From Polyangium fumosum (GTDB taxonomy: Bacteria > Myxococcota_A > Polyangia > Polyangiales > Polyangiaceae), in assembly GCF_005144585.1 (NCBI RefSeq), contig NZ_SSMQ01000028.1:1-64000 (forward strand): a stretch of DNA of 64,000 nucleotides, written 5' to 3'. A model generated the notes under the pieces. The model was not told where the DNA came from. It ran no database searches and was given only the letters and a program-made list of their open reading frames with translations. This document shows, in pieces, positions 1-64,000 of this stretch; position 1 is the stretch's first letter, and every line of letters starts with the position of its first letter. The translations under genes were made by a program, and so were the position numbers.

Positions 1-1452
1 GCCGCCGCCCCCGCGACGGCCGCCGCGCCCACAGCCGCGCCCGCCGCCGCTCCCGCGCCCACAACCGCGCCCGCTGCGCCGCGCATCTGGTCGAAGGGGC
101 GGTTTGCCTGGATCCACCCCGAGCCCGGCGCAAGCCGCGCCTGGATCGGATACCTCGCGCTCGGCAGCTCCGTGCCGCTCAAAGGCGGCAGCGTCGAAGC
201 CGCGCACATCAAGGGGTATGGTGGCTGCGACGCCTGGTACGCCGTCGAACCACGCGGCTACGTCTGCGCAGGCGCCACCGCGACGATCGACGAAAAAGAC
301 CCGGCGATCGTCATCCTGCGGCGCGACGCAGCCGATGTGAGTTCGCCCTGGCCGTACCAGTACGGCGAATCCATTGGCGCTCCGCGTTATGACCACATCC
401 CCACGCGCGCCGAGCAACACGAGGCGGAATGGGACCTCGAAAAACACGAGGCCAAGGTCGAAAAAGCACGCGCCGCCGCAGGGGACACGGCCGCGATCGC
501 CGCGATCGACAAAGCCCTCGTCGGCGTCGACCTCGCCCCCTCCGGCGAGGGCCCGCCCGAGCTCGTGCCCTTTGGCCCGCTCGTCCGGGAAAACCGCAAG
601 TTCGTCCAGCTCGGCTCGACGATCGCCTTCGTGCGGGCCTTCGAGTCCGGCGGTCGCACGTTCGTCCTCACGGCCGACCAGGCGATCCTCCCGAAGGATC
701 GCCTCAAGCCTTACCCGCGCTCCACGTTCCACGGCGTGTCGCTCGGCGACGACGTGAAGCTCCCGCTCGCGTTCTTCCGCCAGAAGCCACGCCCGAAATG
801 GAAACGCGAAGCCGAAGGCAAGCTCGTGCAGACCGACGAGACGTTCCCGCGGCTCGGCTGGGTCGGCCTCACCGGCACGCGGATCGAGCAAGACGGCAAG
901 GCGTTCGTCGAGACGAAGGAGAGCGGCATCTACGTCCTCGCCGAGGACGCGCAGATCGTCGAGGCCGTCCCCGAGGCGCCCTGGCTCGCCGACAAAGATC
1001 CGACGAAGAGCAAATGGGTCGACGTGCGCGTCTTGAATGGCACGCTCGTCGCCTACGAGGGCCTACGCCCAGTCTATGCGACGATGATCTCCCCGGGCCG
1101 CGGCGGCGTGCCGTACCCAGGCATCGAACCGCTCAAGACCGCCTCCACGCCCGTCGGCCTCTTCCGCGTCGACGGCAAGTTCCGCACGGCGTCGATGGTG
1201 TCGAGCTCGGACGAGAACCTCGTACATGCCGAGGTGAACTGGGTCCTGAACTTCAGCGGCCCCCACGCGCTGCACGGCGCCTACTGGCACGACGCCTGGG
1301 GCGAGCCAAAGAGCGGCGGCTGCGTGAACATGGCGCCGATCGACGCCAAATGGGTCTTCGACTGGACCGACCCGACCGTGCCCGAAGGCTGGCACGGCAT
1401 GCGCGCCGTGCAGGCCTTCGGCCAGAGCACGATCGTGCGGATCCGGCGGTAG
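1..1452 (+). CDS. L,D-transpeptidase (YkuD)-like protein, 5' truncated by window edge
   Basis: The frame is open from base 1, so the N-terminus lies outside the window. The first visible stretch is an Ala/Pro/Thr-rich linker, typical of a secreted or envelope-tethered protein, followed by a Trp-rich segment and a C-terminal catalytic region. Near the end are HGAYWHD (His at visible codon 425) and SGGCVNM (Cys at codon 441), which match the His-x(15)-Cys spacing of the YkuD fold (peptidoglycan 3-3 cross-linking or lipoprotein attachment). The usual motif is SHGC; here the His before Gly is Gly, so activity is less certain. The sequence PVGLFRVDGKF before the catalytic part fits YkuD substrate-loop sequences. 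The stop is TAG at 1450-1452. The fold assignment is fairly sure, the substrate is inferred. Confidence 0.75.
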   Translation, partial: AAAPATAAAPTAAPAAAPAPTTAPAAPRIWSKGRFAWIHPEPGASRAWIGYLALGSSVPLKGGSVEAAHIKGYGGCDAWYAVEPRGYVCAGATATIDEKDPAIVILRRDAADVSSPWPYQYGESIGAPRYDHIPTRAEQHEAEWDLEKHEAKVEKARAAAGDTAAIAAIDKALVGVDLAPSGEGPPELVPFGPLVRENRKFVQLGSTIAFVRAFESGGRTFVLTADQAILPKDRLKPYPRSTFHGVSLGDDVKLPLAFFRQKPRPKWKREAEGKLVQTDETFPRLGWVGLTGTRIEQDGKAFVETKESGIYVLAEDAQIVEAVPEAPWLADKDPTKSKWVDVRVLNGTLVAYEGLRPVYATMISPGRGGVPYPGIEPLKTASTPVGLFRVDGKFRTASMVSSSDENLVHAEVNWVLNFSGPHALHGAYWHDAWGEPKSGGCVNMAPIDAKWVFDWTDPTVPEGWHGMRAVQAFGQSTIVRIRR

Positions 1453-1467
1453 AGCCGGCACGGCGTT

Positions 1468-1775
1468 GCGCCGGGGTTTCACCCCGGACCCCGACCAGGG
1501 GTTGTCCACCCCTGGACCCGGACCAGCCAGGGGCTGGACCCAGGCTCGATGAACTGCGCTCCGCGCAGTTCATCGAACAGGCCCGGTCAAGACCAGCAAC
1601 GACCCTGCCAACCAAACCAGCCGCGTGGCGGGTTCGGCTGGCACCCTGGGTTCTTCGTCGGCCTGTTTGAAAAACTGCGCACCGCGCAGTTTTTCAACCC
1701 TGGGTCCAGCGCCTCGCTGGTCCGGGGTCGAGGGGGCGGACAGCCCCCCGCGGGGACCGGGGCAGCGCCCCGGGG
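1468..1775. repeat. 308-bp repeat block, copy A, with long inverted repeats
   Basis: No gene is visible here. The outer arms (about 1468-1543 and 1699-1775) are imperfect reverse complements of each other. They are rich in CCCCGG runs and contain CTGGACCC and GGACCAGC elements. Inside are two perfect 12- to 14-bp hairpins sharing the core AACTGCGC-NNN-GCGCAGTT: one at about 1548-1574 with outer GATG/CATC, and one at about 1669-1699 with outer TTGAAA/TTTCAA. The block recurs as a direct copy about 603 bp downstream. It has no transposase and resembles a miniature or REP-like dispersed element. Confidence 0.8.
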
Positions 1776-2073
1776 CGGACAGGGCTCGCCTGGCCCCGTG
1801 CGCTTCGTCGAGGGGCTTGGATCACGGCTCGCCTGGCCCCGCGCGCGTCGTGACCACGGGAGGGACGGGGCGTCCTGCCAGGGAACATGGCGTGACCACC
1901 GGAGGATCACGGCTCGGCTTGGTGGGTACGGGGGCAGCGCGGGGGAGGATCGGAGCGTCCTTCGTGTGGGATGGACGCGGAGTGGGAGAGGGACGGGGTC
2001 ACCTGGCCGCTATCGGTCGCGGAGCGGGGGTGGATCACGGCTCTGTGCATCGGTCTCCTCTCGAAGCCGCCTC
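1776..2073. other. Non-coding spacer between the two repeat copies
   Basis: About 300 bp with no convincing coding frame. The 12-mer GGATCACGGCTC occurs three times (about 1819, 1904 and 2032), and a CTCGCCTGGCCCCG segment occurs twice. The function is unknown; it looks like degenerate repetitive DNA. Confidence 0.5.
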
Positions 2074-2377
2074 GCTGGGGCTTTGCCCCAGGCCCCAGCA
2101 GGGGCTGTCCGCCCCTGCACCCGGACCAGCCAGAGGCTGGACCCAAGCTCGATGAACTGCGCGATGCGCAGTTCATCGAACAGGCCCGGTCAAGACCGGC
2201 AGCGGCGTTCCCCACCAAGACAGCCGCGCTGCTGGCTCGGCTGGCACCCTGGGTTCTTCGTCGGCCTGTTTGAAAAACTGCGCTCCGCGCAGTTTTTCAA
2301 CCCTGGGTCCAGCGCCTCGCTGGTCCGGGGTCGAGGGGGCGGACAGCCCCCTGCGGGGTCCGGGGCAGCGCCCCGGG
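2074..2377. repeat. Repeat block, copy B, adjoining the retron RT 3' end
   Basis: This is a direct copy of the block at 1468-1775, with the same outer inverted repeats and the same two inner hairpins. Hairpin loops differ between copies (TCC and GAT; ACC and TCC) while the stems are conserved. Block B ends about 19 bp beyond the stop codon of the reverse transcriptase, so its stem-loops may also serve as a transcription terminator for the retron operon. That role is inferred. Confidence 0.8.
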
Positions 2378-2396
2378 TGCGGCGCTTCCTCGCGTG

Positions 2397-4118
2397 TCAG
2401 CGCGGAATTTCGAGGAATGCCTTTGCGAGTTGCATCGCTCGCTCGGGGTCGACCATGTTCAGGTAGGCGATCTTCCCCTGCAGATACGCTTCGAAGTGGG
2501 GGATGTTCTCGCGGTTTTGCGCGGCGAGCCCGGTCTTCTTTGCGGCGTGCAGGATTGCGCGGAGCTTGCGGACCTCCTCGCGTGGCATCCCGAGTTTGTC
2601 GTTCACCACGATCCCGGTGACCTCTTGCCGCCCGCCTGCGTGCTGCACGCGCCCCTTCTTCGGGTTGATGGCAAACCCCTCCTCTTGCACGATGTGCCGC
2701 ACCCGCGCGAGCAGGATTCCGAGGTCGCCCCGACCCTTCTTCTGGCCGCCCTTGCCGTCGTCCACGACCTCGTTTGCCGCGGAGAATGTGAGGTCGTCTG
2801 CGTACCGCGTGTACGTCCAGCCCATCTTGCGCGTCATGCCTGTGAGACGCCGATCGAGCTTGCGCGCGACCAGGTTCGAGATTGCTGGGCTCGTGCATGC
2901 GCCTTGCGGCAATCCCCGCTCGCCCACGGCCACCCAGTATGTCGTCCCGTCGTACACGACCTTCCGGCGCGGCGACTCCGTGCAGAGCAGCGCGAAGATC
3001 GTGGCCACTGCGGGCGAGTACCCGATCGACTCGAAGAGCCCGCGCACGCGGCCGAACGTGATCGTCGGGAAGAAGTCCGAGAGATCGAGGTTCACCACGA
3101 TCCCGCGGCCGAGGTGGGCTCGCGCGTTCGTCACCGTCGAGCGGCCCTTCACGAACCCGTGTGCCTCGGCCTCGATCGAGAGCTTTGCGAGCACGTTCTG
3201 GAGGATCCACTGCTGCGCCTTCGAGAGCGCCTCGTGCGGCGCCGAGAGCAAGCGCATGCCGCCCGAGCGCTTGGGTACCTCGAAGTACACGTAATGCGGC
3301 TTCTCGACCGCGTCGTTGTGGTAGCAGAGCCAGCGCAGACGCGGGATCGGCAGGCCCAGCGCCTTCGCGACCTCCGCCGGCGTCGAGAGCAAGGGCAACC
3401 CCTGCTTCTGCAACGACTCGACGTTCGCGCGCCGATCGCCGAGGCTGCCGGACACGCCGCGGCCGAGGAAGATGATGTCTTCGGCGCGACGCTTGGCGAC
3501 GGCTTCCGCGTGCTTCTTCTTGCGCTCGGCCGCGAGGCGCTTCTTCTCCGCCTTGCGCTCGGCCTTCTGGCGGCGCAGCTCCTCGATCGCCTCGTCGGCC
3601 TTCTTCCGGGCCACGGTGGACGCCAGGCTCGTGGCCTCGTTGTGCTTGAGCCAGAGATCACCGACGCGGTGGATCTCCTCGATCTGCGCCTCCGTGAGCA
3701 AACCGCGCAGGATGAGGCCCCGATCGATCAGCGCCGTGCGCTCGTCGCTCTGCGGCGGGATCGTGTCCACGCGCCCGATCCACGCCGTCTGGTACGGGTT
3801 GATCTTGAGCGCGCGCTTGCGCATCTCGTCCGCCGACAACCCGAGGATCCCCGACGTGTCGTACGGGTCCTTCGGCTTCGGTTTGTCCTTCTTCTTCGCC
3901 GCAGGCGCGGGGCTCGTCGAGGTAAACGTCGCGACGGCGGTCGTCGCGCTCCCCGTCGCAGCTCCCGTCGTCGTCGACTTGGTCGACGATGACGATGAGG
4001 ACGAGGTCGTCGAAGCCGATGCCGCCTTCGGTTTGTCGTCCGGCTCGTTTTTCCCGGGCTCGCCCTCGCCGGGTTTGCCGGTGCCGATGAAGGACTTGAC
4101 TTTGTCCCAGAAGCCCAC
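2397..4118 (-). CDS. ret: Retron reverse transcriptase
   Basis: 573-residue reverse transcriptase that would copy the msd part of the adjacent non-coding RNA into msDNA. Palm motifs visible: NLDLSDFFP (about 343-351), GLPQGACTSPAISN (about 402-415) and the catalytic YADD (439-442). The two retron hallmarks are present: NARAH (331-335, the NAxxH motif) and VTG (500-502). The N-terminal 100 residues are Ser/Thr/Ala-rich and low in complexity, followed by a charged helical, probably coiled-coil stretch (about 165-210, alternating Lys/Arg/Glu). This N-terminal extension is typical of the larger myxobacterial retron RTs rather than the 300-residue E. coli ones. The start is GTG, with GGGAG about six bases upstream. 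The gene lies about 70 nt downstream of the msr-msd segment on the same strand. Confidence 0.95.
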   Translation of the reverse strand: MGFWDKVKSFIGTGKPGEGEPGKNEPDDKPKAASASTTSSSSSSSTKSTTTGAATGSATTAVATFTSTSPAPAAKKKDKPKPKDPYDTSGILGLSADEMRKRALKINPYQTAWIGRVDTIPPQSDERTALIDRGLILRGLLTEAQIEEIHRVGDLWLKHNEATSLASTVARKKADEAIEELRRQKAERKAEKKRLAAERKKKHAEAVAKRRAEDIIFLGRGVSGSLGDRRANVESLQKQGLPLLSTPAEVAKALGLPIPRLRWLCYHNDAVEKPHYVYFEVPKRSGGMRLLSAPHEALSKAQQWILQNVLAKLSIEAEAHGFVKGRSTVTNARAHLGRGIVVNLDLSDFFPTITFGRVRGLFESIGYSPAVATIFALLCTESPRRKVVYDGTTYWVAVGERGLPQGACTSPAISNLVARKLDRRLTGMTRKMGWTYTRYADDLTFSAANEVVDDGKGGQKKGRGDLGILLARVRHIVQEEGFAINPKKGRVQHAGGRQEVTGIVVNDKLGMPREEVRKLRAILHAAKKTGLAAQNRENIPHFEAYLQGKIAYLNMVDPERAMQLAKAFLEIPR

Positions 4119-4142
4119 GGCAACTCCCGCTAGATCGAGGTT

Positions 4143-4171
4143 GCGATGCGCATCGCCCGAGAGCTCGGGCG
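4143..4171 (-). other. Two short palindromes in the RT leader
   Basis: GCGATGCGCATCGC (4143-4156) is a perfect palindrome. It overlaps CGCCCGAG-AG-CTCGGGCG (4154-4171). Both sit between the 3' end of the retron RNA and the RT start, so they could form mutually exclusive leader hairpins that influence RT translation or processing of the RNA. This is inferred only from the sequence. Confidence 0.45.
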
Positions 4172-4188
4172 AGCGACCCTTGATGCAC

Positions 4189-4456
4189 CGTTCGACGCGC
4201 CGTCCAGCCCTCCAAGGAAGCCCGTCCGCCCGACTACTCGCCTAGGACCACGTCCGATCACCGAGGCCCTAGGCCCCCTACCGGCATCCAGACCCAAGGG
4301 TCCGCTGAGTGGATGCTGGTAGGGGGCTTTAGGGCCAAAAGAACATCGGGCGCGGGGACGCATGGGGGAACGAACTCCGCCACGGCGGAACGCCGCAGCA
4401 TGGTGGGCTCGGGCGGACGGACCTCCTTGCAAGGCTGGACGCGAGCGCGTCGAACG
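4189..4456 (-). ncRNA. msr-msd: Retron msr-msd non-coding RNA
   Basis: The segment between the SWIM-protein stop (4474) and the RT start (4118) is non-coding and highly structured. Its ends are long inverted repeats: 4409-4456 (a1 on the minus strand) and 4189-4233 (a2). About 40 positions pair, with a three-base offset. Next to a1 is a short msr-type hairpin (CGGCG/CGCCG, about 4383-4395). Next to a2 is a long hairpin, 4266-4290 pairing with 4310-4335 (about 24 bp), capped by GACCC-AA-GGGTC, which is the expected msd stem. The order a1-msr-msd-a2-RT is that of classical retrons. The priming G is probably just 3' of a1 (CGAGC context). Exact msDNA ends cannot be read from sequence alone. Confidence 0.9.
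4266..4335 (-). repeat. msd long hairpin of the retron
   Basis: A stem of about 24 bp with one or two mismatches and one bulge (arms containing GGCCCCCTACC and GGTAGGGGGC) encloses a 19-nt apex with its own 5-bp stem. It lies in the half of the non-coding RNA nearest a2, where the reverse-transcribed msd normally is, so the msDNA should end in this hairpin. Confidence 0.8.
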
Positions 4457-4473
4457 AGACGACAAGACCATTC

Positions 4474-6582
4474 CTACAACGACTTCCTACCCAGAAGCCA
4501 GGCCAGACAGAGGACGGATGCGCGCTCGGCGCGGAACCGATCCGCGACGCGCTTCACCTCGGCGAGCACGTCGGGCGGGAGCGCGAGCCGCTCCTCCACG
4601 GCGTCCGCCGGTACACGTGTGGCAAGGGAACGCGCGAGCGTGACATCCGCGAGCGCGAGCGCCGTGGTCCACGATCGCTCCGCCTGGATCCGCGGCATCG
4701 CCACGTCCCACGCCTCCTCCAGCACCCGCGACACCGTGGTGTTTTTCCGGTTCGCCACCTTGCGGATGTCGTCGAGGATCTGGCGGGGGATCGGGAAGCT
4801 CTCGCCCGACGACCACTTCGACGCCTTCGGCGCCTCGGGCGCGGGCTCGGGCTTCGGCGCCTGCGGCAGGGCGCGGCTCGAGAGCACCATCTTGAGCGCG
4901 AGCAAATGCCGGCAAGGCCCGGCCCGAAGGCCACTCTTGTAGAAGTACGAGCACGAGCACTTCGCCTTCTTGATCGCGAGGTCCTCGTCGAAGATCGCCT
5001 CGCACGCCGTGCCCTTCGCCTTGCCGACGACCGCGCGCCGGCCGTCGGAGAGGAGCTCGTCCCGATCGATCGTCACCGCGTTGCTCCGGGCCATCGCGCG
5101 GCCCTCGACGAGCTCCGGGTGCTCCGGCCCGAGGAAGGCCTCGCTCAGCACGGCGGGCATCACCTGCCGGTAGCGATACACCTGATCGGCGTGGTCGAAG
5201 ATGAGCTGTCCGCGCTTCGCGAGCAGGTGCAGCGCGGGCACGAGGCTCTCCTCGGACGCACCCGTCGCCGCGGCGATCGCGGGCAACGTCGCGCGCTGCT
5301 CGTTCTGGAGGAACCGATCCGCCTGCAGCATCGTGCGCGCATCCGGCTCGGTCGCGCCCGCGAGCAGGTCGAGCCCTGAGCCGCTCGTCCAGTCGTTGGT
5401 GGTCCACCCGCTCAGCGCGAGCACGAGCCGCATGTCGCCCATGTGCGCGATCCAGATGCTCGGCAGGCCCGATCCGAGCAGCCGCACCTCGACGCGATCC
5501 GTGAGCGGCAGGACGCGGGCGAGCGCGAAGAGCCGCCGCCGGCCCCAGATCTTGACCTCCTCGGTGATCTCGCGACCCGCGGGCGCCGAGCGATACGGGC
5601 CCAGCTTGCCGCCCGCGCTGCTCCCGCCGATCTCGAGCCCGCCGTCGTACACCGGCCCGCGCGACGGGATCTCGATCCCCCACGGATCGAGGATGATCTT
5701 CGGCGCCTTGCCCGGCGTGAGCACGAACCGGATGCTGCGCGGCCCGGTCTTCTCGCGGTGGCGCTTCAAATGCGCGAGGATCGCGTACACGACCTCGACG
5801 GGCAGATCCACGCGGCGGCTCGGCAGGCACGTCGAGGCCTGGATCTGACCGAATCCACGCAGCCACGAGGGCGGCAGATCGATCTTCTCTTCGCGGTAGT
5901 CCGCCACGCCCTCGACCTTCACGTCGAAGCCGGTCGGGTCCACGGACAGGCGCGTCTTCCGGTAGCTCCGCAGCGTCTGGAAATGCTCGTAGAGCGCGAT
6001 CGAGTAATCGACGTTCGTCGTGCCGAGCCCCGCCTCCTGCGCGCCCACGAACGAGTCGCGGTCCACGGACAAACAGCCGTAGCTCGACTCGTCCTTGGAG
6101 AAACACTCGAAGAAGACCACGTCGGGCGCGACGGTCACGACCGGGTCGCACGGCACGAGGTGGCGGAAGAGCTCCGGATCGTGCCGCGCCAGCTCGTTCG
6201 CCCACTTGACGCGCGCGTCCCAGTAGAGGCGATGCATCTTGCGGAAGTCGCGATCGAGGTTCGGCGGGATCGGCTCCTTCGCGAGCCGCGCGAGCTCGGC
6301 GCGCTTCGCCTGATCGAAGAGCTGCGCCTTGAGCTGCGCCTCGCGCTCTTCTTCGGCCTTCTTCCACGCCTGGTACGCGGTCTTGTCTTTCTTCCGGAAC
6401 TTGAGGTCGCCGACGACCACGTCGTGCAGCGCGCTCATGGCCTCGCGAAAGCGGATCGCGTCCTTGAGCTCGGCGTCGAAGAAGGTCTTCGGCCGCGCGA
6501 GGTTCGGGGAAAAACGCACGAGCAGGCTCTGCGCCGCCCCGAGCACGCCGCTCTTGCCCAGATAACGGAGGTCGACGTTCAC
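4474..6582 (-). CDS. Winged-helix / SWIM zinc-finger retron accessory protein
   Basis: 702-residue protein. A SWIM-type zinc finger is visible as C542-S-C544, then C557-R-H559 (CxCx(12)CxH). Before it, about 425-490, is a helical segment followed by a wing-like LIFDHADQVYRYRQ, consistent with a winged helix. The C-terminal 100 residues hold two similar helical segments (IPRQILDDIRKVAN and LPPDVLAEVKRVAD) resembling ribbon-helix-helix or antitoxin-type DNA-binding repeats. The start codon overlaps the stop of the upstream HEAT-like gene (ATGA), indicating translational coupling. The stop is only about 18 bases before the retron RNA arm. In retron classifications an ARM protein plus a WHSWIM protein define one retron type; I assign this role by that resemblance. 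A nucleic-acid-binding effector or regulator is inferred. Confidence 0.85.
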   Translation of the reverse strand: MNVDLRYLGKSGVLGAAQSLLVRFSPNLARPKTFFDAELKDAIRFREAMSALHDVVVGDLKFRKKDKTAYQAWKKAEEEREAQLKAQLFDQAKRAELARLAKEPIPPNLDRDFRKMHRLYWDARVKWANELARHDPELFRHLVPCDPVVTVAPDVVFFECFSKDESSYGCLSVDRDSFVGAQEAGLGTTNVDYSIALYEHFQTLRSYRKTRLSVDPTGFDVKVEGVADYREEKIDLPPSWLRGFGQIQASTCLPSRRVDLPVEVVYAILAHLKRHREKTGPRSIRFVLTPGKAPKIILDPWGIEIPSRGPVYDGGLEIGGSSAGGKLGPYRSAPAGREITEEVKIWGRRRLFALARVLPLTDRVEVRLLGSGLPSIWIAHMGDMRLVLALSGWTTNDWTSGSGLDLLAGATEPDARTMLQADRFLQNEQRATLPAIAAATGASEESLVPALHLLAKRGQLIFDHADQVYRYRQVMPAVLSEAFLGPEHPELVEGRAMARSNAVTIDRDELLSDGRRAVVGKAKGTACEAIFDEDLAIKKAKCSCSYFYKSGLRAGPCRHLLALKMVLSSRALPQAPKPEPAPEAPKASKWSSGESFPIPRQILDDIRKVANRKNTTVSRVLEEAWDVAMPRIQAERSWTTALALADVTLARSLATRVPADAVEERLALPPDVLAEVKRVADRFRAERASVLCLAWLLGRKSL

Positions 6583-8285
6583 GCCCTCTCCTCCTGGAAA
6601 AGCGAGAGCTCCGGCAACTTGCGCCCGATCGCGCTGCGAAGCGCCGGCGCCTGGAACGCCGCGCGCGAGACGGCCGCGAGCGCCGCGCGCCGCTCCGGCG
6701 GCCGCACGCTGCGCAGCGCATACCCGAGCAGCCCCACGAGCGGCTCCGCCTCGGCCGGATGTTCCACGATACGCGCCGCGATCTGCGAGAGCGCCGTGCG
6801 CTTCTGCTTCGAGCCGCGGTGCACCGCGAGGATCGTCGTCGCCCAGATCCGCTCGAGCGTCGCCGGACCGAGCGCCTTCTCCCGCTGCACGAGGTGCGCG
6901 AGCAAGAACGCGCGCACGTCGTCGTAGGGGCTCTCCGAGAGCGCCGACCAGAGCGCCGGATCATCCTTGAAGCGCACGTCGCGCTCGAAGAGCTGCAGGG
7001 CCTCGCGGCGCACGTCGTCGTAGCGCGCGTCCACGAGATCCCGGACGTGTGTCATGCGCGCCTCCTTGGCGGTCGAGAGGATCGACACGACCCACTTCGC
7101 CGCGGCCTCACGCACGCGCGGCGCGCGCGCCGTCGCGAGGCGCAACGTCGCCTCGATCGCCTTGATCCCAGCCGCCTTCTTGGTCATCGCCCAGTCGAGC
7201 CCGAGCTCGGCGACGGGCGCGACCGGCGAACACGCGAGGTCCACGCACTGATCGAGCGTGAGCCGCGCGGGCGAGACGTGCTTCTTGATGGCCTCGCAGA
7301 GGAAGCCGAGCGCCGTCGGGTTGTCGATCTGGAGCAGCTCCAGCCACTCGGCCACCGTGAGGCTCGAAATGCCCTCGGCCGTGCGCAGGAGATCGGCCGC
7401 GAAGATCTGCACCTCTTCGTTCGGGTTCGCGATGAGCGGGCGCAGGCGCGCCATCGTCAGCGCGCCGAGCTCACGCGCGTACCCGGCCTTGAGGAGCTCC
7501 ACCGCGAACACGCGCACCGTGCGGCCCTTCGCGCTCGTCACGAGCGCGAGCACGTCCTCGAAGCAGCCCTGCCACGCCTCGGGCCAGAGCGGCGCGGGGG
7601 CGAGCTCGGCGAGCGAGTGATCCTTCGCGACGCGGATGCCATCCGGGAGCCGATCGAGCGCGGCCGCGCCGTGGTAGAGCACGTGGAGCAAGCTCCACGC
7701 GTCGAGCAGGCGCTCGGGTTTGTCCAGATGATCGTCGCGGTAGAGCACGAGCGCCTTGCGGATCGCCTTGCCGTACCGGACGGGGTCCTTGCGCCCGACG
7801 TCGCGGAAGTAGCGCAGGACGCGGCGGCGCAGGTAGTTGCGCGTGGCCTTCGAGAAGTGCGGCGCGCTGTCGTTGCGGCCCCCGAAGTGGGCCGGGTGGT
7901 TGCCCGTGCCCACGAGGACACGCACCTTGCGCGACTGCTGGCTCGACCCGTCGTAGCGCGACTTCTCCACGAGCTTGCGCTGCACGAGCCTGTCGAAGGC
8001 GACCATGAAGTGGCCGAGGAGCTCGTCGTCGTGCGCCTTCTCGGCGAGCTTGAAGAGGCTCTTCACGAGCGGCCGGTGGTGCGGCCTGTCGCAGCCGTCG
8101 GCGATGTACGCGAGCAGCGTGCGGCGCGCGAAGGGCCGGCTGTCCTTGAGCCACCGTTCGGCGAGCGATTTGAGCTTCTTGCCGGCCGTGAGCGAGAGGA
8201 CCTCGTCGACGAAACGGTCGTCCCCCGACTCCCAGTATTCGTCGAGGAGCAGGTTCGATCCGGCCCTCGTGCGCGCGTTCGCCAT
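6579..8285 (-). CDS. HEAT/ARM-repeat-like retron accessory protein
   Basis: 568 residues and almost entirely predicted helical. It has repeated two-helix units such as the stretches around PNEEVQIFAADLLRTAEG, APRVREAAAKWVVSIL and YDDVRREALQLFER, the pattern of HEAT/ARM solenoids. It has no signal peptide or membrane segment, so it is cytoplasmic. It is the first gene of the minus-strand operon leading to the SWIM protein, the retron RNA and the RT. The ATG at 8285 (MANARTRAGS) is preferred over an upstream in-frame start at 8417, which would add a basic, shadow-like N-terminus. Solenoid proteins in retron systems are accessory components, possibly scaffolds for msDNA-protein complexes. The biochemical activity is unknown. 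Confidence 0.8.
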   Translation of the reverse strand: MANARTRAGSNLLLDEYWESGDDRFVDEVLSLTAGKKLKSLAERWLKDSRPFARRTLLAYIADGCDRPHHRPLVKSLFKLAEKAHDDELLGHFMVAFDRLVQRKLVEKSRYDGSSQQSRKVRVLVGTGNHPAHFGGRNDSAPHFSKATRNYLRRRVLRYFRDVGRKDPVRYGKAIRKALVLYRDDHLDKPERLLDAWSLLHVLYHGAAALDRLPDGIRVAKDHSLAELAPAPLWPEAWQGCFEDVLALVTSAKGRTVRVFAVELLKAGYARELGALTMARLRPLIANPNEEVQIFAADLLRTAEGISSLTVAEWLELLQIDNPTALGFLCEAIKKHVSPARLTLDQCVDLACSPVAPVAELGLDWAMTKKAAGIKAIEATLRLATARAPRVREAAAKWVVSILSTAKEARMTHVRDLVDARYDDVRREALQLFERDVRFKDDPALWSALSESPYDDVRAFLLAHLVQREKALGPATLERIWATTILAVHRGSKQKRTALSQIAARIVEHPAEAEPLVGLLGYALRSVRPPERRAALAAVSRAAFQAPALRSAIGRKLPELSLFQEERA

Positions 8286-8460
8286 GCGAGGGTCGAGACG
8301 ATAGGCAAGTCGGGCGCGCGAGGTCAAGGGGCACGGCCTTCGGGGCTCCACACCACGGACGCCGCCCCGCCCCTTTCCACCCCCGCTTTTAATCTTCCAC
8401 CCGAACGGTTCGTCCACGATCCGCGTTGAGCGCGCGCGATCAATCCTTTACCGTGGCTCC

Positions 8461-9810
8461 ATGAGAGCGCTTCGATTCTCACCCAGCACGCTTGCCATTC
8501 CTCTCGTCTCGCTCCTCGCCGCGGCCGGCTGCGGCGGCGGAGACGGCGATGCCGATCAACTCTTCACGAGCACGTCGAGCTCGAGCGGCGGCACGTCCGT
8601 GGGCGGCTCGGGCGGCGCCGGCGGGGACGGCGGCGGAATGGGCGGCACGGGCGGAGACGGCGGGAGCGGCGGCGCCGGCGGGGACGCCGGGGCGGGCGCC
8701 GGTGGAATGGGCGGCTCCGGTGGGACGGGCGGCTCCGGCGGCGGCGGGCCCGCGTGCGCGCCCGAGGGGCCGTTCGACGGCGCGCCCGTCGAGGCGCAGG
8801 CCGGGCAATGGACGTGGGTGCCGGTCCCCGAGGCGAAATGCCGGGGCGGCAGCTCCACCGGCTTCGGCGTCCGCATCAACCCGCAATCGACGAAGCTCGT
8901 CATTTTCCTCGAGGGCGGCGGCGCGTGCTTCAACGGCACGACGTGCAACCTGAACCCGAGCTCCTACGGGCAGAACAACTTCGACAACTGGAAAAACGGC
9001 GGCGGGAAGAACGGCATCTTCAGCACGGTGGAGGAAGAAAACGCCGTGAAGGACTGGAGCTTCGTCTACGTCCCCTATTGCACGGGCGACGTGCACGCCG
9101 GCAATGCCCCGGGCGCCGACGTGCCGGGCGGGCTCTCCCCCAAGGGCCAGCAGTTCGTCGGGTACGCGAACATCGGCCATTACCTGAAGCGCATCATCCC
9201 CACGTTCAAGAACGTGACCGAGGTCCTGCTCACCGGCGTGAGCGCGGGCGGGTTCGGCGCGTTCTACAATTACGACCGCGTGGCGCAGGCGTTTTGCCCC
9301 ACGCCCGTCGCGCTGATCGACGACTCGGGCCCCCCGATGGGCGACACCTACATGGCGCCCTGCCTCCAGAAGCGCTGGCGCGATCTCTACAACTTCCCGG
9401 ACACGCTCCCCGCCGACTGCGTCGAATGCACGCTCCCGAACGGCGGCGGCCTCGCCAATGCCTGGAAGCTCCTCGGGAAGAAATACCCCGAGGCCTCGCT
9501 CGGGCTCATCTCGTCCGACAAGGACAACACGATCTCGCAGTTTTACGGCTACGGGAAAAACGACTGCCAGAACATCGACGGCCTCTTCCCGACGGCGCTC
9601 TCCGGCGCCGAATACACCGCGGGCCTCGAGGAGATCCGCGAGAGCTTCCTCCAGCAATCACCCGCGTGGAGCAGCTATTACGTGAGCGCCACGACCCACA
9701 CCTATCTCGGCGGCAACGGCTATTACAACACCAACGTGGATGGAACGCCCATGTCCGAGTGGGTGAAGGGCATCGTCGACGGCGCCGCGGCCACCCACAT
9801 CGGGCCGTAG
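8461..9810 (+). CDS. Pectinacetylesterase-family lipoprotein (Notum-like esterase)
   Basis: 449 residues. The N-terminal signal with a lipobox ending AAAGC (Cys about 24) is followed by a roughly 70-residue Gly-rich linker (GGTGGDGG-like repeats), then a hydrolase domain. VIFLEGGGACFNG is the oxyanion-hole Gly-rich stretch. TGVSAGGFG carries the nucleophile Ser, and an Asp in ALIDDSGPP and a His in TTHTYLGG complete the triad seen in the PAE/Notum family (CE13-like). It probably deacetylates polysaccharide or other O-acylated substrates at the outer surface. The ATG at 8461 is divergent from the retron operon, with about 175 bp between starts that must hold both promoters. Confidence 0.88.
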   Translation: MRALRFSPSTLAIPLVSLLAAAGCGGGDGDADQLFTSTSSSSGGTSVGGSGGAGGDGGGMGGTGGDGGSGGAGGDAGAGAGGMGGSGGTGGSGGGGPACAPEGPFDGAPVEAQAGQWTWVPVPEAKCRGGSSTGFGVRINPQSTKLVIFLEGGGACFNGTTCNLNPSSYGQNNFDNWKNGGGKNGIFSTVEEENAVKDWSFVYVPYCTGDVHAGNAPGADVPGGLSPKGQQFVGYANIGHYLKRIIPTFKNVTEVLLTGVSAGGFGAFYNYDRVAQAFCPTPVALIDDSGPPMGDTYMAPCLQKRWRDLYNFPDTLPADCVECTLPNGGGLANAWKLLGKKYPEASLGLISSDKDNTISQFYGYGKNDCQNIDGLFPTALSGAEYTAGLEEIRESFLQQSPAWSSYYVSATTHTYLGGNGYYNTNVDGTPMSEWVKGIVDGAAATHIGP

Positions 9811-9892
9811 CGAAACGACACGCGGAGCAACTTTCCGCCCTTACCGAATTTTCCGGATGCCAGGGCCGGCGCCCTGGACTATGTTCCGCGGC

Positions 9893-10489
9893 ATGAACAG
9901 CACGCGCACCTATTTCCGCCGCGTCGCGGTCTACTGCGGGTCCTCCGGCGGCGTCGGGACCCATTACCTCGACGCCGCCCGCGCAGCCGGCGCCTTCCTC
10001 GCCGAGCGCGGCATCGACCTCGTCTACGGCGGCGGCCGCGTCGGCATGATGGGCGCCGTCGCCGAAGGCGCGCTCATGAAGGGCGGCCGGGTTTACGGCG
10101 TGATCCCCGAGAAGCTCAAAGCCCGCGAGCTCGCGCACGAGGGGCTGACGGAGCTCTTCATCGTCGATAGCATGCACGCCCGCAAGACCATGATGGCCTC
10201 CATGGCCGACGCCTTCGTCGCCCTGCCCGGCGGCTGGGGCACGCTCGAGGAGGTGTTCGAGGTCGTGACGTGGTCCCAGCTCAACTATCACAAGAAGCCG
10301 GTCGGCCTGCTCAACGTGCGCGGCTACTACGACCACCTCGTCGCGTTCCTCGATCACGCCATGACCGAGGGCTTCATCCGCCCCATTCACCGCCCGCTCT
10401 GCGCGTCGGCCGATACGATGGACGCGTTGCTCGACCGCCTCTCGAAGCTCCAGATCCCCGATATCGGCCGGTGGATCGACAAACCTTGA
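9893..10489 (+). CDS. LOG-family protein (TIGR00730-type nucleotide phosphoribohydrolase)
   Basis: 198 residues. It contains GGGRVGMMG and PGGWGTLEE, the two diagnostic motifs of the LOG (lonely guy) family, which cleaves nucleoside 5'-monophosphates between base and ribose 5-phosphate (cytokinin-activating type in plants; purine/pyrimidine nucleotide hydrolases in bacteria). The N-terminal AVYCGSSGG is the usual Rossmann-like first strand. The start at 9893 (MNSTRTYF) is preferred over the ATG at 9857 because the family begins shortly before the first strand. It is cytoplasmic. The next gene starts 35 bases downstream and may be co-transcribed. Confidence 0.92.
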   Translation: MNSTRTYFRRVAVYCGSSGGVGTHYLDAARAAGAFLAERGIDLVYGGGRVGMMGAVAEGALMKGGRVYGVIPEKLKARELAHEGLTELFIVDSMHARKTMMASMADAFVALPGGWGTLEEVFEVVTWSQLNYHKKPVGLLNVRGYYDHLVAFLDHAMTEGFIRPIHRPLCASADTMDALLDRLSKLQIPDIGRWIDKP

Positions 10490-10523
10490 ACCACCCCCGC
10501 CCGCGCCCCACACCTCCGCCCCG

Positions 10524-11810
10524 ATGACCGACGAACGAAAGATCCCGGAAGGACGCCTGGGAAGGCTCGCGCGGCTCGCCGCCGTCGGGGCGCGCACGGG
10601 CGCGAGCTTGATCCGCGGGACATCGGCCGCCGACGCCGCCGCGAGCAAGGCCGCGGAGATGCTCGGCACGCTGCGTGGCCTCGCCGCCAAGGCCGGCCAG
10701 ATGGCGAGTTACGTGGACGGCATGGTCCCCGAGGGGCAACGCGAGGCCTACGAGACGGCCATGCGCAAGCTCCGGAACGCCGCGCCGACCTCGTCCCCCG
10801 CCGCCATCCGCGCGCGGGTCGAGGAGGACCTCGGGGCGCCGATCGACAAACTCTTCGCCGAATGGGACGAGCAGCCGTTCGCGAGCGCCTCGATCGGCCA
10901 GGTGCACCGCGCGCGGCTCGACGACGGGCGCGAGGTCGCCGTGAAGGTGCAGCACCCGGGCATCGAAAAGGCCGTCGAGAGCGACCTCGAGAATGCCGAT
11001 GTCCTCGGCGGCATGGTCGCGGTGCTCGGGCCGAAGCGCCTGGAGCCCAAGGCCGTGCTCGCCGAGCTCCGGGCGCGCTTCCTGGAGGAGCTCGATTACG
11101 AGCTCGAAGCCCGGAGGCAACGCGCGTTCACGGCGCTGCACGCAGGTGATCCGGCGATCCGTATTCCCGAGGTCATCCTCGAACGATCGAGCAAGCGCGT
11201 GCTCACGAGCGAGCTCGTGCACGGAAAAGCCCTGGAAGAGGCCTGCGAGGCGGACCTCGTGATCCGGGAGCGGTATGCCGACACGCTCTGGCGGTTCGTC
11301 TTCAAGGGCAACCTCGTCGGCGGCATGTTCAACGCCGACCCGCACCCGGGCAATTACCTGTTCCAGGACGACGGCTCGATCATCTTCCTCGATTTCGGCT
11401 GCGTGCAGCCCATCGAGGGCGAGCGGCTCACGCTCGCGCGAAACCTCCACCTCGCGGCCTTGCGCCGGGACGAAGAGGCGTTCGGCGAGATCGCCACGAA
11501 GATCCTGCTCACGGAGGGCGGGGTCTACGAGCGAATGGCGGTCGCGTACTCGCGCCGCTGCTTCGAGCCGATCTTCGGCTCGCCCTACCGGATCACGCGG
11601 GCGTACGCGGCGAGCCTGGTCGAGGGCATCAAGGAGATGAAAAACGAGGTGCTGTTCAAGAAGGACGGCAACTTCGTGCAGCTCCCGCCCGGCATGCTCT
11701 TCATGAACCGGCTGCAGTTCGGCTTTTATTCGGTCCTCGCGCGCCTCGACGTGAGCCTCGATTACGCGGCCGTGGAGGAGACGTTCCTGCGCGAGGCGGG
11801 GTTCGTCTGA
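10524..11810 (+). CDS. AarF/ABC1/UbiB-type atypical kinase
   Basis: 428 residues. The N-terminal KAGQ motif (LAAKAGQMAS), an Ala-rich loop in place of the Gly-rich loop (ASASIGQVH), VAVKVQHPG with the ATP-binding Lys, FNADPHPGNY and FLDFGCVQ are the ordered signatures of the UbiB/ADCK family. Members have ATPase activity and support isoprenoid lipid (ubiquinone or menaquinone) metabolism or membrane functions. No obvious C-terminal membrane hairpin is seen, unlike E. coli UbiB, so the exact role is uncertain. The stop overlaps an upstream start possibility of the next gene. Confidence 0.9.
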   Translation: MTDERKIPEGRLGRLARLAAVGARTGASLIRGTSAADAAASKAAEMLGTLRGLAAKAGQMASYVDGMVPEGQREAYETAMRKLRNAAPTSSPAAIRARVEEDLGAPIDKLFAEWDEQPFASASIGQVHRARLDDGREVAVKVQHPGIEKAVESDLENADVLGGMVAVLGPKRLEPKAVLAELRARFLEELDYELEARRQRAFTALHAGDPAIRIPEVILERSSKRVLTSELVHGKALEEACEADLVIRERYADTLWRFVFKGNLVGGMFNADPHPGNYLFQDDGSIIFLDFGCVQPIEGERLTLARNLHLAALRRDEEAFGEIATKILLTEGGVYERMAVAYSRRCFEPIFGSPYRITRAYAASLVEGIKEMKNEVLFKKDGNFVQLPPGMLFMNRLQFGFYSVLARLDVSLDYAAVEETFLREAGFV

Positions 11811-11863
11811 TGCTGGGCCGTTGCGAGACGCGCCCTTTGGCTTATCCTCCGCCGAGGTCCGTG

Positions 11864-12448
11864 ATGCCCAGGCTCTCCCTCTCCTTCGTCGCGCTCGCCC
11901 TCCTCGCGCCGGCCTCCTGCGGGTACGAGGAGCCGAACATGCCCTCCCAGGAGGCGCTCTACGACGAGCCCGGGAGGCCGAACGACTTCTTCCTGCAGGG
12001 CTCGGGCGGGCACGTCGTCCACGCGACGATCGGCGAGGGGACGGCGATCGGGCCGGTCGTGAACGTCGGCCTCTACGCCGAGGACGACGGCAAGGCCCTG
12101 CGCGGCCTCGTGCTCGGCAAGACGCTGAGCGCCTCCGTCCGCGGCGCCGAGGTCGAGGGGCTGTGGGGCGCGGAGCCCCTGCGGCTCCGCGTGACGCGCG
12201 TGGAGAAGCGGCAGCACGTCGAGGGGCTGCTCCGCGGACGCATCACCGATCTCTGGATCGGGTCCGAGGCGCTCACCGGGACCGTCGGCCTCTGCGGGTT
12301 CGATCTCGCGCGGCGCGGGCACATTTACGAAGGGTCGCTACGTTGTGGGGGTTCGATGGAGCTCGTGAGCGTCCGGATCCCCGAGACGTTCGCCGGCTGG
12401 GGCGAGACCGCCTCGGCCGTGATGGTGGCCATGCTCCTGACTGGCTGA
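11864..12448 (+). CDS. Putative lipoprotein of unknown function
   Basis: 194 residues starting MPRLSLSF with a hydrophobic stretch and lipobox APASC (Cys about 19). The mature part is compact and beta-rich by appearance, with a segment of alternating Val/Gly (VVNVGLYAEDDG, VGLCGFDLAR). I recognise no family. It follows the AarF-like gene closely on the same strand. The start at 11864 is chosen because the signal peptide begins there; an in-frame ATG at 11810 would prepend non-signal sequence. Confidence 0.6.
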   Translation: MPRLSLSFVALALLAPASCGYEEPNMPSQEALYDEPGRPNDFFLQGSGGHVVHATIGEGTAIGPVVNVGLYAEDDGKALRGLVLGKTLSASVRGAEVEGLWGAEPLRLRVTRVEKRQHVEGLLRGRITDLWIGSEALTGTVGLCGFDLARRGHIYEGSLRCGGSMELVSVRIPETFAGWGETASAVMVAMLLTG

Positions 12449-12614
12449 ACGCCCGCACATCATTCGTATTCGACGGCTGGGATGGTTCCCTCGCCCGCGA
12501 TTCTTTTGTGCGCCCCCCTTTCGGAGGCGCGAGGGATGCTTATGTTCCCCAATCCCGGCGAGCACCACCCTCCGCCGCGTCTTCGCCGGGCAGGACGCGG
12601 GTCTGGAGACCACA

Positions 12615-13919
12615 TTGAACAAACTCAGGATCGCGGGCCCCGCGAAGGAGCCCGCACGCACGCGTCGTCCGCGCACGCGCAAGGCCCCCACGCCCCCGGC
12701 GCCTCGCGCGGCTCCGATCCAGGACGCGACCGATCTCTATCTGCGGGGGCTCGAAGCAAGCCAGCCGCTCACGCGCGAGGCCGAGGCCGAGCTCGGGCGT
12801 CGTATCGTGGACGCCGAGCGCGACGCGCTGTCCGCGCTCGTACGCTCCTCCGCGAGCGTGCACGCGCTCGCCGCGATGGCGGCGGAAATTCAGTCTGGCC
12901 AGACAAACCCGCGGGATCTCCTCCTCAACGGGGAGGCCCCGGACGCGGCGGACAGCACGCGCCGCCTCGTCGACGCGCTCGAACGGGCGCGCGCGCTCGC
13001 CGAAGGGCCGGAGAGCGACGCCGCGCTGCCCACGGATCTCGCGGATGCCTTCGACGCGCTCCGGGTCGACCCGACGTTCGTCGAGCGCCTCGATCAGGCG
13101 CTCGTGGCCCGCGCGAAGGCCACCCACGCCGAGGAGCTGGCGCGCATCGAAGAGGCGCGTGATCGCTCCGCAAAGGCGCGGGCGCGGGCGGCGCACGAGA
13201 AGGGCGAGCTCGTCCGGGCGAACCTGCGCCTCGTCGTCGCGACGGCGCGCCATTATTCGAACCGCGGCGTCCCCCTGCTCGACCTCGTGCAGGAGGGCAA
13301 CCTTGGCCTCATCCGGGCCGCCGACAAGTTCGACTATTCACGCGGGTATCGGTTCGGCACGTATGCGGCGTGGTGGATCCGGCAATCCATCGAGCGGGCG
13401 CTCCTCTACCAAGGCAAGGACGTGCGCATGCCGGTGCACCTCACGGCGAGCCGGCGGCGGGTCCTCGGCGCGGAGCGGGCGCTCTCGCAGAAAAACGCGC
13501 GATTGCCCTCGCAGGAGGAGATCGCGGAGAGTTCGGGCGTGCCGCTCGACAAGGTCCAGGCGGTCCGCGCGCTCTCGTTCATGCCGGTCAGCCTCGACGC
13601 GCCCATGGGCGATGAGGGCGATTTCCGCTTCGGCGACACCCTGGCGAGCGAGACGGACGCGCCCGACGAGGCGCTCGCGCGGACGCGCATGCGCGAGGCC
13701 ACGAGCGAGATGCTGGAGACGCTCACGCCCCGCGAGCGTGAGGTCCTGCGGCTCCGTTATGGGCTGACGGGCGAGGACGACCATACCTTGGAGCAGATCG
13801 GCCGCTCGTTCTCGCTGAGCCGCGAGCGAATTCGGCAGATCGAGTCGAAGGCGCTGGAAAAACTCCGCACCTGGTCCGAGGAGCGGGGGCTCGGTTCTTA
13901 TCTCGAAGGTTTGCGCTGA
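12615..13919 (+). CDS. RNA polymerase sigma-70 family factor (RpoD-like group)
   Basis: 434 residues. Region 1.2 (DLYLRGLEASQPLT), region 2 (ANLRLVVATARHYSNRG, LDLVQEGNLGLIRAADKF, YAAWWIRQSIERAL), region 3 and region 4.2 (HTLEQIGRSFSLSRERIRQIE) are all present, so it recognises -10 and -35 elements. A group-1-type acidic region 1.1 is missing, and the Arg/Pro-rich N-terminus is short, favouring an alternative or group 2 sigma over the housekeeping factor. The start is TTG at 12615 with GGAG about seven bases upstream; no better ATG/GTG is seen in frame. No anti-sigma gene is adjacent. Confidence 0.9.
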   Translation: MNKLRIAGPAKEPARTRRPRTRKAPTPPAPRAAPIQDATDLYLRGLEASQPLTREAEAELGRRIVDAERDALSALVRSSASVHALAAMAAEIQSGQTNPRDLLLNGEAPDAADSTRRLVDALERARALAEGPESDAALPTDLADAFDALRVDPTFVERLDQALVARAKATHAEELARIEEARDRSAKARARAAHEKGELVRANLRLVVATARHYSNRGVPLLDLVQEGNLGLIRAADKFDYSRGYRFGTYAAWWIRQSIERALLYQGKDVRMPVHLTASRRRVLGAERALSQKNARLPSQEEIAESSGVPLDKVQAVRALSFMPVSLDAPMGDEGDFRFGDTLASETDAPDEALARTRMREATSEMLETLTPREREVLRLRYGLTGEDDHTLEQIGRSFSLSRERIRQIESKALEKLRTWSEERGLGSYLEGLR

Positions 13920-13949
13920 AGGCCGAGCTCGTCCATCGAGGGCGGGCCT

Positions 13950-14753
13950 TCAGCGCTTCGCCCGCAGATTCACGCCGAAGCTGATGAGCTTGCGGAACGA
14001 GCTCGGCAACGCGCGCTTCATCCTCCAGAGCCAGCGCGCGTCGGCCATGGGCACCGCATACAGCTCGTCGTGCTCCACGGCCGCGAGCGCCGCGAGGACC
14101 ACCTCCTCGACCGGGCGCCCGCCCGCCATGAGCTGGTCTGCCATGGTGCGGGTCTCTTGATCCGCGAAGCGACCCGAATTCACGATGTCTGTCTTGAAAA
14201 ACGTCGGACAGAGGACGGTCACGCCCACGCCCGTGCCGTCGAGCTCCACGGCCAAGGTCTCCGAGATCGCGATGACGCCCGCCTTCGCGGCGTTGTAGGC
14301 GGCCATGCGCGGCGCGCACAAAAGGCCTGCGGCGGAGGCGACATTGAGGATGTGGCCGGCGCCCTGCTTTTTCATGCGGGGAACGAAGGTGTGGCAGCCG
14401 TGGATCACGCCGAAGAGATCGACCTCGATCGTCCAGCGCCAATCCGCGAGCGAGAGGTCCCCGACGAGCCCGCCGCTGCTGACGCCGGCGTTGTTGACCA
14501 GGAGGTCGACGGGGCCCTCGCAAGCGTTCGCGAGCGCCTCCACGTCCTCGATTTTCGTCACGTCGCAGCCGAGCGCCGTGGCCGAGGCGACGCCGCGGGC
14601 GCGGGCGAGGCGGGCCGTCTCCTCCGCCGCGCCGGGCTGAATGTCGGAGAGCACGAGCCGCCCGCCGCGCGCCGCGAGCTCCAGCGCGAGCGCGCGGCCG
14701 AAGCCGCCCCCTGCCCCGGTGATGACGCTGCATCCCGATGATCGAAGTCCCAT
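13950..14753 (-). CDS. Short-chain dehydrogenase/reductase (SDR)
   Basis: 267 residues. The Rossmann motif TGAGGGFGRA near the N-terminus, NNAGVSSGG, a catalytic Ser region (NVASAAG) and YNAAKAG (YxxxK) are the classical SDR set. It uses NAD(P)H to oxidise or reduce an alcohol or ketone. The ATG at 14753 has GAGGAG nine bases upstream, which decides the start against a longer frame. It lies 75 bp downstream of, and is co-directional with, the Baeyer-Villiger-type monooxygenase. The two probably act in one oxidative pathway under the nearby TetR regulator. Confidence 0.9.
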   Translation of the reverse strand: MGLRSSGCSVITGAGGGFGRALALELAARGGRLVLSDIQPGAAEETARLARARGVASATALGCDVTKIEDVEALANACEGPVDLLVNNAGVSSGGLVGDLSLADWRWTIEVDLFGVIHGCHTFVPRMKKQGAGHILNVASAAGLLCAPRMAAYNAAKAGVIAISETLAVELDGTGVGVTVLCPTFFKTDIVNSGRFADQETRTMADQLMAGGRPVEEVVLAALAAVEHDELYAVPMADARWLWRMKRALPSSFRKLISFGVNLRAKR

Positions 14754-14828
14754 GAAGTTCTCCTCGTCCTCGTCTCGTGATCTCGTGCCCGCATGAAAAC
14801 CCGACCCGCGCCGATCCGTCAATGGCGC

Positions 14829-16310
14829 TCACGCCATCGGGACCACCTCGTAGGGTGCGGGATCGAAGCGCCGCGTCCGCAGGCGATACTCGAACGTGAA
14901 GCCCGGCCAAAGCGTGGTGTTCTTGCCGCTCCGGGTCTGGTACCAGCTCACGCATCCGGTCGACCAGACCGTGCGCGGAAAACGCGCCTGGAGCTTGCGG
15001 TTCTCCTCGGCCTGCGCCTCCGGCCGCACGTCGACGAACTTCCAGCGCCGCGCCCGCATCGCCTCGATGCAGCTCATGACGTAGGCCGCCTGGGACTCGA
15101 TCATGAAGACCATCGAGCTGTGGCCGAGGCCGACGTTGGGCCCGACGATCAGGAAAAAATTGGGAAACCCCGCGATCGTCGTCCCGAGATACGCCTCGGG
15201 CCCGTCGCGCCACGCGTCGTTCAAATCACGCCCGCCGCGCCCGCGAATCTCGAACGGCGCGACGGCCTCCGCCGCCTGGAACCCGGTCGCGAGGATGAGC
15301 GTATCGACCTCGCGGACCCCCCCGTCGCTCGTCCGCACGCCCTCCGCCTCGATCGCCTCGATGGGATCGGTGACGAGCTCGACGTTCGATCGAAGGAGCG
15401 CGGGGTAATAATCGTTCGAGAGCAGGACGCGCTTGCAGCCCATCGTATATCGCGGCGTGAGTTTTTCCCGTAACACGGGATCGGGCACACTCTTCGCGAG
15501 GTACATCCGCGCGAGCCGCTCGGCGAGCTTCATGATGCGCGGCTCGGCGACGAACCCGAGCGCGAAGAGCTCGTGCCACCAGTATTGCCGCAGGCGGGCC
15601 ATCCGCTGGAGGAGCGGCACACGGGCGAACCATTGGCGCTCGCGGGGCGTGATCGCCCGGTCTTGTTTCGGCAGGATCCACGGCGGCGTGCGCTGAAAGA
15701 GGTGGAGACGCCCGACCTTCGGCGCGATGGCTGGCACGATCTGGATCGCGCTCGCCCCGGTGCCGATGACCGGCACCGTCTTGCCGTCGAGATCCGCATG
15801 TTCGTCCCAGCGCGCCGAATGGAAGGTTTTCCCGCCGAACGCGCCGAGGCCGGGGATGTCCGGGAGCGCGGGGCGGTTGAGGCCGCCGCAGGCCGAGACG
15901 ACCACGCGCGCCATCGTCGTGCCGCCGTCGCTCGTCTCGACCCGCCAAACCCCTGCCCGCTCGTCGAACGTGGCGCGTCGGACCTCGGTGTTCAGGCGAA
16001 TGTGGGGGAGCAAGCCGTACTTGCGGGCGCAGGCTTCGAGGTAGTCGAGAATCTCGGCCTGCGGCGCGAAGCTGCGCGTCCAGCGCGGGTTCGGCTCGAA
16101 CGAGAACGAGTAGAGGTGCGATTCGACGTCGCACGCCGCGCCGGGGTAATGGTTGTCGCGCCAGGTGCCGCCGACGCGCCCCGCCTGCTCGAAGAGGATG
16201 AAATCGTGGATGCCGGCCTGCTTGAGCCGGATCGCCATGGCCAGGCCCGCGAAGCCGCTGCCGACGATGACGATGGGGCTGACCGAGCCCGAAACGCGCG
16301 CGCGCTGCAT
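14829..16310 (-). CDS. Flavin-containing (Baeyer-Villiger type) monooxygenase
   Basis: 493 residues. FAD-binding GSGFAG (17-22) and a GTWR stretch are followed by the Baeyer-Villiger fingerprint FGGKTFHSARW (158-168, FxGxxxHxxxW) and a second Rossmann motif GTGASA (183-188) for NADPH. The type I BVMO family inserts oxygen next to ketones or oxidises sulfur/nitrogen compounds. The start at 16310 (MQRARVSG) just precedes the first Rossmann strand. Upstream lies a divergent TetR gene with palindromic sites between, the arrangement known for TetR-controlled BVMOs such as EthR/EthA. The downstream SDR is likely co-transcribed. The substrate is unknown. Confidence 0.92.
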   Translation of the reverse strand: MQRARVSGSVSPIVIVGSGFAGLAMAIRLKQAGIHDFILFEQAGRVGGTWRDNHYPGAACDVESHLYSFSFEPNPRWTRSFAPQAEILDYLEACARKYGLLPHIRLNTEVRRATFDERAGVWRVETSDGGTTMARVVVSACGGLNRPALPDIPGLGAFGGKTFHSARWDEHADLDGKTVPVIGTGASAIQIVPAIAPKVGRLHLFQRTPPWILPKQDRAITPRERQWFARVPLLQRMARLRQYWWHELFALGFVAEPRIMKLAERLARMYLAKSVPDPVLREKLTPRYTMGCKRVLLSNDYYPALLRSNVELVTDPIEAIEAEGVRTSDGGVREVDTLILATGFQAAEAVAPFEIRGRGGRDLNDAWRDGPEAYLGTTIAGFPNFFLIVGPNVGLGHSSMVFMIESQAAYVMSCIEAMRARRWKFVDVRPEAQAEENRKLQARFPRTVWSTGCVSWYQTRSGKNTTLWPGFTFEYRLRTRRFDPAPYEVVPMA

Positions 16311-16314
16311 GGCT

Positions 16315-16370
16315 GTTGACTCCGGTTCAGTAGTGCATCCGAAGATACCGCCTGTTGAACTGAAGTCAAC
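16315..16370. promoter_or_regulatory. Palindromic operator-like sites between BVMO and TetR genes
   Basis: The 111-bp divergent intergenic region holds two related 16-bp arms in inverted orientation, 16315-16330 and 16355-16370 (13 of 16 positions match). The right one extends to a palindrome GTTGA-n7-TCAAC (16354-16370). The AT content is higher than in the surroundings. The position between a TetR gene and its divergent target makes an autoregulated operator likely. Binding is inferred. Confidence 0.65.
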
Positions 16371-16421
16371 AAGAAAGCCGACGATTGAACATCCGAGGCG
16401 CCGGAGGTATAGGCTCGCCTC

Positions 16422-17120
16422 ATGAAGAGCCGAGCAAGGCCGAGGCCGGCGGCGCGGCCCCCGGCGGACGCCGAACGAGGGCCCGCCCCGCGCGCGCGGC
16501 TCGAGGTCGACGAGCGCCGCGCCCAGCTCCTCGCGCTCGGCCTGTCGATCTTCAGCGAGCGGTCCTACGACGAGATCTCGATCGACGACATCGCGCGCGC
16601 CGCGGGGGTCTCGAAGGGGCTGCTTTATCATTATTTCCCGACGAAGCGCGATTTTTACGTGGCGGCCCTGCGCGCGGCGTCGAAGGAGCTGCTCGACGAG
16701 ACCCTCGGCACGGCGCCGGACGCCTCGCCCGAGGAGAAAGTCGAAGAGGGCGTGCGGACGTACCTCGCGTACGTGGAGCGACGCGGGGCCGCCTACGTCG
16801 CCCTGATGCGGGGCGGAATCGGCTCGGATCCGGAGGTCGCCGCGGTGCTGGAGGAGACGCGCGCGACGTTCCTCGGCCGCATCGTCGCGGACCTGCCCCC
16901 CGAAGCCACGGGCCCGCTCGTCCACACCACGATGCGCGGCTGGATCGGCTTCGTGGAGGCCGCCTCGATCGACTGGGTGGCGCGGAGATCCGTGCCGATC
17001 GAGCAGATCGTCGCGCTCGCGAAGGTGCTGCTCTTCGACGCGCTGCGCGCCGCGACGGCGTTTTCCCTGGCGAACGAGCCCGCCCCGCCCAAGAAAAAGC
17101 GGCCCGCGAAGGCGCGCTGA
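16422..17120 (+). CDS. TetR-family transcriptional regulator
   Basis: 232 residues. After an Arg/Pro-rich leader comes a TetR helix-turn-helix (YDEISIDDIARAAGVSKG, then LLYHYFPTKRDFY), which is highly typical. The C-terminal ligand domain ends in a Lys-rich tail (KKKRPAKAR). It is transcribed divergently from the monooxygenase and probably represses it and itself through the palindromes between them. The stop codon abuts the stop of the convergent kinase gene with no intergenic base. Confidence 0.93.
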   Translation: MKSRARPRPAARPPADAERGPAPRARLEVDERRAQLLALGLSIFSERSYDEISIDDIARAAGVSKGLLYHYFPTKRDFYVAALRAASKELLDETLGTAPDASPEEKVEEGVRTYLAYVERRGAAYVALMRGGIGSDPEVAAVLEETRATFLGRIVADLPPEATGPLVHTTMRGWIGFVEAASIDWVARRSVPIEQIVALAKVLLFDALRAATAFSLANEPAPPKKKRPAKAR

Positions 17121-20100
17121 TCAGAGCCACGCGGTCGCGAGCGAGCGGGCGCGGACGTTCTCGGGCACGGCCTGGAGGTAATGCGAGCGCAGCGCCTCGT
17201 CCGGGATCTCCGCGGCGCGGGCCTCGATCCGATGCACCACGTCGCGCAGGGCCCGCGAGGCTTCTTCCATCTCGCCCTCCTCGGCACACGCCTCGGCCAT
17301 AACGAGCCGCGCCTCAATCTCGACGTACCCACCGCCGTCCTTGCCGAGCGCAGCGCCGATCTCCCGGGCGAGCGCGCGCGCCTCGTCCGCCTTTCGCAAA
17401 AGGAAAAGGCAACGCACGAGGAGCGTGGTGATCCAGAGCTTGCGCAGCGGGACCCGCTGGCAAAGGGCGAGGGCCACGCGCGCCTCGCGGACGGCGTCCT
17501 CGTACACGCCGCGGTGGAGCAGGATCTGCGCCCGAAGGCCACGCGCCCAGCCGCGATATCCGTCGCTCACGCCCGCGGCCCCGAGCACGCGCTCGGCGAT
17601 GCTCTCCGCCTCGGCCCATTTCGCCGGTTCGCCGAAGCCGACGAGCAGCGCCGCGAGGTGGAGCTCCGATTGCAGGAGCGCAAACGGCCCACGAATGCGG
17701 CGCGCGTGATCGACGGCGGCCCGCAACGCGCGCTCACCGGCCTCGCGTTCGCCGATCTCGCCGAGGGCCTGGCCGAGCCGGTTCAACGCGGTGATGTGGT
17801 TGCGCGCGTCACCGATGGCCTCGAACGCGGTGACGGCCCGGCGCGTGAGCTCGAGCTGGCGGAACGGGGCGCGCTCGAAGGCGCGGAGCTCGTCGCTCTG
17901 CCCGATCGCCAAGGAGCCGGCGAGGTCGAGGTCGAGCGCGGGCATCGAAGCAGCGAGCCGCTCGGCCCGGTCGAGCAGGGCGCGGCAGAGCTCGCGACGC
18001 CCGTACGACGTGAGCAAGGAGGCGGCGAGCGGGGCCCATAACAGGTAATCCCGGCGCGCGTCGGGCTCGGGCTCGAAGTGGACGAATCGGCCGGCCATGC
18101 GGAGAAAATCCTCCTCCGCGCCGACGACGAGCGAGGCCCACGTGCCGTGAAAGAGGAGCAAGCACGCCCAGCGGCTGCCGTGCGCGACGAGCGGCAACGC
18201 CGAGACGCTCGCCCGGTGCGCGGCGTCGAGCTCCGAGCGCCAGCAATGCGCCATCGCCGAGAGCGCCTGCAAGTTGCCGAGGACCTCGCCCGAGGCGCCA
18301 CAGGAGATCCCGCGCTGCGCGCAGAGGAGCGCGCCGGAAAAGTCGTCGCGGTCGAACGACTGGCCGCCGGCGCGGAGGTAATGGGCCGCGGCGTTCTCGG
18401 GGTCGCGGCCGCGCTGGAAATGCTCGGCGAGGACGAGCGCGTCGGGCTCGCCGGCGCGCTTCAACCACGCCCCGGCGAGCCGGTGGCCGAGGTGCCGGTC
18501 TTGATCGGTGAGCATGGCGTACGCGCCCTCGCGGATGATCGCGTGGCGGAACGCGTACTCCTCCTGTCCGGCGAACCTCGAATGCAGCCGCCGCGTGACG
18601 AGCTCGCGCGCGCAGAGCTCCGCGAGCGAACCGGCGAGCGGCTCGCCGTCGCCGAGCAGCTCGCGGAGGCCGCTCTCCCAGAACGCCTCGCCGAAGATGC
18701 TCGCGGCCCGGAGCAGCCGCCGCGACTCGGGCGCGAGCGCGGAGAGGCGCGCCTCCACCATGCCGAGCACCGTGTCCGGCAGCTCTCCGCCCCGACCGTC
18801 CGCGACCGCGCGGATGAGCTCTTCCAGGAAAAACGCATTTCCTTCCGCGCGCTCCACGAGCGCCGCGCCGCGCTCCGCCGCGACGTCGCCGCCGAGCACG
18901 GCCGACACGAGCTCCGTCGCGGCGCGCCGTGGCAGCGGTCCGAGCCGGATCTCCTGCACGTTCCGGCCCGCCCACAGGCGCGGGAAGACCTCGTGCACCG
19001 CGGGTCGCGCGAACGCGAGCACGACGAACGGCACATCCGTGAGATCACGCAGCGCGGCGTCGAGGATCTTGAGCGACGGCGCGTCTCCCCAGTGCAGATC
19101 CTCGAGCACCACGAGGATCGGCCGCGTGGCCCCGACCGCCGCCGTGAGCGCGCGGTACGCCGCCTCGATCTGGTCGGCCATGAGCTGCGGGTTTTGACGC
19201 GCCGCGCGCAGGCGTGGCCTGCCCTCGTCGGGGAAGGGCGCGCCCGCGAGTTCGCCGAGGAACTCCATGATCGTGCGTCGCTCCGCCTCGTCGGCGAGGA
19301 CCGACGCGAGCAGCTCGATCTTGCGGCGCTGCGCCTCGATCGGCTCGCCCGCCGAGATCTGCAGGATGTCGCGCAGCGCGCCCGAGAGCAGCGAGAAGGC
19401 CGATCCGGCGCCGATCGCGTCGGGCCGCGCGAAGGTGCACACGACGTTCGTGTGGCGCTCCTTGACCACCCGCAAAAGCTCTTGCCGGAGGCGCGATTTG
19501 CCCATCCCCGGCGGCGCCGTCACCAGCACGGCCGAGGGGCATCGTTCGTCGAAGCTCTCGTCCACGAGGTCGAGGACGTTCCGAAGCTCGCGGTCGCGGC
19601 CCACGAAGGGGCTCGGCCGGCCGAGCAAGGTGCGGCTCTCCTGCCCCGTCCGGCGCTCGCCACGCAGCGCGATCCGCCCCTCTTGCTCGACCAGATCAAA
19701 GCGGGCGTCGAGCAGCGCGCGTGTGTTGTCGTCGATCCGGACGGGCGCGCCGTCCTCTTGCGCCGAGAGCGCCTCGTCGAGCAGCGCCGCCGCGCGTTCG
19801 AGCGCCTCGCCCACGGGCAGGCGGTTCGTCGACTCGCCGCGCCCGGTCACCAGGACGACGGCCGCCTCGGGCGCCGCGAGCTTCATCCACGTCGCGCAAC
19901 GCGCCGCGTTCGCCGCTTGGTCCACCACGCTGCCCTCGCCGAGCAGCACGGCCACGACCGCGCCGGACGAGAGCTCCTCGACCCGCGCGCCGAGCGGCAG
20001 CGCCACGCGCCGCACCGCCGCCACGAGGTCCCGCGGCGCCTCGCGATCGAGCGGCGGCGAGACCGCCACGATCGAGACGAGCCGCCGCTCCGTGCCCGTG

Positions 20101-20963
20101 AGCGACGCCCGCCAAGGCTCGCCGGTCGAGACGGGCAGCCTCGCGGTCGCGTCGATGCGGTCGAGCATCTCGCGCACCGCCGCGCCGTCCTCGGGGCGCA
20201 CCTCCGGATCCTTGGACAACAAACGATGGACGAGCGCCGCGAGCGGCTCGGGCGCGTCCGGGCGCAGATCCCGAAGGCGCGGAGGATCTTCGAGCAGGAG
20301 CTTCGCGAGCAGGGCCATCGGGTGCGCGCCCTGGAACGCGGGTTTTCCCGACAAACATTCGAACAGGACACACCCGAGGGCGAACACGTCGGCCCGCGCG
20401 TCGGCCTCGCGATCGCCGCGCGCCTGCTCCGGGGCCATGTATCCCAGCGTCCCCAGGATCGAGCCCGTCCGGGTGAGCGCGTCCGTCCCGCCGCTCTGCG
20501 CGATGCCGAAATCGACGATCTTCACGCGATCGGGCGCGCCGCCCACGAGGAACAAGTTGCTCGGCTTGACGTCCCGGTGGACGATCCGCCGCGCGTGCGC
20601 CGCGCCGAGCGCATCCGCGATGTTGCGGGCGAGGGACCAACTCTCCTCGATGCCGAGCGCGCCCCGTTCGAGGCGCGCGAGCAGGCTCTCGCCTTCGAGC
20701 CATTCCATCGCGAGATAAGGTTCACCCGACGCGGCAATGCCATGCGCCACGTAACGCACGACGTGCGGGTGCTCGAACGTCGAGAGGATACGCGCCTCCT
20801 TCAGGAAACGCGGGCCCGACTCCCCCTCGGGGTCACGCAGGACCTTGAGCGCCACGGGCTCCCCCGTGATCCGGTCGACGGCGCGCCACACCGTCCCCAT
20901 CCCTCCAGATCCGGCCCGCCTCCCGAGCACGAACCGATCGTCCAGCACCTCACCGGATCGCAT
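17121..20963 (-). CDS. Ser/Thr kinase fused to cyclase-like, AAA ATPase and helical repeat domains
   Basis: 1280 residues. The kinase domain (about 10-275) has the Gly loop GSGGMGTVW, Lys40, HRD 129-131 and DFG 151-153, so it appears active. Residues about 290-440 resemble a class III nucleotide cyclase homology region without obvious metal-binding Asp pairs, so it is probably a regulatory relic. From about 453 (FVGRDREL) an AAA/ORC-type ATPase follows, with Walker A APPGMGKS (483-490) and VVLEDLHWGD as Walker B. The C-terminal 550 residues are TPR-like helical repeats. This kinase-cyclase-ATPase-repeat architecture is common in myxobacteria and relates to PknK/MalT-type regulators. It has no membrane segment. 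It is encoded tail-to-tail with TetR. Confidence 0.92.
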   Translation of the reverse strand: MRSGEVLDDRFVLGRRAGSGGMGTVWRAVDRITGEPVALKVLRDPEGESGPRFLKEARILSTFEHPHVVRYVAHGIAASGEPYLAMEWLEGESLLARLERGALGIEESWSLARNIADALGAAHARRIVHRDVKPSNLFLVGGAPDRVKIVDFGIAQSGGTDALTRTGSILGTLGYMAPEQARGDREADARADVFALGCVLFECLSGKPAFQGAHPMALLAKLLLEDPPRLRDLRPDAPEPLAALVHRLLSKDPEVRPEDGAAVREMLDRIDATARLPVSTGEPWRASLTGTERRLVSIVAVSPPLDREAPRDLVAAVRRVALPLGARVEELSSGAVVAVLLGEGSVVDQAANAARCATWMKLAAPEAAVVLVTGRGESTNRLPVGEALERAAALLDEALSAQEDGAPVRIDDNTRALLDARFDLVEQEGRIALRGERRTGQESRTLLGRPSPFVGRDRELRNVLDLVDESFDERCPSAVLVTAPPGMGKSRLRQELLRVVKERHTNVVCTFARPDAIGAGSAFSLLSGALRDILQISAGEPIEAQRRKIELLASVLADEAERRTIMEFLGELAGAPFPDEGRPRLRAARQNPQLMADQIEAAYRALTAAVGATRPILVVLEDLHWGDAPSLKILDAALRDLTDVPFVVLAFARPAVHEVFPRLWAGRNVQEIRLGPLPRRAATELVSAVLGGDVAAERGAALVERAEGNAFFLEELIRAVADGRGGELPDTVLGMVEARLSALAPESRRLLRAASIFGEAFWESGLRELLGDGEPLAGSLAELCARELVTRRLHSRFAGQEEYAFRHAIIREGAYAMLTDQDRHLGHRLAGAWLKRAGEPDALVLAEHFQRGRDPENAAAHYLRAGGQSFDRDDFSGALLCAQRGISCGASGEVLGNLQALSAMAHCWRSELDAAHRASVSALPLVAHGSRWACLLLFHGTWASLVVGAEEDFLRMAGRFVHFEPEPDARRDYLLWAPLAASLLTSYGRRELCRALLDRAERLAASMPALDLDLAGSLAIGQSDELRAFERAPFRQLELTRRAVTAFEAIGDARNHITALNRLGQALGEIGEREAGERALRAAVDHARRIRGPFALLQSELHLAALLVGFGEPAKWAEAESIAERVLGAAGVSDGYRGWARGLRAQILLHRGVYEDAVREARVALALCQRVPLRKLWITTLLVRCLFLLRKADEARALAREIGAALGKDGGGYVEIEARLVMAEACAEEGEMEEASRALRDVVHRIEARAAEIPDEALRSHYLQAVPENVRARSLATAWL

Positions 20964-21083
20964 TGGGATTCAGGATACCCCGGAGAACCGGCGTATACAA
21001 GTTCGCTCGCCGGGCGGACGAGCGAACTATCGCTCCCATTCCATTCTTTTTTCCGTCGGGAGGCGGCCGCGCGACCAGGACGT

Positions 21084-22058
21084 TCAGGGCAGGCTCGCCA
21101 TTTCAATCGGCTTGCGGCACGCGGCGAATCCGCCCGCGCAATGCCCCGACTGGAACATCGGGCCCCGCGGCGCGCTCGTGCCCGGCCAAAAGCCGGCCGC
21201 GCCCCAGCGGCCGTCGAAGCGAAACGCCCGCCCCGCGAGCGCGCTCTCGGGCACGTCGTCGAGCCGCGAGAGCCCGCCGCCCTCCCACGTCCGCCACGGC
21301 CGATCGGCGCACGCGGCGAGATCGTCACACGACGAGGCGGCCGATTCGAACCACGCGAGGTCCGAGCGGTCGGCATACGTCGCGTGGGTCCCGCGCGCGG
21401 ACAAAACGACGGGATGCTCCCCCTCCTTCCGGAGCCGGGACCATGCGAAATAAGGCCCGGGATTGTTGTCCTCGTGCCGGGCGAGATACGCGCCGAGCGG
21501 GCGGCCCGCCTCGTCGAGGCGCACGGTCATGTGCTCCCAGTCGCTCTCGTGCTGGAAAATCAGCGGACCGTCGTTGTACGGGTAATAAAACCAGTATTCG
21601 AGGTGAATCCCGCCGCTCGCCCGCGGATAGACGTCGACGTAGGTCACCCAGTCCTCAGGGCGCTCGCTCCCTTGGCGCACGTCGTCGTCGAACGCCCTGC
21701 GCGCGCGGCGCACGCGCGCGGCGCCCTCCACGAAATCGGACCGTTCCATGACCCACGGCACCGACGCCGGGCGCGCGCGATCCTCGCGGTCGAGGAGGAC
21801 AATGGGAGCGAACGTGCGTGCGAGCTCGGCCTCCCGCTCGTCCGAGAGCCCATCGCCGTCGCGATCACCCGACGCGAGCGGCGCGGGCGGCGTGCCGACG
21901 GCGGCGTAGACCGGATCCATCCACGCCTCGCGCAAATCGCGCGCGCGCCCGCTGCCGAGCTCGCAGCCGGCGAGAGCGAGAAAGAGGACGGACACGGCCG
22001 CGAGCCGGGGATGGCGGCGCGCCCTCCGGGGCGAGAAAACAAGCGGGACGAACGGCAT
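21084..22058 (-). CDS. Vps62-like secreted lipoprotein
   Basis: 324 residues. The signal peptide is hydrophobic (VSVLFLALAGC), with the lipobox Cys about residue 30. The mature part has LEYWFYYPYNDG, HESDWEHMTVRL and YLARHED, the aromatic motif order of the Vps62/DUF946-like family, whose function is poorly known. A later VVLSARGTHATYAD matches the conserved gSHG.ya motif. The start at 22058 (MPFVPLVF) is preferred; a GTG at 22082 is an alternative. It is co-directional with the next membrane-protein gene upstream. Confidence 0.65.
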   Translation of the reverse strand: MPFVPLVFSPRRARRHPRLAAVSVLFLALAGCELGSGRARDLREAWMDPVYAAVGTPPAPLASGDRDGDGLSDEREAELARTFAPIVLLDREDRARPASVPWVMERSDFVEGAARVRRARRAFDDDVRQGSERPEDWVTYVDVYPRASGGIHLEYWFYYPYNDGPLIFQHESDWEHMTVRLDEAGRPLGAYLARHEDNNPGPYFAWSRLRKEGEHPVVLSARGTHATYADRSDLAWFESAASSCDDLAACADRPWRTWEGGGLSRLDDVPESALAGRAFRFDGRWGAAGFWPGTSAPRGPMFQSGHCAGGFAACRKPIEMASLP

Positions 22059-22141
22059 GAGGCGGGCAACCTTTGCACGCACCTCCCCCTCGTCGCAAGA
22101 CCGGCCTGGACGTTATCGCGAAGGGATTGCACGTTTTGATT

Positions 22142-23140
22142 TCAATGCTCGGGCTGCTCGTCCGGCGGCGCGGGCGCTCTCCATAAAAGTGGCACGAGCG
22201 CGCCCACCGCCACGAAGAAGGCCTCGAGCGCGTGCCCGAGCAGCGCGATGGCGAGGGCCTGGGGCACCGTCGCTCCGAGCACGTCGGCGCTCCACGCGAA
22301 CGCCCCCTCACTCACGCCCACCTGCGCGGGGACGAACGCGCCCACGGCGAGCGCGACCATGCTCGCCCCCTCGGCCACGAGCGCGCGCGAAACGCCCGTC
22401 GCCGCGCCCACCGCGCGAGCCAGGATTGCATATTGCGCGACCTGGATCACGCGGCCGAGGAGCATCGCGGCGATCGGCCCGGGCGGCAGGAGGCTCGTCT
22501 CGCGGGCCCGCGCCTGCATGGCATGGACATGCGCGCCCGCTCGCCGCGACAAACGCCCGGCGATCGCGCCGAGCCACGGCGCGCGCATCGCCACCCGGAT
22601 GCCCGTCCCGGCCGTGATAAGCAGCCCGGCGTGGAGGACGAGCGCCATCGTGATCGGCGAGGCCCCCGAAATCACGTACGCCGCGGCCGCGCAAGGCACC
22701 GAGAGGATCCCTCCGCTCACGAGGGTCACGGCTTGCCCCGTCGCGGCCGCCGCCGTCGCCGCCGCCGGACCTGCCCACGGCGCGAGCAAGGCCGCCTTCG
22801 TGGCCTCGGCCGCCGTCCGTCCGGCGGGCGCGATCGACGAGACGGCCCGCGCCACGAGCGCCGCGCGCACGAGGACCCGAACGGGCAGGCATTTCCCTGC
22901 GGCCGGACCATAGGCCGCGTACGTCGCGAGCGCGTCCGTCCCGATGCGCGCCGCTTCGAGCCCCACGACGAGCGGCAGCCACGGCGCCGCGTCGCGCAGA
23001 ATCTGGCAAAGCGCCTCCGCGCCCACCTGCCGCACGAGCGCGCCCACGATCCCGATCCCGAGGGCCGCGAACGCGAGGCGCACGCCCCAGCGGAGCGCGG
23101 AGAGCGCCGCCGTCCGCTCCAGCCTTTCGTGTCGCTCCAC
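22142..23140 (-). CDS. LPG synthase-type transmembrane (flippase-like) protein
   Basis: 332 residues with seven or more hydrophobic segments (for example LAFAALGIGIVGALV, and AIALLGHALEAFFVAVGALV near the end). A motif-like stretch SEGAFAWSADVL lies before the last helices, as in the lysylphosphatidylglycerol synthase TM / UPF0104 (YbhN) family. Such proteins flip or recognise lipids in the cytoplasmic membrane. No aminoacyl-transferase domain is fused, so it is not a complete MprF. The start is GTG at 23140. The gene precedes the Vps62-like gene in the same direction. Confidence 0.75.
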   Translation of the reverse strand: MERHERLERTAALSALRWGVRLAFAALGIGIVGALVRQVGAEALCQILRDAAPWLPLVVGLEAARIGTDALATYAAYGPAAGKCLPVRVLVRAALVARAVSSIAPAGRTAAEATKAALLAPWAGPAAATAAAATGQAVTLVSGGILSVPCAAAAYVISGASPITMALVLHAGLLITAGTGIRVAMRAPWLGAIAGRLSRRAGAHVHAMQARARETSLLPPGPIAAMLLGRVIQVAQYAILARAVGAATGVSRALVAEGASMVALAVGAFVPAQVGVSEGAFAWSADVLGATVPQALAIALLGHALEAFFVAVGALVPLLWRAPAPPDEQPEH

Positions 23141-23332
23141 GTTCCCCCCGCGAAACCAGGCGAGGCGCTCGCGCGGCCTCGTCCTTGGCTCTCGCTACGG
23201 ACGTGCCAGCGCCGCGCGCCTTCGTCATCGCGACGAAAGAGGAAATGGTGCAGCGAAACGAAAACAGCGCGCAACGTGGAGTTCCGGGAGGCCCCACGCT
23301 GCGCGCCCATGGGATTCGATCCGGCGGAGGTA

Positions 23333-24004
23333 TCAGCGGCCCTGGCCGCCCGTCCGTCCGCCTTGCGTACCTTGCGTGCCCTGGTGCTGGCCGCCCTGCG
23401 TGCCCTGCTGCTGGCCGCCTTGCGTCCCCTGCGGCTGGCCGCTCTTCGGACCTGGCTGCTCGCCAATGAGGATCCGATTCGCGAGCAGGTAGACCTGCCC
23501 GCCGCTCAGCTCATTGGCCTCCTGGGAGGACAGCGCCCACTGCTGCTGCAAGAGCTGCACGTTCGGCGCCTGCCGGAGCTCGCCCACCAGCGCCACCTGA
23601 TCCCCCTTCTGCAGCTTGTGCTGGCCCTGCTGCAGCGAGCTCCGGGCCTGGTCGTCCAGGTAGACCGGCACGACCCGCTCGGCGTTCGGGCCAATCCAGA
23701 AGACCCGATCGTTCGAGACCCGCTGCACCTGCGCCCCGACGAGGTCGAACTGCCGATTGAAGAGCGTCGGGCGGTCGGGCGTCACGAGCACGATCGTCAA
23801 ATCACGAATGGGCTCCGGCGCGGCGGGCTGCGCGAGCTGCTGCCCCCCGGGGGGAGGCGTCGCCGGCTGCTGGACCGCCGCCCCTTCGCCGCCCTTCCGC
23901 ACCTCGGCCCCGGCCTGCCCGCCGCGGTCCCGCTCCTGGCACCCCGCCACCGCGAGCGCCGCGAAGAGGCCGGCCACGCTCACCAAACGAAAAGATCTGC
24001 GCAT
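23333..24004 (-). CDS. Lipoprotein with OB-like domain and Gln/Gly-rich tail
   Basis: 223 residues. The signal RSFRLVSVAGLFAALAVAGC has its lipobox Cys near residue 22, followed by a charged and then Pro/Gln-rich linker. The central domain (LVGAQVQRVSNDRVFWIG to ALVGELRQAP) is short and beta-rich, like an OB fold. The C-terminus has imperfect GTQGGQ repeats. The start at 24004 has GGAGGAG upstream; an ATG at 24025 also has a good site (GAGGAG) and would add seven residues. The function is unknown. It is divergent from the SRPBCC gene at 24190. Confidence 0.65.
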   Translation of the reverse strand: MRRSFRLVSVAGLFAALAVAGCQERDRGGQAGAEVRKGGEGAAVQQPATPPPGGQQLAQPAAPEPIRDLTIVLVTPDRPTLFNRQFDLVGAQVQRVSNDRVFWIGPNAERVVPVYLDDQARSSLQQGQHKLQKGDQVALVGELRQAPNVQLLQQQWALSSQEANELSGGQVYLLANRILIGEQPGPKSGQPQGTQGGQQQGTQGGQHQGTQGTQGGRTGGQGR

Positions 24005-24189
24005 CGCGCTCCTCCCGTCGTTCATTGCAGAGCTCCTCTCGCCCTCGATTTTCCGCCGAGGACGCCGCCCCCATTTCGCTGCAAGTCCCGATCCCGAGGA
24101 TCCCGCTCCCTTCGTCGACCACGCCCGGCCGGGAGGAGGTCTCTTCCTTGCATTCTCTGCCTCGCACCCGACGCCCCAGAGGAGACCGC

Positions 24190-24969
24190 ATGCCATCCAA
24201 TACACCCAAGCTCGACGACATCCACGGCATTCCTGCGCGCGCGCGCAGGATGAAACCGCTGAACGTGGGCCCGAGCGAGCGTGTCGTCTCCGCGGCGCTC
24301 GGCAGTGGCCTCGTCGCCTGGGGCCTCTGGCGCCGGGGCGCGCTCGGCCTCCTCGCGGGCGCGGTCGGCGGCGCGCTCGCCCATCGCGGCGTCCGCGGCC
24401 ATTGCCCTGCGTATGCGGCCCTCGGCATGAGCTCCCGCAAGGCCCCGAAGCCCACGTACATGCCCTTGCTCGAGACCGAAACGTTCACGCGCATCGAGCG
24501 CAGTGTCACCGTCGCCCGCCCCGCGAACGAGGTCTACTCCTTTTTGCGGGATCCGGCCCACGTCCCCCATTTCGCGCCGCACGTCGAGCGCGTGGAGGAC
24601 CTCGGCGACGGACGCATCCGGGTATGGACGGCGGTCCATGGGGAGCGCTCCTCGTGGGAGGCCCATATCGATCTCGACCACGAGGCCCGCGCGATCGTGC
24701 TCGGCCACGCGGAGGGTCCGCCGGAGCGGCTCGCCATTCTCCTGGGGAATGCGCCCGGCGGGCGCGGGACGGAGATCCGGCTCGTGCTCGAGCTCTCGAA
24801 GACGCGTGGCATCTTGCTCCGCGCCCTCGCCGCCGTGGCAGGCGCGGATCCGGACGCCTGGGCCCGCGCCGGCCTGCGCCGCCTCAAGATGCTGCTCGAA
24901 GCCGGCGAAATCGTCACGACCGAGGGACAACCCTCCGGGCGGCACCTCCCTGTGATGCACGCGGCCTAG
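24190..24969 (+). CDS. SRPBCC (START-like) protein with N-terminal membrane segment
   Basis: 259 residues. The N-terminal part has a hydrophobic Gly/Ala hairpin (LVAWGLWRRGALGLLAGAVGGALAHRG), resembling DUF2892-type membrane segments. From about 95 onward a polyketide cyclase/START fold appears: RSVTVARPANEVYSFLRDP, then HFAPHVERVEDLG. Such domains bind hydrophobic ligands. The start at 24190 has GAGGAGACC directly upstream. A Zn-dependent dehydrogenase follows after 35 bp in the same direction. This SRPBCC-ADH pairing suggests one stress or metabolite-handling operon, but the ligand is unknown. Confidence 0.8.
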   Translation: MPSNTPKLDDIHGIPARARRMKPLNVGPSERVVSAALGSGLVAWGLWRRGALGLLAGAVGGALAHRGVRGHCPAYAALGMSSRKAPKPTYMPLLETETFTRIERSVTVARPANEVYSFLRDPAHVPHFAPHVERVEDLGDGRIRVWTAVHGERSSWEAHIDLDHEARAIVLGHAEGPPERLAILLGNAPGGRGTEIRLVLELSKTRGILLRALAAVAGADPDAWARAGLRRLKMLLEAGEIVTTEGQPSGRHLPVMHAA

Positions 24970-25004
24970 CGCCGAGACAACCGGACGACGAAGGAGACAT
25001 GACC

Positions 25005-26180
25005 ATGCAGGCGCTCTGTTATCAAGGCGTGAACCGCGTCGGGGTCGAGACCGTCCCCGATCCCCAGATCCTCGGCCCGCACGACGCCATCCTGCGCGTC
25101 ACCATGTCGAGCGTATGCGGCTCGGATCTGCACCTGCTCGATGGATACGTGCCCACGATGCGGCAAGGCGACATCATCGGCCACGAGTTCATCGGCGAGG
25201 TCGTCGAGGTCGCGACCGAAGTGAAAAAACTCCGCCCCGGCATGCGGGTCGTCGTCGACTCGATCATCGGCTGCGGCCATTGCTTCTTCTGCCAGACCGA
25301 GCAGTACTCGCTCTGCGACAACACGAACCCGAAGCCCGAGCTCCTCGACAAACTCTACGGCTACGCGACCGCGGGCATCTATGGCTATTCGCACGCCTTC
25401 GGCGGCTTCGCGGGCAGCCACGCGACCTACGTGCGCGTGCCGTTCGCCGACACGAACGCATTCGAGGTGCCCGAGGGCCTGCCCGACGAGCGTGTCCTCT
25501 TCGCCTCGGACGCCCTGCCCACGGGGTACATGGGCGCCGACCTCTGCAACATCCAGCGCGGCGACGTCGTGGCTGTATGGGGCTGCGGCGGCGTCGGGCA
25601 AATGGCCATCCTCAGCGCCTACCTGCTCGGCGCCGAGCGCGTCATCGCGATCGACCGCTTCCCCGAGCGCCTCGCCATGGCTCGGGACCGGGCGGGCGCG
25701 GAGATCCTCGATTACGAGCAGGTCGACGTGCGTGAGGCGCTGCGCGAGATGACCGGCGGCCGCGGCCCCGACGCGTGCATCGATTGCGTCGGCATGGAGG
25801 CGCACGGGACGGGGATTGACTACGCGTACGATCGGGTCAAGCAGGCCGTTCGCCTGGAGACCGACCGTCCGACCGTCCTGCGCCAGGCCATCCTCGCGTG
25901 CCGCAAAGGCGGCACCGTCTCGATCATGGGCGTCTACGGCGGATTCGTGGACAAATTCCCCATGGGCGCCGCGATGAACAAGGGGCTCACGCTGAAGATG
26001 GGCCAGCAGCACGGCCAGCGGTACATTCCGCGCCTGCTCGAGCACATCCGAAAAGGCGAGATCGACCCGAGTTATCTCCTCACCCACCGCGCCCGCCTCG
26101 CGGACGGGCAAGCGGCGTACGACACGTTCAAGGAGAAACGGGACGGTTGCATGCGCGTCGTCTTCACACCGGAAGCGTGA
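25005..26180 (+). CDS. Zinc-dependent alcohol dehydrogenase (formaldehyde dehydrogenase-like)
   Basis: 391 residues. SSVCGSDLHLLDGY supplies the catalytic zinc Cys. GHEFIGEV is the ADH signature. GCGHCFFCQTEQYSLC gives the structural-zinc Cys cluster. WGCGGVGQMA is the cofactor-binding Rossmann motif. The length and the late GTVSIMGVYGG segment match the glutathione-independent formaldehyde dehydrogenase-like branch of MDR enzymes. The ATG at 25005 is chosen, with AAGGAG eight bases upstream; an ATG at 24999 is in frame but too close to the ribosome site. It oxidises alcohols/aldehydes with NAD; the substrate is not known. Confidence 0.92.
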   Translation: MQALCYQGVNRVGVETVPDPQILGPHDAILRVTMSSVCGSDLHLLDGYVPTMRQGDIIGHEFIGEVVEVATEVKKLRPGMRVVVDSIIGCGHCFFCQTEQYSLCDNTNPKPELLDKLYGYATAGIYGYSHAFGGFAGSHATYVRVPFADTNAFEVPEGLPDERVLFASDALPTGYMGADLCNIQRGDVVAVWGCGGVGQMAILSAYLLGAERVIAIDRFPERLAMARDRAGAEILDYEQVDVREALREMTGGRGPDACIDCVGMEAHGTGIDYAYDRVKQAVRLETDRPTVLRQAILACRKGGTVSIMGVYGGFVDKFPMGAAMNKGLTLKMGQQHGQRYIPRLLEHIRKGEIDPSYLLTHRARLADGQAAYDTFKEKRDGCMRVVFTPEA

Positions 26181-26193
26181 GCGCGCGCCGGGA

Positions 26194-26784
26194 TCAGATA
26201 TCGTTCACGCAGGCAGCGAACTCGTTGCCGCAGCCGTTCACGTCGGTCGCGCAAGTGATGCACGACGCCGCGGGCTCGGCGCCGACGCAGAGGTTCGCGC
26301 TGCAGGAGACGGCGCAGGTCCCGGCGCAGAGGCAACCAAAGAGCTCCTTGTACAACTCCTGGGAATTGGGGCAAAGGACGAGGGAGGGATCCGAGGTGTA
26401 CTCGGCGCAACCAACGCAATTTCCATTGCAAACCGCAGGGTCGTCCACGGCGCCGTTGCAATCCTCGTCGAGGCCATTGCCGCAGACCTCGGTGGACGGC
26501 AGCGTCTCCCCCTGGCATGCCCCGAACGTACCGCTCGCCGAGCAGATACGAATGCCGCTCTGGCAAACCCCCACACCGATCACGCCCGCGGGACCCGAAT
26601 AACACGACTCCACCTCGCCGGACGTGCACGTCGAGGGCCCCGAGCTCGACGAATTCCCGCCGCCGACGCCGCTGCCCCCGCCCTCGCCGGGTGTATCCAC
26701 GACGACCTTCGCCCCACAGGCCGATCCGGCGAAGCACAACAAAAAGATGACGCTCACCCCAAAGACCGTTCGCATGGATCGCAT
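26194..26784 (-). CDS. Cys-rich lipoprotein with MopE-like metal-binding motif
   Basis: 196 residues. The signal FLLCFAGSACG has its lipobox Cys near residue 23, followed by a Gly/Ser linker. The central part reads CQSGIRICSASGTFGAC, then EVCGNGLDEDCNGAVDD, the Cys-Asn-Gly-Asp motif of MopE-type putative metal-binding proteins found widely in myxobacteria. The C-terminal third has a dozen Cys in CxxC-like spacing and should be disulfide-rich at the surface. It converges on the dehydrogenase gene, 13 bp apart. The ATG is at 26784, or 26775 three codons later. Confidence 0.75.
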   Translation of the reverse strand: MRSMRTVFGVSVIFLLCFAGSACGAKVVVDTPGEGGGSGVGGGNSSSSGPSTCTSGEVESCYSGPAGVIGVGVCQSGIRICSASGTFGACQGETLPSTEVCGNGLDEDCNGAVDDPAVCNGNCVGCAEYTSDPSLVLCPNSQELYKELFGCLCAGTCAVSCSANLCVGAEPAASCITCATDVNGCGNEFAACVNDI

Positions 26785-27024
26785 GTCTAAGCCGCTGCCC
26801 CTGTGCCTGTCATCCGTTTTCCATCACCCAGAACAACGCGTCGCGTCAAGCCGTTGATTGCATCCTCGCAAGGGCCGCGGGGGCCCGTTTCCCCGGTGCA
26901 ACGGCAGACGCGCGAAGGCCGACGCCACAACTCCATGAAAGGATTCGATTCACCATGGGCGCAAGGGGCTGGATCGGTCGTTGCAAAGGGGATTGCGGAG
27001 TCGGTCGAACCGGGGAGGCGCGTC

Positions 27025-27486
27025 ATGAGCACATCGTCGTCATTCGAGGAGCGGTTCGGGCCGCACCGCTTGCGTTTCGAGGCCCCAAACCAGATCTGCA
27101 CCGTGCTCGATGGCTCCCTCTCCGTCGACGAGGCCCAGGGGATCATCGACCGGATCTACGAGATCGGTCGGAAGCACGGCCCGCTGCTCTCGATGCTCGA
27201 CGTCACGCGGTACAAGACCTCGGGCGAGCGCGTGCGGCAGGTCTTCTTGCGGGGCTCGACCGAGCGTATTCCGGTCGTCGCCGGCGCCATTTTCGGTGCG
27301 TCGTTCCCGATTCGTATTGCGATGTCGATGGTCCTCACCGCCGGCGCCCACATCCTGCCGAGCCGCTTCTCCTTCCCCGTGACGTTCGTCGCGACCGAGG
27401 CGGAGGCCCGCGCGTGGCTCGCCTCCCACCGCCCGGCGGACTCCGAGCGCACCGGCCCCGGCGAGCTCCTGCCCACCGGAACCTGA
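27025..27486 (+). CDS. STAS/SpoIIAA-like small cytoplasmic protein
   Basis: 153 residues. A compact alpha/beta domain: ICTVLDGSLSVDEAQGII then LLSMLDVTRYKTSG, followed by an amphipathic segment and FVATEAEARAWL near the end. The layout (strand, helix, D-containing strand, final helix with EAEARAW) is that of STAS/SpoIIAA-like proteins common in myxobacteria. A second member with the same layout lies at 56086-56538. The start at 27025 has GGGGAGG upstream. It probably acts in protein-protein regulation; the partner is unknown. Confidence 0.7.
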   Translation: MSTSSSFEERFGPHRLRFEAPNQICTVLDGSLSVDEAQGIIDRIYEIGRKHGPLLSMLDVTRYKTSGERVRQVFLRGSTERIPVVAGAIFGASFPIRIAMSMVLTAGAHILPSRFSFPVTFVATEAEARAWLASHRPADSERTGPGELLPTGT

Positions 27487-27512
27487 AACGGCCCCATGCG
27501 CGCGCCCGTTCG

Positions 27513-29207
27513 TCAGGGCGCGGGCGGCAGCGCCTCGAATTCGATCCCCGCGCGGCGCGGCTTCCCGGGCGCTCGACCGGCCTCGGCGGCGTCGTTCGTC
27601 AGCACGACGGCGAGCTGCGTCGCATTCGCGAGCTGGATTCCTCGCTCGTCAAACACCTCCTTGATGAACTTGCGCAGGATCCGCGGCATGGGATCCGGAT
27701 CCCCGGGCGTGAGCTTGACGGCGACGCGAACCACGATGCCATTCTGCGCGATTTGCGTCACGCCACGGACGACCAGCTTGTCGAGGACGCGATCGGGGTG
27801 CGCCTCCCCGAGGCGCCTCCCGGCCTCCACCAGCGCTTCGAATACCTGGTTCAGGTTCGCCTGGAGCTCCACGATCACGTCCACGACCGCGTGCACGTAC
27901 TCGCGTGAAAAATTGATGATCGTGCCGATGTCGCCATTCCGGAACGTGAACATCCGGCCGAAGCCGTCGCGGATCATCGTGACCCGGAGCTGGACCGAGT
28001 CGATCGTCCCTTCGCAGTCCCCGATGCGCACGTAATCGCCCTTGAGCAAGTGCCCCTCGAACAGGATGAAGAAGCCGCTCACCATGTCGTTGACGAGCTT
28101 CTGCGCGCCGAGCCCCACCGCCAGCCCCACGATGCCCGCGCCGGCCAGGAACGGCTTCGTGTCGATGCCGAGCTGATCCATCATGATCAGCGCCGAGCCG
28201 AAATAGATGACGTACGTGACGATGCTCTGGAGGAGATAGACCAGCGTCACGCGGTGCTTCGAGGTCTCGTCCTCCGCGCTCTTCTCGCCTGCGAACGCCT
28301 CGACCAGGACCACACGCGCGAGCTCGACGAAGACGCGGGCCGCGAAGAAGGTCCCGAGGAGCCGGATGATGCGCGGACCATAAGGCGCGAAGGCCTCGAG
28401 CGTCTGGAACTGCCGCACGATGAGCGTCGCCGCCGCGAGGTGGATGATGGCCTCCAGGGTACGCTTGGCGAGCGGCAGCAGCTTGCGGATGCCGGCGTAG
28501 TAGACGTGCAGCGCCGATTTCTCGAGGCGGGCCGCGCCCACGTTGTCGATCCCTTCGAGGCTCAGGACGCCGATCCCCGCGAGCGTCCGCGCCGCGCACA
28601 CCACGAGGAGCACGTAGAGAATCGTGTCGAGCAGCCAGTGGACGCTCCACGGTAGCCCCAGCGATTCGCTGCCGAGGCGGTGCAGGCCGTAGAGGAACGC
28701 GACGCTCCCCAGGCTCGCGGCCCGCTGCCGCAGGACCGGGATCTCCTCTTTCTGGCCCTCGAGCGCCGCGACGGAGAGCAGCTTCGCTTGGATGCGATCG
28801 AGCAGCGACTTGAAGAAGATGCGCAGCGCGAGCCAGCCGACCGCGACCGCGACCACGATCGTCGCGCCGTGGAGGAGGTCCTGGCCCGTGCGGACGCTCG
28901 TGTATGCGACGAACCGGTTCGCCCACGGATGAAGATCGATGTCCCGAATGATGGCAATGGCGAGCGTCGCGCAGCCTCCCACCACGACGAGCAGCGCAAG
29001 GACCGTCGCCACGAGGCGCAGCGACTTCTGGACCTGCTCGGCAGCGCTCTCAACGGACTTCGAGCGAACCGACTGCGTCGCCTGGCGCACGACCCACCGC
29101 AAGAAGATGGCCAGCGCGAGCGGCGCGAGAAGCAGGATGGCGGTGGCCGCAGCGGTCAGCGCTACGTTGTTCAGGACTGGATCGGGAAAAAACCGGGGCA
29201 AGGGCAT
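27513..29207 (-). CDS. MscS-family mechanosensitive channel
   Basis: 564 residues. Several N-terminal membrane segments precede the conserved pore helix GIVGLAVGLGAQKLVND (Gly/Ala-packed TM3) and the beta domain FFILFEGHLLKGDYVRIG. The C-terminal domain ends in an alpha/beta vestibule. The N-terminal extension makes it larger than the 286-residue MscS and closer to YbdG/MscM-like members. It releases solutes on hypo-osmotic shock in the inner membrane. The ATG is at 29207. It converges on the STAS-like gene and is divergent from the redoxin gene. Confidence 0.9.
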   Translation of the reverse strand: MPLPRFFPDPVLNNVALTAAATAILLLAPLALAIFLRWVVRQATQSVRSKSVESAAEQVQKSLRLVATVLALLVVVGGCATLAIAIIRDIDLHPWANRFVAYTSVRTGQDLLHGATIVVAVAVGWLALRIFFKSLLDRIQAKLLSVAALEGQKEEIPVLRQRAASLGSVAFLYGLHRLGSESLGLPWSVHWLLDTILYVLLVVCAARTLAGIGVLSLEGIDNVGAARLEKSALHVYYAGIRKLLPLAKRTLEAIIHLAAATLIVRQFQTLEAFAPYGPRIIRLLGTFFAARVFVELARVVLVEAFAGEKSAEDETSKHRVTLVYLLQSIVTYVIYFGSALIMMDQLGIDTKPFLAGAGIVGLAVGLGAQKLVNDMVSGFFILFEGHLLKGDYVRIGDCEGTIDSVQLRVTMIRDGFGRMFTFRNGDIGTIINFSREYVHAVVDVIVELQANLNQVFEALVEAGRRLGEAHPDRVLDKLVVRGVTQIAQNGIVVRVAVKLTPGDPDPMPRILRKFIKEVFDERGIQLANATQLAVVLTNDAAEAGRAPGKPRRAGIEFEALPPAP

Positions 29208-29305
29208 GTTGTCATCATCACTCTACACCAGAGCCCTGAAAAAATGGCGCTCCCCGGGAGAGAGCGCCTCCGGACATCCTTGCCCCCCCGCCCGGGCGTG
29301 GAAAG

Positions 29306-30001
29306 ATGCCCCGCATGACCCTACGTCACGTCCTGCTCCTTCCGCTCTTCCTCCTCGCCTGCAACAAAGAAGCCCCTGCCCCGGCGCCGGAGGCGAAGGC
29401 CCCGGAAGGAAAAACCTCCGCGGCGGCGGCGGCAGCCTCGGACAAACCGGCCGCGGGCGCCGAGATCGGCAAGCCCGCCCCCGATTTCACGCTCACCGAC
29501 TACGAGGGCAAGACGCACCACCTCGCCGACTACCGCGGCAAGATCGTGGTCCTCGAGTGGTTCAACCCCGAGTGCCCGTTCGTCAAGGCCTCCCACACGA
29601 AGGGATCGCTCAAGGGGTATTCGAAGCGCGCCGTCGAGAAGGGCGTCGTCTGGCTCGGGATCAACTCGGGCGCGCCCGGCAAGCAGGGCCACGGAGCGGA
29701 GCGCGTCGCCGAGGGGCGAAAGGCGTTTGGCATGGAAAACCCCGTGCTCGCCGACGAGACGGGCAAGGTCGGGCACCTGTATGGCGCGACGAACACCCCC
29801 CACATGTTCGTGATCGACGCGCAGGGCACGCTCGTCTACCGCGGCGCCATCGACAACTCGCCCGACGGCGAGGGCGAGTCGCCGAAGGATGGCAAGCTCG
29901 TGAACCACGTCGACGTGGCCCTCGAAGACCTCGCCGCCGGCAAGCCCGTGCGCACGCCCGACACCCGCGCCTACGGCTGCAGCGTCAAGTACGGCTCCTG
30001 A
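29306..30001 (+). CDS. Redoxin (AhpC/TSA-like) lipoprotein
   Basis: 231 residues. The signal LLPLFLLAC has its lipobox Cys near residue 19 (MPRMTLRH start), with an Ala/Pro/Lys linker. The thioredoxin-fold part has GKPAPDFTLTDYEGK and WFNPECPFVKASH. A single Cys replaces the CxxC pair, as in peroxiredoxin-like redoxins. A later NTPHMFVIDAQG supplies the cis-Pro. It probably reduces peroxides or thiols in the periplasm. A four-codon shorter start (29315) is possible. Confidence 0.82.
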   Translation: MPRMTLRHVLLLPLFLLACNKEAPAPAPEAKAPEGKTSAAAAAASDKPAAGAEIGKPAPDFTLTDYEGKTHHLADYRGKIVVLEWFNPECPFVKASHTKGSLKGYSKRAVEKGVVWLGINSGAPGKQGHGAERVAEGRKAFGMENPVLADETGKVGHLYGATNTPHMFVIDAQGTLVYRGAIDNSPDGEGESPKDGKLVNHVDVALEDLAAGKPVRTPDTRAYGCSVKYGS

Positions 30002-30079
30002 AATCCCTCCGGCGCCGTACGAATCCCGACCGCTCGCCGTCCATTGTCCGGACCGCTCGACCTCAGGTAGTCTCGGCGC

Positions 30080-31954
30080 ATGTCGAAGTCCACGCCGCCG
30101 GACGGGCCTTCCCCTTCGGTCCTCGACGAAGCCGTCACCGTGCCGCGCGCGCAGCCGGCGGCCGCGGCGGACGGCGAGCCGAGCGCCCTTCTGATCTCGA
30201 GCTCGGCGCTTTCGGAGCGGGGGCCCGGCTCGCTGCTCCAGGACGAGCTCGCGTCGCTCGTGGGCAAGCTCATCTCGGATCGGTACGTCGTGCACGAGCT
30301 CATCGGGCACGGCGGCATGGGGGCGGTCTACCGCGGCGAGCAGGTCCACCTGCGCAAGCGCGTGGCGATCAAGGTCCTCCGGCCGGACATGGCCCGCATG
30401 GTCGAGCTCTCGGTGCGGTTCGAGCGCGAGGCCATCGCGGGCGCGCACGTGAGCCACCCGAACGTCGTCGCCGCCACCGATTTCGGCAAGCTCGACGACG
30501 GCTCGCAGTTCCTGATCCTGGAGTTCGTCGAGGGGACGGCGCTGAAAGACCTCATCGACGAGGGGACGCTCGCCCTCGATCGCGCCCTCTCCATCAGCCG
30601 GCAGCTCGCCATGGCCCTCGGGGCCGTGCACGAAAAGAGCATCGTGCACCGCGACGTGAAGCCGCAGAACATCCTCGTCGATAACCGAGGGACCGTAAAA
30701 CTCCTCGACTTTGGCCTCGCCAAGGTGCGCGTCGAGCTGCTCTCGGACCAGGGGCGGAACGCGAAGCCGAGCCCGGCCCTGACGGGCGTGGGCATGGTCA
30801 TGGGGACGTTCGCGTACATGGCGCCCGAGGCGGCGCGCGGCATGGAAGGCGTCGACGCGCGCTCGGATCTGTATGCGCTCGGCGTCGTGATGTACGAGAT
30901 GCTCACGGGCAAACGCCCGTTCGAGGAGAACGATCCGGGGCTCCACCTGAAGAGGATCCGCAGCGAGGATCCGCCGCCGATGCGGGCGCGCGCGCCGGAG
31001 ATCCAGGTGCCGCCGCGGATCGAGGCCGTCGTGATGCGCCTCCTCGCGCGGCAGCCGGATCAAAGGTTCGCCTCGGCGAACGAGGTGCTCGCGGCGCTCG
31101 ACGAGGCGGCCGCGGCGCCCGCGAAGGCCCCGGACAAGGCGCTCGGGAGCGCGCTCGACGAGGCGCCGGAGAAGGCCCCCGAGGCCCCGCCCGCGAAGGC
31201 GGCCGCCTCGCCTGCGACGAAGCTCCCGAAGCGCTCGCTCATTCTGATCGCCTCGGGCCTCTCGGCGCTCGCGGTGCTCCTGCTCGTCGTGGTCCTCCTC
31301 CGCGGGGGATCGTCCGAGCCCAAAGAAACCCCCACGGCGAGCGCCGAGCCGACGTCGACGAGCGCGGCAGCCCCGGCGAGCGTGCCGACCGACATCGAAG
31401 GCGCGGACGCCACGGAATGGGCCGAGCGCCTCCGGCGAGCGGCCTCCCGCAAGGAATGGCGGCCGGGGGCCAAGGCTTTTCTCGCGCTCGCGAAGCTCGA
31501 TCCTTCGCGCCTCACCGGCAGCGAGCTCCGTGGCGACGTCGGCGCGGTCGTCGCCGGCATTGGCTTCGAGACGAGCTTCACCGAGTCGGATCAGGTCTTC
31601 GACGCGCTCGAAAATGAGCTTGGCAGCGGCGGCCTCGACGTCCTCTTCCACGTGGTGCGCACCCGCGGCGGCACGAAGGCGAGCCGCCGCGCCCAGGACA
31701 TCCTCGGAAAGCCGGGCATCCTGGACCGCGCCACGCCCGCGTTGCGCGTCGCGTACGAGCTGCGCAAGGCTGCTTGTCCCGACAAGCGCGCGCTCTTCGC
31801 CCGCGCGGTCGAGGAGGGCGACGGACTCGCCCTCGACGAGCTCTTGATCGTGAAGGACGCCCCCTGCTCGGCCAAACGGGATCCGTGTTGTTATCGTGAG
31901 GACACGGAGCTCAAGGACGCGATCAGCAAGCTCCGGGCGAAGCTCGGCGGCTGA
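30080..31954 (+). CDS. Membrane-anchored Ser/Thr protein kinase
   Basis: 624 residues. The Gly loop GHGGMGAVY (77-85), Lys98, HRD 190-192 and DFG 210-212 give a complete bacterial Hanks-type kinase. An Ala/Pro/Lys-rich linker is followed by a transmembrane segment (LILIASGLSALAVLLLVVVLL, about 390-410) and a C-terminal extracytoplasmic domain rich in Ala and charged residues, with a late CPDKRALFARAVEEGD and Cys residues. The sensor part has no recognised ligand domain. It is transcribed alone and converges on the acyl-CoA ligase gene within 9 bp. Confidence 0.92.
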   Translation: MSKSTPPDGPSPSVLDEAVTVPRAQPAAAADGEPSALLISSSALSERGPGSLLQDELASLVGKLISDRYVVHELIGHGGMGAVYRGEQVHLRKRVAIKVLRPDMARMVELSVRFEREAIAGAHVSHPNVVAATDFGKLDDGSQFLILEFVEGTALKDLIDEGTLALDRALSISRQLAMALGAVHEKSIVHRDVKPQNILVDNRGTVKLLDFGLAKVRVELLSDQGRNAKPSPALTGVGMVMGTFAYMAPEAARGMEGVDARSDLYALGVVMYEMLTGKRPFEENDPGLHLKRIRSEDPPPMRARAPEIQVPPRIEAVVMRLLARQPDQRFASANEVLAALDEAAAAPAKAPDKALGSALDEAPEKAPEAPPAKAAASPATKLPKRSLILIASGLSALAVLLLVVVLLRGGSSEPKETPTASAEPTSTSAAAPASVPTDIEGADATEWAERLRRAASRKEWRPGAKAFLALAKLDPSRLTGSELRGDVGAVVAGIGFETSFTESDQVFDALENELGSGGLDVLFHVVRTRGGTKASRRAQDILGKPGILDRATPALRVAYELRKAACPDKRALFARAVEEGDGLALDELLIVKDAPCSAKRDPCCYREDTELKDAISKLRAKLGG

Positions 31955-31963
31955 CCCCGCGGC

Positions 31964-33607
31964 TCAGGCGGTCTCGACCCGCGAAACGAGCTCGAGCCCG
32001 AGCTCGCCCACGGCCACCTCGCGCATCCGGAACTTTTGCACCTTCCCCGTCACCGTCATGGGGAACTCGTCCACGATCTTCCAGTACCGGGGGATCTTGA
32101 AGGTCGCGATCTTCCCTTTGCAAAACTCGACGAGCTCGGCCTCGCTCACCGTGTCGCCCGGCTTCGGCCGGATCCAGGCCATGATCTCCTCGCCGTATTT
32201 CGCGCTCGGTACGCCGATCACCTGCGCCTCGCTCACGCGCGGGTGGAGGTGCAAGTACTCCTCGATCTCGCGTGGATACACGTTCTCTCCGCCGCGAATG
32301 ATCATGTCCTTGATGCGGCCGACGATGTTCACGTATCCCGCCGCGTCGATCGTCGCGAGATCCCCGGTATGCATCCAGCGGCCCGCGTCGATCGACACGC
32401 GCGTGGCCTCCTCGTCGCCCCAATAGCCGAGCATCACGCTGTAGCCGCGCGTGCAGAGCTCGCCGGCGACCCCGCGCGGCAGCACCGTGCCCGTCTTCGG
32501 GTCGACGATCTTGACCTCCACGTGCGGGTGCACGCGGCCCACGGTGCCGACGCGTTTGTCCTCGGGATCGTCCATCGCGCTTTGCGTGGAGACGGGCGAG
32601 GTCTCGGTCATCCCGTAACAGATCGTCACCTCGCGCATGTGCATCTGCGAGACCACGCGCCGCATGACCTCCACCGGACACGGCGAGCCCGCCATGATCC
32701 CGGTGCGGAGCGAGCGCAGGTCGAACTCCTTGAACCGCGGATGATCGAGCTCCGCGATGAACATCGTCGGCACGCCGTAGAGCGACGTGCACTTCTCGGC
32801 CTCGACCGCTTCCAGCACGGCGAGCGGATCGAACGCCTCGCCCGGGATCACCATCGTCGACCCGTGCGACGTACACGCGAGGTTTCCCATCACCATGCCG
32901 AAGCAATGGTAAAACGGCACGGGAATGCAGACCCGATCGTCCGGGCCGTAGCCGAGGGCCTCGCCCACGAAAAACCCGTTGTTCAGCACGTTGTGGTGCG
33001 AGAGCGTCGCGCCCTTGGGAAACCCCGTCGTGCCCGAGGTGTACTGGATGTTGATCGGGTCGTCGAACGAGAGCTCCGCCTCGCGCTCGGCGAGCGCGTC
33101 GTCGCTCACGTGCCCGCCCGCCTCGACGATCATCTTCCAGTCGTCGTCGAGGATCAGGACGAGCCGGAGCTCGGCGAGGCGCGGGCGGACCTCGGCGATC
33201 ATCTCCACGTAACTCGTGGTCCGGAACCTGCGCGCCGCGAACAGCACCGACACGCCCGATTTCCGCAATGCGTATTCGAGTTCCGCCGTCTTGTACGCGG
33301 GATTCACGTTCACGAGAATGGCGCCGACGCGCGCCGCGGCGTACTGGAGCACGACCCATTCGAACCGGTTCGGCGACCAGAGCCCCACGCGATCGCCCCG
33401 CTTCACGCCGAACGCGACGAGGCCCCGCGCCACGCGCGTCGTCGCCTCCCACAGCTCGGCGTACGTCCACCGCACGCCCTGCGCGCGGACGACGAGGGCC
33501 TCCCGATCCGGGTACCGCGACGCCGTGCGGCGCAGGTTTTCCCCAATGGTCTCGCCGAGCAGCGGCGTCGCGCTCGTGCCGTGCGTGTACGAGAGAGCGG
33601 CGGTCAT
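31964..33607 (-). CDS. AMP-dependent acyl-CoA ligase
   Basis: 547 residues. [11 protein letters not shown] is the ATP/AMP-binding loop. [28 protein letters not shown] and [13 protein letters not shown] are motifs A5 to A8. VTGKVQKF holds the C-terminal catalytic Lys. The family activates fatty or aryl acids to acyl-CoA via acyl-AMP. The N-terminal part ([20 protein letters not shown]) and overall length match long/medium-chain acyl-CoA synthetases of the AMP-binding family. The start at 33607 ([10 protein letters not shown]) is preferred because an upstream frame extension is basic and shadow-like. It is divergent from the SDR at 33752, perhaps sharing control. Confidence 0.92.
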
Positions 33608-33751
33608 GACGCGGCATGGTGCCACGAGACAGGCGCGCCCGGGAGATGAATCGCGCGCACGAAACGTGCGTCCCGGGCGTACCGCGAGGGTGCCCGGGAT
33701 GCTCGGCGGTTGACGAGACGCGTGGGGCCGCGGATGATGGCTCGGGGCACC

Positions 33752-34534
33752 ATGGCAGGACGCATCGCAGGCAAAGTGGCGCTCGTGACGGGCGCGGGGT
33801 CGGGCATCGGGCAGGCGACGGCGGAGCTCTTCGCGGAGGAGGGCGCGCGGGTGGTCGTCACCGATATCGACGTCGCGGCGGCGGAGGCGGCGGCCACGCG
33901 CATCGCGACGCGCGGCGGCCAGGCGCTCGCGCTGGAGCTCGACGCGACGGACGAGGCGGACTGGGAGTCGGTCATGGACCGCGTGCTCGCGGGCTGGGGC
34001 AGGATCGACATCCTGGTGAACAACGCGGGCGTCGCGTCGAGCGGCACGCTCGCCGACAGCACGCTCGCCGATTTCCGGCGCGTCGTCGCGGTGAACCTCG
34101 ACAGCGTTTTTCTCGGCACGCAGCGGGGGATCCGCGTGATGCGCAGCGGAGGCGGGGGCAGCATCGTCAATGTGGCGAGCGCCTCGGGCAAGAAGGCGAG
34201 CGCGGGCGCGGGCGCGTATTGCGCGAGCAAGGCCGCCGTGGTGATGCTGACGAAGGTGGCGGCGCTCGAAGGCGCGCCGCACCGGATCCGGGTGAACGCC
34301 GTGCTGCCCGCGGGCGTGGAGACGCCGATGTGGGAGAAGCAGCCGTTTTTCCAGGCGCTCGTGAAGGAGCTCGGCGACGTGCGGGACGCCTACGCGGCGC
34401 TCGCGAAGACCTCGCCGTTCGAGCGCTTCGCGACGCCGCGGGAGGTCGCGGCGGCCATTTTGATGTGCGCTTCGGACGAGAGCTCGTACGTGACGGGCGC
34501 CGAGATCGTGGTCGACGGCGGGTACACGGCCTGA
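33752..34534 (+). CDS. Short-chain dehydrogenase/reductase (SDR)
   Basis: 260 residues. [11 protein letters not shown] (nucleotide binding), NNAGVASSG, the Ser of NVASASG and YCASKAA (YxxxK) are all present, with a C-terminal [15 protein letters not shown] typical of classical SDRs. NAD(P)-dependent oxidoreduction of a hydroxy/keto substrate is expected. The ATG at 33752 (MAGRIAGK) directly precedes the first strand; an ATG at 33737 would add five residues. It is divergent from the acyl-CoA ligase with 144 bp between, so a linked fatty-acyl pathway is possible. Confidence 0.9.
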
Positions 34535-34550
34535 GCGCCCGGCGCCGGAT

Positions 34551-35996
34551 TCAAGGCGTGTTCAGGATGCGAAGCACACGCACCTTGAGCCCCTTTTCGT
34601 CTTCGAGCCGCACGCCCACGGCCACGTCGGCCCCGAATGCGCGGATGTCGAGCAGCCGCACGTCCGTCCACAGGTCGGAGAACAGATCGTAGGCCGCCGG
34701 CGCGTCGATCGGGAGCGTGAGCAAGGGATCCACGGCAAGGTTTCCGGGCTCGTACCGCGCGATCACGAGATCGTTCGTGGTCTTCACATCCTCGGCCACG
34801 CCGCTGCAGATGCACATGAATTCGCTGTCGAAGCATTGCTTCTGGTAGACGCGCATGTAATCGAGGTGGCTCACGATCCAGGCGAGCCAGACCTTGCCGT
34901 CCGCGGTCCGCGTGATCGCGAAGGCGCCGTTCTCGATGCCTGTCGTGGTCTCGTGGCAGGGAGCCGGGCATGTCCCGTTCTGCGAATCGTACTCGGTGGT
35001 GGCGGGACAAACGTACGGCGGGACGTTCGTGTCGGGGATCTCGATCTCGTCGGATGCCTGGCCCTCCGGCCACACCACGTGCAGGCCGACGTCGTGCTGG
35101 AGGACGGCGACGAACGGCTCGATGCCCGCGCCGAGCACGCTCGCCGGGGCCTGGGTCACGCGGTATTTCGTGATCACCGAGGGCACGGAGACGCCGGTCA
35201 GGACCTCCGGCGGATCGCCGTACGCGAGATCGTAAAAGGAGCCGTTGGGGATGAACCCGAGCGAGACCGGCGCGCCCGAGGCGTCGATCGTGAATCGACT
35301 CCCCTCGCCGACGGTCTTCACGGCCGACGACGAGAAGCTCCCGTCCACCGTGCGCTTGGCGACCGAAACGCCGCTCGGCGGCTCGCTCGCGTACCACACG
35401 TGCGCGACGCCCGCCGGATCAATCTCGAAATCGTGGACGGGCACGTACCGGTCGTCCCTGTCGGCGACCGCCTCTTTCACGAACCCGCTCCCCTCCGGGC
35501 GCACGAGCACGAGGCCGTTTGGATATCCGACCGGCGAGGTGCTGCCGTCGATCGTCGTCTCGTCGCCGACGGCGTATACCTCGCCGGTCGGCCCCTGCGC
35601 GAGCACCATCGCGGTCGCGTCGAGCCGCATCGGAAATGCGTCGAACCGGCTGCCGCCCGTGGGCGTGATCTCGAAGAGATAGGTCCCGTCGTGGCTCGAC
35701 GTGCCGAGGAACGTCCCCGTGGGCCCCGGCGCGACGCGCACCCCGGCCGCGCCGAATTCGCGTTCGGTGCAGCGCACCTCCACGTCGGCCGTGATGGGGC
35801 AGCTCCCGCCGGGGCATCCCACGTCGTGTGACGCCACCTCGAACGAGCACGTGATGGGATCACCGCCCGATCCGCCGCTGCCGCCGGCCCCTCCCCCACC
35901 CGCGCCCGGCAGCTCGTCGGACCCGCCGCAGCCCACCGCGACGTGCACGATCCCGACGAACATAGCCCCGACAAACGATCCGCGGAATGCCCTCAT
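34551..35996 (-). CDS. Large surface lipoprotein of unknown function
   Basis: 481 residues. The signal ends in the lipobox VAVGC, followed by a Gly/Ser-rich linker typical of this genome. The mature part is rich in Val/Thr/Gly/Asp with repeated short beta-like units (for example [15 protein letters not shown]), suggestive of a beta-propeller. I recognise no catalytic motif. A Cys-rich stretch [20 protein letters not shown] lies in the second half. The ATG at 35996 has GGAG upstream. It lies downstream of the Nudix gene on the same strand with 76 bp between. Confidence 0.6.
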
Positions 35997-36072
35997 GACG
36001 TCTCCACCTCGCGCAAAAAGGAAGGCGAAGACACCATCAGAATGGCAGCCGCCTGTCAAGCCCTGTCGGGGC

Positions 36073-36675
36073 TCAACGCTGGTGGAGGACCTCGAACAGC
36101 ATTTCGAGCATGCGGTACGTCAATCCCCACACGATTCGTTGCTCGACGGCGAACGCCGGCATATCGAGCACGTTTCCCTCGTGGTTGTATGCATATTTCG
36201 ATGCGCTCTGGCCACGCGCCATCGGGCCGATCGGCGCCCATACCACCTCGGCCACCTCGGCGCTCAATGTGAACGGCGGCGGATCGGGGTCGTCGAGCGC
36301 GAAGACGAACGGCGTGATGTTCATTCCGACGCGCCGCGCCCGGGCCACGGCGGGCAGGTCCGCGAGCCGCGCCAGAAAGCGGCCGTGCTGGGCGAGATCG
36401 AGCCCGATTTCTTCCTCCGTCTCGCGCAAGGCCGTGTAATAGAGGCTCGGATCCGCGGGCTCCCGCCGCCCGCCCGGGAACGCCATCTGCCCGGACCACG
36501 GATCTCCCTGGCGCTCGGAGCGCCGGATCAAAAGGACCTCGGCCTCGTTCCCCTCCCGTGGCGTGCGCAGGATCGCAGCGACGGCCGCTTGTCGCTCCGT
36601 CGTGGCGGCCTCGGACACGAGATCGAGAATGGCGAGCCGGGCGGCGATGGCGGCGAGATCATACGAGGTGGACAC
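36073..36675 (-). CDS. Nudix hydrolase (CoA diphosphatase-like, NudL type)
   Basis: 200 residues. The Nudix box is complete (GGRREPAD, then LRETEEEIGL). Before it, QMAFPGGRRE fits the NudL/CoA pyrophosphatase branch (LLIRRSERQGDPWSGQMAFPG), which cleaves CoA into 3',5'-ADP and phosphopantetheine. The length matches that branch. The ATG at 36675 is the first in frame with a family-like N-terminus. Confidence 0.9.
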   Translation of the reverse strand: MSTSYDLAAIAARLAILDLVSEAATTERQAAVAAILRTPREGNEAEVLLIRRSERQGDPWSGQMAFPGGRREPADPSLYYTALRETEEEIGLDLAQHGRFLARLADLPAVARARRVGMNITPFVFALDDPDPPPFTLSAEVAEVVWAPIGPMARGQSASKYAYNHEGNVLDMPAFAVEQRIVWGLTYRMLEMLFEVLHQR

Positions 36676-36763
36676 GGCGTTTCCCCCACAGGGCTAGCGG
36701 CGTGCGCGCGAGACGTCAAGGGAAGGGGCTTGACGTGTTGTGTCCCCATCGTGGTATCCGGTC

Positions 36764-38245
36764 ATGATGGGACACAAGCAGCTTTTTTCTCTCCTCGTCC
36801 TGGTGGCATTGCCCACGGCCCTCGTCGCTGCCTGCGGATCAGGCGGAGCGGGAGGCGCGGGCGCGGGATCGGCTTCGGGCACGGGCGGAGCGGGTGGACA
36901 GGCCGGCGCGGGCGGCGTGGGCGGGCAGGCCGGCGCGGGCGTGGGCGGCGAATTCGTGGGCTCCGGCGGATCCGGCGGCGCGGGCGGGATGGGCGGCGCG
37001 CCGTCGTCGTCCTCCTCGGGCACGGGCGGAAACCCGCTCGACGCGGGGCTCGAGGATTTCTGCATGGGCAATGGCGCGATCCCGATCCCGGGGTCCGGGG
37101 AATGCACGGGCGACATCGGCAAAAAGACGTTCCTCTTCGCCGCCTGCTCCTGCACGGGCTTCGACGCGAACAACACCATCCAGACCGACTCGTTCTCCTC
37201 GATCGACCCGAACAAACCGCTCGCGGGCGGCTCGATCGGCGTCAATGGCAACTACAGCGCGCAGGCCGCGGCGAGCATCAAGGGCGCGCTGCTCGTGAAG
37301 GGCTCGATGAACACGACGAACCAGCACGACGTCGTGCAGGACATGCAATGCGGCGGCAATGCCACGATCTCGCACGTGGCCTCCGCCCAGAGCAACGCGA
37401 CGATCGGCGGCGTCGTGAACAGCAGCAACAAGGAGCTCACGATCCAGGGCAAGCTCTTCACCCCGATCGCCGACAACACGGCGAAGGTGAATGCGCTCGG
37501 CGGCTCCGTCGTCGGCCCGGTCGACATCGAGACGCCCTGCAACTGCGACGATCCCGTCGACGTCGCCGGCATCGTCCAGGCGTTCGGCGGGACGAACGAC
37601 AACGACGAAAATGACGTCGCCCCGGACGTGCTCGTGTCGACCCCCAGCATGCCCACCGAGATCACCCTGCCCTGCGGCCGCTATTTCCTCACGGGCATCA
37701 AGTCCAACAGCACCGTCACCGTGCACCTCACGGGCCGCACGGTGCTCGCGATCGACGGCGACATCGCGGTCGCCGGCAAGCTCACGATCGACCTCACCGA
37801 CACGGCCGAGCTCGATCTCTTCGTGAAAGGCAACGTGGCCCTGACGAACCAGGCGGCGATCGGCGCGATCACGCGCCCCGCGGCCACACGTGTCTACATC
37901 GGCGGCACGCAGGTCGCGCTCGCCGGCGCATTCGTGCTCGGGGCGAACCTCTACATGCCGAACGCGGCGCTCCAGGCGAGCAACGCACTCGAGATCTTCG
38001 GCGCCGTCTTCGCGAAGAGCATCGCCACGGCCCACCAGTTCAAGGTCCATTACGACGAGGCGATCATCACGATCGACGGCTGCCAGCCGCCGGGCAGCGC
38101 GTGCACCGATTGCCACGATTGCGTGAACCCGACCCCCGCCTGCGGCCCCGGCGGCCAATGCGGCCCGTGCAGCACGGACAAGGATTGTTGCCCGCCGCTC
38201 GTCTGCACCCCGAACGGGACGTGCGTGCTGCCTCCGCCCAAATAA
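36764..38245 (+). CDS. Cys-rich surface lipoprotein with beta-helix-like core
   Basis: 493 residues. The signal ends in a lipobox (VAACG), followed by a Gly/Ala-rich linker about 70 residues long. A long central stretch has short Thr/Ala/Asn/Val repeats (for example NATISHVASAQSNATIGG), typical of a beta-helix adhesin. The C-terminus has a disulfide-rich motif (CTDCHDCVN, CGPCSTDKDCCPP). MMGHKQL start; the ATG at 36764 is taken. The function is probably adhesion or surface display, inferred. Confidence 0.7.
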   Translation: MMGHKQLFSLLVLVALPTALVAACGSGGAGGAGAGSASGTGGAGGQAGAGGVGGQAGAGVGGEFVGSGGSGGAGGMGGAPSSSSSGTGGNPLDAGLEDFCMGNGAIPIPGSGECTGDIGKKTFLFAACSCTGFDANNTIQTDSFSSIDPNKPLAGGSIGVNGNYSAQAAASIKGALLVKGSMNTTNQHDVVQDMQCGGNATISHVASAQSNATIGGVVNSSNKELTIQGKLFTPIADNTAKVNALGGSVVGPVDIETPCNCDDPVDVAGIVQAFGGTNDNDENDVAPDVLVSTPSMPTEITLPCGRYFLTGIKSNSTVTVHLTGRTVLAIDGDIAVAGKLTIDLTDTAELDLFVKGNVALTNQAAIGAITRPAATRVYIGGTQVALAGAFVLGANLYMPNAALQASNALEIFGAVFAKSIATAHQFKVHYDEAIITIDGCQPPGSACTDCHDCVNPTPACGPGGQCGPCSTDKDCCPPLVCTPNGTCVLPPPK

Positions 38246-38255
38246 AACGTGTTTC

Positions 38256-39500
38256 TCATCCCCGCGGCGCCTCGCCGAGAATGGCGAGGTTTCGCGGCGT
38301 CGCCTCCGCCGCGAACACCTCCGCGACCCGCGCCGTATACCCACGCTCTTCGAGCGCCACCGCGCGGTCCAGCACGACCGTGATCTCCAGCGGCCGCGCG
38401 AGCATCGCGCGCGGCAACGTCCAGCGTCGAATCCGGTCGAACTCGATCGCCCCTTCCGCCTCGTGCTCCCGGATCTCCGCCGTGGTCGCAGGCGCGAGCC
38501 CGCGGAGCGCGAGCGCTCGCGCCGCGAGCTCGCCGAGCCCTTCGCGCGCCCGCCGCCGGTTGATGCCGCGCATCTCCTCGCCCGGCGCGATCGCGACGCC
38601 CCGCGCCCGCAAGAGCCGCGCGAGCGCGTGCCGGTGTTTCCGCGCCGCAAGCATCTCCGCAAGGCTCGCCTCCACGCCCACGAGCCGCGACGTCAGGTTC
38701 GAAAGCCCGAGCGCCTCGCGCGGCAGCACGAGCCCCGCCGCCTGCGCCGCGGCCGAGAGCGGCTCGCGCGAAGGTCCGTCGATCTTCTGCAGGCAACACG
38801 AAACGAGCGCCACGTCGCACGGCGCCCTCGATGCTTCGAGCACCAACCGATCGCCGAGCGAGCCACACGCGTGCAGCCCCACCGCGAGATCGTCGGGCGA
38901 GAACACGATCGAATCCCGAAGCGCGTCGAGCACGACGAACCGCGCGCGCGTGCCCCGCCCGAGGATCGAAGCCGCCTCCACGCGCTGCGGCTCGCGCTCG
39001 ATGCCCACCGCGTCGCGATCGAACATCTCGGCCGCGAGGCGCGTGAAGTGCCCTCGCCCCGCGCCCACGTCCACGATCCTCCGCGCCCTCCGCGCCATGG
39101 GCTCGACCGCGTCGAGCAACGCTTCGAGCTGCCGCGTCTTGCGCTCCGAGATCGATCGGGGCCGATCGAGCCGCGTCCCCGGCGTCGCCGCGAGCCGCTC
39201 GGGCAGCGCCGACACCTCGCGCGCCGCGCGCCCGAGCTCCACGAGTGACGGCGGCGCGCCCGCGAGCATCGGCAAACGCGCCGCGAGCCCCTCGGCCTCG
39301 CAACGAGCGAGCTCGTCGTCGGCAAGCGCGCGCAGGAAGGCCGCATAGCCGCGCGCCTCGCAAAAGTCGGGTGACTCCTTGGAATCCGGCCGCTCGCGCA
39401 GGATGTCGAGCGCCGGCACGACGAGCGCGAGCGCTCGCGCGAGGCTCTCCGAGACGAACCGGGACGCCGCTTCCATGCCCGGCGAAGCGAACGACCCCAC
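38256..39500 (-). CDS. Class I SAM methyltransferase (METTL25/RRNAD-like)
   Basis: 414 residues. RIVDVGAGRGHFTRLAAE is the SAM-binding motif, with VGIEREPQRVEAA as the acidic-loop strand. LHACGSLGDR and VSCCLQKI follow, as in the METTL25/RRNAD methyltransferase group (catalytic region HACG, CC). The substrate is unknown. The start is GTG at 39500 with AGGAGG three bases upstream; an ATG at 39476 is the alternative. It converges on the upstream surface-lipoprotein gene, leaving a 10-bp gap. Confidence 0.75.
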   Translation of the reverse strand: MGSFASPGMEAASRFVSESLARALALVVPALDILRERPDSKESPDFCEARGYAAFLRALADDELARCEAEGLAARLPMLAGAPPSLVELGRAAREVSALPERLAATPGTRLDRPRSISERKTRQLEALLDAVEPMARRARRIVDVGAGRGHFTRLAAEMFDRDAVGIEREPQRVEAASILGRGTRARFVVLDALRDSIVFSPDDLAVGLHACGSLGDRLVLEASRAPCDVALVSCCLQKIDGPSREPLSAAAQAAGLVLPREALGLSNLTSRLVGVEASLAEMLAARKHRHALARLLRARGVAIAPGEEMRGINRRRAREGLGELAARALALRGLAPATTAEIREHEAEGAIEFDRIRRWTLPRAMLARPLEITVVLDRAVALEERGYTARVAEVFAAEATPRNLAILGEAPRG

Positions 39501-39583
39501 ATGCCTCCTGTCAAGCTGTACGTTTCGTGCCTTCGGGCTTCTACTCGCGCCCCTGCGTGGTGTAGGCTGCCGCCGAGCGCCGC

Positions 39584-41233
39584 ATGGCCACCTGTCCTAC
39601 TTGCCTTGCCACCTACTCGGGCGACGTCGCCACCTGCCCCAGCGACGGCACGTCTCTCGTCCCGGACGACGCGATCCCGGCCGCAGCGCTCCAGCTCGAG
39701 CCCGGCCGGATCGTCGGGGAATACCGCATCGAGCGCAAAATCGGCGAGGGCGGGTTCGGCGCGGTGTACGCCGCGGTCCACCCGGTCATCGGCAAATTCG
39801 CGGCGATCAAGGTCCTGAACCCGCAATACTCGCACAACCCGGTGATGGTCTCGCGGTTCGTCGCCGAGGCCCGCGCGGTCAACCAGATCCGCCACCGCGG
39901 CATCATCGACATCTTCTCGTTCGGCAAGCTCGACGACGGACGGCAGTATTACATCATGGAACTGCTCGAGGGCATGACCCTCGAAGCATACCTGCGCGAA
40001 CGCGGCCGGCTCCGCCCCTCCGAGGCATTGCCCATCCTGCGGCAGATCGCGCGCGCCCTCGACGCGGCGCACGCCGCCGGCATCGCGCACCGCGATCTCA
40101 AGCCGGAGAACGTCTATCTGGTCTTCGACGAGGACCGCTCCGTCTTCCCGAAGCTCCTCGATTTTGGCATCGCGAAGCTCCTTGGCGACTCGCAGAGCCA
40201 CAAGACGCGCACCGGCACGCCCATGGGCACGCCGCTCTACATGTCGCCCGAGCAATGCCGCGGCAAGCAGGTCGATCACCGGACGGACATCTATTCGTTC
40301 GGCGTGATGACCCACGCCGTGCTCACGGGCCAGCCGCCGTTCCTGGGCGACGACGTGATGGACGTGCTCATGCAGCAGGTCCAGTCTCCGCCCCCCGCCC
40401 TGTCGTCGGTTTGTCCGGACCTCGGCACGACCCTCGACGCGCCCGTGCTCCGGATGCTCGCGAAGGATCCGGCCGAACGCCCGGCCTCGGTGACGGCCGC
40501 GATCGACGCGGTCGTCGATGCGGCCCGCGCGGCGGGAATCGAGGTGCCCGCCGTCGCCACGCGCTCGAGCGAAAAACTCCCGCGCCTCGACGTGCCGGCG
40601 GGCCTCACGCCCGCCGAGCAAGCCGTCTTCGGGCAGGCGACCACCATGATGCAGCCGGACGCCGCGCCGGCGACCACGGGCTCGACCTCGCCCTCGGGGG
40701 AGCAGCCGAAGGCCACGCTCAGGTCTACGCCGGACGCCGCGCCGAGCCGCCGCTCCAACGTTCTCTTCGTGGCCCTCGGCGCGGGCCTCTTCGTCGCGGG
40801 AATCGGCGTGGCGACGCTTTATGCTTCCCGGGGCGGGCCCGACGCCGTGGCTGCGCACCCGCCGCCTCCGCCTCCCCCGCCGCCCACGCTCCCCGCGCTC
40901 CCCCCGGAGAAGCCGAGCGCGCCGGAGCCCACGGTCGTGCCGGATGTGCCGCTCGAAATCGAGCTTCGCGTCCAGGCGACCCCGGAGAACGTCGAAATCC
41001 ACCTCGGCGAGCGCAAGCTCGGCGTCGCGCCCGGCCCCATCAAGATCCCGCGCGGCGATGCGCCGGTCGAGCTCACCTTCTCGGCGAAGGGCCATCAATC
41101 GAAATCGGTCACCGTCGAGCCCAACCACAACCTCCTGATCCCGATCACGCTGGAGAAGGAGAAGGCGACCTCCCAGCCGCGGACGAGCGGGACGGCGAAG
41201 ACGGTGAAGAATCGTGGGGACCTCGAGTACTAG
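39584..41233 (+). CDS. Membrane Ser/Thr kinase with zinc-ribbon-like N-terminus and PEGA domain
   Basis: 549 residues. The N-terminus MATCPTCLAT then VATCPSDG looks like a zinc ribbon (CxxC pair plus another Cys). The kinase domain has GEGGFGAVY, Lys76, HRD 169-171 and DFG 193-195. A single transmembrane helix (about 389-411) and a Pro-rich stretch precede a C-terminal PEGA-like domain (ELRVQATPENVEIHLGERK). The gene starts a three-gene operon: it overlaps the next start by 20 bp, and that gene overlaps the third by 4 bp. The signal sensed is presumably extracytoplasmic, inferred. Confidence 0.92.
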   Translation: MATCPTCLATYSGDVATCPSDGTSLVPDDAIPAAALQLEPGRIVGEYRIERKIGEGGFGAVYAAVHPVIGKFAAIKVLNPQYSHNPVMVSRFVAEARAVNQIRHRGIIDIFSFGKLDDGRQYYIMELLEGMTLEAYLRERGRLRPSEALPILRQIARALDAAHAAGIAHRDLKPENVYLVFDEDRSVFPKLLDFGIAKLLGDSQSHKTRTGTPMGTPLYMSPEQCRGKQVDHRTDIYSFGVMTHAVLTGQPPFLGDDVMDVLMQQVQSPPPALSSVCPDLGTTLDAPVLRMLAKDPAERPASVTAAIDAVVDAARAAGIEVPAVATRSSEKLPRLDVPAGLTPAEQAVFGQATTMMQPDAAPATTGSTSPSGEQPKATLRSTPDAAPSRRSNVLFVALGAGLFVAGIGVATLYASRGGPDAVAAHPPPPPPPPPTLPALPPEKPSAPEPTVVPDVPLEIELRVQATPENVEIHLGERKLGVAPGPIKIPRGDAPVELTFSAKGHQSKSVTVEPNHNLLIPITLEKEKATSQPRTSGTAKTVKNRGDLEY

Positions 41234-44066
41234 CTTCCGGCGTCGCGCGGCGCTGATCGGCCTCGCTGCATTCCTTGGGGCTGTGGCGGTCGCGAGCTGC
41301 GAGCCCCTCGACAACGTCGACAAGAACGTCTGTGGCAACCGCGTCTTCGAACCCGACACGGGCGAAGATTGTGATGGCAACCCGGAAACCGATCCCGTCG
41401 ACACGGTCGACGCGGGGGACGCGGGGGACGCGGGGGACACGAGCGCGAAGCGCAAGACCCGCTGCGGCTCGGCCTGCCGCTACGTCTGCAACCTCGCCGA
41501 CGATCCGACCGTGGCGTGCCCGGCCGAGTTCGGCTGCGGGATTGACGGCACATGCCGCAAGCCCGGCGGGCTCTCCGCCTCTCCGCTCTCGATCGCGGGC
41601 GGCGGCGTGCGACGCTTGCTCTCCGGCGATTTCGACGGTGACGGCCGGCAGGACGCCGTGGCGATCGACGACAGCTCGCTCGACATCCTGTTTTTTGAGA
41701 CGAACGGCCTCATCGACCAATCGCTCAACGTGCCAAACGATCGACGTTTGCCTGGAATCGGCGATATCGACGGGGACGGCACCTCCGATCTCATCCTGAA
41801 CCTCGGCAACGCGCTCGGCGTCCTGACGGGGCAGGACAACCGCACGCTCCTGCCGAGGAGTTATCCTTCGGGGGACGTGGACCTCGGCACGGTGCGGCTC
41901 TTGCCCCTCGGCCGGCTCGATGAAGACAATATGCTGCTCGCGTTCGTCACGAATGCGGGACAAACCACCCTCGAAGCGCGGGTCATCGGGGAAAGCGACG
42001 AAGCAGATTCCACGCCTCCCCCCAAGCAGGTCGGCCCCTCGTTCTCGGGGACGCTCGCCGGCGTCGCCTTCGCCCCGGCGAAGACCCCCACCGCGTGCCC
42101 CCTCATCGCCTTCGCGCTCGCGGCCCCGACACCTGCGATGTACGTTCTCACGTGCCAGGCTCCGAAAAAGCTCGCCGAGGAACCGACGTTCATCCCCATT
42201 TCGCTCCCCGCAGGCGCCTCCCTGTGGACCGGCGTCTTTTTCGCGGACGCCGACGGCGACGGCGACGACGATCTGCTCGTCGGACTCGTGGATTCGACGA
42301 AGACCGAGGGCCTGCATCTCTACCGGAACGAGGGCAATGGTACCTTCCTCGCGCCCATGCCCGCGCCGACCTACCTCGAGCCGCTCAGCGTCTTCGATCC
42401 CGAGAGTTGCCTCGGGCGTACCCTCGGCGGCCCGCCCCTCGCTGTGGGTGACTTTGATGTCAATGGGGCGCTCGACGTGATCGATGCTCGTGGGGTCCTC
42501 TACAACCCGTTCCAGCCCAGTCCCGATGACACGTACACGCGGGATTGCATGAAGATCCCGGCAGGCGTGAAATGGGGGCGCGCCGTGTTCGGAGACTTCA
42601 ATGGCGACAAGCTCCCGGATCTCCTCGCGGCGCGCGAAAAGCAGACGCTCCTCGACGTGTGGAGTCGCGTCGAAGGGGGCGAACTCAAGACGTTCACGAT
42701 TCCGGTGGAGGAGATCGTCGGCGAGTTCGCCGTTGGTGATTTCGACGGCGACTCCGTGGACGACGCCGTCCTACGGCTCGTGCCGCCCGCCGCGCCGAAT
42801 GGCCAGATGTCCTCGGGCCCGAGCGAGCTCCTCATGCTCTTCGGCCGCCCGCTGGCCGTGCCCGAGGCCCCCCTCTCCCTCGGCGTCTTCGAGGGCCTCG
42901 AGCACATCGCCGCGGGCCGCGTGAAAGGGAAAAACGCCGTCGGTGCCCCCGATCTGCTCGACGATCTCGTGGTCCTCTCCGTGCGCACGTCGGACATGGC
43001 GGGCATGCCGGGCATGCCGGGCATGACCTCGCCCACCAAGCATTTCACGATCGTCGAAGGAAACGTCGGTCGAAGGCTTCTCGCGCCGCTCACCATCAAG
43101 CCCCCTCCGGGGCAGGGAATGGAACTATCGAACTCCGCCGATGGACCGACCCAGATCGTCGTGTCGCGCTTCGGCGTCGAGGAATGCAAGGCGCCTTCGC
43201 CGCCGGACGAGACCGAGGAGGAGGAGACGGTGACCCCGTCGACGATCGTGGCGCGGACGGCCAGCAAGATCTGGCTCGCGGGTTGTTCCTCGGATGGTTC
43301 GTCCCTGCCGGTCCTCGAAGGCTTGGATGCGATGAACGGCAGCATGCTGATCGCGCCCGTGAATTACGACCAGCGGTACGACGCGGTGCATGACGCGCTG
43401 GCGATCTTCATGGATGCCCCGGGGGAAAGCCAGGGCCTCTGGGTCAACGATTACCGGGCCGGTCAATTCGATCCGCTCCCGAACCCCATCCCCGCCGTGG
43501 CTCACAATCTCGTCTTGCCGGACCCCGATCCGTTCAACGTGCCGTCGCTCGTCGTCGACGTCGACGGCAATGGCCAGCGCGACGTCGTCGTCCTCGTGCA
43601 AAAGCGCGTGCCCCAGGAGAACGGGAATCCGATCACGGTCCGGTCCGCCGTCGCGATCTTCTGGAACGACGGCTCGGGCAAGGATCCCGTCAACGCGAAA
43701 AACATGACCCTCGCCGCCGATCTGTCGGACGATTATTTCGGCCCCGACATGGCGACGAGCAACGCAGACACCGAGGAGCTGCGGGGGATCATCGACATCG
43801 CATTGCTGAACACCAATGCGACAGCGGACAAGGAGCTCGCGGTGCTCACGCGGGGCGGGCTCTACGTGTTCTCGTTCGACGCGAAGACCCGCAAGTTCAT
43901 CGTCCCCGAGCGATTGCCCGGACAACAGCCGCCGGCGCCGTTCTCCCGGCTCTTCGGCGGCCAAGCGCTGCTCGCGATCGACGCGAACAGCGACGGCGTC
44001 GACGATCTGCTGGTCGCCGAGGGCCAGAAGCTGCTCCTCTTCCTCGGCAAGGAGATCGCCCGATGA
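41214..44066 (+). CDS. FG-GAP/VCBS-repeat lipoprotein
   Basis: 950 residues. The lipobox is VASC after a hydrophobic leader (RRAALIGLAAFLGAVAVA). A Cys-rich N-terminal section (CGNRVFEPDTGEDCDG, CGSACRYVCN) precedes repeated DGDG-type calcium-binding units (for example GDFDGDGRQD, DADGDGDDDL, GDFNGDKLPD), typical of integrin-like FG-GAP/VCBS beta-propellers. A tandem GDA repeat (DAGDAGDAGD) and a MPGMPGM stretch come from short in-frame DNA repeats. It starts at a GTG (41214) inside the kinase gene and ends by ATGA overlap with the third gene. A surface ligand or sensor partner of the kinase is plausible. Confidence 0.82.
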   Translation: MGTSSTSFRRRAALIGLAAFLGAVAVASCEPLDNVDKNVCGNRVFEPDTGEDCDGNPETDPVDTVDAGDAGDAGDTSAKRKTRCGSACRYVCNLADDPTVACPAEFGCGIDGTCRKPGGLSASPLSIAGGGVRRLLSGDFDGDGRQDAVAIDDSSLDILFFETNGLIDQSLNVPNDRRLPGIGDIDGDGTSDLILNLGNALGVLTGQDNRTLLPRSYPSGDVDLGTVRLLPLGRLDEDNMLLAFVTNAGQTTLEARVIGESDEADSTPPPKQVGPSFSGTLAGVAFAPAKTPTACPLIAFALAAPTPAMYVLTCQAPKKLAEEPTFIPISLPAGASLWTGVFFADADGDGDDDLLVGLVDSTKTEGLHLYRNEGNGTFLAPMPAPTYLEPLSVFDPESCLGRTLGGPPLAVGDFDVNGALDVIDARGVLYNPFQPSPDDTYTRDCMKIPAGVKWGRAVFGDFNGDKLPDLLAAREKQTLLDVWSRVEGGELKTFTIPVEEIVGEFAVGDFDGDSVDDAVLRLVPPAAPNGQMSSGPSELLMLFGRPLAVPEAPLSLGVFEGLEHIAAGRVKGKNAVGAPDLLDDLVVLSVRTSDMAGMPGMPGMTSPTKHFTIVEGNVGRRLLAPLTIKPPPGQGMELSNSADGPTQIVVSRFGVEECKAPSPPDETEEEETVTPSTIVARTASKIWLAGCSSDGSSLPVLEGLDAMNGSMLIAPVNYDQRYDAVHDALAIFMDAPGESQGLWVNDYRAGQFDPLPNPIPAVAHNLVLPDPDPFNVPSLVVDVDGNGQRDVVVLVQKRVPQENGNPITVRSAVAIFWNDGSGKDPVNAKNMTLAADLSDDYFGPDMATSNADTEELRGIIDIALLNTNATADKELAVLTRGGLYVFSFDAKTRKFIVPERLPGQQPPAPFSRLFGGQALLAIDANSDGVDDLLVAEGQKLLLFLGKEIAR

Positions 44067-45298
44067 AGCGTTTCTTCGCGGCGCTCGTGGCGCTCGCGCT
44101 CGCGACCGGGGCGGGGCCTTCGCTCGCGGGCCCTGCGGACGTCGATTCCCCCGAGGCGCGCGCCTACTTCGAGACCGGCGCGCGTGAATACGAGAAGGGC
44201 AATTACGCGAACGCCGTCCGCGCCTTCGAGCAGGCTTACGCGCTCACGACGCGCCCCGGCCTCCTCTTCTCCATCGCGCAGGCCTACCGCAAGCAATACG
44301 GCAACGATGGCAAGCCGCAGAACCTGCGCCAGGCCGTGGATTATTATCGCCGGTACCTGGCCACGGACACGACGGGCAAGCGCCGCGGCGAGGCCGACGC
44401 GGGCATCAAGGACATCGAGGAGATCCTCTCGCGTTTGCCCCCCGAGGTGCAGAGCACACCCGCGCCCGAGGAGGCGCCCTCGACCCAGATCTCCATCACG
44501 ACGCAGGTCGAGGACGCGACGATTTCGATCGACGGCGCAGCGCCGCGGCCGCTCGAGGCGATCGACGTCACGCCGGGCAAACACAAAGTCCTGGTGCAGG
44601 CGCCCGGATATTTCCCCGAAGAGCGCGAAGTGCCGGCCAAGCAAGGCCAGATGACGGCGCTCGACGTGCCGCTGCGTGAAATGCCGGCGTACGTCTCGAT
44701 CACGGGCCCGGCCGGCGCCTCGGTCACGGTGGATGGTTTGCCCAAGGGCGCGTTGCCGCTCCAGGCGCCGCTCCAGATCGAGGCGGGCGTCCGGACCCTC
44801 CATGTGAGCCTGAACGGCTTCAATACGTTCACCACGGAGCTCGATCTCGGGCGCGGCAAGTCGGAGGACCTGAAGGCCACGCTCGACCGCACGCGACAAA
44901 GGATGACCTCGTTCGTCCTCATCGGCGGGGCGGCGACCTGCGTCGCCGGGGGCATCGTCATGGCGTTCCTCGCGGCCGATTCCGGCGAGGAGGCGAAGAA
45001 GCTCAACGAGAAGCGCAAAAAAGAGACGATCAGCGATACGGAGCTCGACGATTACCTGACGTATCGGGACGGGCAGACGGCGTTTCGCAACGGCGCGACG
45101 GCGGCGCTGAACGTGGCCGCCGGCTTTGGGGCCCTCGCGTTCTTGTTGTATTACTTCGACGAACCACGGCTCACCCCCCCGCGCAAGAAGGACGACAAGA
45201 AGCCCCAGAGCCCGGGTCCCTCGCGCCTGCGCGAGATCGCGGTCGTGCCCGCCGTCGGCCCCGGCCTCGTGGGCCTCTCGTTCGGCGCGCGCTTCTGA
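44063..45298 (+). CDS. TPR and PEGA-domain secreted/membrane protein
   Basis: 411 residues. Signal peptide (FFAALVALALATGAGPSLAG), then a TPR pair around ARAYFETGAREYEKGNYANA, then two PEGA-like modules (VEDATISIDGAAPRPL, ITGPAGASVTVDGLPKG). A C-terminal pair of hydrophobic segments (TSFVLIGGAATCVAGGIVMAF, then AAGFGALAFLLYYF) anchors it. The start lies in the ATGA overlap with the FG-GAP gene, so the three proteins are coupled. The same TPR/PEGA/membrane layout recurs in the protein at 51358-52269. Confidence 0.82.
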   Translation: MKRFFAALVALALATGAGPSLAGPADVDSPEARAYFETGAREYEKGNYANAVRAFEQAYALTTRPGLLFSIAQAYRKQYGNDGKPQNLRQAVDYYRRYLATDTTGKRRGEADAGIKDIEEILSRLPPEVQSTPAPEEAPSTQISITTQVEDATISIDGAAPRPLEAIDVTPGKHKVLVQAPGYFPEEREVPAKQGQMTALDVPLREMPAYVSITGPAGASVTVDGLPKGALPLQAPLQIEAGVRTLHVSLNGFNTFTTELDLGRGKSEDLKATLDRTRQRMTSFVLIGGAATCVAGGIVMAFLAADSGEEAKKLNEKRKKETISDTELDDYLTYRDGQTAFRNGATAALNVAAGFGALAFLLYYFDEPRLTPPRKKDDKKPQSPGPSRLREIAVVPAVGPGLVGLSFGARF

Positions 45299-45307
45299 TT
45301 CGCCCGC

Positions 45308-45985
45308 CTACCGCCGTTTCCGCCGCATCACCGCCGCCGCGACGAGCATCCCGATCATCGCGCCCATGCCTCCGAGGCTCCGGGCCGATCCCGGCGCCGC
45401 GGCGCACGTTCCGGGCTGGGTCGTGTTTCCGTCTCCGCTGAGGTCGGGCACCGAGCCGGGCGGCTCGCTGCATTGCGAAAGGTCGAGCTTGCAATCGTCC
45501 GTGCAGGCGAGCGGCCCTTCCCCCGCGCCTGCCTCGGCGCAATCGTTCACCAGGAAAAGATCCCCGTCGCACGCCTCGCCGGCTTCGAGTTTGCCGCTCC
45601 CGCAGACGGGCGGCGGATGCACGTCGGGGTCGCCGGGGTTGTACACGAACCCCTTCGGATCCGCGTCGCCCTTCGTCCAGGCGCAATCCGGGTCGCCGAG
45701 CTCCAGCCCGTTCGTCCAGCCGTCCCGATCCGAATCGAGCGGACAAAGCGCCGCCCAGTTCACGTTTTGCTCTTGCACCGGCACGGCGCCGACGAGATAG
45801 AGGCGTGCGTCACTGCCGAAATCCGTGTTGTAGCTGGCCTTCGTGTCGCCGTGGCAGTTCAAGCAGCCGTATTTGGTGCCGTTCGGAATGTCATTCACCC
45901 GGAATGGACGTGCGGATGCGGCCGTGGCGAAGACGAACGAGGCGAGACCGAGGAGGAGACCCAAAGATCGCGAAGGGAACGTCAT
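45308..45985 (-). CDS. CxxCH-containing MYXO-CTERM-like surface protein
   Basis: 225 residues. The signal peptide (LLLGLASFVFATAASA) is followed by CLNCHGD, a c-type-heme-binding CxxCH. The middle has two Cys-rich stretches (CPLDSDRDGWTNGLELGD, a Ca-binding-like dockerin loop, and CGSGKLEAGEACDG). The C-terminus has a Cys, a hydrophobic segment (GGMGAMIGMLVAAAVM) and a basic tail RRKRR, which is the MYXO-CTERM sorting-signal layout. A possible electron-transfer or surface-anchored role is inferred. It converges on the operon at 39584-45298. Confidence 0.75.
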   Translation of the reverse strand: MTFPSRSLGLLLGLASFVFATAASARPFRVNDIPNGTKYGCLNCHGDTKASYNTDFGSDARLYLVGAVPVQEQNVNWAALCPLDSDRDGWTNGLELGDPDCAWTKGDADPKGFVYNPGDPDVHPPPVCGSGKLEAGEACDGDLFLVNDCAEAGAGEGPLACTDDCKLDLSQCSEPPGSVPDLSGDGNTTQPGTCAAAPGSARSLGGMGAMIGMLVAAAVMRRKRR

Positions 45986-46070
45986 TCGCCGAGCCTAAGG
46001 ACCACGGGCCCGAGACGTCAAGCGCGTGGAGGTACGCAAGCTCTGCCCGGAACGTGTTATAGCTACGCCC

Positions 46071-47345
46071 ATGGTTCCCTGCCCTCGCCGCCCGGATCTC
46101 GCGCGCACGTCGGTCACCGCCGCCGTCCTCGCCGCGACCTGCGTCACGCTCGGCCTTGCCGTCGCCTGCACCCCGACCGAGCCACGAACGGGGCAATGGC
46201 AGCCGACGGAGGGAACCTTCGAGGACCCGCAGCCCGAGGGCACCACGAAGGCCACGTCGGAGCCCACGACGAAGCCGACGGGGAACAAGCCGCCGCCGCC
46301 GCCGCCGCCTCCGCCGCCGCCGCCGCCGCCGCCGCCGCCTCCTCCGCCGCCTCCTCCGCCGCCTCCTCCGCCGCCTCCTCCCCCGCCTCCTCCTCCGCCG
46401 CCCACCGCGACGATTGGCGTGACCGGTCCGAACTGCATCCTCAAAGGGTCGTCCCCGCTCGCGAAGGGCATCGTGCTTTACGACGCGCCCCAGGGCGGCC
46501 GCGCCATTGCGAGCTTCCAGGGCGGCTACGTCCCCCTGTCGATGAGCGAGGTCCCGCCGGATCCGGCCATTCAACGCTCGAAGATCACCACACGCACGAG
46601 CGAGCCTTCCTTCCGGCTCGAAGGCTACGTCGCGACAACCGCGATTCCGGTCTGGAGCGGCCGCGACATCCCGATCGTCTCGGGCAACGTGTGGATCGCG
46701 ACCGCGCAGAAGCTCAAGATTACCGGGGCAAAGCTCGGGTTCGTCACGGTCGAGATGCCCATTGCCGGCACGAATGGCCAGAACGCCACCGTCAGCGCGC
46801 CTTGTGACGCGCTCGCCTTGCAGCGCGGCACGCCCGTGCCCGTGGAGGTGCCCGGCAATGGCCGCGGCTACCTCGCCAAGGGCCAGGACATCGACATCCT
46901 CGACGGCCCCGCCGGCAACGTCGTCTACACGCTCCGCATGAGCGTCGCCGACATCAAGCTCTTCTGGAGCACCGAGACGAGCGGCTCGTTCGTCCACGGA
47001 AAGCTCCGCGCCGATCTCGCGATCGACGGCTGGATGCGCGGGTCCGATCTCACGGCCTTACCAAAGGGCGAGATGATGGATCAATACATCCCCCCCGAGA
47101 CGAGCGTCGCGGGCGCGCAGCTCGTCATGGATCCGCCGCCCCGCGTCGCCCGGGCCTCGAAGGACATCCCCATCCGCTTCCGGCGCGACGAAAAAGAGCG
47201 GCCGATCGGCGTCATCGAGGCCGGCGCCGAGCTCCTCGTGCTGGAGACCGTCGCCGGCTGGACGAACGTGCTGCCGAAATCGGTGTTTGCCCTGCCCGAC
47301 GAGAGCGGCGGCTTCTGGATCCCGGCCAGCGAGACGCCGCGCTGA
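46071..47345 (+). CDS. Lipoprotein with 38 consecutive prolines and SH3-like mature part
   Basis: 424 residues. The lipobox is LAVAC after an Ala-rich leader. A Thr/Pro/Lys linker contains an uninterrupted run of 38 Pro residues (46290-46403), encoded by CCG/CCT repeats. The mature part is Val/Ile/Gly-rich, with an acidic-basic alternation (NGRGYLAKGQDIDILDGPAG resembles a bacterial SH3 stretch) and ends GGFWIPASETPR. It resembles SH3-like cell-wall-associated proteins; the function is unknown. The start at 46071 (MVPCPRRP) is preferred over an upstream GTG. Confidence 0.7.
   Translation: MVPCPRRPDLARTSVTAAVLAATCVTLGLAVACTPTEPRTGQWQPTEGTFEDPQPEGTTKATSEPTTKPTGNKPPPPPPPPPPPPPPPPPPPPPPPPPPPPPPPPPPPPPPTATIGVTGPNCILKGSSPLAKGIVLYDAPQGGRAIASFQGGYVPLSMSEVPPDPAIQRSKITTRTSEPSFRLEGYVATTAIPVWSGRDIPIVSGNVWIATAQKLKITGAKLGFVTVEMPIAGTNGQNATVSAPCDALALQRGTPVPVEVPGNGRGYLAKGQDIDILDGPAGNVVYTLRMSVADIKLFWSTETSGSFVHGKLRADLAIDGWMRGSDLTALPKGEMMDQYIPPETSVAGAQLVMDPPPRVARASKDIPIRFRRDEKERPIGVIEAGAELLVLETVAGWTNVLPKSVFALPDESGGFWIPASETPR
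46290..46403 (+). repeat. Pro-codon microsatellite (CCG/CCT)n
   Basis: 114 bp of CCN codons, mostly CCG, CCT and CCC in short runs, encoding 38 prolines. Low-order repeats such as CCGCCTCCT occur several times. The tract is likely length-variable by slippage while always keeping frame, since the repeat is in units of three. Confidence 0.85.
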
Positions 47346-47975
47346 TCACGCCGCCACGACGTCCACCGTCGCCCCGGCCTCCTCCAGCAATCGCCGATAC
47401 CACGCCGCGGCCTCGCGTGCGCGGCCAGGAAACACGCGCGTGCCCCATACCACGCTCAACGTGCGCCGCGTCCCCGCGTGCGTCTTCGTGCGTTGCGCGT
47501 CCTTCACCCCGTTCGCCGACGGCCCCTCCGCGTCGAACAGGCAAAGCAGCCCGCCGAGATCGATCTCCTGCCCCGAGGCATTAAAGACATATTTCTCGCC
47601 CGGCTTCGCGATCCCAAGCCGGAGCGGCGGCGTCGCCCGGTCGAGATCGATCACGCTGATGGGCAACCCGCTGTGCAACGAGACGGCGTTGCACGTATCC
47701 ACGGCCGTGTTGATCGATCCGAGCGCGCCCTCGGCCACCGCGCGGACGAGGTACTCGGACGAGGGCTTGCCCCGCCCCGTCGGCTTGTACCCGCCGTGCC
47801 GCAAAAGATCCCGCACGGCCGAGCGGACCGCGTCGTCGGCCGCGAGCGGCGCCGCGGCGCCCGGCGTGAGCAGCACGCGGACGCTCTCCGGGACGGCGAT
47901 TTCGCCGAGCGGCGCGGGAAACGTGGTCGTGAAGGCGGCGGCCTCGAGCAGCGGGTGGGGATCGATCGTCAGCAT
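47346..47975 (-). CDS. Stand-alone B3/B4 (PheT-type tRNA-binding) domain protein
   Basis: 209 residues from the ATG at 47975 (an ATG at 47987 is the alternative). LLRHGGYKPTGRGKPSSEYL and INTAVDTCNAVSLHSG are the hallmarks of the B3/B4 domain of phenylalanyl-tRNA synthetase beta chains, here without the synthetase. Such stand-alone proteins may edit mischarged tRNA or bind it. It lies directly downstream of a palindrome cluster on the minus strand; the 47987 start would sit inside the first palindrome. It ends one base after the upstream lipoprotein gene. Confidence 0.75.
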   Translation of the reverse strand: MLTIDPHPLLEAAAFTTTFPAPLGEIAVPESVRVLLTPGAAAPLAADDAVRSAVRDLLRHGGYKPTGRGKPSSEYLVRAVAEGALGSINTAVDTCNAVSLHSGLPISVIDLDRATPPLRLGIAKPGEKYVFNASGQEIDLGGLLCLFDAEGPSANGVKDAQRTKTHAGTRRTLSVVWGTRVFPGRAREAAAWYRRLLEEAGATVDVVAA

Positions 47976-47985
47976 GGTCGGGCGC

Positions 47986-48031
47986 ATCCTAGAACATCGA
48001 GCGGTTCAAGAACCGCTCGATGTTCTAGGAT
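47986..48031. repeat. 46-bp palindrome, copy 1
   Basis: Two perfect 22-bp arms around AA (arms contain CTAGAACATCGAG and CTCGATGTTCTAG). A related 40-bp copy with one mismatch lies at 55923-55962. Two copies in one window suggest a dispersed REP-like family. Confidence 0.85.
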
Positions 48032-48042
48032 TCTTTCGTCCC

Positions 48043-48151
48043 GAGGGGGACGCCTCGCGTCCCCCTCTCGTCCGGGCAAAGCCCGGTCGATTCACCCCCC
48101 GAGGCGAGCTCGCTTCGCGATCTCGCAGAGCGCCGCACTGTTCGGCGCTCT
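48043..48151. repeat. Cluster of four further hairpins
   Basis: After the palindrome come GAGGGGGACGC-ctc-GCGTCCCCCTC (48043-48067), CCGGGC-aaa-GCCCGG (48072-48086), an imperfect 18-bp palindrome CGAGGCGAG/CTCGCTTCG (48100-48117) and AGAGCGCCG-n7-CGGCGCTCT (48127-48151). All lie in the 250-bp divergent region between the B3/B4 gene and the PLP lyase gene, where promoters for both must lie. Confidence 0.7.
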
Positions 48152-48226
48152 AGCCCGGCGCGCCCCGCTTGACACGAGGGGGCCGCCGCGTGCCTCATGG
48201 CCCCGGAAAACGACCGAGGAGGCACG

Positions 48227-49690
48227 ATGAAGATCCCCGCGAAGGGTCTCGGCACGGACGAGCTGTTCGGAAAACTCACCGCGTTCCGCGCCCACGACAT
48301 GCCCTGGCGCGACGGACGCACCTTCGCGTACGTCTACGATGCCGGGCCCGAGGCCGAGGCCGTCATTCACCGCGCCTACACCCTGTACCTCGGGGAAAAC
48401 GCGCTCGATCCCACCGTCTTTCCGAGCACGCTCGTGCTCGAAAACGACGTCGTCTCCATGGCCGCCGCGCACCTCGGCGGCGACGACGACGTCGCGGGCT
48501 CGTTCACGAGCGGCGGCACCGAGAGCATCCTGCTCGCCGTGAAGACCGCGCGCGACCACGCCCGCGAGGCGCGCGGCATTCGCGAGCCCGAGATCCTCGT
48601 CCCCGAGACGGCGCATGCCGCGTTTCACAAGGCCGCCCATTACCTCGACGTGAAGCTCGTCTCCGTGCCCGTCGACCGCGCGACCTTCAAGGCCGACGTC
48701 GCGGCCATGCGCGAGGCCATCGGCCCGAACACGATCCTGCTCGTCGGATCGGCTGTCTCCTACGCACACGGCGTCGTCGATCCGATTCGCGACCTCGGCG
48801 CGCTCGCGCTCGAAAAGAACCTCCTCCTCCACGTCGACGCGTGCATCGGCGGGTTTCTCCTGCCGTATTTCCGGCGCCTCGGCGCGCCCGTCCCCGATTT
48901 CGATTTCCAGGTCCCGGGCGTCACCAGCATCTCCATGGACTTCCACAAGTATGCCTTCGCCGCGAAGGGCGCGTCCGTGATCCTCCACAAGACGAAGGAT
49001 CTCCGGCGCCACCAGTTTTATGCCTGCGCGGGCTGGTCGGGTTACACCGTCGTCAACTCGACCGTGCAGAGCACGAAATCGGCCGGGCCGCTCGCCGCCT
49101 GCTGGGCCGTGCTCCACCACTTCGGCGACGCCGGCTACCTCGAAATCGCGCGCGGCATGCTGGCCGCGACGCGCAAGATCGTCGACGGCATCGCGGAGAT
49201 CCCGGGCCTCCGGCTCCTCGCGCGGCCCGAGATGAACCTCGTCGCCTTCACGTCCGACGAGGTCAGCGTCTTTCACGTCATCGACGAGATGAAGGCCCGC
49301 GGCTGGTTCGTCCAGCCGCAGCTCGGCTTTGGTTCGTCGAAAGAGAACATTCACCTCTCGCTCAACCCGAAGGCGCTTGGGCTCGCCGGCGATCTGCTCC
49401 GGGACCTCCGCGCCTGCGTGGAGATCGCCCGGACGCTCCCCCCGCCCGGCGGCGATCTTTCGGCGCTCCGCGGCGCGCTCGCCTCGCTCGACCTCACGAA
49501 GCTCGATCCGGCGGTGCTCGGCGGCATCCTGCGCGAGGCGATGGCGGCGACGGGCGTGGCCGGCGCAAACCTTCCCGATCGCATGGCCGCGGTGAGCGAG
49601 GTCCTGAACCACCTGCCGCCCCCGCTGCGCGAGCGGCTGCTCGTTGAATACATGAACGGCCTCTTCCAGACCCGCGTGGACGGACCCTGA
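48227..49690 (+). CDS. PLP-dependent decarboxylase/lyase (sphingosine-1-phosphate lyase-like)
   Basis: 487 residues. The group II decarboxylase-type PLP fold is visible: SFTSGGTESILLA, VPETAHAAFHKAA, LLLHVDACIGGF, and SMDFHKYAF with the PLP-binding Lys. The S1P-lyase-like branch has this exact order and the C-terminal MKARGWFVQPQL. It may cleave a sphingoid phosphate or a similar phospho-amine in membrane lipid turnover; sphingolipids are known in some myxobacteria. The ATG at 48227 has GAGGAGGCACG directly upstream, which decides it over an ATG at 48197. Confidence 0.88.
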   Translation: MKIPAKGLGTDELFGKLTAFRAHDMPWRDGRTFAYVYDAGPEAEAVIHRAYTLYLGENALDPTVFPSTLVLENDVVSMAAAHLGGDDDVAGSFTSGGTESILLAVKTARDHAREARGIREPEILVPETAHAAFHKAAHYLDVKLVSVPVDRATFKADVAAMREAIGPNTILLVGSAVSYAHGVVDPIRDLGALALEKNLLLHVDACIGGFLLPYFRRLGAPVPDFDFQVPGVTSISMDFHKYAFAAKGASVILHKTKDLRRHQFYACAGWSGYTVVNSTVQSTKSAGPLAACWAVLHHFGDAGYLEIARGMLAATRKIVDGIAEIPGLRLLARPEMNLVAFTSDEVSVFHVIDEMKARGWFVQPQLGFGSSKENIHLSLNPKALGLAGDLLRDLRACVEIARTLPPPGGDLSALRGALASLDLTKLDPAVLGGILREAMAATGVAGANLPDRMAAVSEVLNHLPPPLRERLLVEYMNGLFQTRVDGP

Positions 49691-49785
49691 TCCCTCGCTG
49701 CGCCGGAAATCTCGAAAACTGATCCGCCGGTGAACCCCGCCGTTCCCCGATTGCGACGAGCGAGCGCCTCCCCCACGAAGCGGGC

Positions 49786-50535
49786 ATGCAGCAGATGCTC
49801 CGCCGCCTCGGGCTCGTCGCATCCCTCGCCGCCGCCGCCGCGGGCTGCGGCCGGGACGAACACGTCCTCGCCGCGATCCGCCCCCTCGCCACCCAGAAAC
49901 GCCTCGCGCTCCCGGTCGAGGTCTACACGCTGAACATCCCCGACGATCTGCCCGGATTCGCCGTGCCCGGCCCGGACGGCGCGAAACCGAAAATGCTCTT
50001 TTTGCACGGGATGTGCTCGGCCGGCGTCGGGGACGTGCAGGCCTTCCAGTTCGCCGCGAGCGAACACGGCGGCATCCTCGCGGTCCGCGGCGACACGCCT
50101 TGCGACGGCGGCGGCGTCCTGCGCAAACATTCGCTCGACCTCGACAAACTCGACGCCCGCATCCGGGCCGCGTTCGAGGTCAGCGGCGGGGAGGCGAAGG
50201 ACCTCGTGCTGGTCGGCCACTCGCAGGGCGCTTATCTCGGCGAGCGGCTCGCCGAGCAATGGCCCGAGCGGTATTCGCGGCTCATCTTGATCGGCGCGCC
50301 CACGGAGCCCTCCGCGGCGCGGCTCCGGCACGTGCGCGGCGCGGTCATGGTGAGCGGCCAGTACGACGTGACGACGCGCATGAAGCAGGCCGCCGCGGAG
50401 CTCCAGGCAGCGGGAATCCCTTCCACGTACCTCGAAATGCCGGGCGCCAAGCACGGGCAGATGGGCGACGCCGAGCGGGTCTTCGGCCAGGCGTTCGCGT
50501 GGCTCGAAAAGAACGCGCTCCCGCGCAGGCCCTAG
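49786..50535 (+). CDS. Alpha/beta-hydrolase lipoprotein
   Basis: 249 residues. Lipobox AAAAGC (Cys about 21). MLFLHGMCSAG, GHSQGAYL with the nucleophile Ser, and KHGQMGDAER with a late His make an alpha/beta-hydrolase set; an acidic residue near VSGQYDVTT completes the triad. It probably acts in the periplasm on an ester or peptide substrate that is not known. It is followed by another lipoprotein gene about 40 bp downstream. Confidence 0.8.
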   Translation: MQQMLRRLGLVASLAAAAAGCGRDEHVLAAIRPLATQKRLALPVEVYTLNIPDDLPGFAVPGPDGAKPKMLFLHGMCSAGVGDVQAFQFAASEHGGILAVRGDTPCDGGGVLRKHSLDLDKLDARIRAAFEVSGGEAKDLVLVGHSQGAYLGERLAEQWPERYSRLILIGAPTEPSAARLRHVRGAVMVSGQYDVTTRMKQAAAELQAAGIPSTYLEMPGAKHGQMGDAERVFGQAFAWLEKNALPRRP

Positions 50536-50574
50536 CCGTAGATGAAACGCCTGGATCCGGGGTATCCTCGGTCC

Positions 50575-51351
50575 ATGGCTTCGAACAACCTGCTCGCCTT
50601 CGTGCTCGCTGCGTCCGGCGCCCTCCTCGCCCCCGCCTGTTACCTGACCTCTTCATTCGACGGCCTGACCGGCGCTCCGGACGGGGAAGCGGCGAGCGCG
50701 GCGAGCGCCAGCAGCGGCATGGGCGGCGCCGGGGGCACGGGCGGCGAGGGCGGCGGCGCGGGCGGCGACGGGGGCGCGGGCGGCGGCGTCAGCGCACCGG
50801 CGACGGGGATCCTCGACGACTTCGACCGCGCCGACGGTGTGCCCGGGGGCTCGTGGAAGCTCCGGTACCCGGGGGCGTACACGATTGACGGCGAGCGGCT
50901 CCAGACGGTCGGCAAGGACCCCGACGCGGCGATATGGGATCAGGTCTTTGGTCCCCGCCAGGAGGCGTACGTCACGATCGAGTCGATGGACGGGGACGAG
51001 ACGGAGATCGAGCTCGTCCTGCGCAACCAGGGGGACCCGAGCGAATGCGAGTCGGTCGTGGTGAGCTGGAACCGCTTCAATGCGGTTCCCGGGATCCACG
51101 TCGCGTATTGCACGGGCGGGGAGTGGACCACGGTGGGCGAGCCGGTCCCGTACACGCTCGTGGAAGGCGACACGTTCTGGGGGCGCGGCTACGAGGATGG
51201 CCGCATCGAGGCGTACGTGAACGGCAAGCTCCTCGGGACGTGGGACGTCTCGGGCGCGCCGATGGGGACCTCGGGCGGCCGGATCGGCGTGTTCACCTAT
51301 GGCATCCCGGACAAGGTCCGCTTCGAGGACTTCGGCGGCGGCTCTTTCTGA
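50575..51351 (+). CDS. Lipoprotein with LamG/concanavalin-like domain
   Basis: 258 residues. The signal has lipobox LLAPAC (Cys about 20). A Gly/Ala-rich linker precedes the mature domain starting near ILDDFDRADGVPGGSW, with EAYVTIESMDGDETEIELVL and RIEAYVNGKLLGTWDVSG, the pattern of a LamG/concanavalin A-like sandwich (family 16/glucanase-like fold without visible catalytic Glu pair). It may bind carbohydrate at the surface. The ATG at 50575 (MASNNLLAF) gives the normal signal peptide. Confidence 0.7.
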   Translation: MASNNLLAFVLAASGALLAPACYLTSSFDGLTGAPDGEAASAASASSGMGGAGGTGGEGGGAGGDGGAGGGVSAPATGILDDFDRADGVPGGSWKLRYPGAYTIDGERLQTVGKDPDAAIWDQVFGPRQEAYVTIESMDGDETEIELVLRNQGDPSECESVVVSWNRFNAVPGIHVAYCTGGEWTTVGEPVPYTLVEGDTFWGRGYEDGRIEAYVNGKLLGTWDVSGAPMGTSGGRIGVFTYGIPDKVRFEDFGGGSF

Positions 51352-51357
51352 GCGCGA

Positions 51358-52269
51358 TCAAAACGTGCCGACGAGCATCGCCGCGCCGCCGCCCGGCAGG
51401 GGCGCGACGACGGGGATCACGGCCGGGCGGCCGGCGGTCGCCTTCTTCTCGCCGCTGCCGCTCGTGAAAAACAGCGCCGTCGCGACGCCGAGCGACACGA
51501 CCCCGACGCCGAGCGACACGTCCGCGAGGAGCAGCTTCGTCTTCACGGCGTCGACGTCCGCCTCGGCGCAGCTCTGCGTCCGGCCACAACCGTCCCGGAG
51601 CCCCGCGAGATCGCCCTTCCCCGTGATCCCGAGATAAGCAAACGCCCCGAGCGACACGACCCCGAGGCCACCGAGCACGTACGACGCCACGCGTTTTCCA
51701 GACGTACCCGACGCCGCGGGCTCGTCCGGGCCTCCGTTCGGGGACGCTGGGGCCGCCGCGCCCTTCGCCTCCAGATCCACGGTGATCACGCGATTCTTTT
51801 CGCCGACACGCACGACGACCTGCCGCTCGACCGGCGCGGCGTTCGGCGCGACGAACCGCAGCGTATGCGGGCCGGGGTTCACCGCGATGGGCTGGCCGTC
51901 GAGGGTCTTCGTGAGGACGGTGCCGTCGAGCGTCACCTCGGCCGACACGACGTCGTTGCCCTGGGCGTCGCGCAGGCCGGGCACGATCGTCGGCAGGCTC
52001 GACTCGACGCGCGGAAGCATGGTGGCGCATTCGTCGCGCACGACGGCCGGGCAGGCCTCGGCGCTGCAGAAGACGAACTTGCCGCGCGCCTCGACCAGGC
52101 GGCCGGCTTTTTCGAGCTCCTGCCCCTCCTCGAACGCGGCCGCGCACTGGGCCTTGCGCGCTGGATCGGGCGGCGGGGCGGCGTGCGAGGGCGGGGCGGA
52201 GAGCGCCGCGAGCGCGAAGAAGGCGGCGGGGAGGACGCGCGGGGCGGAGAGGGCTCTCGACATGGGCAT
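51358..52269 (-). CDS. PEGA-domain membrane protein with N-terminal Cys-rich region
   Basis: 303 residues from MPMSRALS. Signal peptide (FFALAALSAPPSHAA), a TPR-like segment AFEEGQELEKAGRLVEARGKF with several Cys, then PEGA-like VSAEVTLDGTVLTK and a VVVRVGEKNRVI stretch. The C-terminal half has two hydrophobic segments (VLGGLGVVSLGAFAYLG, LLADVSLGVGVVSLGVATALFF). The layout matches that of the protein at 44063-45298 and is recurrent in myxobacteria. It converges on the lipoprotein gene before it. Confidence 0.75.
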   Translation of the reverse strand: MPMSRALSAPRVLPAAFFALAALSAPPSHAAPPPDPARKAQCAAAFEEGQELEKAGRLVEARGKFVFCSAEACPAVVRDECATMLPRVESSLPTIVPGLRDAQGNDVVSAEVTLDGTVLTKTLDGQPIAVNPGPHTLRFVAPNAAPVERQVVVRVGEKNRVITVDLEAKGAAAPASPNGGPDEPAASGTSGKRVASYVLGGLGVVSLGAFAYLGITGKGDLAGLRDGCGRTQSCAEADVDAVKTKLLLADVSLGVGVVSLGVATALFFTSGSGEKKATAGRPAVIPVVAPLPGGGAAMLVGTF

Positions 52270-52340
52270 GGCAATGCGGCTGAGCAGACCGAAGGAACAA
52301 CAGCTTGCGTGGGGCGTCAACCGCGGGCGGCATGCTCGTG

Positions 52341-52715
52341 CTCCGTGCCGTCCTCGGCTCCTACCTCGGCGCCTCGTTCGAGCTCCGTGCCGTCCTCGGC
52401 TCCTACATCGAAGCTGCCCTTCGACCTCCGCGACGTCCTCGGCTCCTACATCGGCGCTGCCCTTCGAGTTCCGCGACGTCCTCGGCTCCTACATCGGAGC
52501 TGCCCTTCGAGCTCCGCGACGCCCTCGGCTCCTACATCGGCGCCTCCTTCGAGCTTCGCGACGTCCTCGGCTCGTACATCGAAGCTGCCCTTCGGGCTCC
52601 GTGACGTCCTCGGCTCCTACATCGGCGCCTCCTTCGAGCTTCGCGACGTCCTCGGCTCCTACATTGGCGCCTCCTTCGAGCTTCGCGACATCCTCGGCTC
52701 CTACCTGCCCCACGC
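52341..52715. repeat. 42/43-bp tandem repeat array (about 9 units)
   Basis: The unit starts GTCCTCGGCTCCTAC and runs 42 or 43 bases, with two subtypes differing around ATCGGCGCC/ATCGAAGCT and in the length. The mixed unit lengths break any reading frame, so the array is not coding. No gene is supported between 52270 and 52723. It separates the PEGA gene from the LysR gene. Confidence 0.8.
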
Positions 52716-52723
52716 CGCGCTCC

Positions 52724-53644
52724 TCAGAGCGCTGATGGGTCCTCGCTTCCCTTCGACCTCGGGGGGCGCTGGTGCGGGAAAGCAGCGCAGAGGTGCTCGA
52801 CAAAGGCAGACACCTTCGGACTGAGCAACCTCCGCGATGTGTAGAGCACCCAGATCTCGGTCCGCCGCTCGGGGACGCGACCCCAGCATAAAAGCCTGCC
52901 CGAGAGCAGGTCCGCATCGACGAGCGAGCCTGGCAGCAGCGCGGCGCCCGCCCCGTTGCGAGCCGCCTGCCACGCCATCGACACCGAGGAGGACCTGAGG
53001 ACAGGCACGGGCGTGAAGGCCTCGATCCCGTTCTTCCCTTCGACGCGCCACACCGGCATTCCTGCCGTCGTCGGCAGGAGGATCGCTGGCACGCCGATAC
53101 TCGCCTCGTCGCCGGCTCGCCTTCGGGGCCTCTCGAGGGATGGCGGCGCGACGAGGAGGGTCTCCTCTCGCATGACGATCCTCCCGACGAGGCTCTCGTC
53201 GAGATGCGGATTGACGCGCACCACGAGATCGACGCCCTCGATCAGAGGATCGATCATCCGGTTCTCGCTCAGGACCTCGAGAGCGATCTCGGGATAACGA
53301 GCCACGAAGCCCGCAGCGATCCGGCCCATGTAGAGGTCTGCGAACAGCCCCGGCACGCTCACCCTCAGGGGTCCGCGCGGACGGGAGAGCCCGCCGGCGA
53401 GGGCTTGGCCCACGTCCTCGATCTCGGCCAGCAAGCCGCCGGTTTGCCGGTGGAGCATCGCGCCCTCCTCCGTGAGCCGGAACGTCTTGGGACCACGCTC
53501 GACGAGCCGGACCCCCAGCGCGTCCTCCAGCTCCCTCAGGCGACGCGACAACGTCGTCTTCGGCTGCCCCGTGGCACGGCTCGCGCGGCCAATGCCGCCG
53601 TGGCCGACGATCTCATGGAAGGCGACGAGAGCGAGGAGGTCCAT
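52724..53644 (-). CDS. LysR-family transcriptional regulator
   Basis: 306 residues. The N-terminal helix-turn-helix (GIGRASRATGQPKTTLSRRLRELE) is typical of LysR. The C-terminal effector domain has LRVSVPGLFADLYMG and VRVNPHLDESL. The ATG at 53644 (MDLLALVAF) directly precedes the HTH. It is divergent from the NmrA-like gene at 53761 with 116 bp between, the usual LysR layout, and probably controls that gene. It needs a small-molecule inducer, unknown. Confidence 0.93.
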   Translation of the reverse strand: MDLLALVAFHEIVGHGGIGRASRATGQPKTTLSRRLRELEDALGVRLVERGPKTFRLTEEGAMLHRQTGGLLAEIEDVGQALAGGLSRPRGPLRVSVPGLFADLYMGRIAAGFVARYPEIALEVLSENRMIDPLIEGVDLVVRVNPHLDESLVGRIVMREETLLVAPPSLERPRRRAGDEASIGVPAILLPTTAGMPVWRVEGKNGIEAFTPVPVLRSSSVSMAWQAARNGAGAALLPGSLVDADLLSGRLLCWGRVPERRTEIWVLYTSRRLLSPKVSAFVEHLCAAFPHQRPPRSKGSEDPSAL

Positions 53645-53760
53645 AGGTGTGCCATCCGTGGAACGCCGAGCGCCAAAGCAGCCACTATCACGCGACGGCA
53701 GGAACATTCAACGTGCGACTCGGGACGCGGCGTGCGTCCTGAGATGTCACGGAGGAACGC

Positions 53761-54633
53761 ATGGCGATTCTGGCGATCGGCGGTACGGGAATGATCGGCT
53801 CTCACGTGGTCGAGGAGCTGGCGAGGCGGGGTGCGGAAGTCCGCGCGTTCGGAAGTGAGCCGTCTCCACGTGGGGCGCCCGCCGGCGTCGAGGAGGTGAT
53901 TGGCGATATCTTCGATCTTGAGCTCATGCGCCGTCTGCTCCGCGAGGCCAGCACGGTGTTCGTTTTGAACCCGGCCGTCGCGGACGAGCTCGCCCGGGTG
54001 CTCCTCACCCTCAGCCTGATCGACGAGGCGAAGATCCAGCGCGTCGTCTACCTCTCGATGATGGGGGTCGACCGCTTCACCGACGCATCGAGGGCGGCCG
54101 CAAAGCTCGCGGCCGAGCAGACGATCCGGCAGCTCGGCCTCCCCACCACGATTCTGAGGCCAAACGCGGTCTTTCAGAACGACGTTTCGTTGAAGGATGC
54201 GATTACCAGGCACCATCGTTACGCGACCCCGCTCGGCAGCGTCGGCATCACGATGGTGGACCTCGACGATGTCGCCGAGGTCGCGGCCCTCGAGCTCCTG
54301 CGACGCGAGCGATCGGCCGCGCCCCTCCCGACCGAGGTGATCGAGGTCGTCGGCCCGGAGGCGCATACGGGGCAGAGCATCGTTCGGGTGTGGTCCGACG
54401 TGCTCGGCGAGAACGTCACCTACGAGGGGGACGATCTCGATGCCGTGGAGCAACGGATGCGCGGCGTGATGCCGGCTGCGGGGGCGTATGATCTGAAGCT
54501 CGTGTTCCGTGGCATCCTTCGCGAAGGCGTGCTCGGCGCCCCTGGCGCCGCCGAGCGACTCGTCGCGATGCTCGGCCGCCCCTTGCGGACGTATCGCTCA
54601 TTCGCCCTCACGATGGCCGGCGCGTCCTCGTAG
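53761..54633 (+). CDS. NmrA-like NAD(P)-binding protein
   Basis: 290 residues. GGTGMIGSHV is the Rossmann glycine motif; a missing YxxxK pair and TTILRPNAVFQND suggest the atypical NmrA/NAD(P)H-azoreductase-like SDR group, which often senses redox state. The start at 53761 has GGAGG about six bases upstream. It is controlled in all likelihood by the divergent LysR gene. Confidence 0.88.
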   Translation: MAILAIGGTGMIGSHVVEELARRGAEVRAFGSEPSPRGAPAGVEEVIGDIFDLELMRRLLREASTVFVLNPAVADELARVLLTLSLIDEAKIQRVVYLSMMGVDRFTDASRAAAKLAAEQTIRQLGLPTTILRPNAVFQNDVSLKDAITRHHRYATPLGSVGITMVDLDDVAEVAALELLRRERSAAPLPTEVIEVVGPEAHTGQSIVRVWSDVLGENVTYEGDDLDAVEQRMRGVMPAAGAYDLKLVFRGILREGVLGAPGAAERLVAMLGRPLRTYRSFALTMAGASS

Positions 54634-54841
54634 CCGATCGAGGGGCCGAGCGTCACACTCCCATGACGAAACGCCCGCGCCGAGCATGCACGCGTGTCAC
54701 ACGCACATGACACCCGTCATGCGCGCGTCACAGCGCAGGCACGCCGGGGCGAAACGTTGATGCGCGAACCAGGCCATATCCGCGGCAGGGACGCCGTGGC
54801 ATACGGGATGCTTGGGGACCGACACCACCCTGGAGGACACG

Positions 54842-55882
54842 ATGGCTTCGAAAACGCACCTCTTCTTCTCGCTCCTGCTGCCCGCCCTTCTCGCCGCCTG
54901 CGGAGATCCCGGCGCGTCCCCCGACGACGATCAGGACGTCGTGACGAGCGAGGACGAGACCACGCTCGAGACGCCCCTCGAGACCTCGCCCCTCGATTTC
55001 ACGCTCTGCCTGAACCAATGCGACGCCAGTCACATGATCATCGGGTGCGACGATCGCACCCAGCGCACGGCGTCGACGGAGGGCGTCAAGCCCTTTTCGC
55101 AGGTGGGCTGGTTCGGCAATGGTTGCACCGGGACGCTCATCGGCAGCAACGTGGTGCTCTCGGCGGCGCATTGTTTCTTCACCGCAGGGACCAACACCTT
55201 CAGGCAGGGCCCCATTTCGTTCTCGCTCGGGCAAACCAGCGTCCCGCCGTCGGGAGGGGGGGGCCTCGGGTTGCCCGGGGAAACGTGCAGGCGACCTTAT
55301 GGAACGCAGTACATCAGCAGCGTGACGGTCCCGGGCGAGTACGACAACACGTCCATCGCCGTCGACAACAAGGCCTGGGATTACGCGGTGGTGATCCTGA
55401 ACGACGCGCCCGTGGACGCGGAGCCGATGCCCTACGGGTACACCGATTGGAGTTATCTCCAGACCGAGGAGTCGCAATCCATTGGTTATCCGGGCACCGA
55501 CAAGGTCTCCGGGACCCTCTGGGACACCGGCCGCAAGAACTTCCTCGGGCGCTGGCTGAACCCCTCCGACGCGAACCTGAGCGGCGTGCTCTACGTCGAC
55601 AACGACGGCGAGGGAGGGCAGAGCGGATCCCCCGTGTTCTACGATTACCTGCAAATCTCGGGGGGTGGCACGATCTCGACCGCATACAAGCTCACGGGCG
55701 TCCTCATCGGCAGCCCGGTCGCGGAGTGCCAGGCCGGCCGAAGCTGGGCGGCGCGGATCCTGCCGAAGACGGTGGACCGCATCGACACCTGGAAGGTCGA
55801 CCCCGACAGCCTGACCTATTCGCGCAAGTTCAAGTCCTTCACCGGCACGCAGATCCTGCCGGCCGATCAGGACGGCTGCTGA
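54842..55882 (+). CDS. Trypsin-like serine protease lipoprotein
   Basis: 346 residues. Signal with lipobox LLAAC (Cys about 20). The catalytic triad is seen as SAAHCF (His), WDYAVV (Asp) and GGQSGSPV (Ser), the S1 chymotrypsin fold; CTGTLIGSNVVL precedes the His as in secreted trypsins. The mature N-terminus is acidic. The ATG at 54842 has GGAGG six bases upstream, deciding the start. It stops 40 bp before a palindrome. Secreted or surface protease, possibly used in predation; that role is inferred. Confidence 0.9.
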   Translation: MASKTHLFFSLLLPALLAACGDPGASPDDDQDVVTSEDETTLETPLETSPLDFTLCLNQCDASHMIIGCDDRTQRTASTEGVKPFSQVGWFGNGCTGTLIGSNVVLSAAHCFFTAGTNTFRQGPISFSLGQTSVPPSGGGGLGLPGETCRRPYGTQYISSVTVPGEYDNTSIAVDNKAWDYAVVILNDAPVDAEPMPYGYTDWSYLQTEESQSIGYPGTDKVSGTLWDTGRKNFLGRWLNPSDANLSGVLYVDNDGEGGQSGSPVFYDYLQISGGGTISTAYKLTGVLIGSPVAECQAGRSWAARILPKTVDRIDTWKVDPDSLTYSRKFKSFTGTQILPADQDGC

Positions 55883-55922
55883 CGCCGCTGCGCTCCTCGC
55901 CGTGCTGCTTGTCCCGAGGGCG

Positions 55923-55962
55923 CTAGAACATCGAGCGGTTCAAGAACCATTCGATGTTCTAG
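55923..55962. repeat. 40-bp palindrome, copy 2
   Basis: Near-identical to copy 1 (47986-48031), with one mismatch in the right arm. It ends in CTAG, which is shared with the start of the miniature element that follows. Confidence 0.85.
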
Positions 55963-56089
55963 AAGTGGTCTCATAAACCGTTGGGAGCGCCCCGAAGCTA
56001 GGGAGGGCGAAGCGAGGAATCCTACGCGGATTTCGAGCGAGGCCGACCGACGATTCGGGGCGCGAGTAGGTTTATGAGACCACTTCTAG
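55959..56089. mobile_element. MITE-like 131-bp element with 21-bp perfect inverted repeats
   Basis: Perfect 21-bp terminal inverted repeats at 55959-55979 and 56069-56089 (CTAGAAGTGGTC and GACCACTTCTAG ends) and subterminal inverted repeats GCGCCCCGAA/TTCGGGGCGC (55987-55996, 56054-56063). No coding capacity. CTAG at both ends looks like a target duplication of an IS5-type (CTAR) insertion. The left CTAG belongs to the palindrome before it, and the right supplies the stop codon of the STAS-like gene. Confidence 0.75.
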
Positions 56090-56538
56090 GCTTCCCGGGC
56101 GTTACGCTCGGCGCGGCAGGCGTCGAGGAACGCGCGCGCCTCGGCCTCGTGGGCGAAGAACTGCAAGGGGGGCAGCCAGGGCCGGAGCAAGGAGCCGGCC
56201 CGCGTGAGCATGTTCATGACCATCTGCTGCCGGAAGGTGCCGCCGTAGATGCCCGTCGCGGCGATGGTGCCCGTGGGATCGAGCGCCGTGGAGAGCTTGC
56301 GCCCCTCCGTGGAGAACTCGCCGAACTTCGTGATGTCGACGAGGAGGGAGATGGGCCGGCCGATCGTCGCGGCATACGCCGCCTGGAGGTCGTAGAAAGT
56401 TTCGATCGTGCTCCCATCGACGCTGCCCGCGAACCTGACATGGAAGATATCGGTCGATTCGATGCGGTACCCGTGTGTACCCAGCATCTTCCAGTCCGTG
56501 AAATCCCCCCCGGATATCCTCGGCGTGCTCGTGCTCAT
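56086..56538 (-). CDS. STAS/SpoIIAA-like small cytoplasmic protein
   Basis: 150 residues. IFHVRFAGSVDGSTIETFYD and LLVDITKFGEFSTEG are the strand-helix-strand of a STAS-like fold, followed by FFAHEAEARAFLD near the C-terminus. It is a second member of the same family as 27025-27486 (same final helix pattern EAEARA). The stop codon TAG lies in the CTAG at the end of the miniature element, so an insertion has occurred at or just beyond the 3' end of the gene. The ATG at 56538 gives MSTSTPR, as in the first member (MSTSSSF). Confidence 0.7.
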   Translation of the reverse strand: MSTSTPRISGGDFTDWKMLGTHGYRIESTDIFHVRFAGSVDGSTIETFYDLQAAYAATIGRPISLLVDITKFGEFSTEGRKLSTALDPTGTIAATGIYGGTFRQQMVMNMLTRAGSLLRPWLPPLQFFAHEAEARAFLDACRAERNAREA

Positions 56539-56617
56539 GGAATGCCGATACGTACAGCACGGGCGGCGTGAGGATCAACGCCTGATGAGGTCCGTTCCGT
56601 GCGCGCCGGCGCCGCCG

Positions 56618-59600
56618 TCAGCCGTCGAGCTCGTCGTCGATGTCGAGGAGATCACCGTCGTCGTCCTCAGAAACCGGCGCGTGTGCGCCGGCTTCCGGCG
56701 TGGGCGCTGCCGCGGCGCGCTGGCTCGACCACGGCCGCCCCCAGCCGCCGGGCGCGCCGAAGGGCCGCGCGGGGGACGCCTCGGCCGGGGCGCGTCGCTT
56801 GAGAAACCCTTGGCTCGTCGCGACGAATCCCGCTTCTTTCAAGGCGTCCGCGAGCGGCGAGCGGGCCGTGGGTTCGCCGTCGACCGTGGCGAGGAGGACG
56901 GTCCGCGCGCGGCCTTCGTCGATGAGGTCGGCGAGCGCGCGGGCAAGCGCGCGTCGTTCGGCGCGGAGCTCGGGCTCGTCGCGCGGGAGGAACGTGAGGA
57001 GCCCCCGCTCGCTTTTGCCCATCCAGGCGAGCAATCGGCCCTCGTGGAGGACGACACGCGCGCCGGCCGCTCGTTTGGGCCGCGCCGCGCCACGATTCCC
57101 GCTCTCCGGCTCGGCGTCGTCGCCCGGCCAGCGCACGGAGGCGCCAAAAGGATTCGCCGGGTCGGAGGCCGCGAGGACCAGCGTGGGGCCCTCGGCGGAA
57201 GGCTCACGGAAGGAGCGGAGCCTGTCGTCCGCGCCGGGGAGCGCGAATTGCGCGGCGCCGAGGCCCGCGACGAAATACCCCCGACGAACCCGCCCGGCCT
57301 CCTCCATGGCGCGGAGGACATCGTAGACGGCGGAAAAACCACCCACGAGGCCCTCGGCATGCGCGGCCTCGCGCGTGAGGACGCCGTGTCGATCGAGGAG
57401 GGTTCGCGCGAGCGCGGCGCGGCGCTCGGTCTCGCTGGGACCCTTTTCCCCAAGGGAAGGCAAAGGCAAAAGGGACCAGCGGCCTTCACTTCCGGGAGGC
57501 CCCGCGCGGCGCGCGCCAAAAAGCCCCCCGCGGCTCGGGTGCCGTCGTCCGCCACGTTTCTCCTCGCGGCCGAGGGAACGCAAAGGCGCGAGCGTGTCAT
57601 TCGTGACCTCGCCCGCCCAGACGAGCTCCCACAAGGCCGCGAGCACGTCGTGCCCGAAGCCGCCCGTCTCGCGCAGGAGATCACTGAAAAAGACGGCGCC
57701 CCGCCGCGAAAGCGTCTCGCGCACGCGCGCGGCCATCGCGCCCTCGGCCTTGCCGGGCGGCGGCGCGAGATAGGGATAGGCCTGCGAGAGGTAAAGCGCG
57801 ATGCGGCCCGAGGAATCGCCGACAGGCTCGACGCCGCGCCAAACGACCTCGCCGGCGGCGCAAAGCGCGTCGAGATCCCCGGGGAGATAACCTTGCACGC
57901 GGGCCGGGAGGATCTCGGCTTCGAGCGCGGAGGCGACGAGCGGCGCGCCCTGGAGGAGCTCGACGGCGTAGAGCAGGGCCTCCTGTCCGCGGCGCGGGCG
58001 CGTGAGGCCGTGCCATTCGACGAGGAAACGCGCGTACGCCTCCGGCGGGACGGGCTCGACCTCGGCGCGGAGGCGCGCGAGGGAGCGTTGCTTGAGCGAA
58101 CGGAGGACCTCGGTCTCGCAATACTCGTGGCCGGATCCGCCGGGCAAAAGCTCGCCTTCCGTGACGCGGCGGCGCTCGATGAGCGTGGCGAGCGCGATCC
58201 GCACGGGGCCGACGCCGAGGCCATAACGCGCAGCCACGTCCTCGGCGCGGAAGGGGCCGTGGGTCCGGGCATAACGGGAGACGATGTCGACGAGCGGATC
58301 TGCCGCGGGTTCGAGGAACGCCGCGGGCAACCCCGCCGGAGGCACGACACCGAGGGCGTCCCGGAACCGCCCCGCGTCCTCGGCCGCGACGAAGCGCCGC
58401 TCGCCCGCGATCGTGACCTCGAAGATACGCCGCGTCCGCGTGAGCTCGTCCAGAAACCCGGAGACACGCGTCGCGCCGCCGCCGTCTTCCTCGGTCCCCG
58501 CGCGCGCAAGAATCTCGTCCCGCGAGAGATCGCCGAGCGCGAGGAGCAGATCGTGGAGCTGATCGGCGTGCTTGAGCGGGCGTTTTCCGTCGAGGCGCTG
58601 GAGGGAGCACGCGAGCACCTCGATCGAGGCCGGATCGAGCAATTCGCGCATCTCGGCCTCGCCGAGCAGTTCACGCAGGCGCGTGTGGTCGATCGCGAGC
58701 ATCTGCGCTTTGCGCTCGGCGAGCGGCAGATCTCCGTCGTACATGAAGTTGCCGACGTACCCGAAGAGGAGCGACGCGGCGAAAGGCGAGGCCGAACGGG
58801 TGTCGACCTCGTGCACGCGGACCTTGCGCGATTCGATCTTCTTCAGCAGGTCGACGAGCGCGGGCAAATCAAAGACGTCGCGCAGGACCTCGCGGTAGGT
58901 TTCGAGCAGGATGGGGAACGAGCCATACCGCGCGGCGACGGCGAGCAGGTCCGAGGCGCGTTTTCGCGCGGCCCATAACGGCGAGCGTTTGCCCGGGCGC
59001 TTGCGCGGCAAGAGCAGCGCGCGGCCGGCGCATTCGCGGAAGCGCGCGGCGAAGAGGGCGGAGGCGCCGAGGCTCCGGACGACGAGATCCTCGACCTCGT
59101 CGGCGTCGGGGAGCAAGAGGCGCGCGTCGGGCGGGCCCTGCGCCTCGGGGAAACGCAAGACGACGCCGTCGTCGGCCCAGACGGCCTCGATTTCGAGGGC
59201 GAGCTCGGCGCGGCAGCGCTCCTCGATGGCGCTCGCGAGCGGAGCGTGCACGCGCCCGCCGAACGGGGAGAGGATGCAGACGCGGGTGTCGCCGACCTCG
59301 TCGACGAAGCGTTCGAGCACGATCGTGGTGTCGCTCGGGACCTCGCCCGTCGCCGCGGCTTGCTCGCGGACGTACCGAAGGAGGTTTTTCGCGGCGCGCG
59401 TGTCGAGGTGATGTTTTTCGCGGAGGAGGCGCTCGGCCGCGGCGTCGTCGGCCTTCGTGATCTCGCGGGCGACGCGGCCGATCTCGGTCCCGAGCTCGAC
59501 GTTGCGGGAGGCGCGATCGCCGCGCCAGAACGGCATCTTGCCGGGCTGGCCGGGCGCGGGCACGACGAGGACACGGTCGTGCGTGATCTCGGTGATACGC

Positions 59601-61324
59601 CAGGAGGACGCGCCGAGGACGAAGACCTCGCCTTCGCGCGCCTCGAAGACCATTTCTTCGTCGAGCTCGCCGACGCGACGACCGGGTTTGCCGGCGGCCT
59701 CCTCCGTCGCCAGGAAGACGCCATAGAGGCCGCGATCGGGAATGGTGCCGGCATTGACGACCGCGAGCCGCTTCGCGCCTTCCCGCGCGCGGATCGCGCC
59801 CGTGGTCCGGTCCCAGACGATGCGAGGGCGCAGCTCGGCGAACTCGTCCGAGGGGTAGCGGCCGGAGAGCATGTCGAGCAGACCTTCGAAGCTCGCGCGC
59901 GGGAGATCCGCGAAGGGTGCGGCGCGGCGGACGAGCGAGAAGAGGGTGTCTTCGTGGATCGAATCCATCGCGGTGATCGCGATGATCTGCTGGGCGAGGA
60001 CGTCGAGGGGGTTGCGCGGGTAAAACGTGGCCTCGACCTTGGCGTCGATCATGCGGCTCGTGGCGGCGGCGCACGCGAGCAGATCGCCGCGGTGCTTCGG
60101 GAAGACCACGCCGCGCGAGGTGGCGCCGACGGCGTGGCCGGCGCGGCCGATGCGCTGGAGGCCGGCCGAGACGCTCGGCGGGGATTCGATCTGGACGACG
60201 AGGTCGACGGCGCCGAGGTCGAGGCCGAGCTCCAGCGAGGAGGTCGCGACGATACACGGGAGGCGCCCTTCTTTGAGCGCCTCCTCGATGCGCGTGCGCT
60301 CGTCCCGCGCGACGGATCCATGGTGCGCGGCGGCGATCTCGGCGCCCGCGGCCTCGTTGATCGCCGCCGCGAGCCGCTCGGAGAGCCTGCGGCTGTTGGC
60401 GAAGATCATGGTGGATCGATGCGCGCGGACGAGCTCGACGAGGCGCGGATGAATGCTCGGCCAGATCGAGCGCGCGGCGGGATCCGCGCCGGGCCCCTTC
60501 CCCGCGTCCTCGCCGGGTTCGCCCATGCGGGTCATGTCCTCGACGGGCACCTCAATGGTAAGCTCCAGCGATTTCGGCGCGCTCGCGTCGACGATGGTGA
60601 CGGGGCGCGGGACGAATTTCCCCTGATCGTCGATCTCGCCCCCGCCGAGCAAGCGCGCGATTTCATCGAGCGGGCGTTGCGTCGCGCTGAGGCCGATGCG
60701 CGTGGTCCGCGCCCCCTCGCCGCGCAGGGCTTCGAGCCGCTCCAGCGACGAAAAGAGGTGCACGCCGCGCTTCGTGGCGGCGAGGGAGTGGATCTCGTCG
60801 ATGATGACGGTGTCGACGGAGCGCAGAATTTCCCGCGCATTCGAGGTGAGCAGGAGGAAGAGCGACTCCGGCGTGGTGATCAGGATGTCGGGCGGGCGTT
60901 TTCCGAGGCGCGCGCGCTCCTCGGGCGAGGTATCCCCGGAGCGGATCGCGACCGTGGGGACACGGAAAGGGATTTCGAGCCGCTCGGCTGTTTTGGTGAG
61001 GCCGGCGAGCGGGGCGCGCAGGTTCCGCTCGACGTCGGCGGCGAGCGCCTTGAGCGGCGAGACGTAAAGGACGCGGCAGCGCGATTCTTTCGGTGGTTCG
61101 TCCGAAAACACCAATCGATCGAGGGCGACGAGGAACGCGGCGAGCGTCTTGCCCGAGCCCGTGGGCGCGAGGAGGAGGGTCGACTTTCCGGCCTGGATCG
61201 GCGGCCAGCCTTTTTCCTGGGCCTCGGTGGGCCCAGGGAAGGCACCCTGGAACCAGGTGCGCGTCGCCTCGTGGAAATGGGCGAGCGCGCCGCCCTTCGA
61301 GGTCTTCGCCCGGGGCCGCGTCAC
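56618..61324 (-). CDS. lhr: Lhr-type large helicase
   Basis: 1568 residues. Superfamily 2 motifs in order: APTGSGKT (53-60, motif I), VIIDEIHS (DEIH 176-179, motif II), LSATQRPL (motif III), HHGSVARDERT and ATSSLELGLD (IV-V), GLQRIGRAGHAVG (VI). The long C-terminal part beyond the helicase core matches the Lhr length (about 1540 in E. coli), with winged-helix and AlkZ-like regions. A DNA/RNA-unwinding role in repair is expected. The GTG start at 61324 overlaps the stop of the upstream Nei-like gene (GTGA). The last residues are an acidic tail (EDDDGDLLDIDDELDG). Confidence 0.93.
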   Translation of the reverse strand: MTRPRAKTSKGGALAHFHEATRTWFQGAFPGPTEAQEKGWPPIQAGKSTLLLAPTGSGKTLAAFLVALDRLVFSDEPPKESRCRVLYVSPLKALAADVERNLRAPLAGLTKTAERLEIPFRVPTVAIRSGDTSPEERARLGKRPPDILITTPESLFLLLTSNAREILRSVDTVIIDEIHSLAATKRGVHLFSSLERLEALRGEGARTTRIGLSATQRPLDEIARLLGGGEIDDQGKFVPRPVTIVDASAPKSLELTIEVPVEDMTRMGEPGEDAGKGPGADPAARSIWPSIHPRLVELVRAHRSTMIFANSRRLSERLAAAINEAAGAEIAAAHHGSVARDERTRIEEALKEGRLPCIVATSSLELGLDLGAVDLVVQIESPPSVSAGLQRIGRAGHAVGATSRGVVFPKHRGDLLACAAATSRMIDAKVEATFYPRNPLDVLAQQIIAITAMDSIHEDTLFSLVRRAAPFADLPRASFEGLLDMLSGRYPSDEFAELRPRIVWDRTTGAIRAREGAKRLAVVNAGTIPDRGLYGVFLATEEAAGKPGRRVGELDEEMVFEAREGEVFVLGASSWRITEITHDRVLVVPAPGQPGKMPFWRGDRASRNVELGTEIGRVAREITKADDAAAERLLREKHHLDTRAAKNLLRYVREQAAATGEVPSDTTIVLERFVDEVGDTRVCILSPFGGRVHAPLASAIEERCRAELALEIEAVWADDGVVLRFPEAQGPPDARLLLPDADEVEDLVVRSLGASALFAARFRECAGRALLLPRKRPGKRSPLWAARKRASDLLAVAARYGSFPILLETYREVLRDVFDLPALVDLLKKIESRKVRVHEVDTRSASPFAASLLFGYVGNFMYDGDLPLAERKAQMLAIDHTRLRELLGEAEMRELLDPASIEVLACSLQRLDGKRPLKHADQLHDLLLALGDLSRDEILARAGTEEDGGGATRVSGFLDELTRTRRIFEVTIAGERRFVAAEDAGRFRDALGVVPPAGLPAAFLEPAADPLVDIVSRYARTHGPFRAEDVAARYGLGVGPVRIALATLIERRRVTEGELLPGGSGHEYCETEVLRSLKQRSLARLRAEVEPVPPEAYARFLVEWHGLTRPRRGQEALLYAVELLQGAPLVASALEAEILPARVQGYLPGDLDALCAAGEVVWRGVEPVGDSSGRIALYLSQAYPYLAPPPGKAEGAMAARVRETLSRRGAVFFSDLLRETGGFGHDVLAALWELVWAGEVTNDTLAPLRSLGREEKRGGRRHPSRGGLFGARRAGPPGSEGRWSLLPLPSLGEKGPSETERRAALARTLLDRHGVLTREAAHAEGLVGGFSAVYDVLRAMEEAGRVRRGYFVAGLGAAQFALPGADDRLRSFREPSAEGPTLVLAASDPANPFGASVRWPGDDAEPESGNRGAARPKRAAGARVVLHEGRLLAWMGKSERGLLTFLPRDEPELRAERRALARALADLIDEGRARTVLLATVDGEPTARSPLADALKEAGFVATSQGFLKRRAPAEASPARPFGAPGGWGRPWSSQRAAAAPTPEAGAHAPVSEDDDGDLLDIDDELDG

Positions 61325-62172
61325 GCGCGCGCCTCCCGGATCGCCGCGCGCCGCGGGGGCTGGCATCGAGGGCAATGATAGGTGGAGCGTCGCGCCTCGC
61401 CCTGGCGGCGCATTTCGAGGAGGGCGCCGCAATCGTAGCAGGGTTCGCCCGCGCGGCGGTACACGGCGAGGGGCCCTTCGCCGGGACGCGCGCCTTCGCG
61501 GGTGGTCCGCGTGTGGCCGTGGTGCGCGCCGGGCCCGCTTGCATGGGGTTTCGCTGTCGCATTGGCGACCATGATGCGGCGGGCAAACACGAGCAGGCGC
61601 GCGAGCTCCTCGTCGGAGAACGCGGAGACGGGGGCGAACGGGTCGAGCCGCTCGTGAAAGAGGATCTCGCTTTTGTAGACGTTGCCGATCCCGGCGACGA
61701 CCTGCTGATCCATGAGCGCGTCGCCGATCTCCCTGCCGGCCATGCGCCGGAGCCGGGCGAGCGCGGCGGCTTCGTCGAACGCGGGGGCGATGAGGTCCGG
61801 GCCGAGCCTGCCGATCGCGGCATCCCCGGCGAGCAAGCTCGCGCGGACGAGGCGCGCGACGGGCGCGCGGAAGCAGACGGCGACGAGCGCGGGCACGGCG
61901 AGCACGGCGGTGGCGGAGGCCGGAGACCGGCGCCAGCGCTCGTGCTCGCCATAAAGGTGCCAGGCGCCGCCCATGCGGAGATGGGTGTGGAGGACGGTGC
62001 CCTCGTCGAAAAAGACGAGCAGGTTCTTGCCCCGCGCCTCGACCTTGGTGACGAGGTGGCCGGCGAGCCTTTCGATCGACTGGTGCCGGAGCACGAGCGC
62101 GCGCACGGGCTGTCCCACGAGCCGCGGGCCGAGCGCGCTGGCAATGCGGTGGAGGGTATCGCCTTCGGGCAC
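61321..62172 (-). CDS. nei: Fpg/Nei-family DNA glycosylase/AP lyase
   Basis: 283 residues. The N-terminus MPEGDT has the catalytic Pro2 and Glu3 of the family, in the PEGD form typical of Nei rather than the PELP of Fpg. KVEARGKNLLVFF carries the conserved Lys of the family. The C-terminal CYDCGALLE, YHCPRC zinc finger is complete. It excises oxidised pyrimidines. Its stop overlaps the helicase start (GTGA), so the two are translationally coupled in a repair operon. Confidence 0.93.
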   Translation of the reverse strand: MPEGDTLHRIASALGPRLVGQPVRALVLRHQSIERLAGHLVTKVEARGKNLLVFFDEGTVLHTHLRMGGAWHLYGEHERWRRSPASATAVLAVPALVAVCFRAPVARLVRASLLAGDAAIGRLGPDLIAPAFDEAAALARLRRMAGREIGDALMDQQVVAGIGNVYKSEILFHERLDPFAPVSAFSDEELARLLVFARRIMVANATAKPHASGPGAHHGHTRTTREGARPGEGPLAVYRRAGEPCYDCGALLEMRRQGEARRSTYHCPRCQPPRRAAIREARA

Positions 62173-62228
62173 AGGTTTGTCCTATCAGCGCCGAGGAGAA
62201 TCGACAAGCGGGCGACGGGGAGCGCGCA

Positions 62229-62895
62229 TCACTCGGGCTCGCGCCTGGCTCCCTTGGCCTTCTTCACGCGGTGTAGGACATCCCGTGCCTTGCCCACGAA
62301 CCGACCTAGCTCGGGGAGTTGCCGCAGACCCTTGGCTTCGCCGAGGACACGAGCGAGCGCGCCCGCGAGCTCTGCATACCGAACCGGGCTCTTGTGGATC
62401 CCCCGCTCCGTCATCGGGACGAGCCCGGCGTCGGCCAGCGCCCGAGCGGGCGCCTCGATGAATTCCACGTTCTTTTGGCGCGTATGCACGGCAAGGAGCC
62501 AGGCCTCCGTTGCCTCGCGCGGCAGCGTGATGATCGCAGACGGCGGCACACCTCCGGCCATCCACGACTTGATGTGCGTACACAAGGGCGAGAGTTCGTC
62601 CACGGAGTCGTCGTGCAGGAGGTGGACACGAATCTCGGGCTCATGTCGCACATCGGCATCAACCTGCACGACGATCAAGTCGTACCTCGCGACCGTGACG
62701 GGAAACGCGACGCTTCGCAGGTACTTTTCTCACCGCCTGCCAGCCGGTTCCCTGCGACATCTGCCCTTGCCGAAGTGCGTCGAAATTGGGCTGAAGAGGG
62801 GTGATGACGAGCTGGGGCTCACGGACGAGTCCACGAACGATTCTCTCGAGGACCGCAAAGTCCGTCGAGCCCTCGCAAACGATACCGACGCGCAT
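62229..62895 (-). pseudogene. DUF4276/TOPRIM-like protein, split by a one-base frameshift
   Basis: The N-terminal part (62895 to about 62728, MRVGIVCEGSTDFAVLERIV) and the C-terminal part (from about 62724 to 62229, starting YLRSVAFPV, YDLIVVQVDADV) are in different frames and join exactly if one base is removed from an A-tract (T at 62725-62728 on the plus strand). The joined protein would have about 220 residues with CEGSTD (catalytic Glu) and a DxD-like VDAD, the features of DUF4276/TOPRIM proteins. It follows the ATPase stop by 3 bp. It may be a real mutation or a sequence error. Confidence 0.75.
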
Positions 62896-62898
62896 GGG

Positions 62899-64000
62899 TC
62901 ACCAGATGTTCGGAACGCCACCGCCGAGCGCTCCCTGGACCCATAGCTGTGACAACGTCATGCCTTGCTCCTCGGCTTTGTGGATGGCATCCGTGTAAGC
63001 GACCCGCTCGACGCGTGTTTGCCCCTGCTCGGTGCGGTCGACGAGGAAGAGACGCACGCCGTCGTCCGCGAGCGGAAGGCCGTCGAGGACGAGGGGGTTA
63101 TGCGTCGTGAGGATGACTTGTTTGGCCTGCGAAGATGTGGAATCAGCCATCTTGCGGACGAGCGCACGAGCAAGGCGCGGGTGCAGCGCATGATCGATGT
63201 TCTCGATGGCAAAAAATTTCGGGGCACGCGAATGGTACAAAAGCGCGAAAGCGAAGAGCACGTAGAGGGCTCCCTCGCTGGCATCATACGCCGAGAGGCG
63301 ATTGCTCCCTCGCCTCATGTAGCGGTCGGTAAAACGAACGATCTCGCGTACGGCTGGAATCGTAGGCGACAAGAGGTCGGGAGAGGGGGGCTCGCTGCCC
63401 ACGTCGGCGACCCAATCGAGGAGTTCGAGGAGTTCATCCTTCGGCAAGCGAGCGCCCATCGGACCGATCGCCTCAGCCAGGCGCCCTCCCTGGAGCCCCA
63501 GCGGATCGGATTGGTACAAATCCGCCTGCGTGCCACGAAGCACGGATGTCTGCGGGTCGTAAATGACGAAATGAGCAAGAGCATCGAAGAGACGCGTCGC
63601 CTCGGGGGGAATACCAAAAGGGTGCGACGCCGCGAGACCACGAGCCGGATCGCTCGGCATGAACCGTATCGGATCAGCCTGGTTCTCGTGGTAACTCGCA
63701 CCACCAGGCCAGCGCGTGAAGATCGTCTCTCCCGCGCTTTCGAGCGTCTCGTTGTTGAATCGCCACGGGCTTGCCGGAATCTTCCCGGGATCCATGGACG
63801 CTCGATACAGGGCCTGTTCTGAGGACACGGCCTCGAGGACGATCGTGCGCTCTTTCCTCCCGCCGAAGTTGCTCTTGTAAAGTCGCGGTACACCCGGACG
63901 AACGCCCCGGCGCAAAAGGGCCGCGTCGTCCACGCGCGCGTCTGCAGCCGCCCCGAGAACGCCAATCGCTTCGAGCACGGCGGTTTTCCCCGACCCATTC
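62899..64000 (-). CDS. OLD/AAA15-type ATPase, 5' truncated by window edge
   Basis: The frame remains open to the window end, where NGSGKT (Walker A) is encoded at about 63982-63999. The first Met inside is not the start. Later parts include an ABC-like signature region (SAYDASEGALYVLF), FFAIENIDHALHP (Walker B with the His-Pro of OLD-like ATPases) and QVILTTHNPLVLDGL (the H-loop region). Paired with the DUF4276/TOPRIM-like gene 3 bp downstream, it resembles two-gene OLD-family or AbiL/PARIS-like defence ATPase-nuclease pairs. No membrane segments are seen. Confidence 0.85.
   Translation of the reverse strand, partial: NGSGKTAVLEAIGVLGAAADARVDDAALLRRGVRPGVPRLYKSNFGGRKERTIVLEAVSSEQALYRASMDPGKIPASPWRFNNETLESAGETIFTRWPGGASYHENQADPIRFMPSDPARGLAASHPFGIPPEATRLFDALAHFVIYDPQTSVLRGTQADLYQSDPLGLQGGRLAEAIGPMGARLPKDELLELLDWVADVGSEPPSPDLLSPTIPAVREIVRFTDRYMRRGSNRLSAYDASEGALYVLFAFALLYHSRAPKFFAIENIDHALHPRLARALVRKMADSTSSQAKQVILTTHNPLVLDGLPLADDGVRLFLVDRTEQGQTRVERVAYTDAIHKAEEQGMTLSQLWVQGALGGGVPNIW

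Follow-up and report, generated by a model that had tools for sequence, protein, structure and literature searches.

The window, i.e. the whole stretch of 64,000 nucleotides of Polyangium fumosum contig NZ_SSMQ01000028.1 that was analysed, carries on its minus strand a type XIII retron, as judged from profile membership, gene order and RNA, and the SWIM protein of this retron is predicted to fold, over residues 34-395, as an entire PCNA-type sliding clamp, which is new here. The locus comprises a HEAT gene (6579-8285), a SWIM gene (4474-6582), the retron RNA (4202-4440) and a reverse transcriptase (RT) gene (2397-4118). In our best explanation, to which we assign a probability of about one half, a clamp-like effector would be restrained by the RT-msDNA complex together with the HEAT protein and freed by phage. 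The retron class is already known. To our knowledge there is no published mechanism for type XIII, and a literature search of partial coverage, with the class-defining paper outside its scope, returned nothing on how type XIII works, on multi-cassette retrons or on a retron partner with a clamp. Type XIII retrons are widespread, and the clamp-like fold turns "two non-enzymatic proteins" into a concrete, testable replication hypothesis.

In profile searches with the PADLOC models all three proteins fall into type XIII, with scores of 520.7 bits for RT_XIII, 560.6 bits for SWIM_XIII and 624.9 bits for HEAT-ARM_XIII. PADLOC-DB represents this type by these three families and WGR_XIII, and the ncRNA lies between the SWIM and RT genes. 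The preliminary description had proposed type XIII from the combination of ARM/HEAT and WHSWIM partners and had suggested a classifier run on the three proteins; this interpretation holds, and its open reading frames, gene order and strand are borne out by re-inspection of the sequence. The ATGA overlap given there for the HEAT and SWIM genes is in fact GTGA, formed by the TGA stop of HEAT and the GTG start of SWIM at position 6582. The RT (573 amino acids, GTG start) consists of an N-terminal extension and an RVT_1 core (PF00078), and the motifs NAxxH, YADD and VTG noted earlier are found as NARAH, YADD and VTG. Its class placement rests on profile scores: 57 PADLOC families match, the best 25 of these 57 are all RT models, and the next best after RT_XIII is RT_other with 355.2 bits. 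A group II intron model reaches 52 bits, far below its cut-off of 300.

The 239-nt RNA is an a1-msr-msd-a2 element, identified by folding, covariation and a covariance model. Based on folding and alignment the a1 arm spans 4410-4440 and pairs with the a2 arm at 4202-4234; the arms are long, the covariation is strong, and inverted a1/a2 arms of an msr-msd RNA next to an RT are a general trait of retrons. A 246-nt stretch with this RNA folds with -156.9 kcal/mol (z = -8.39), which none of 200 shuffled sequences equals, and in an alignment of six sequences one or more of them have both partners changed at 41 of 80 pairs. The msDNA template (msd) extends approximately from 4235 to 4350 (about 110 nt), its presumed ends being placed by folding and alignment, and includes a long hairpin (4264-4336) plus a conserved lower stem. 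The predicted branch guanosine lies at 4408 in a GAGC motif, by analogy with the motif types in the available part of a review (PMC6868368), which gives GAGC for Mx65 and CAGC for Mx162 and Sa163; the P. fumosum motif would thus resemble Mx65, unlike Mx162 and Sa163, and the grouping with the latter two in the preliminary description is not established. In the same part of PMC6868368 the Mx162 transcript has 241 nt, compared with 239 nt in P. fumosum.

A covariance model (R1) built from the six RNA sequences finds one copy in the P. fumosum genome and 10 loci of the phylum outside the genus and the training set (E ≤ 3.4e-6). At nine of these the match falls in the gap separating SWIM from the onset of RT homology, and at one (L056) it is downstream of the RT. 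Left uncounted were four matches to the antisense strand of genus loci (E 0.001-0.002), four weak matches at the loci of a second retron (L091, L094, L095 and L096, E 0.018-0.25) and four matches at E 0.45-0.93. Within the genus the ncRNA is near-identical in six of six genomes. At gathering cut-offs no Rfam family matches the 64-kb window, and on the RNA stretch itself only four low-scoring miRNA/snoRNA models match. Chance or artefact as the origin of the locus is ruled out by the PADLOC scores, the folding z, the covariation and the RT-SWIM linkage.

The SWIM (WHSWIM) protein has 702 amino acids, and its residues 1-569 match SWIM_XIII over profile positions 1-505 of 509. The prediction of the clamp region (5398-6483) comes from a single AlphaFold model, whose confidence is middling (mean pLDDT 73.5). 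Comparison of this model with PCNA by VIA yields a Z of 19.3 and an rmsd of 2.8 Å over 233 aligned residues (model residues 35-395), so that nearly all of the 245 PCNA residues are covered, and the best 50 VIA matches are all PCNA or 9-1-1, with identities of 9-14%. This is further supported by Foldseek, which gives an E of 1.5e-8 and 471 matches at E ≤ 0.001, the best 50 of them all sliding clamps, and by a viral structure library, in which PCNA or DnaN make up most of the named entries among the matches listed. Along residues 34-390 strands and helices follow one another in what we take to be the sliding-clamp pattern. The likeness to PCNA, 9-1-1 and DnaN is one of predicted fold; at the sequence level no clamp match appears in hmmsearch of PDB chains or in Pfam (32 SWIM homologues, E up to 10), and hhalign of the SWIM profile with Myxococcota DnaN (11 of 14 rows in the DnaN alignment) gives no signal. 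Unlike these clamps, the modelled SWIM protein has a helical insertion in domain I (around residues 58-146), and its clamp module is joined to winged-helix, SWIM zinc-finger and C-terminal tail regions.

The winged-helix region (residues ~400-475, 5158-5385) derives from the secondary structure of the model; in Pfam, DprA_WH matches 4 of 32 SWIM homologues (best E 0.0013) and other HTH families match single members. The SWIM zinc finger (residues 536-564, 4891-4977) matches PF04434 with 20.2 bits (cut-off 19.6), and by eye 6 of 40 loci in the phylum have other residues in place of its zinc ligands. A SWIM zinc finger is also the likeness to E. coli YehQ, which was rejected as a SWIM relative because only 24 columns around the zinc ligands align; the Yeh operon was likewise rejected as a source of the SWIM and HEAT genes, YehI showing no relation to HEAT. 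The tail (residues 570-702) distinguishes the P. fumosum protein from the type XIII profile and is modelled as two ribbon-helix-helix-like strand-helix-helix units (4489-4803), with strands at 594-599 and 661-666 and helices at 600-613, 617-633, 670-683 and 687-698. It scores 16.4 bits with TIGR04563, below the cut-off of 65, and RHH_1 is above cut-off in the tail of relative L104 and below it in the tails of P. fumosum and L106. There are also SWIM tails that, by eye, we take to be WGR-like. Since the predicted clamp module is fused to a winged helix, a SWIM finger and, in this genus, the tail just described, the SWIM protein most likely works as an effector that binds DNA, possibly in the form of a ring.

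A possible but rather unlikely alternative is that the clamp likeness is real but no ring is formed, the protein being a monomeric platform for binding nucleic acid or protein, like non-ring processivity factors, with SWIM and HEAT only stabilising RT-msDNA. The presumed inner, DNA-facing helices of domain I, with mean charges over 32 homologues of -0.09 and +0.72, are not basic, and this, as well as the large size of the helical insertion in the same domain, would suit such a platform. Against it, the corresponding helices of domain II are basic on average (+2.69 and +3.38) and the two-domain PCNA unit is complete.

For a clamp-like effector, contacts with the RT may be provided by the RT N-terminal peptide MGFWDKVKSFIG (4083-4118), which we infer to be a candidate clamp-docking element. 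It contains a recurring aromatic/amphipathic motif whose spacing presumably resembles that of a PIP box. The strict motif lies within 14 amino acids of an in-frame start at 25 of 95 RT loci (counting related entries singly, including some loci that entered twice) and is missing from the other 70, compared with a mean of 0.36 and a maximum of 3 of 95 in 200 shuffles. Many planctomycete and verrucomicrobial RTs among those 70 have, by eye, a similar short hydrophobic N-terminus outside the pattern. The N-terminus of the P. fumosum RT is a Ser/Thr-rich linker, whereas by eye the corresponding segment is longer and less biased in relatives L051, L054, L057 and L058; according to the part of the literature available, the RTs of the Mx162, Sa163 and Mx65 retrons are likewise extended at the N-terminus. 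The second partner, the HEAT/ARM solenoid protein (568 amino acids, ATG start at 8285), matches HEAT-ARM_XIII over positions 2-561 of 564. Its model (pLDDT 89.9) has weak matches in the PDB, of which the best 50 listed are all solenoid or repeat proteins, HEAT among them, and the protein is predicted to act as a scaffold.

By analogy with its class, the RT would copy the msd into a branched msDNA that includes a long hairpin. The RT-msDNA complex and the HEAT protein would keep the clamp protein inactive, with the duplex of the msd hairpin serving as bait or plug and the aromatic N-terminal peptide of the RT as docking element. An infecting phage that degrades, coats or modifies the msDNA could then release the clamp protein, which would occupy replicating DNA or replication partners, so that replication stops and the infection ends. 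More speculatively, and with clearly less confidence, type XIII may be a sliding-clamp retron: a PCNA-like ring or half-ring would sit on the msDNA hairpin, docked through the PIP-like RT peptide, and be released onto replicating DNA at infection, and in some lineages one RT would serve two or three cassettes with different hairpins, giving several baits per immune complex.

Planctomycetota relatives contain two or three RNA cassettes per locus at 10 of 80 named loci, a count based on 69 of 74 RNA matches after five weak or cut-off ones had been dropped (two at L115, one each at L108, L153 and L121). Three cassettes are present at a Gemmata sp. locus (L120). Such multi-cassette loci point to the msDNA hairpin as a bait that varies. 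The hairpins do not always diverge, since those of the two cassettes at L155 are 97% alike. One cassette of L128 has no a1/a2 stem, the match being incomplete there, and one hairpin of L132 includes unread bases. Run over Planctomycetota with stricter filters, the RNA model matches 3 of 199 genomes, the centre genome included, and hence yields no frequency.

Among 282 Myxococcota genomes a SWIM gene lies within 6 kb of 34 of the 36 RTs scoring at least 450 bits; the absence of the partners beside related RTs, which the preliminary description had named as speaking against a retron, did not occur. Conversely, such an RT accompanies 38 of 44 strong SWIM genes. The remaining six sit at the end of a contig or on a contig of 3.2 kb, and the two RTs lacking SWIM belong to genomes (G211 and G061) that each have an end-lying SWIM gene. 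Beyond this even Myxococcota sample the RT-SWIM linkage is looser: the 80 named SWIM loci include 58 with an RT match and 61 with a HEAT match ending at most 1.5 kb upstream of SWIM, and 22 have no RT match in the sequence covered. Nine of these 22 have at least 4 kb of downstream sequence, and one of the nine (L112) has the RNA and no RT match. SWIM relatives with an RT nearby occur in Myxococcota, Planctomycetota, Verrucomicrobiota, Campylobacterota and the gammaproteobacterium Motilimonas, and in the available part of PMC11953036 a Variovorax retron is given as type XIII by PADLOC prediction.

The main rival to a phage-triggered effector is a retron that has been domesticated, is passed on vertically and has taken up housekeeping in replication stress, DNA damage or development. 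Its clamp-like protein would then work on the forks of the host or on damaged DNA, with the msDNA as a regulator; we judge this rival unlikely, though to be taken seriously. The locus is present in six of six examined genomes of the genus, and the five others have HEAT, SWIM and RT together between the same flanks on both sides. Its dN/dS of 0.07-0.28 within the genus, similar to most neighbour genes, indicates purifying selection. Such genus-wide fixation and synteny are unusual for a defence gene, which counts against the phage-defence proposal, and raise the question whether some retrons are now housekeeping genes. Also in line with a housekeeping role, no SWIM relative is found in phage records and one partial match in viral contigs, no defence gene was noticed by eye among the nearest neighbours, and the Mx162 and Sa163 retrons are described as likely vertically inherited in the available part of PMC6868368. 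At wider range, however, the distribution is patchy: 35 of 282 Myxococcota genomes contain a strong SWIM_XIII match (E < 1e-100). A Methylobacterium plasmid carries SWIM with an adjoining RT, and both observations are in keeping with accessory immunity. That characterised retrons of other types protect against phage likewise argues against a housekeeping role.

Characterised retrons have toxic effectors, and in a classical tripartite toxin-antitoxin retron the HEAT or SWIM protein would hide a catalytic activity missed by sequence and fold comparison; this is improbable, as the large SWIM domain matches clamps and Pfam and NCBIfam detect no enzyme family beyond the RT in the window proteins, although invariant residues of SWIM (D146, D154, E159, D164, Y168, N190, D192 and W240) and invariant charged residues of HEAT (D48, R50, K75, R149, R155, R158 and R161) are not explained by fold alone. 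The lack of a nuclease, NADase or pore former noted at the outset is upheld in Pfam, NCBIfam and fold comparisons, save for weak nuclease-named Pfam matches (PF10107, E 0.033; PF14411, E 0.37) in 1 of 32 homologues each, which are far from significant and unshared.

Relatives of the SWIM protein also occur apart from an RT. In profile comparison (99.8%, E 3e-28) the alignment with a Diaphorobacter "SWIM zinc finger family protein" takes in the clamp, the winged helix and SWIM, and in both Diaphorobacter and Streptomyces plasmids the gene next to SWIM encodes a large DUF6493 protein. The DUF6493 partner from Diaphorobacter, the only one compared, has no sequence relation to the P. fumosum HEAT protein. 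Near these SWIM-DUF6493 loci no RT is annotated and none is matched by the P. fumosum RT, and the cyanobacterial SWIM loci L174 and L177 have no RT within 9 kb on either side. Because such relatives exist, the SWIM module works without an RT elsewhere, which counts against the proposed mechanism.

The window lies on contig 121 of a genome of 12.98 Mb and carries a retron arranged as a minus-strand unit of four parts. The HEAT gene (6579-8285) and the SWIM gene (4474-6582) overlap by GTGA and give near full-length matches to the PADLOC-DB models HEAT-ARM_XIII (624.9 bits) and SWIM_XIII (560.6 bits). A structured RNA (4202-4440) lies between the SWIM gene and the RT gene (2397-4118), which scores 520.7 bits with RT_XIII, the next RT model reaching 355.2 bits. 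All three proteins are assigned to type XIII by the PADLOC models, while Pfam matches in the window proteins comprise RVT_1 and the SWIM finger only. The class is published and the locus adds a new member to it; membership, RNA structure, linkage and conservation were tested.

The linkage of the components was analysed across 282 Myxococcota genomes. A strong SWIM_XIII gene is located within 6 kb of 34 of the 36 RTs that score at least 450 bits with RT_XIII, and the host genomes of the other two hold an unmatched SWIM gene at a contig end. Reciprocally, an RT is found beside 38 of 44 strong SWIM genes, and each of the remaining six lies either at the end of a contig or on a contig of 3.2 kb. 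Twenty lower-scoring RTs (336-433 bits) were retained, only four of them with SWIM nearby; the 16 without it include the second retron of the window genome. The SWIM profile was also used to retrieve 80 named loci. In 61 of them a HEAT match lies close upstream of SWIM, and 58 have an RT match, located downstream of SWIM in 55 loci and upstream in three. Less than 4 kb of downstream sequence is available in 13 of the 22 loci lacking an RT match, and more in nine (L110, L112, L113, L148, L158, L167, L174, L176 and L177). Thus, RT and SWIM are tightly paired in Myxococcota and less so elsewhere. The HEAT partners differ in size, with 568 aa in the window and about 900-1,100 aa or about 2,100 aa in other loci, and the three examples tested all match type XIII models. 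No SWIM relatives were found in phage records, one partial match occurs in viral contigs and three occur in plasmids. In the Methylobacterium bullatum plasmid record NZ_LR743510.1, which carries no annotation, an RT 41% identical to that of the window lies just downstream of SWIM (L210:8001-11334); no RT was matched in the other two plasmids.

A stretch of 246 nt at the RNA folds with -156.9 kcal/mol (z of -8.39 versus 200 shuffles). The RNA arms a1 and a2 base-pair with each other along about 30 nt; next come a hairpin in the msr, the lower stem of the msd and its long hairpin. As the copies in the six genus genomes are nearly identical, the structure test was run with distant relatives. Six sequences were aligned, of which two belong to the genus; at 41 of the 80 pairs predicted, at least one sequence has both sides changed with pairing kept. 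The covariance model R1, built from this alignment, yields ten matches outside the training set in 40 Myxococcota loci (E <= 3.4e-6); nine of them fall in the interval from SWIM to where RT homology begins, the tenth downstream of the RT. At L056:6115-6384 the ncRNA lies 3' of the RT instead of in the SWIM-RT gap. In several loci with a HEAT protein of about 2,100 aa, SWIM and RT almost touch or overlap and therefore leave no space for an ncRNA between them. R1 matches are present in 57 of the 80 named loci, and 16 of the 23 loci without one also lack an RT match in the DNA examined. Locus L112 keeps HEAT, SWIM and ncRNA, with no RT match across 9 kb downstream. The window genome holds a single R1 copy, and no Rfam 15 family matches the window at gathering cut-offs, the RNA stretch giving only four low-scoring matches to miRNA/snoRNA models.

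The window locus has one cassette. Two or three cassettes are found in ten type XIII-like loci among the 80, every one of them from Planctomycetota (L115, L120, L127, L128, L131, L132, L134, L136, L142 and L155), in the HEAT-SWIM gap, the SWIM-RT gap or both. An a1/a2 stem of its own with at least 12 pairs is present in 21 of 22 cassettes, the remaining one being a truncated match. Within a locus, cassette identity is 0.77-0.98 for the msr, 0.04-0.74 for a1 and 0.55-0.97 for the msd hairpin, the lowest values being those of the truncated match and of one hairpin whose sequence includes unread bases. Two genomes searched have an extra R1 match on a separate contig (G287:C1 in the genome of L120 and G289:C2 in that of L142).

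The RT is found in all six genus genomes examined; in the five other than the window genome HEAT and SWIM are 91-98% identical and the flanks on both sides are the same. In Polyangium sp. 6x1 the SWIM protein is 97% identical (L099, the same locus as that of the L087 genus genome). Pairwise dN/dS values are 0.24-0.28 for HEAT, 0.07-0.20 for SWIM and 0.07-0.13 for the RT, and for neighbouring genes 0.05-0.24 (three genes) and 0.24-0.67 (one gene). The locus is vertically inherited within the genus and retained.

The SWIM partner is predicted to adopt a PCNA-like clamp fold and HEAT a solenoid. In a Foldseek search of the PDB with the SWIM AlphaFold model (mean pLDDT 73.5), the best 50 of 471 matches at E <= 0.001 are all sliding clamps. 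With VIA-align, residues 35-395 of the model superimpose on 233 residues of a 245-residue PCNA (Z 19.3, rmsd 2.8), and 544 of 998 chains, which are Foldseek's own matches re-examined, reach Z 8 or more. PCNA or DnaN also account for most named rows among the matches listed from a viral structure library. We take the order of strands and helices in residues 34 to 390 to be that of two clamp domains, the clamp-like part being interrupted by a helical insertion (residues about 58-146). Sequence comparison did not detect the fold: a PDB sequence search, Pfam and a DnaN profile comparison all gave no clamp match. Among 32 homologues the presumed DNA-facing helices are basic on average in domain II and not in domain I. 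C-terminal to the clamp-like part, the protein has a winged helix and the SWIM finger, and it ends in a tail built from two strand-helix-helix units; the tail of one relative, not that of the window, passes the RHH_1 cut-off. By eye, the zinc ligands are replaced, with the remaining domain kept, in 6 of the 40 Myxococcota loci (L053, L055, L056, L064, L065 and L068), and zinc binding is therefore not universal in the class. One such replacement is CxC..CxH to DTS..SAP. The HEAT model (pLDDT 89.9) is an alpha solenoid with a beta hairpin and weakly matches PR65, SF3b and importin-type solenoids (TM-scores <=0.39 among the matches listed), with no enzyme seen among these matches.

On Diaphorobacter and Streptomyces plasmids a SWIM protein is encoded next to a DUF6493 gene, and neither annotation nor matching showed an RT there. 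The Diaphorobacter protein aligns with 99.8% probability to the section of the window profile that spans clamp, winged helix and SWIM. These loci, in which DUF6493 genes come after a SWIM zinc finger gene (L209:11752-18085 and L211:11764-16003), are possibly a non-retron clamp-SWIM system. Thus, RT and RNA seem to have joined an older clamp-SWIM module, or to have been lost from it.

The window RT begins with MGFWDKVKSFIG. When a strict pattern was written for this peptide, 25 of 95 RT loci had it close to an in-frame start (mean of 0.36 in shuffles); the count is not a probability, since the rows contain some loci in duplicate and many that are related. Its hydrophobic spacing resembles that of a PIP box, the peptide that binds PCNA, which would fit a neighbouring SWIM protein that is a clamp. 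A membrane-seeking helix would look similar, and the PIP-like link between RT and SWIM is a conjecture.

We propose that the RT would make msDNA, that the RT-msDNA complex may bind SWIM and HEAT, and that the clamp protein could be a DNA-binding effector, freed upon infection and acting on replication. The main rival is a housekeeping role. Against this mechanism stand the single model of middling confidence, a clamp that lacks sequence support, the looser pairing outside Myxococcota and the fixation of the locus in the genus. Three features appear to be new, namely the clamp-like fold predicted for the SWIM partner, the variability of its tail and the multi-cassette relatives; none of them was found in the papers searched, a partial coverage of the literature without the classification paper.

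The window genome harbours two further RTs. The second retron (L096, contig 8; RT at 8147-9571, 474 aa, minus strand) has RT_XIII as best PADLOC model (372 bits) and no SWIM or HEAT match at its locus. Upstream of its RT lie two tandem msr-msd cassettes (about L096:9765-10142, minus strand) that differ in the msd hairpin and have an almost identical msr, found in all six genus genomes. The third RT gene (contig 55, L097:6540-8814; best model RT_VIII) and a gene for a trypsin-like protease converge, and the C-terminal half of the protease matches DUF3800_VII. An RT_XIII search of the five other genus genomes listed only weak further matches, with E about 3e-4 and in two genomes. Directly downstream of the window RT we observed four near-identical palindromes, AACTGCGC-3-GCGCAGTT (1552-1570, 1673-1691, 2155-2173 and 2276-2294; 0.01 expected), and related repeats occupy the same position in the genus relatives L087 and L088.
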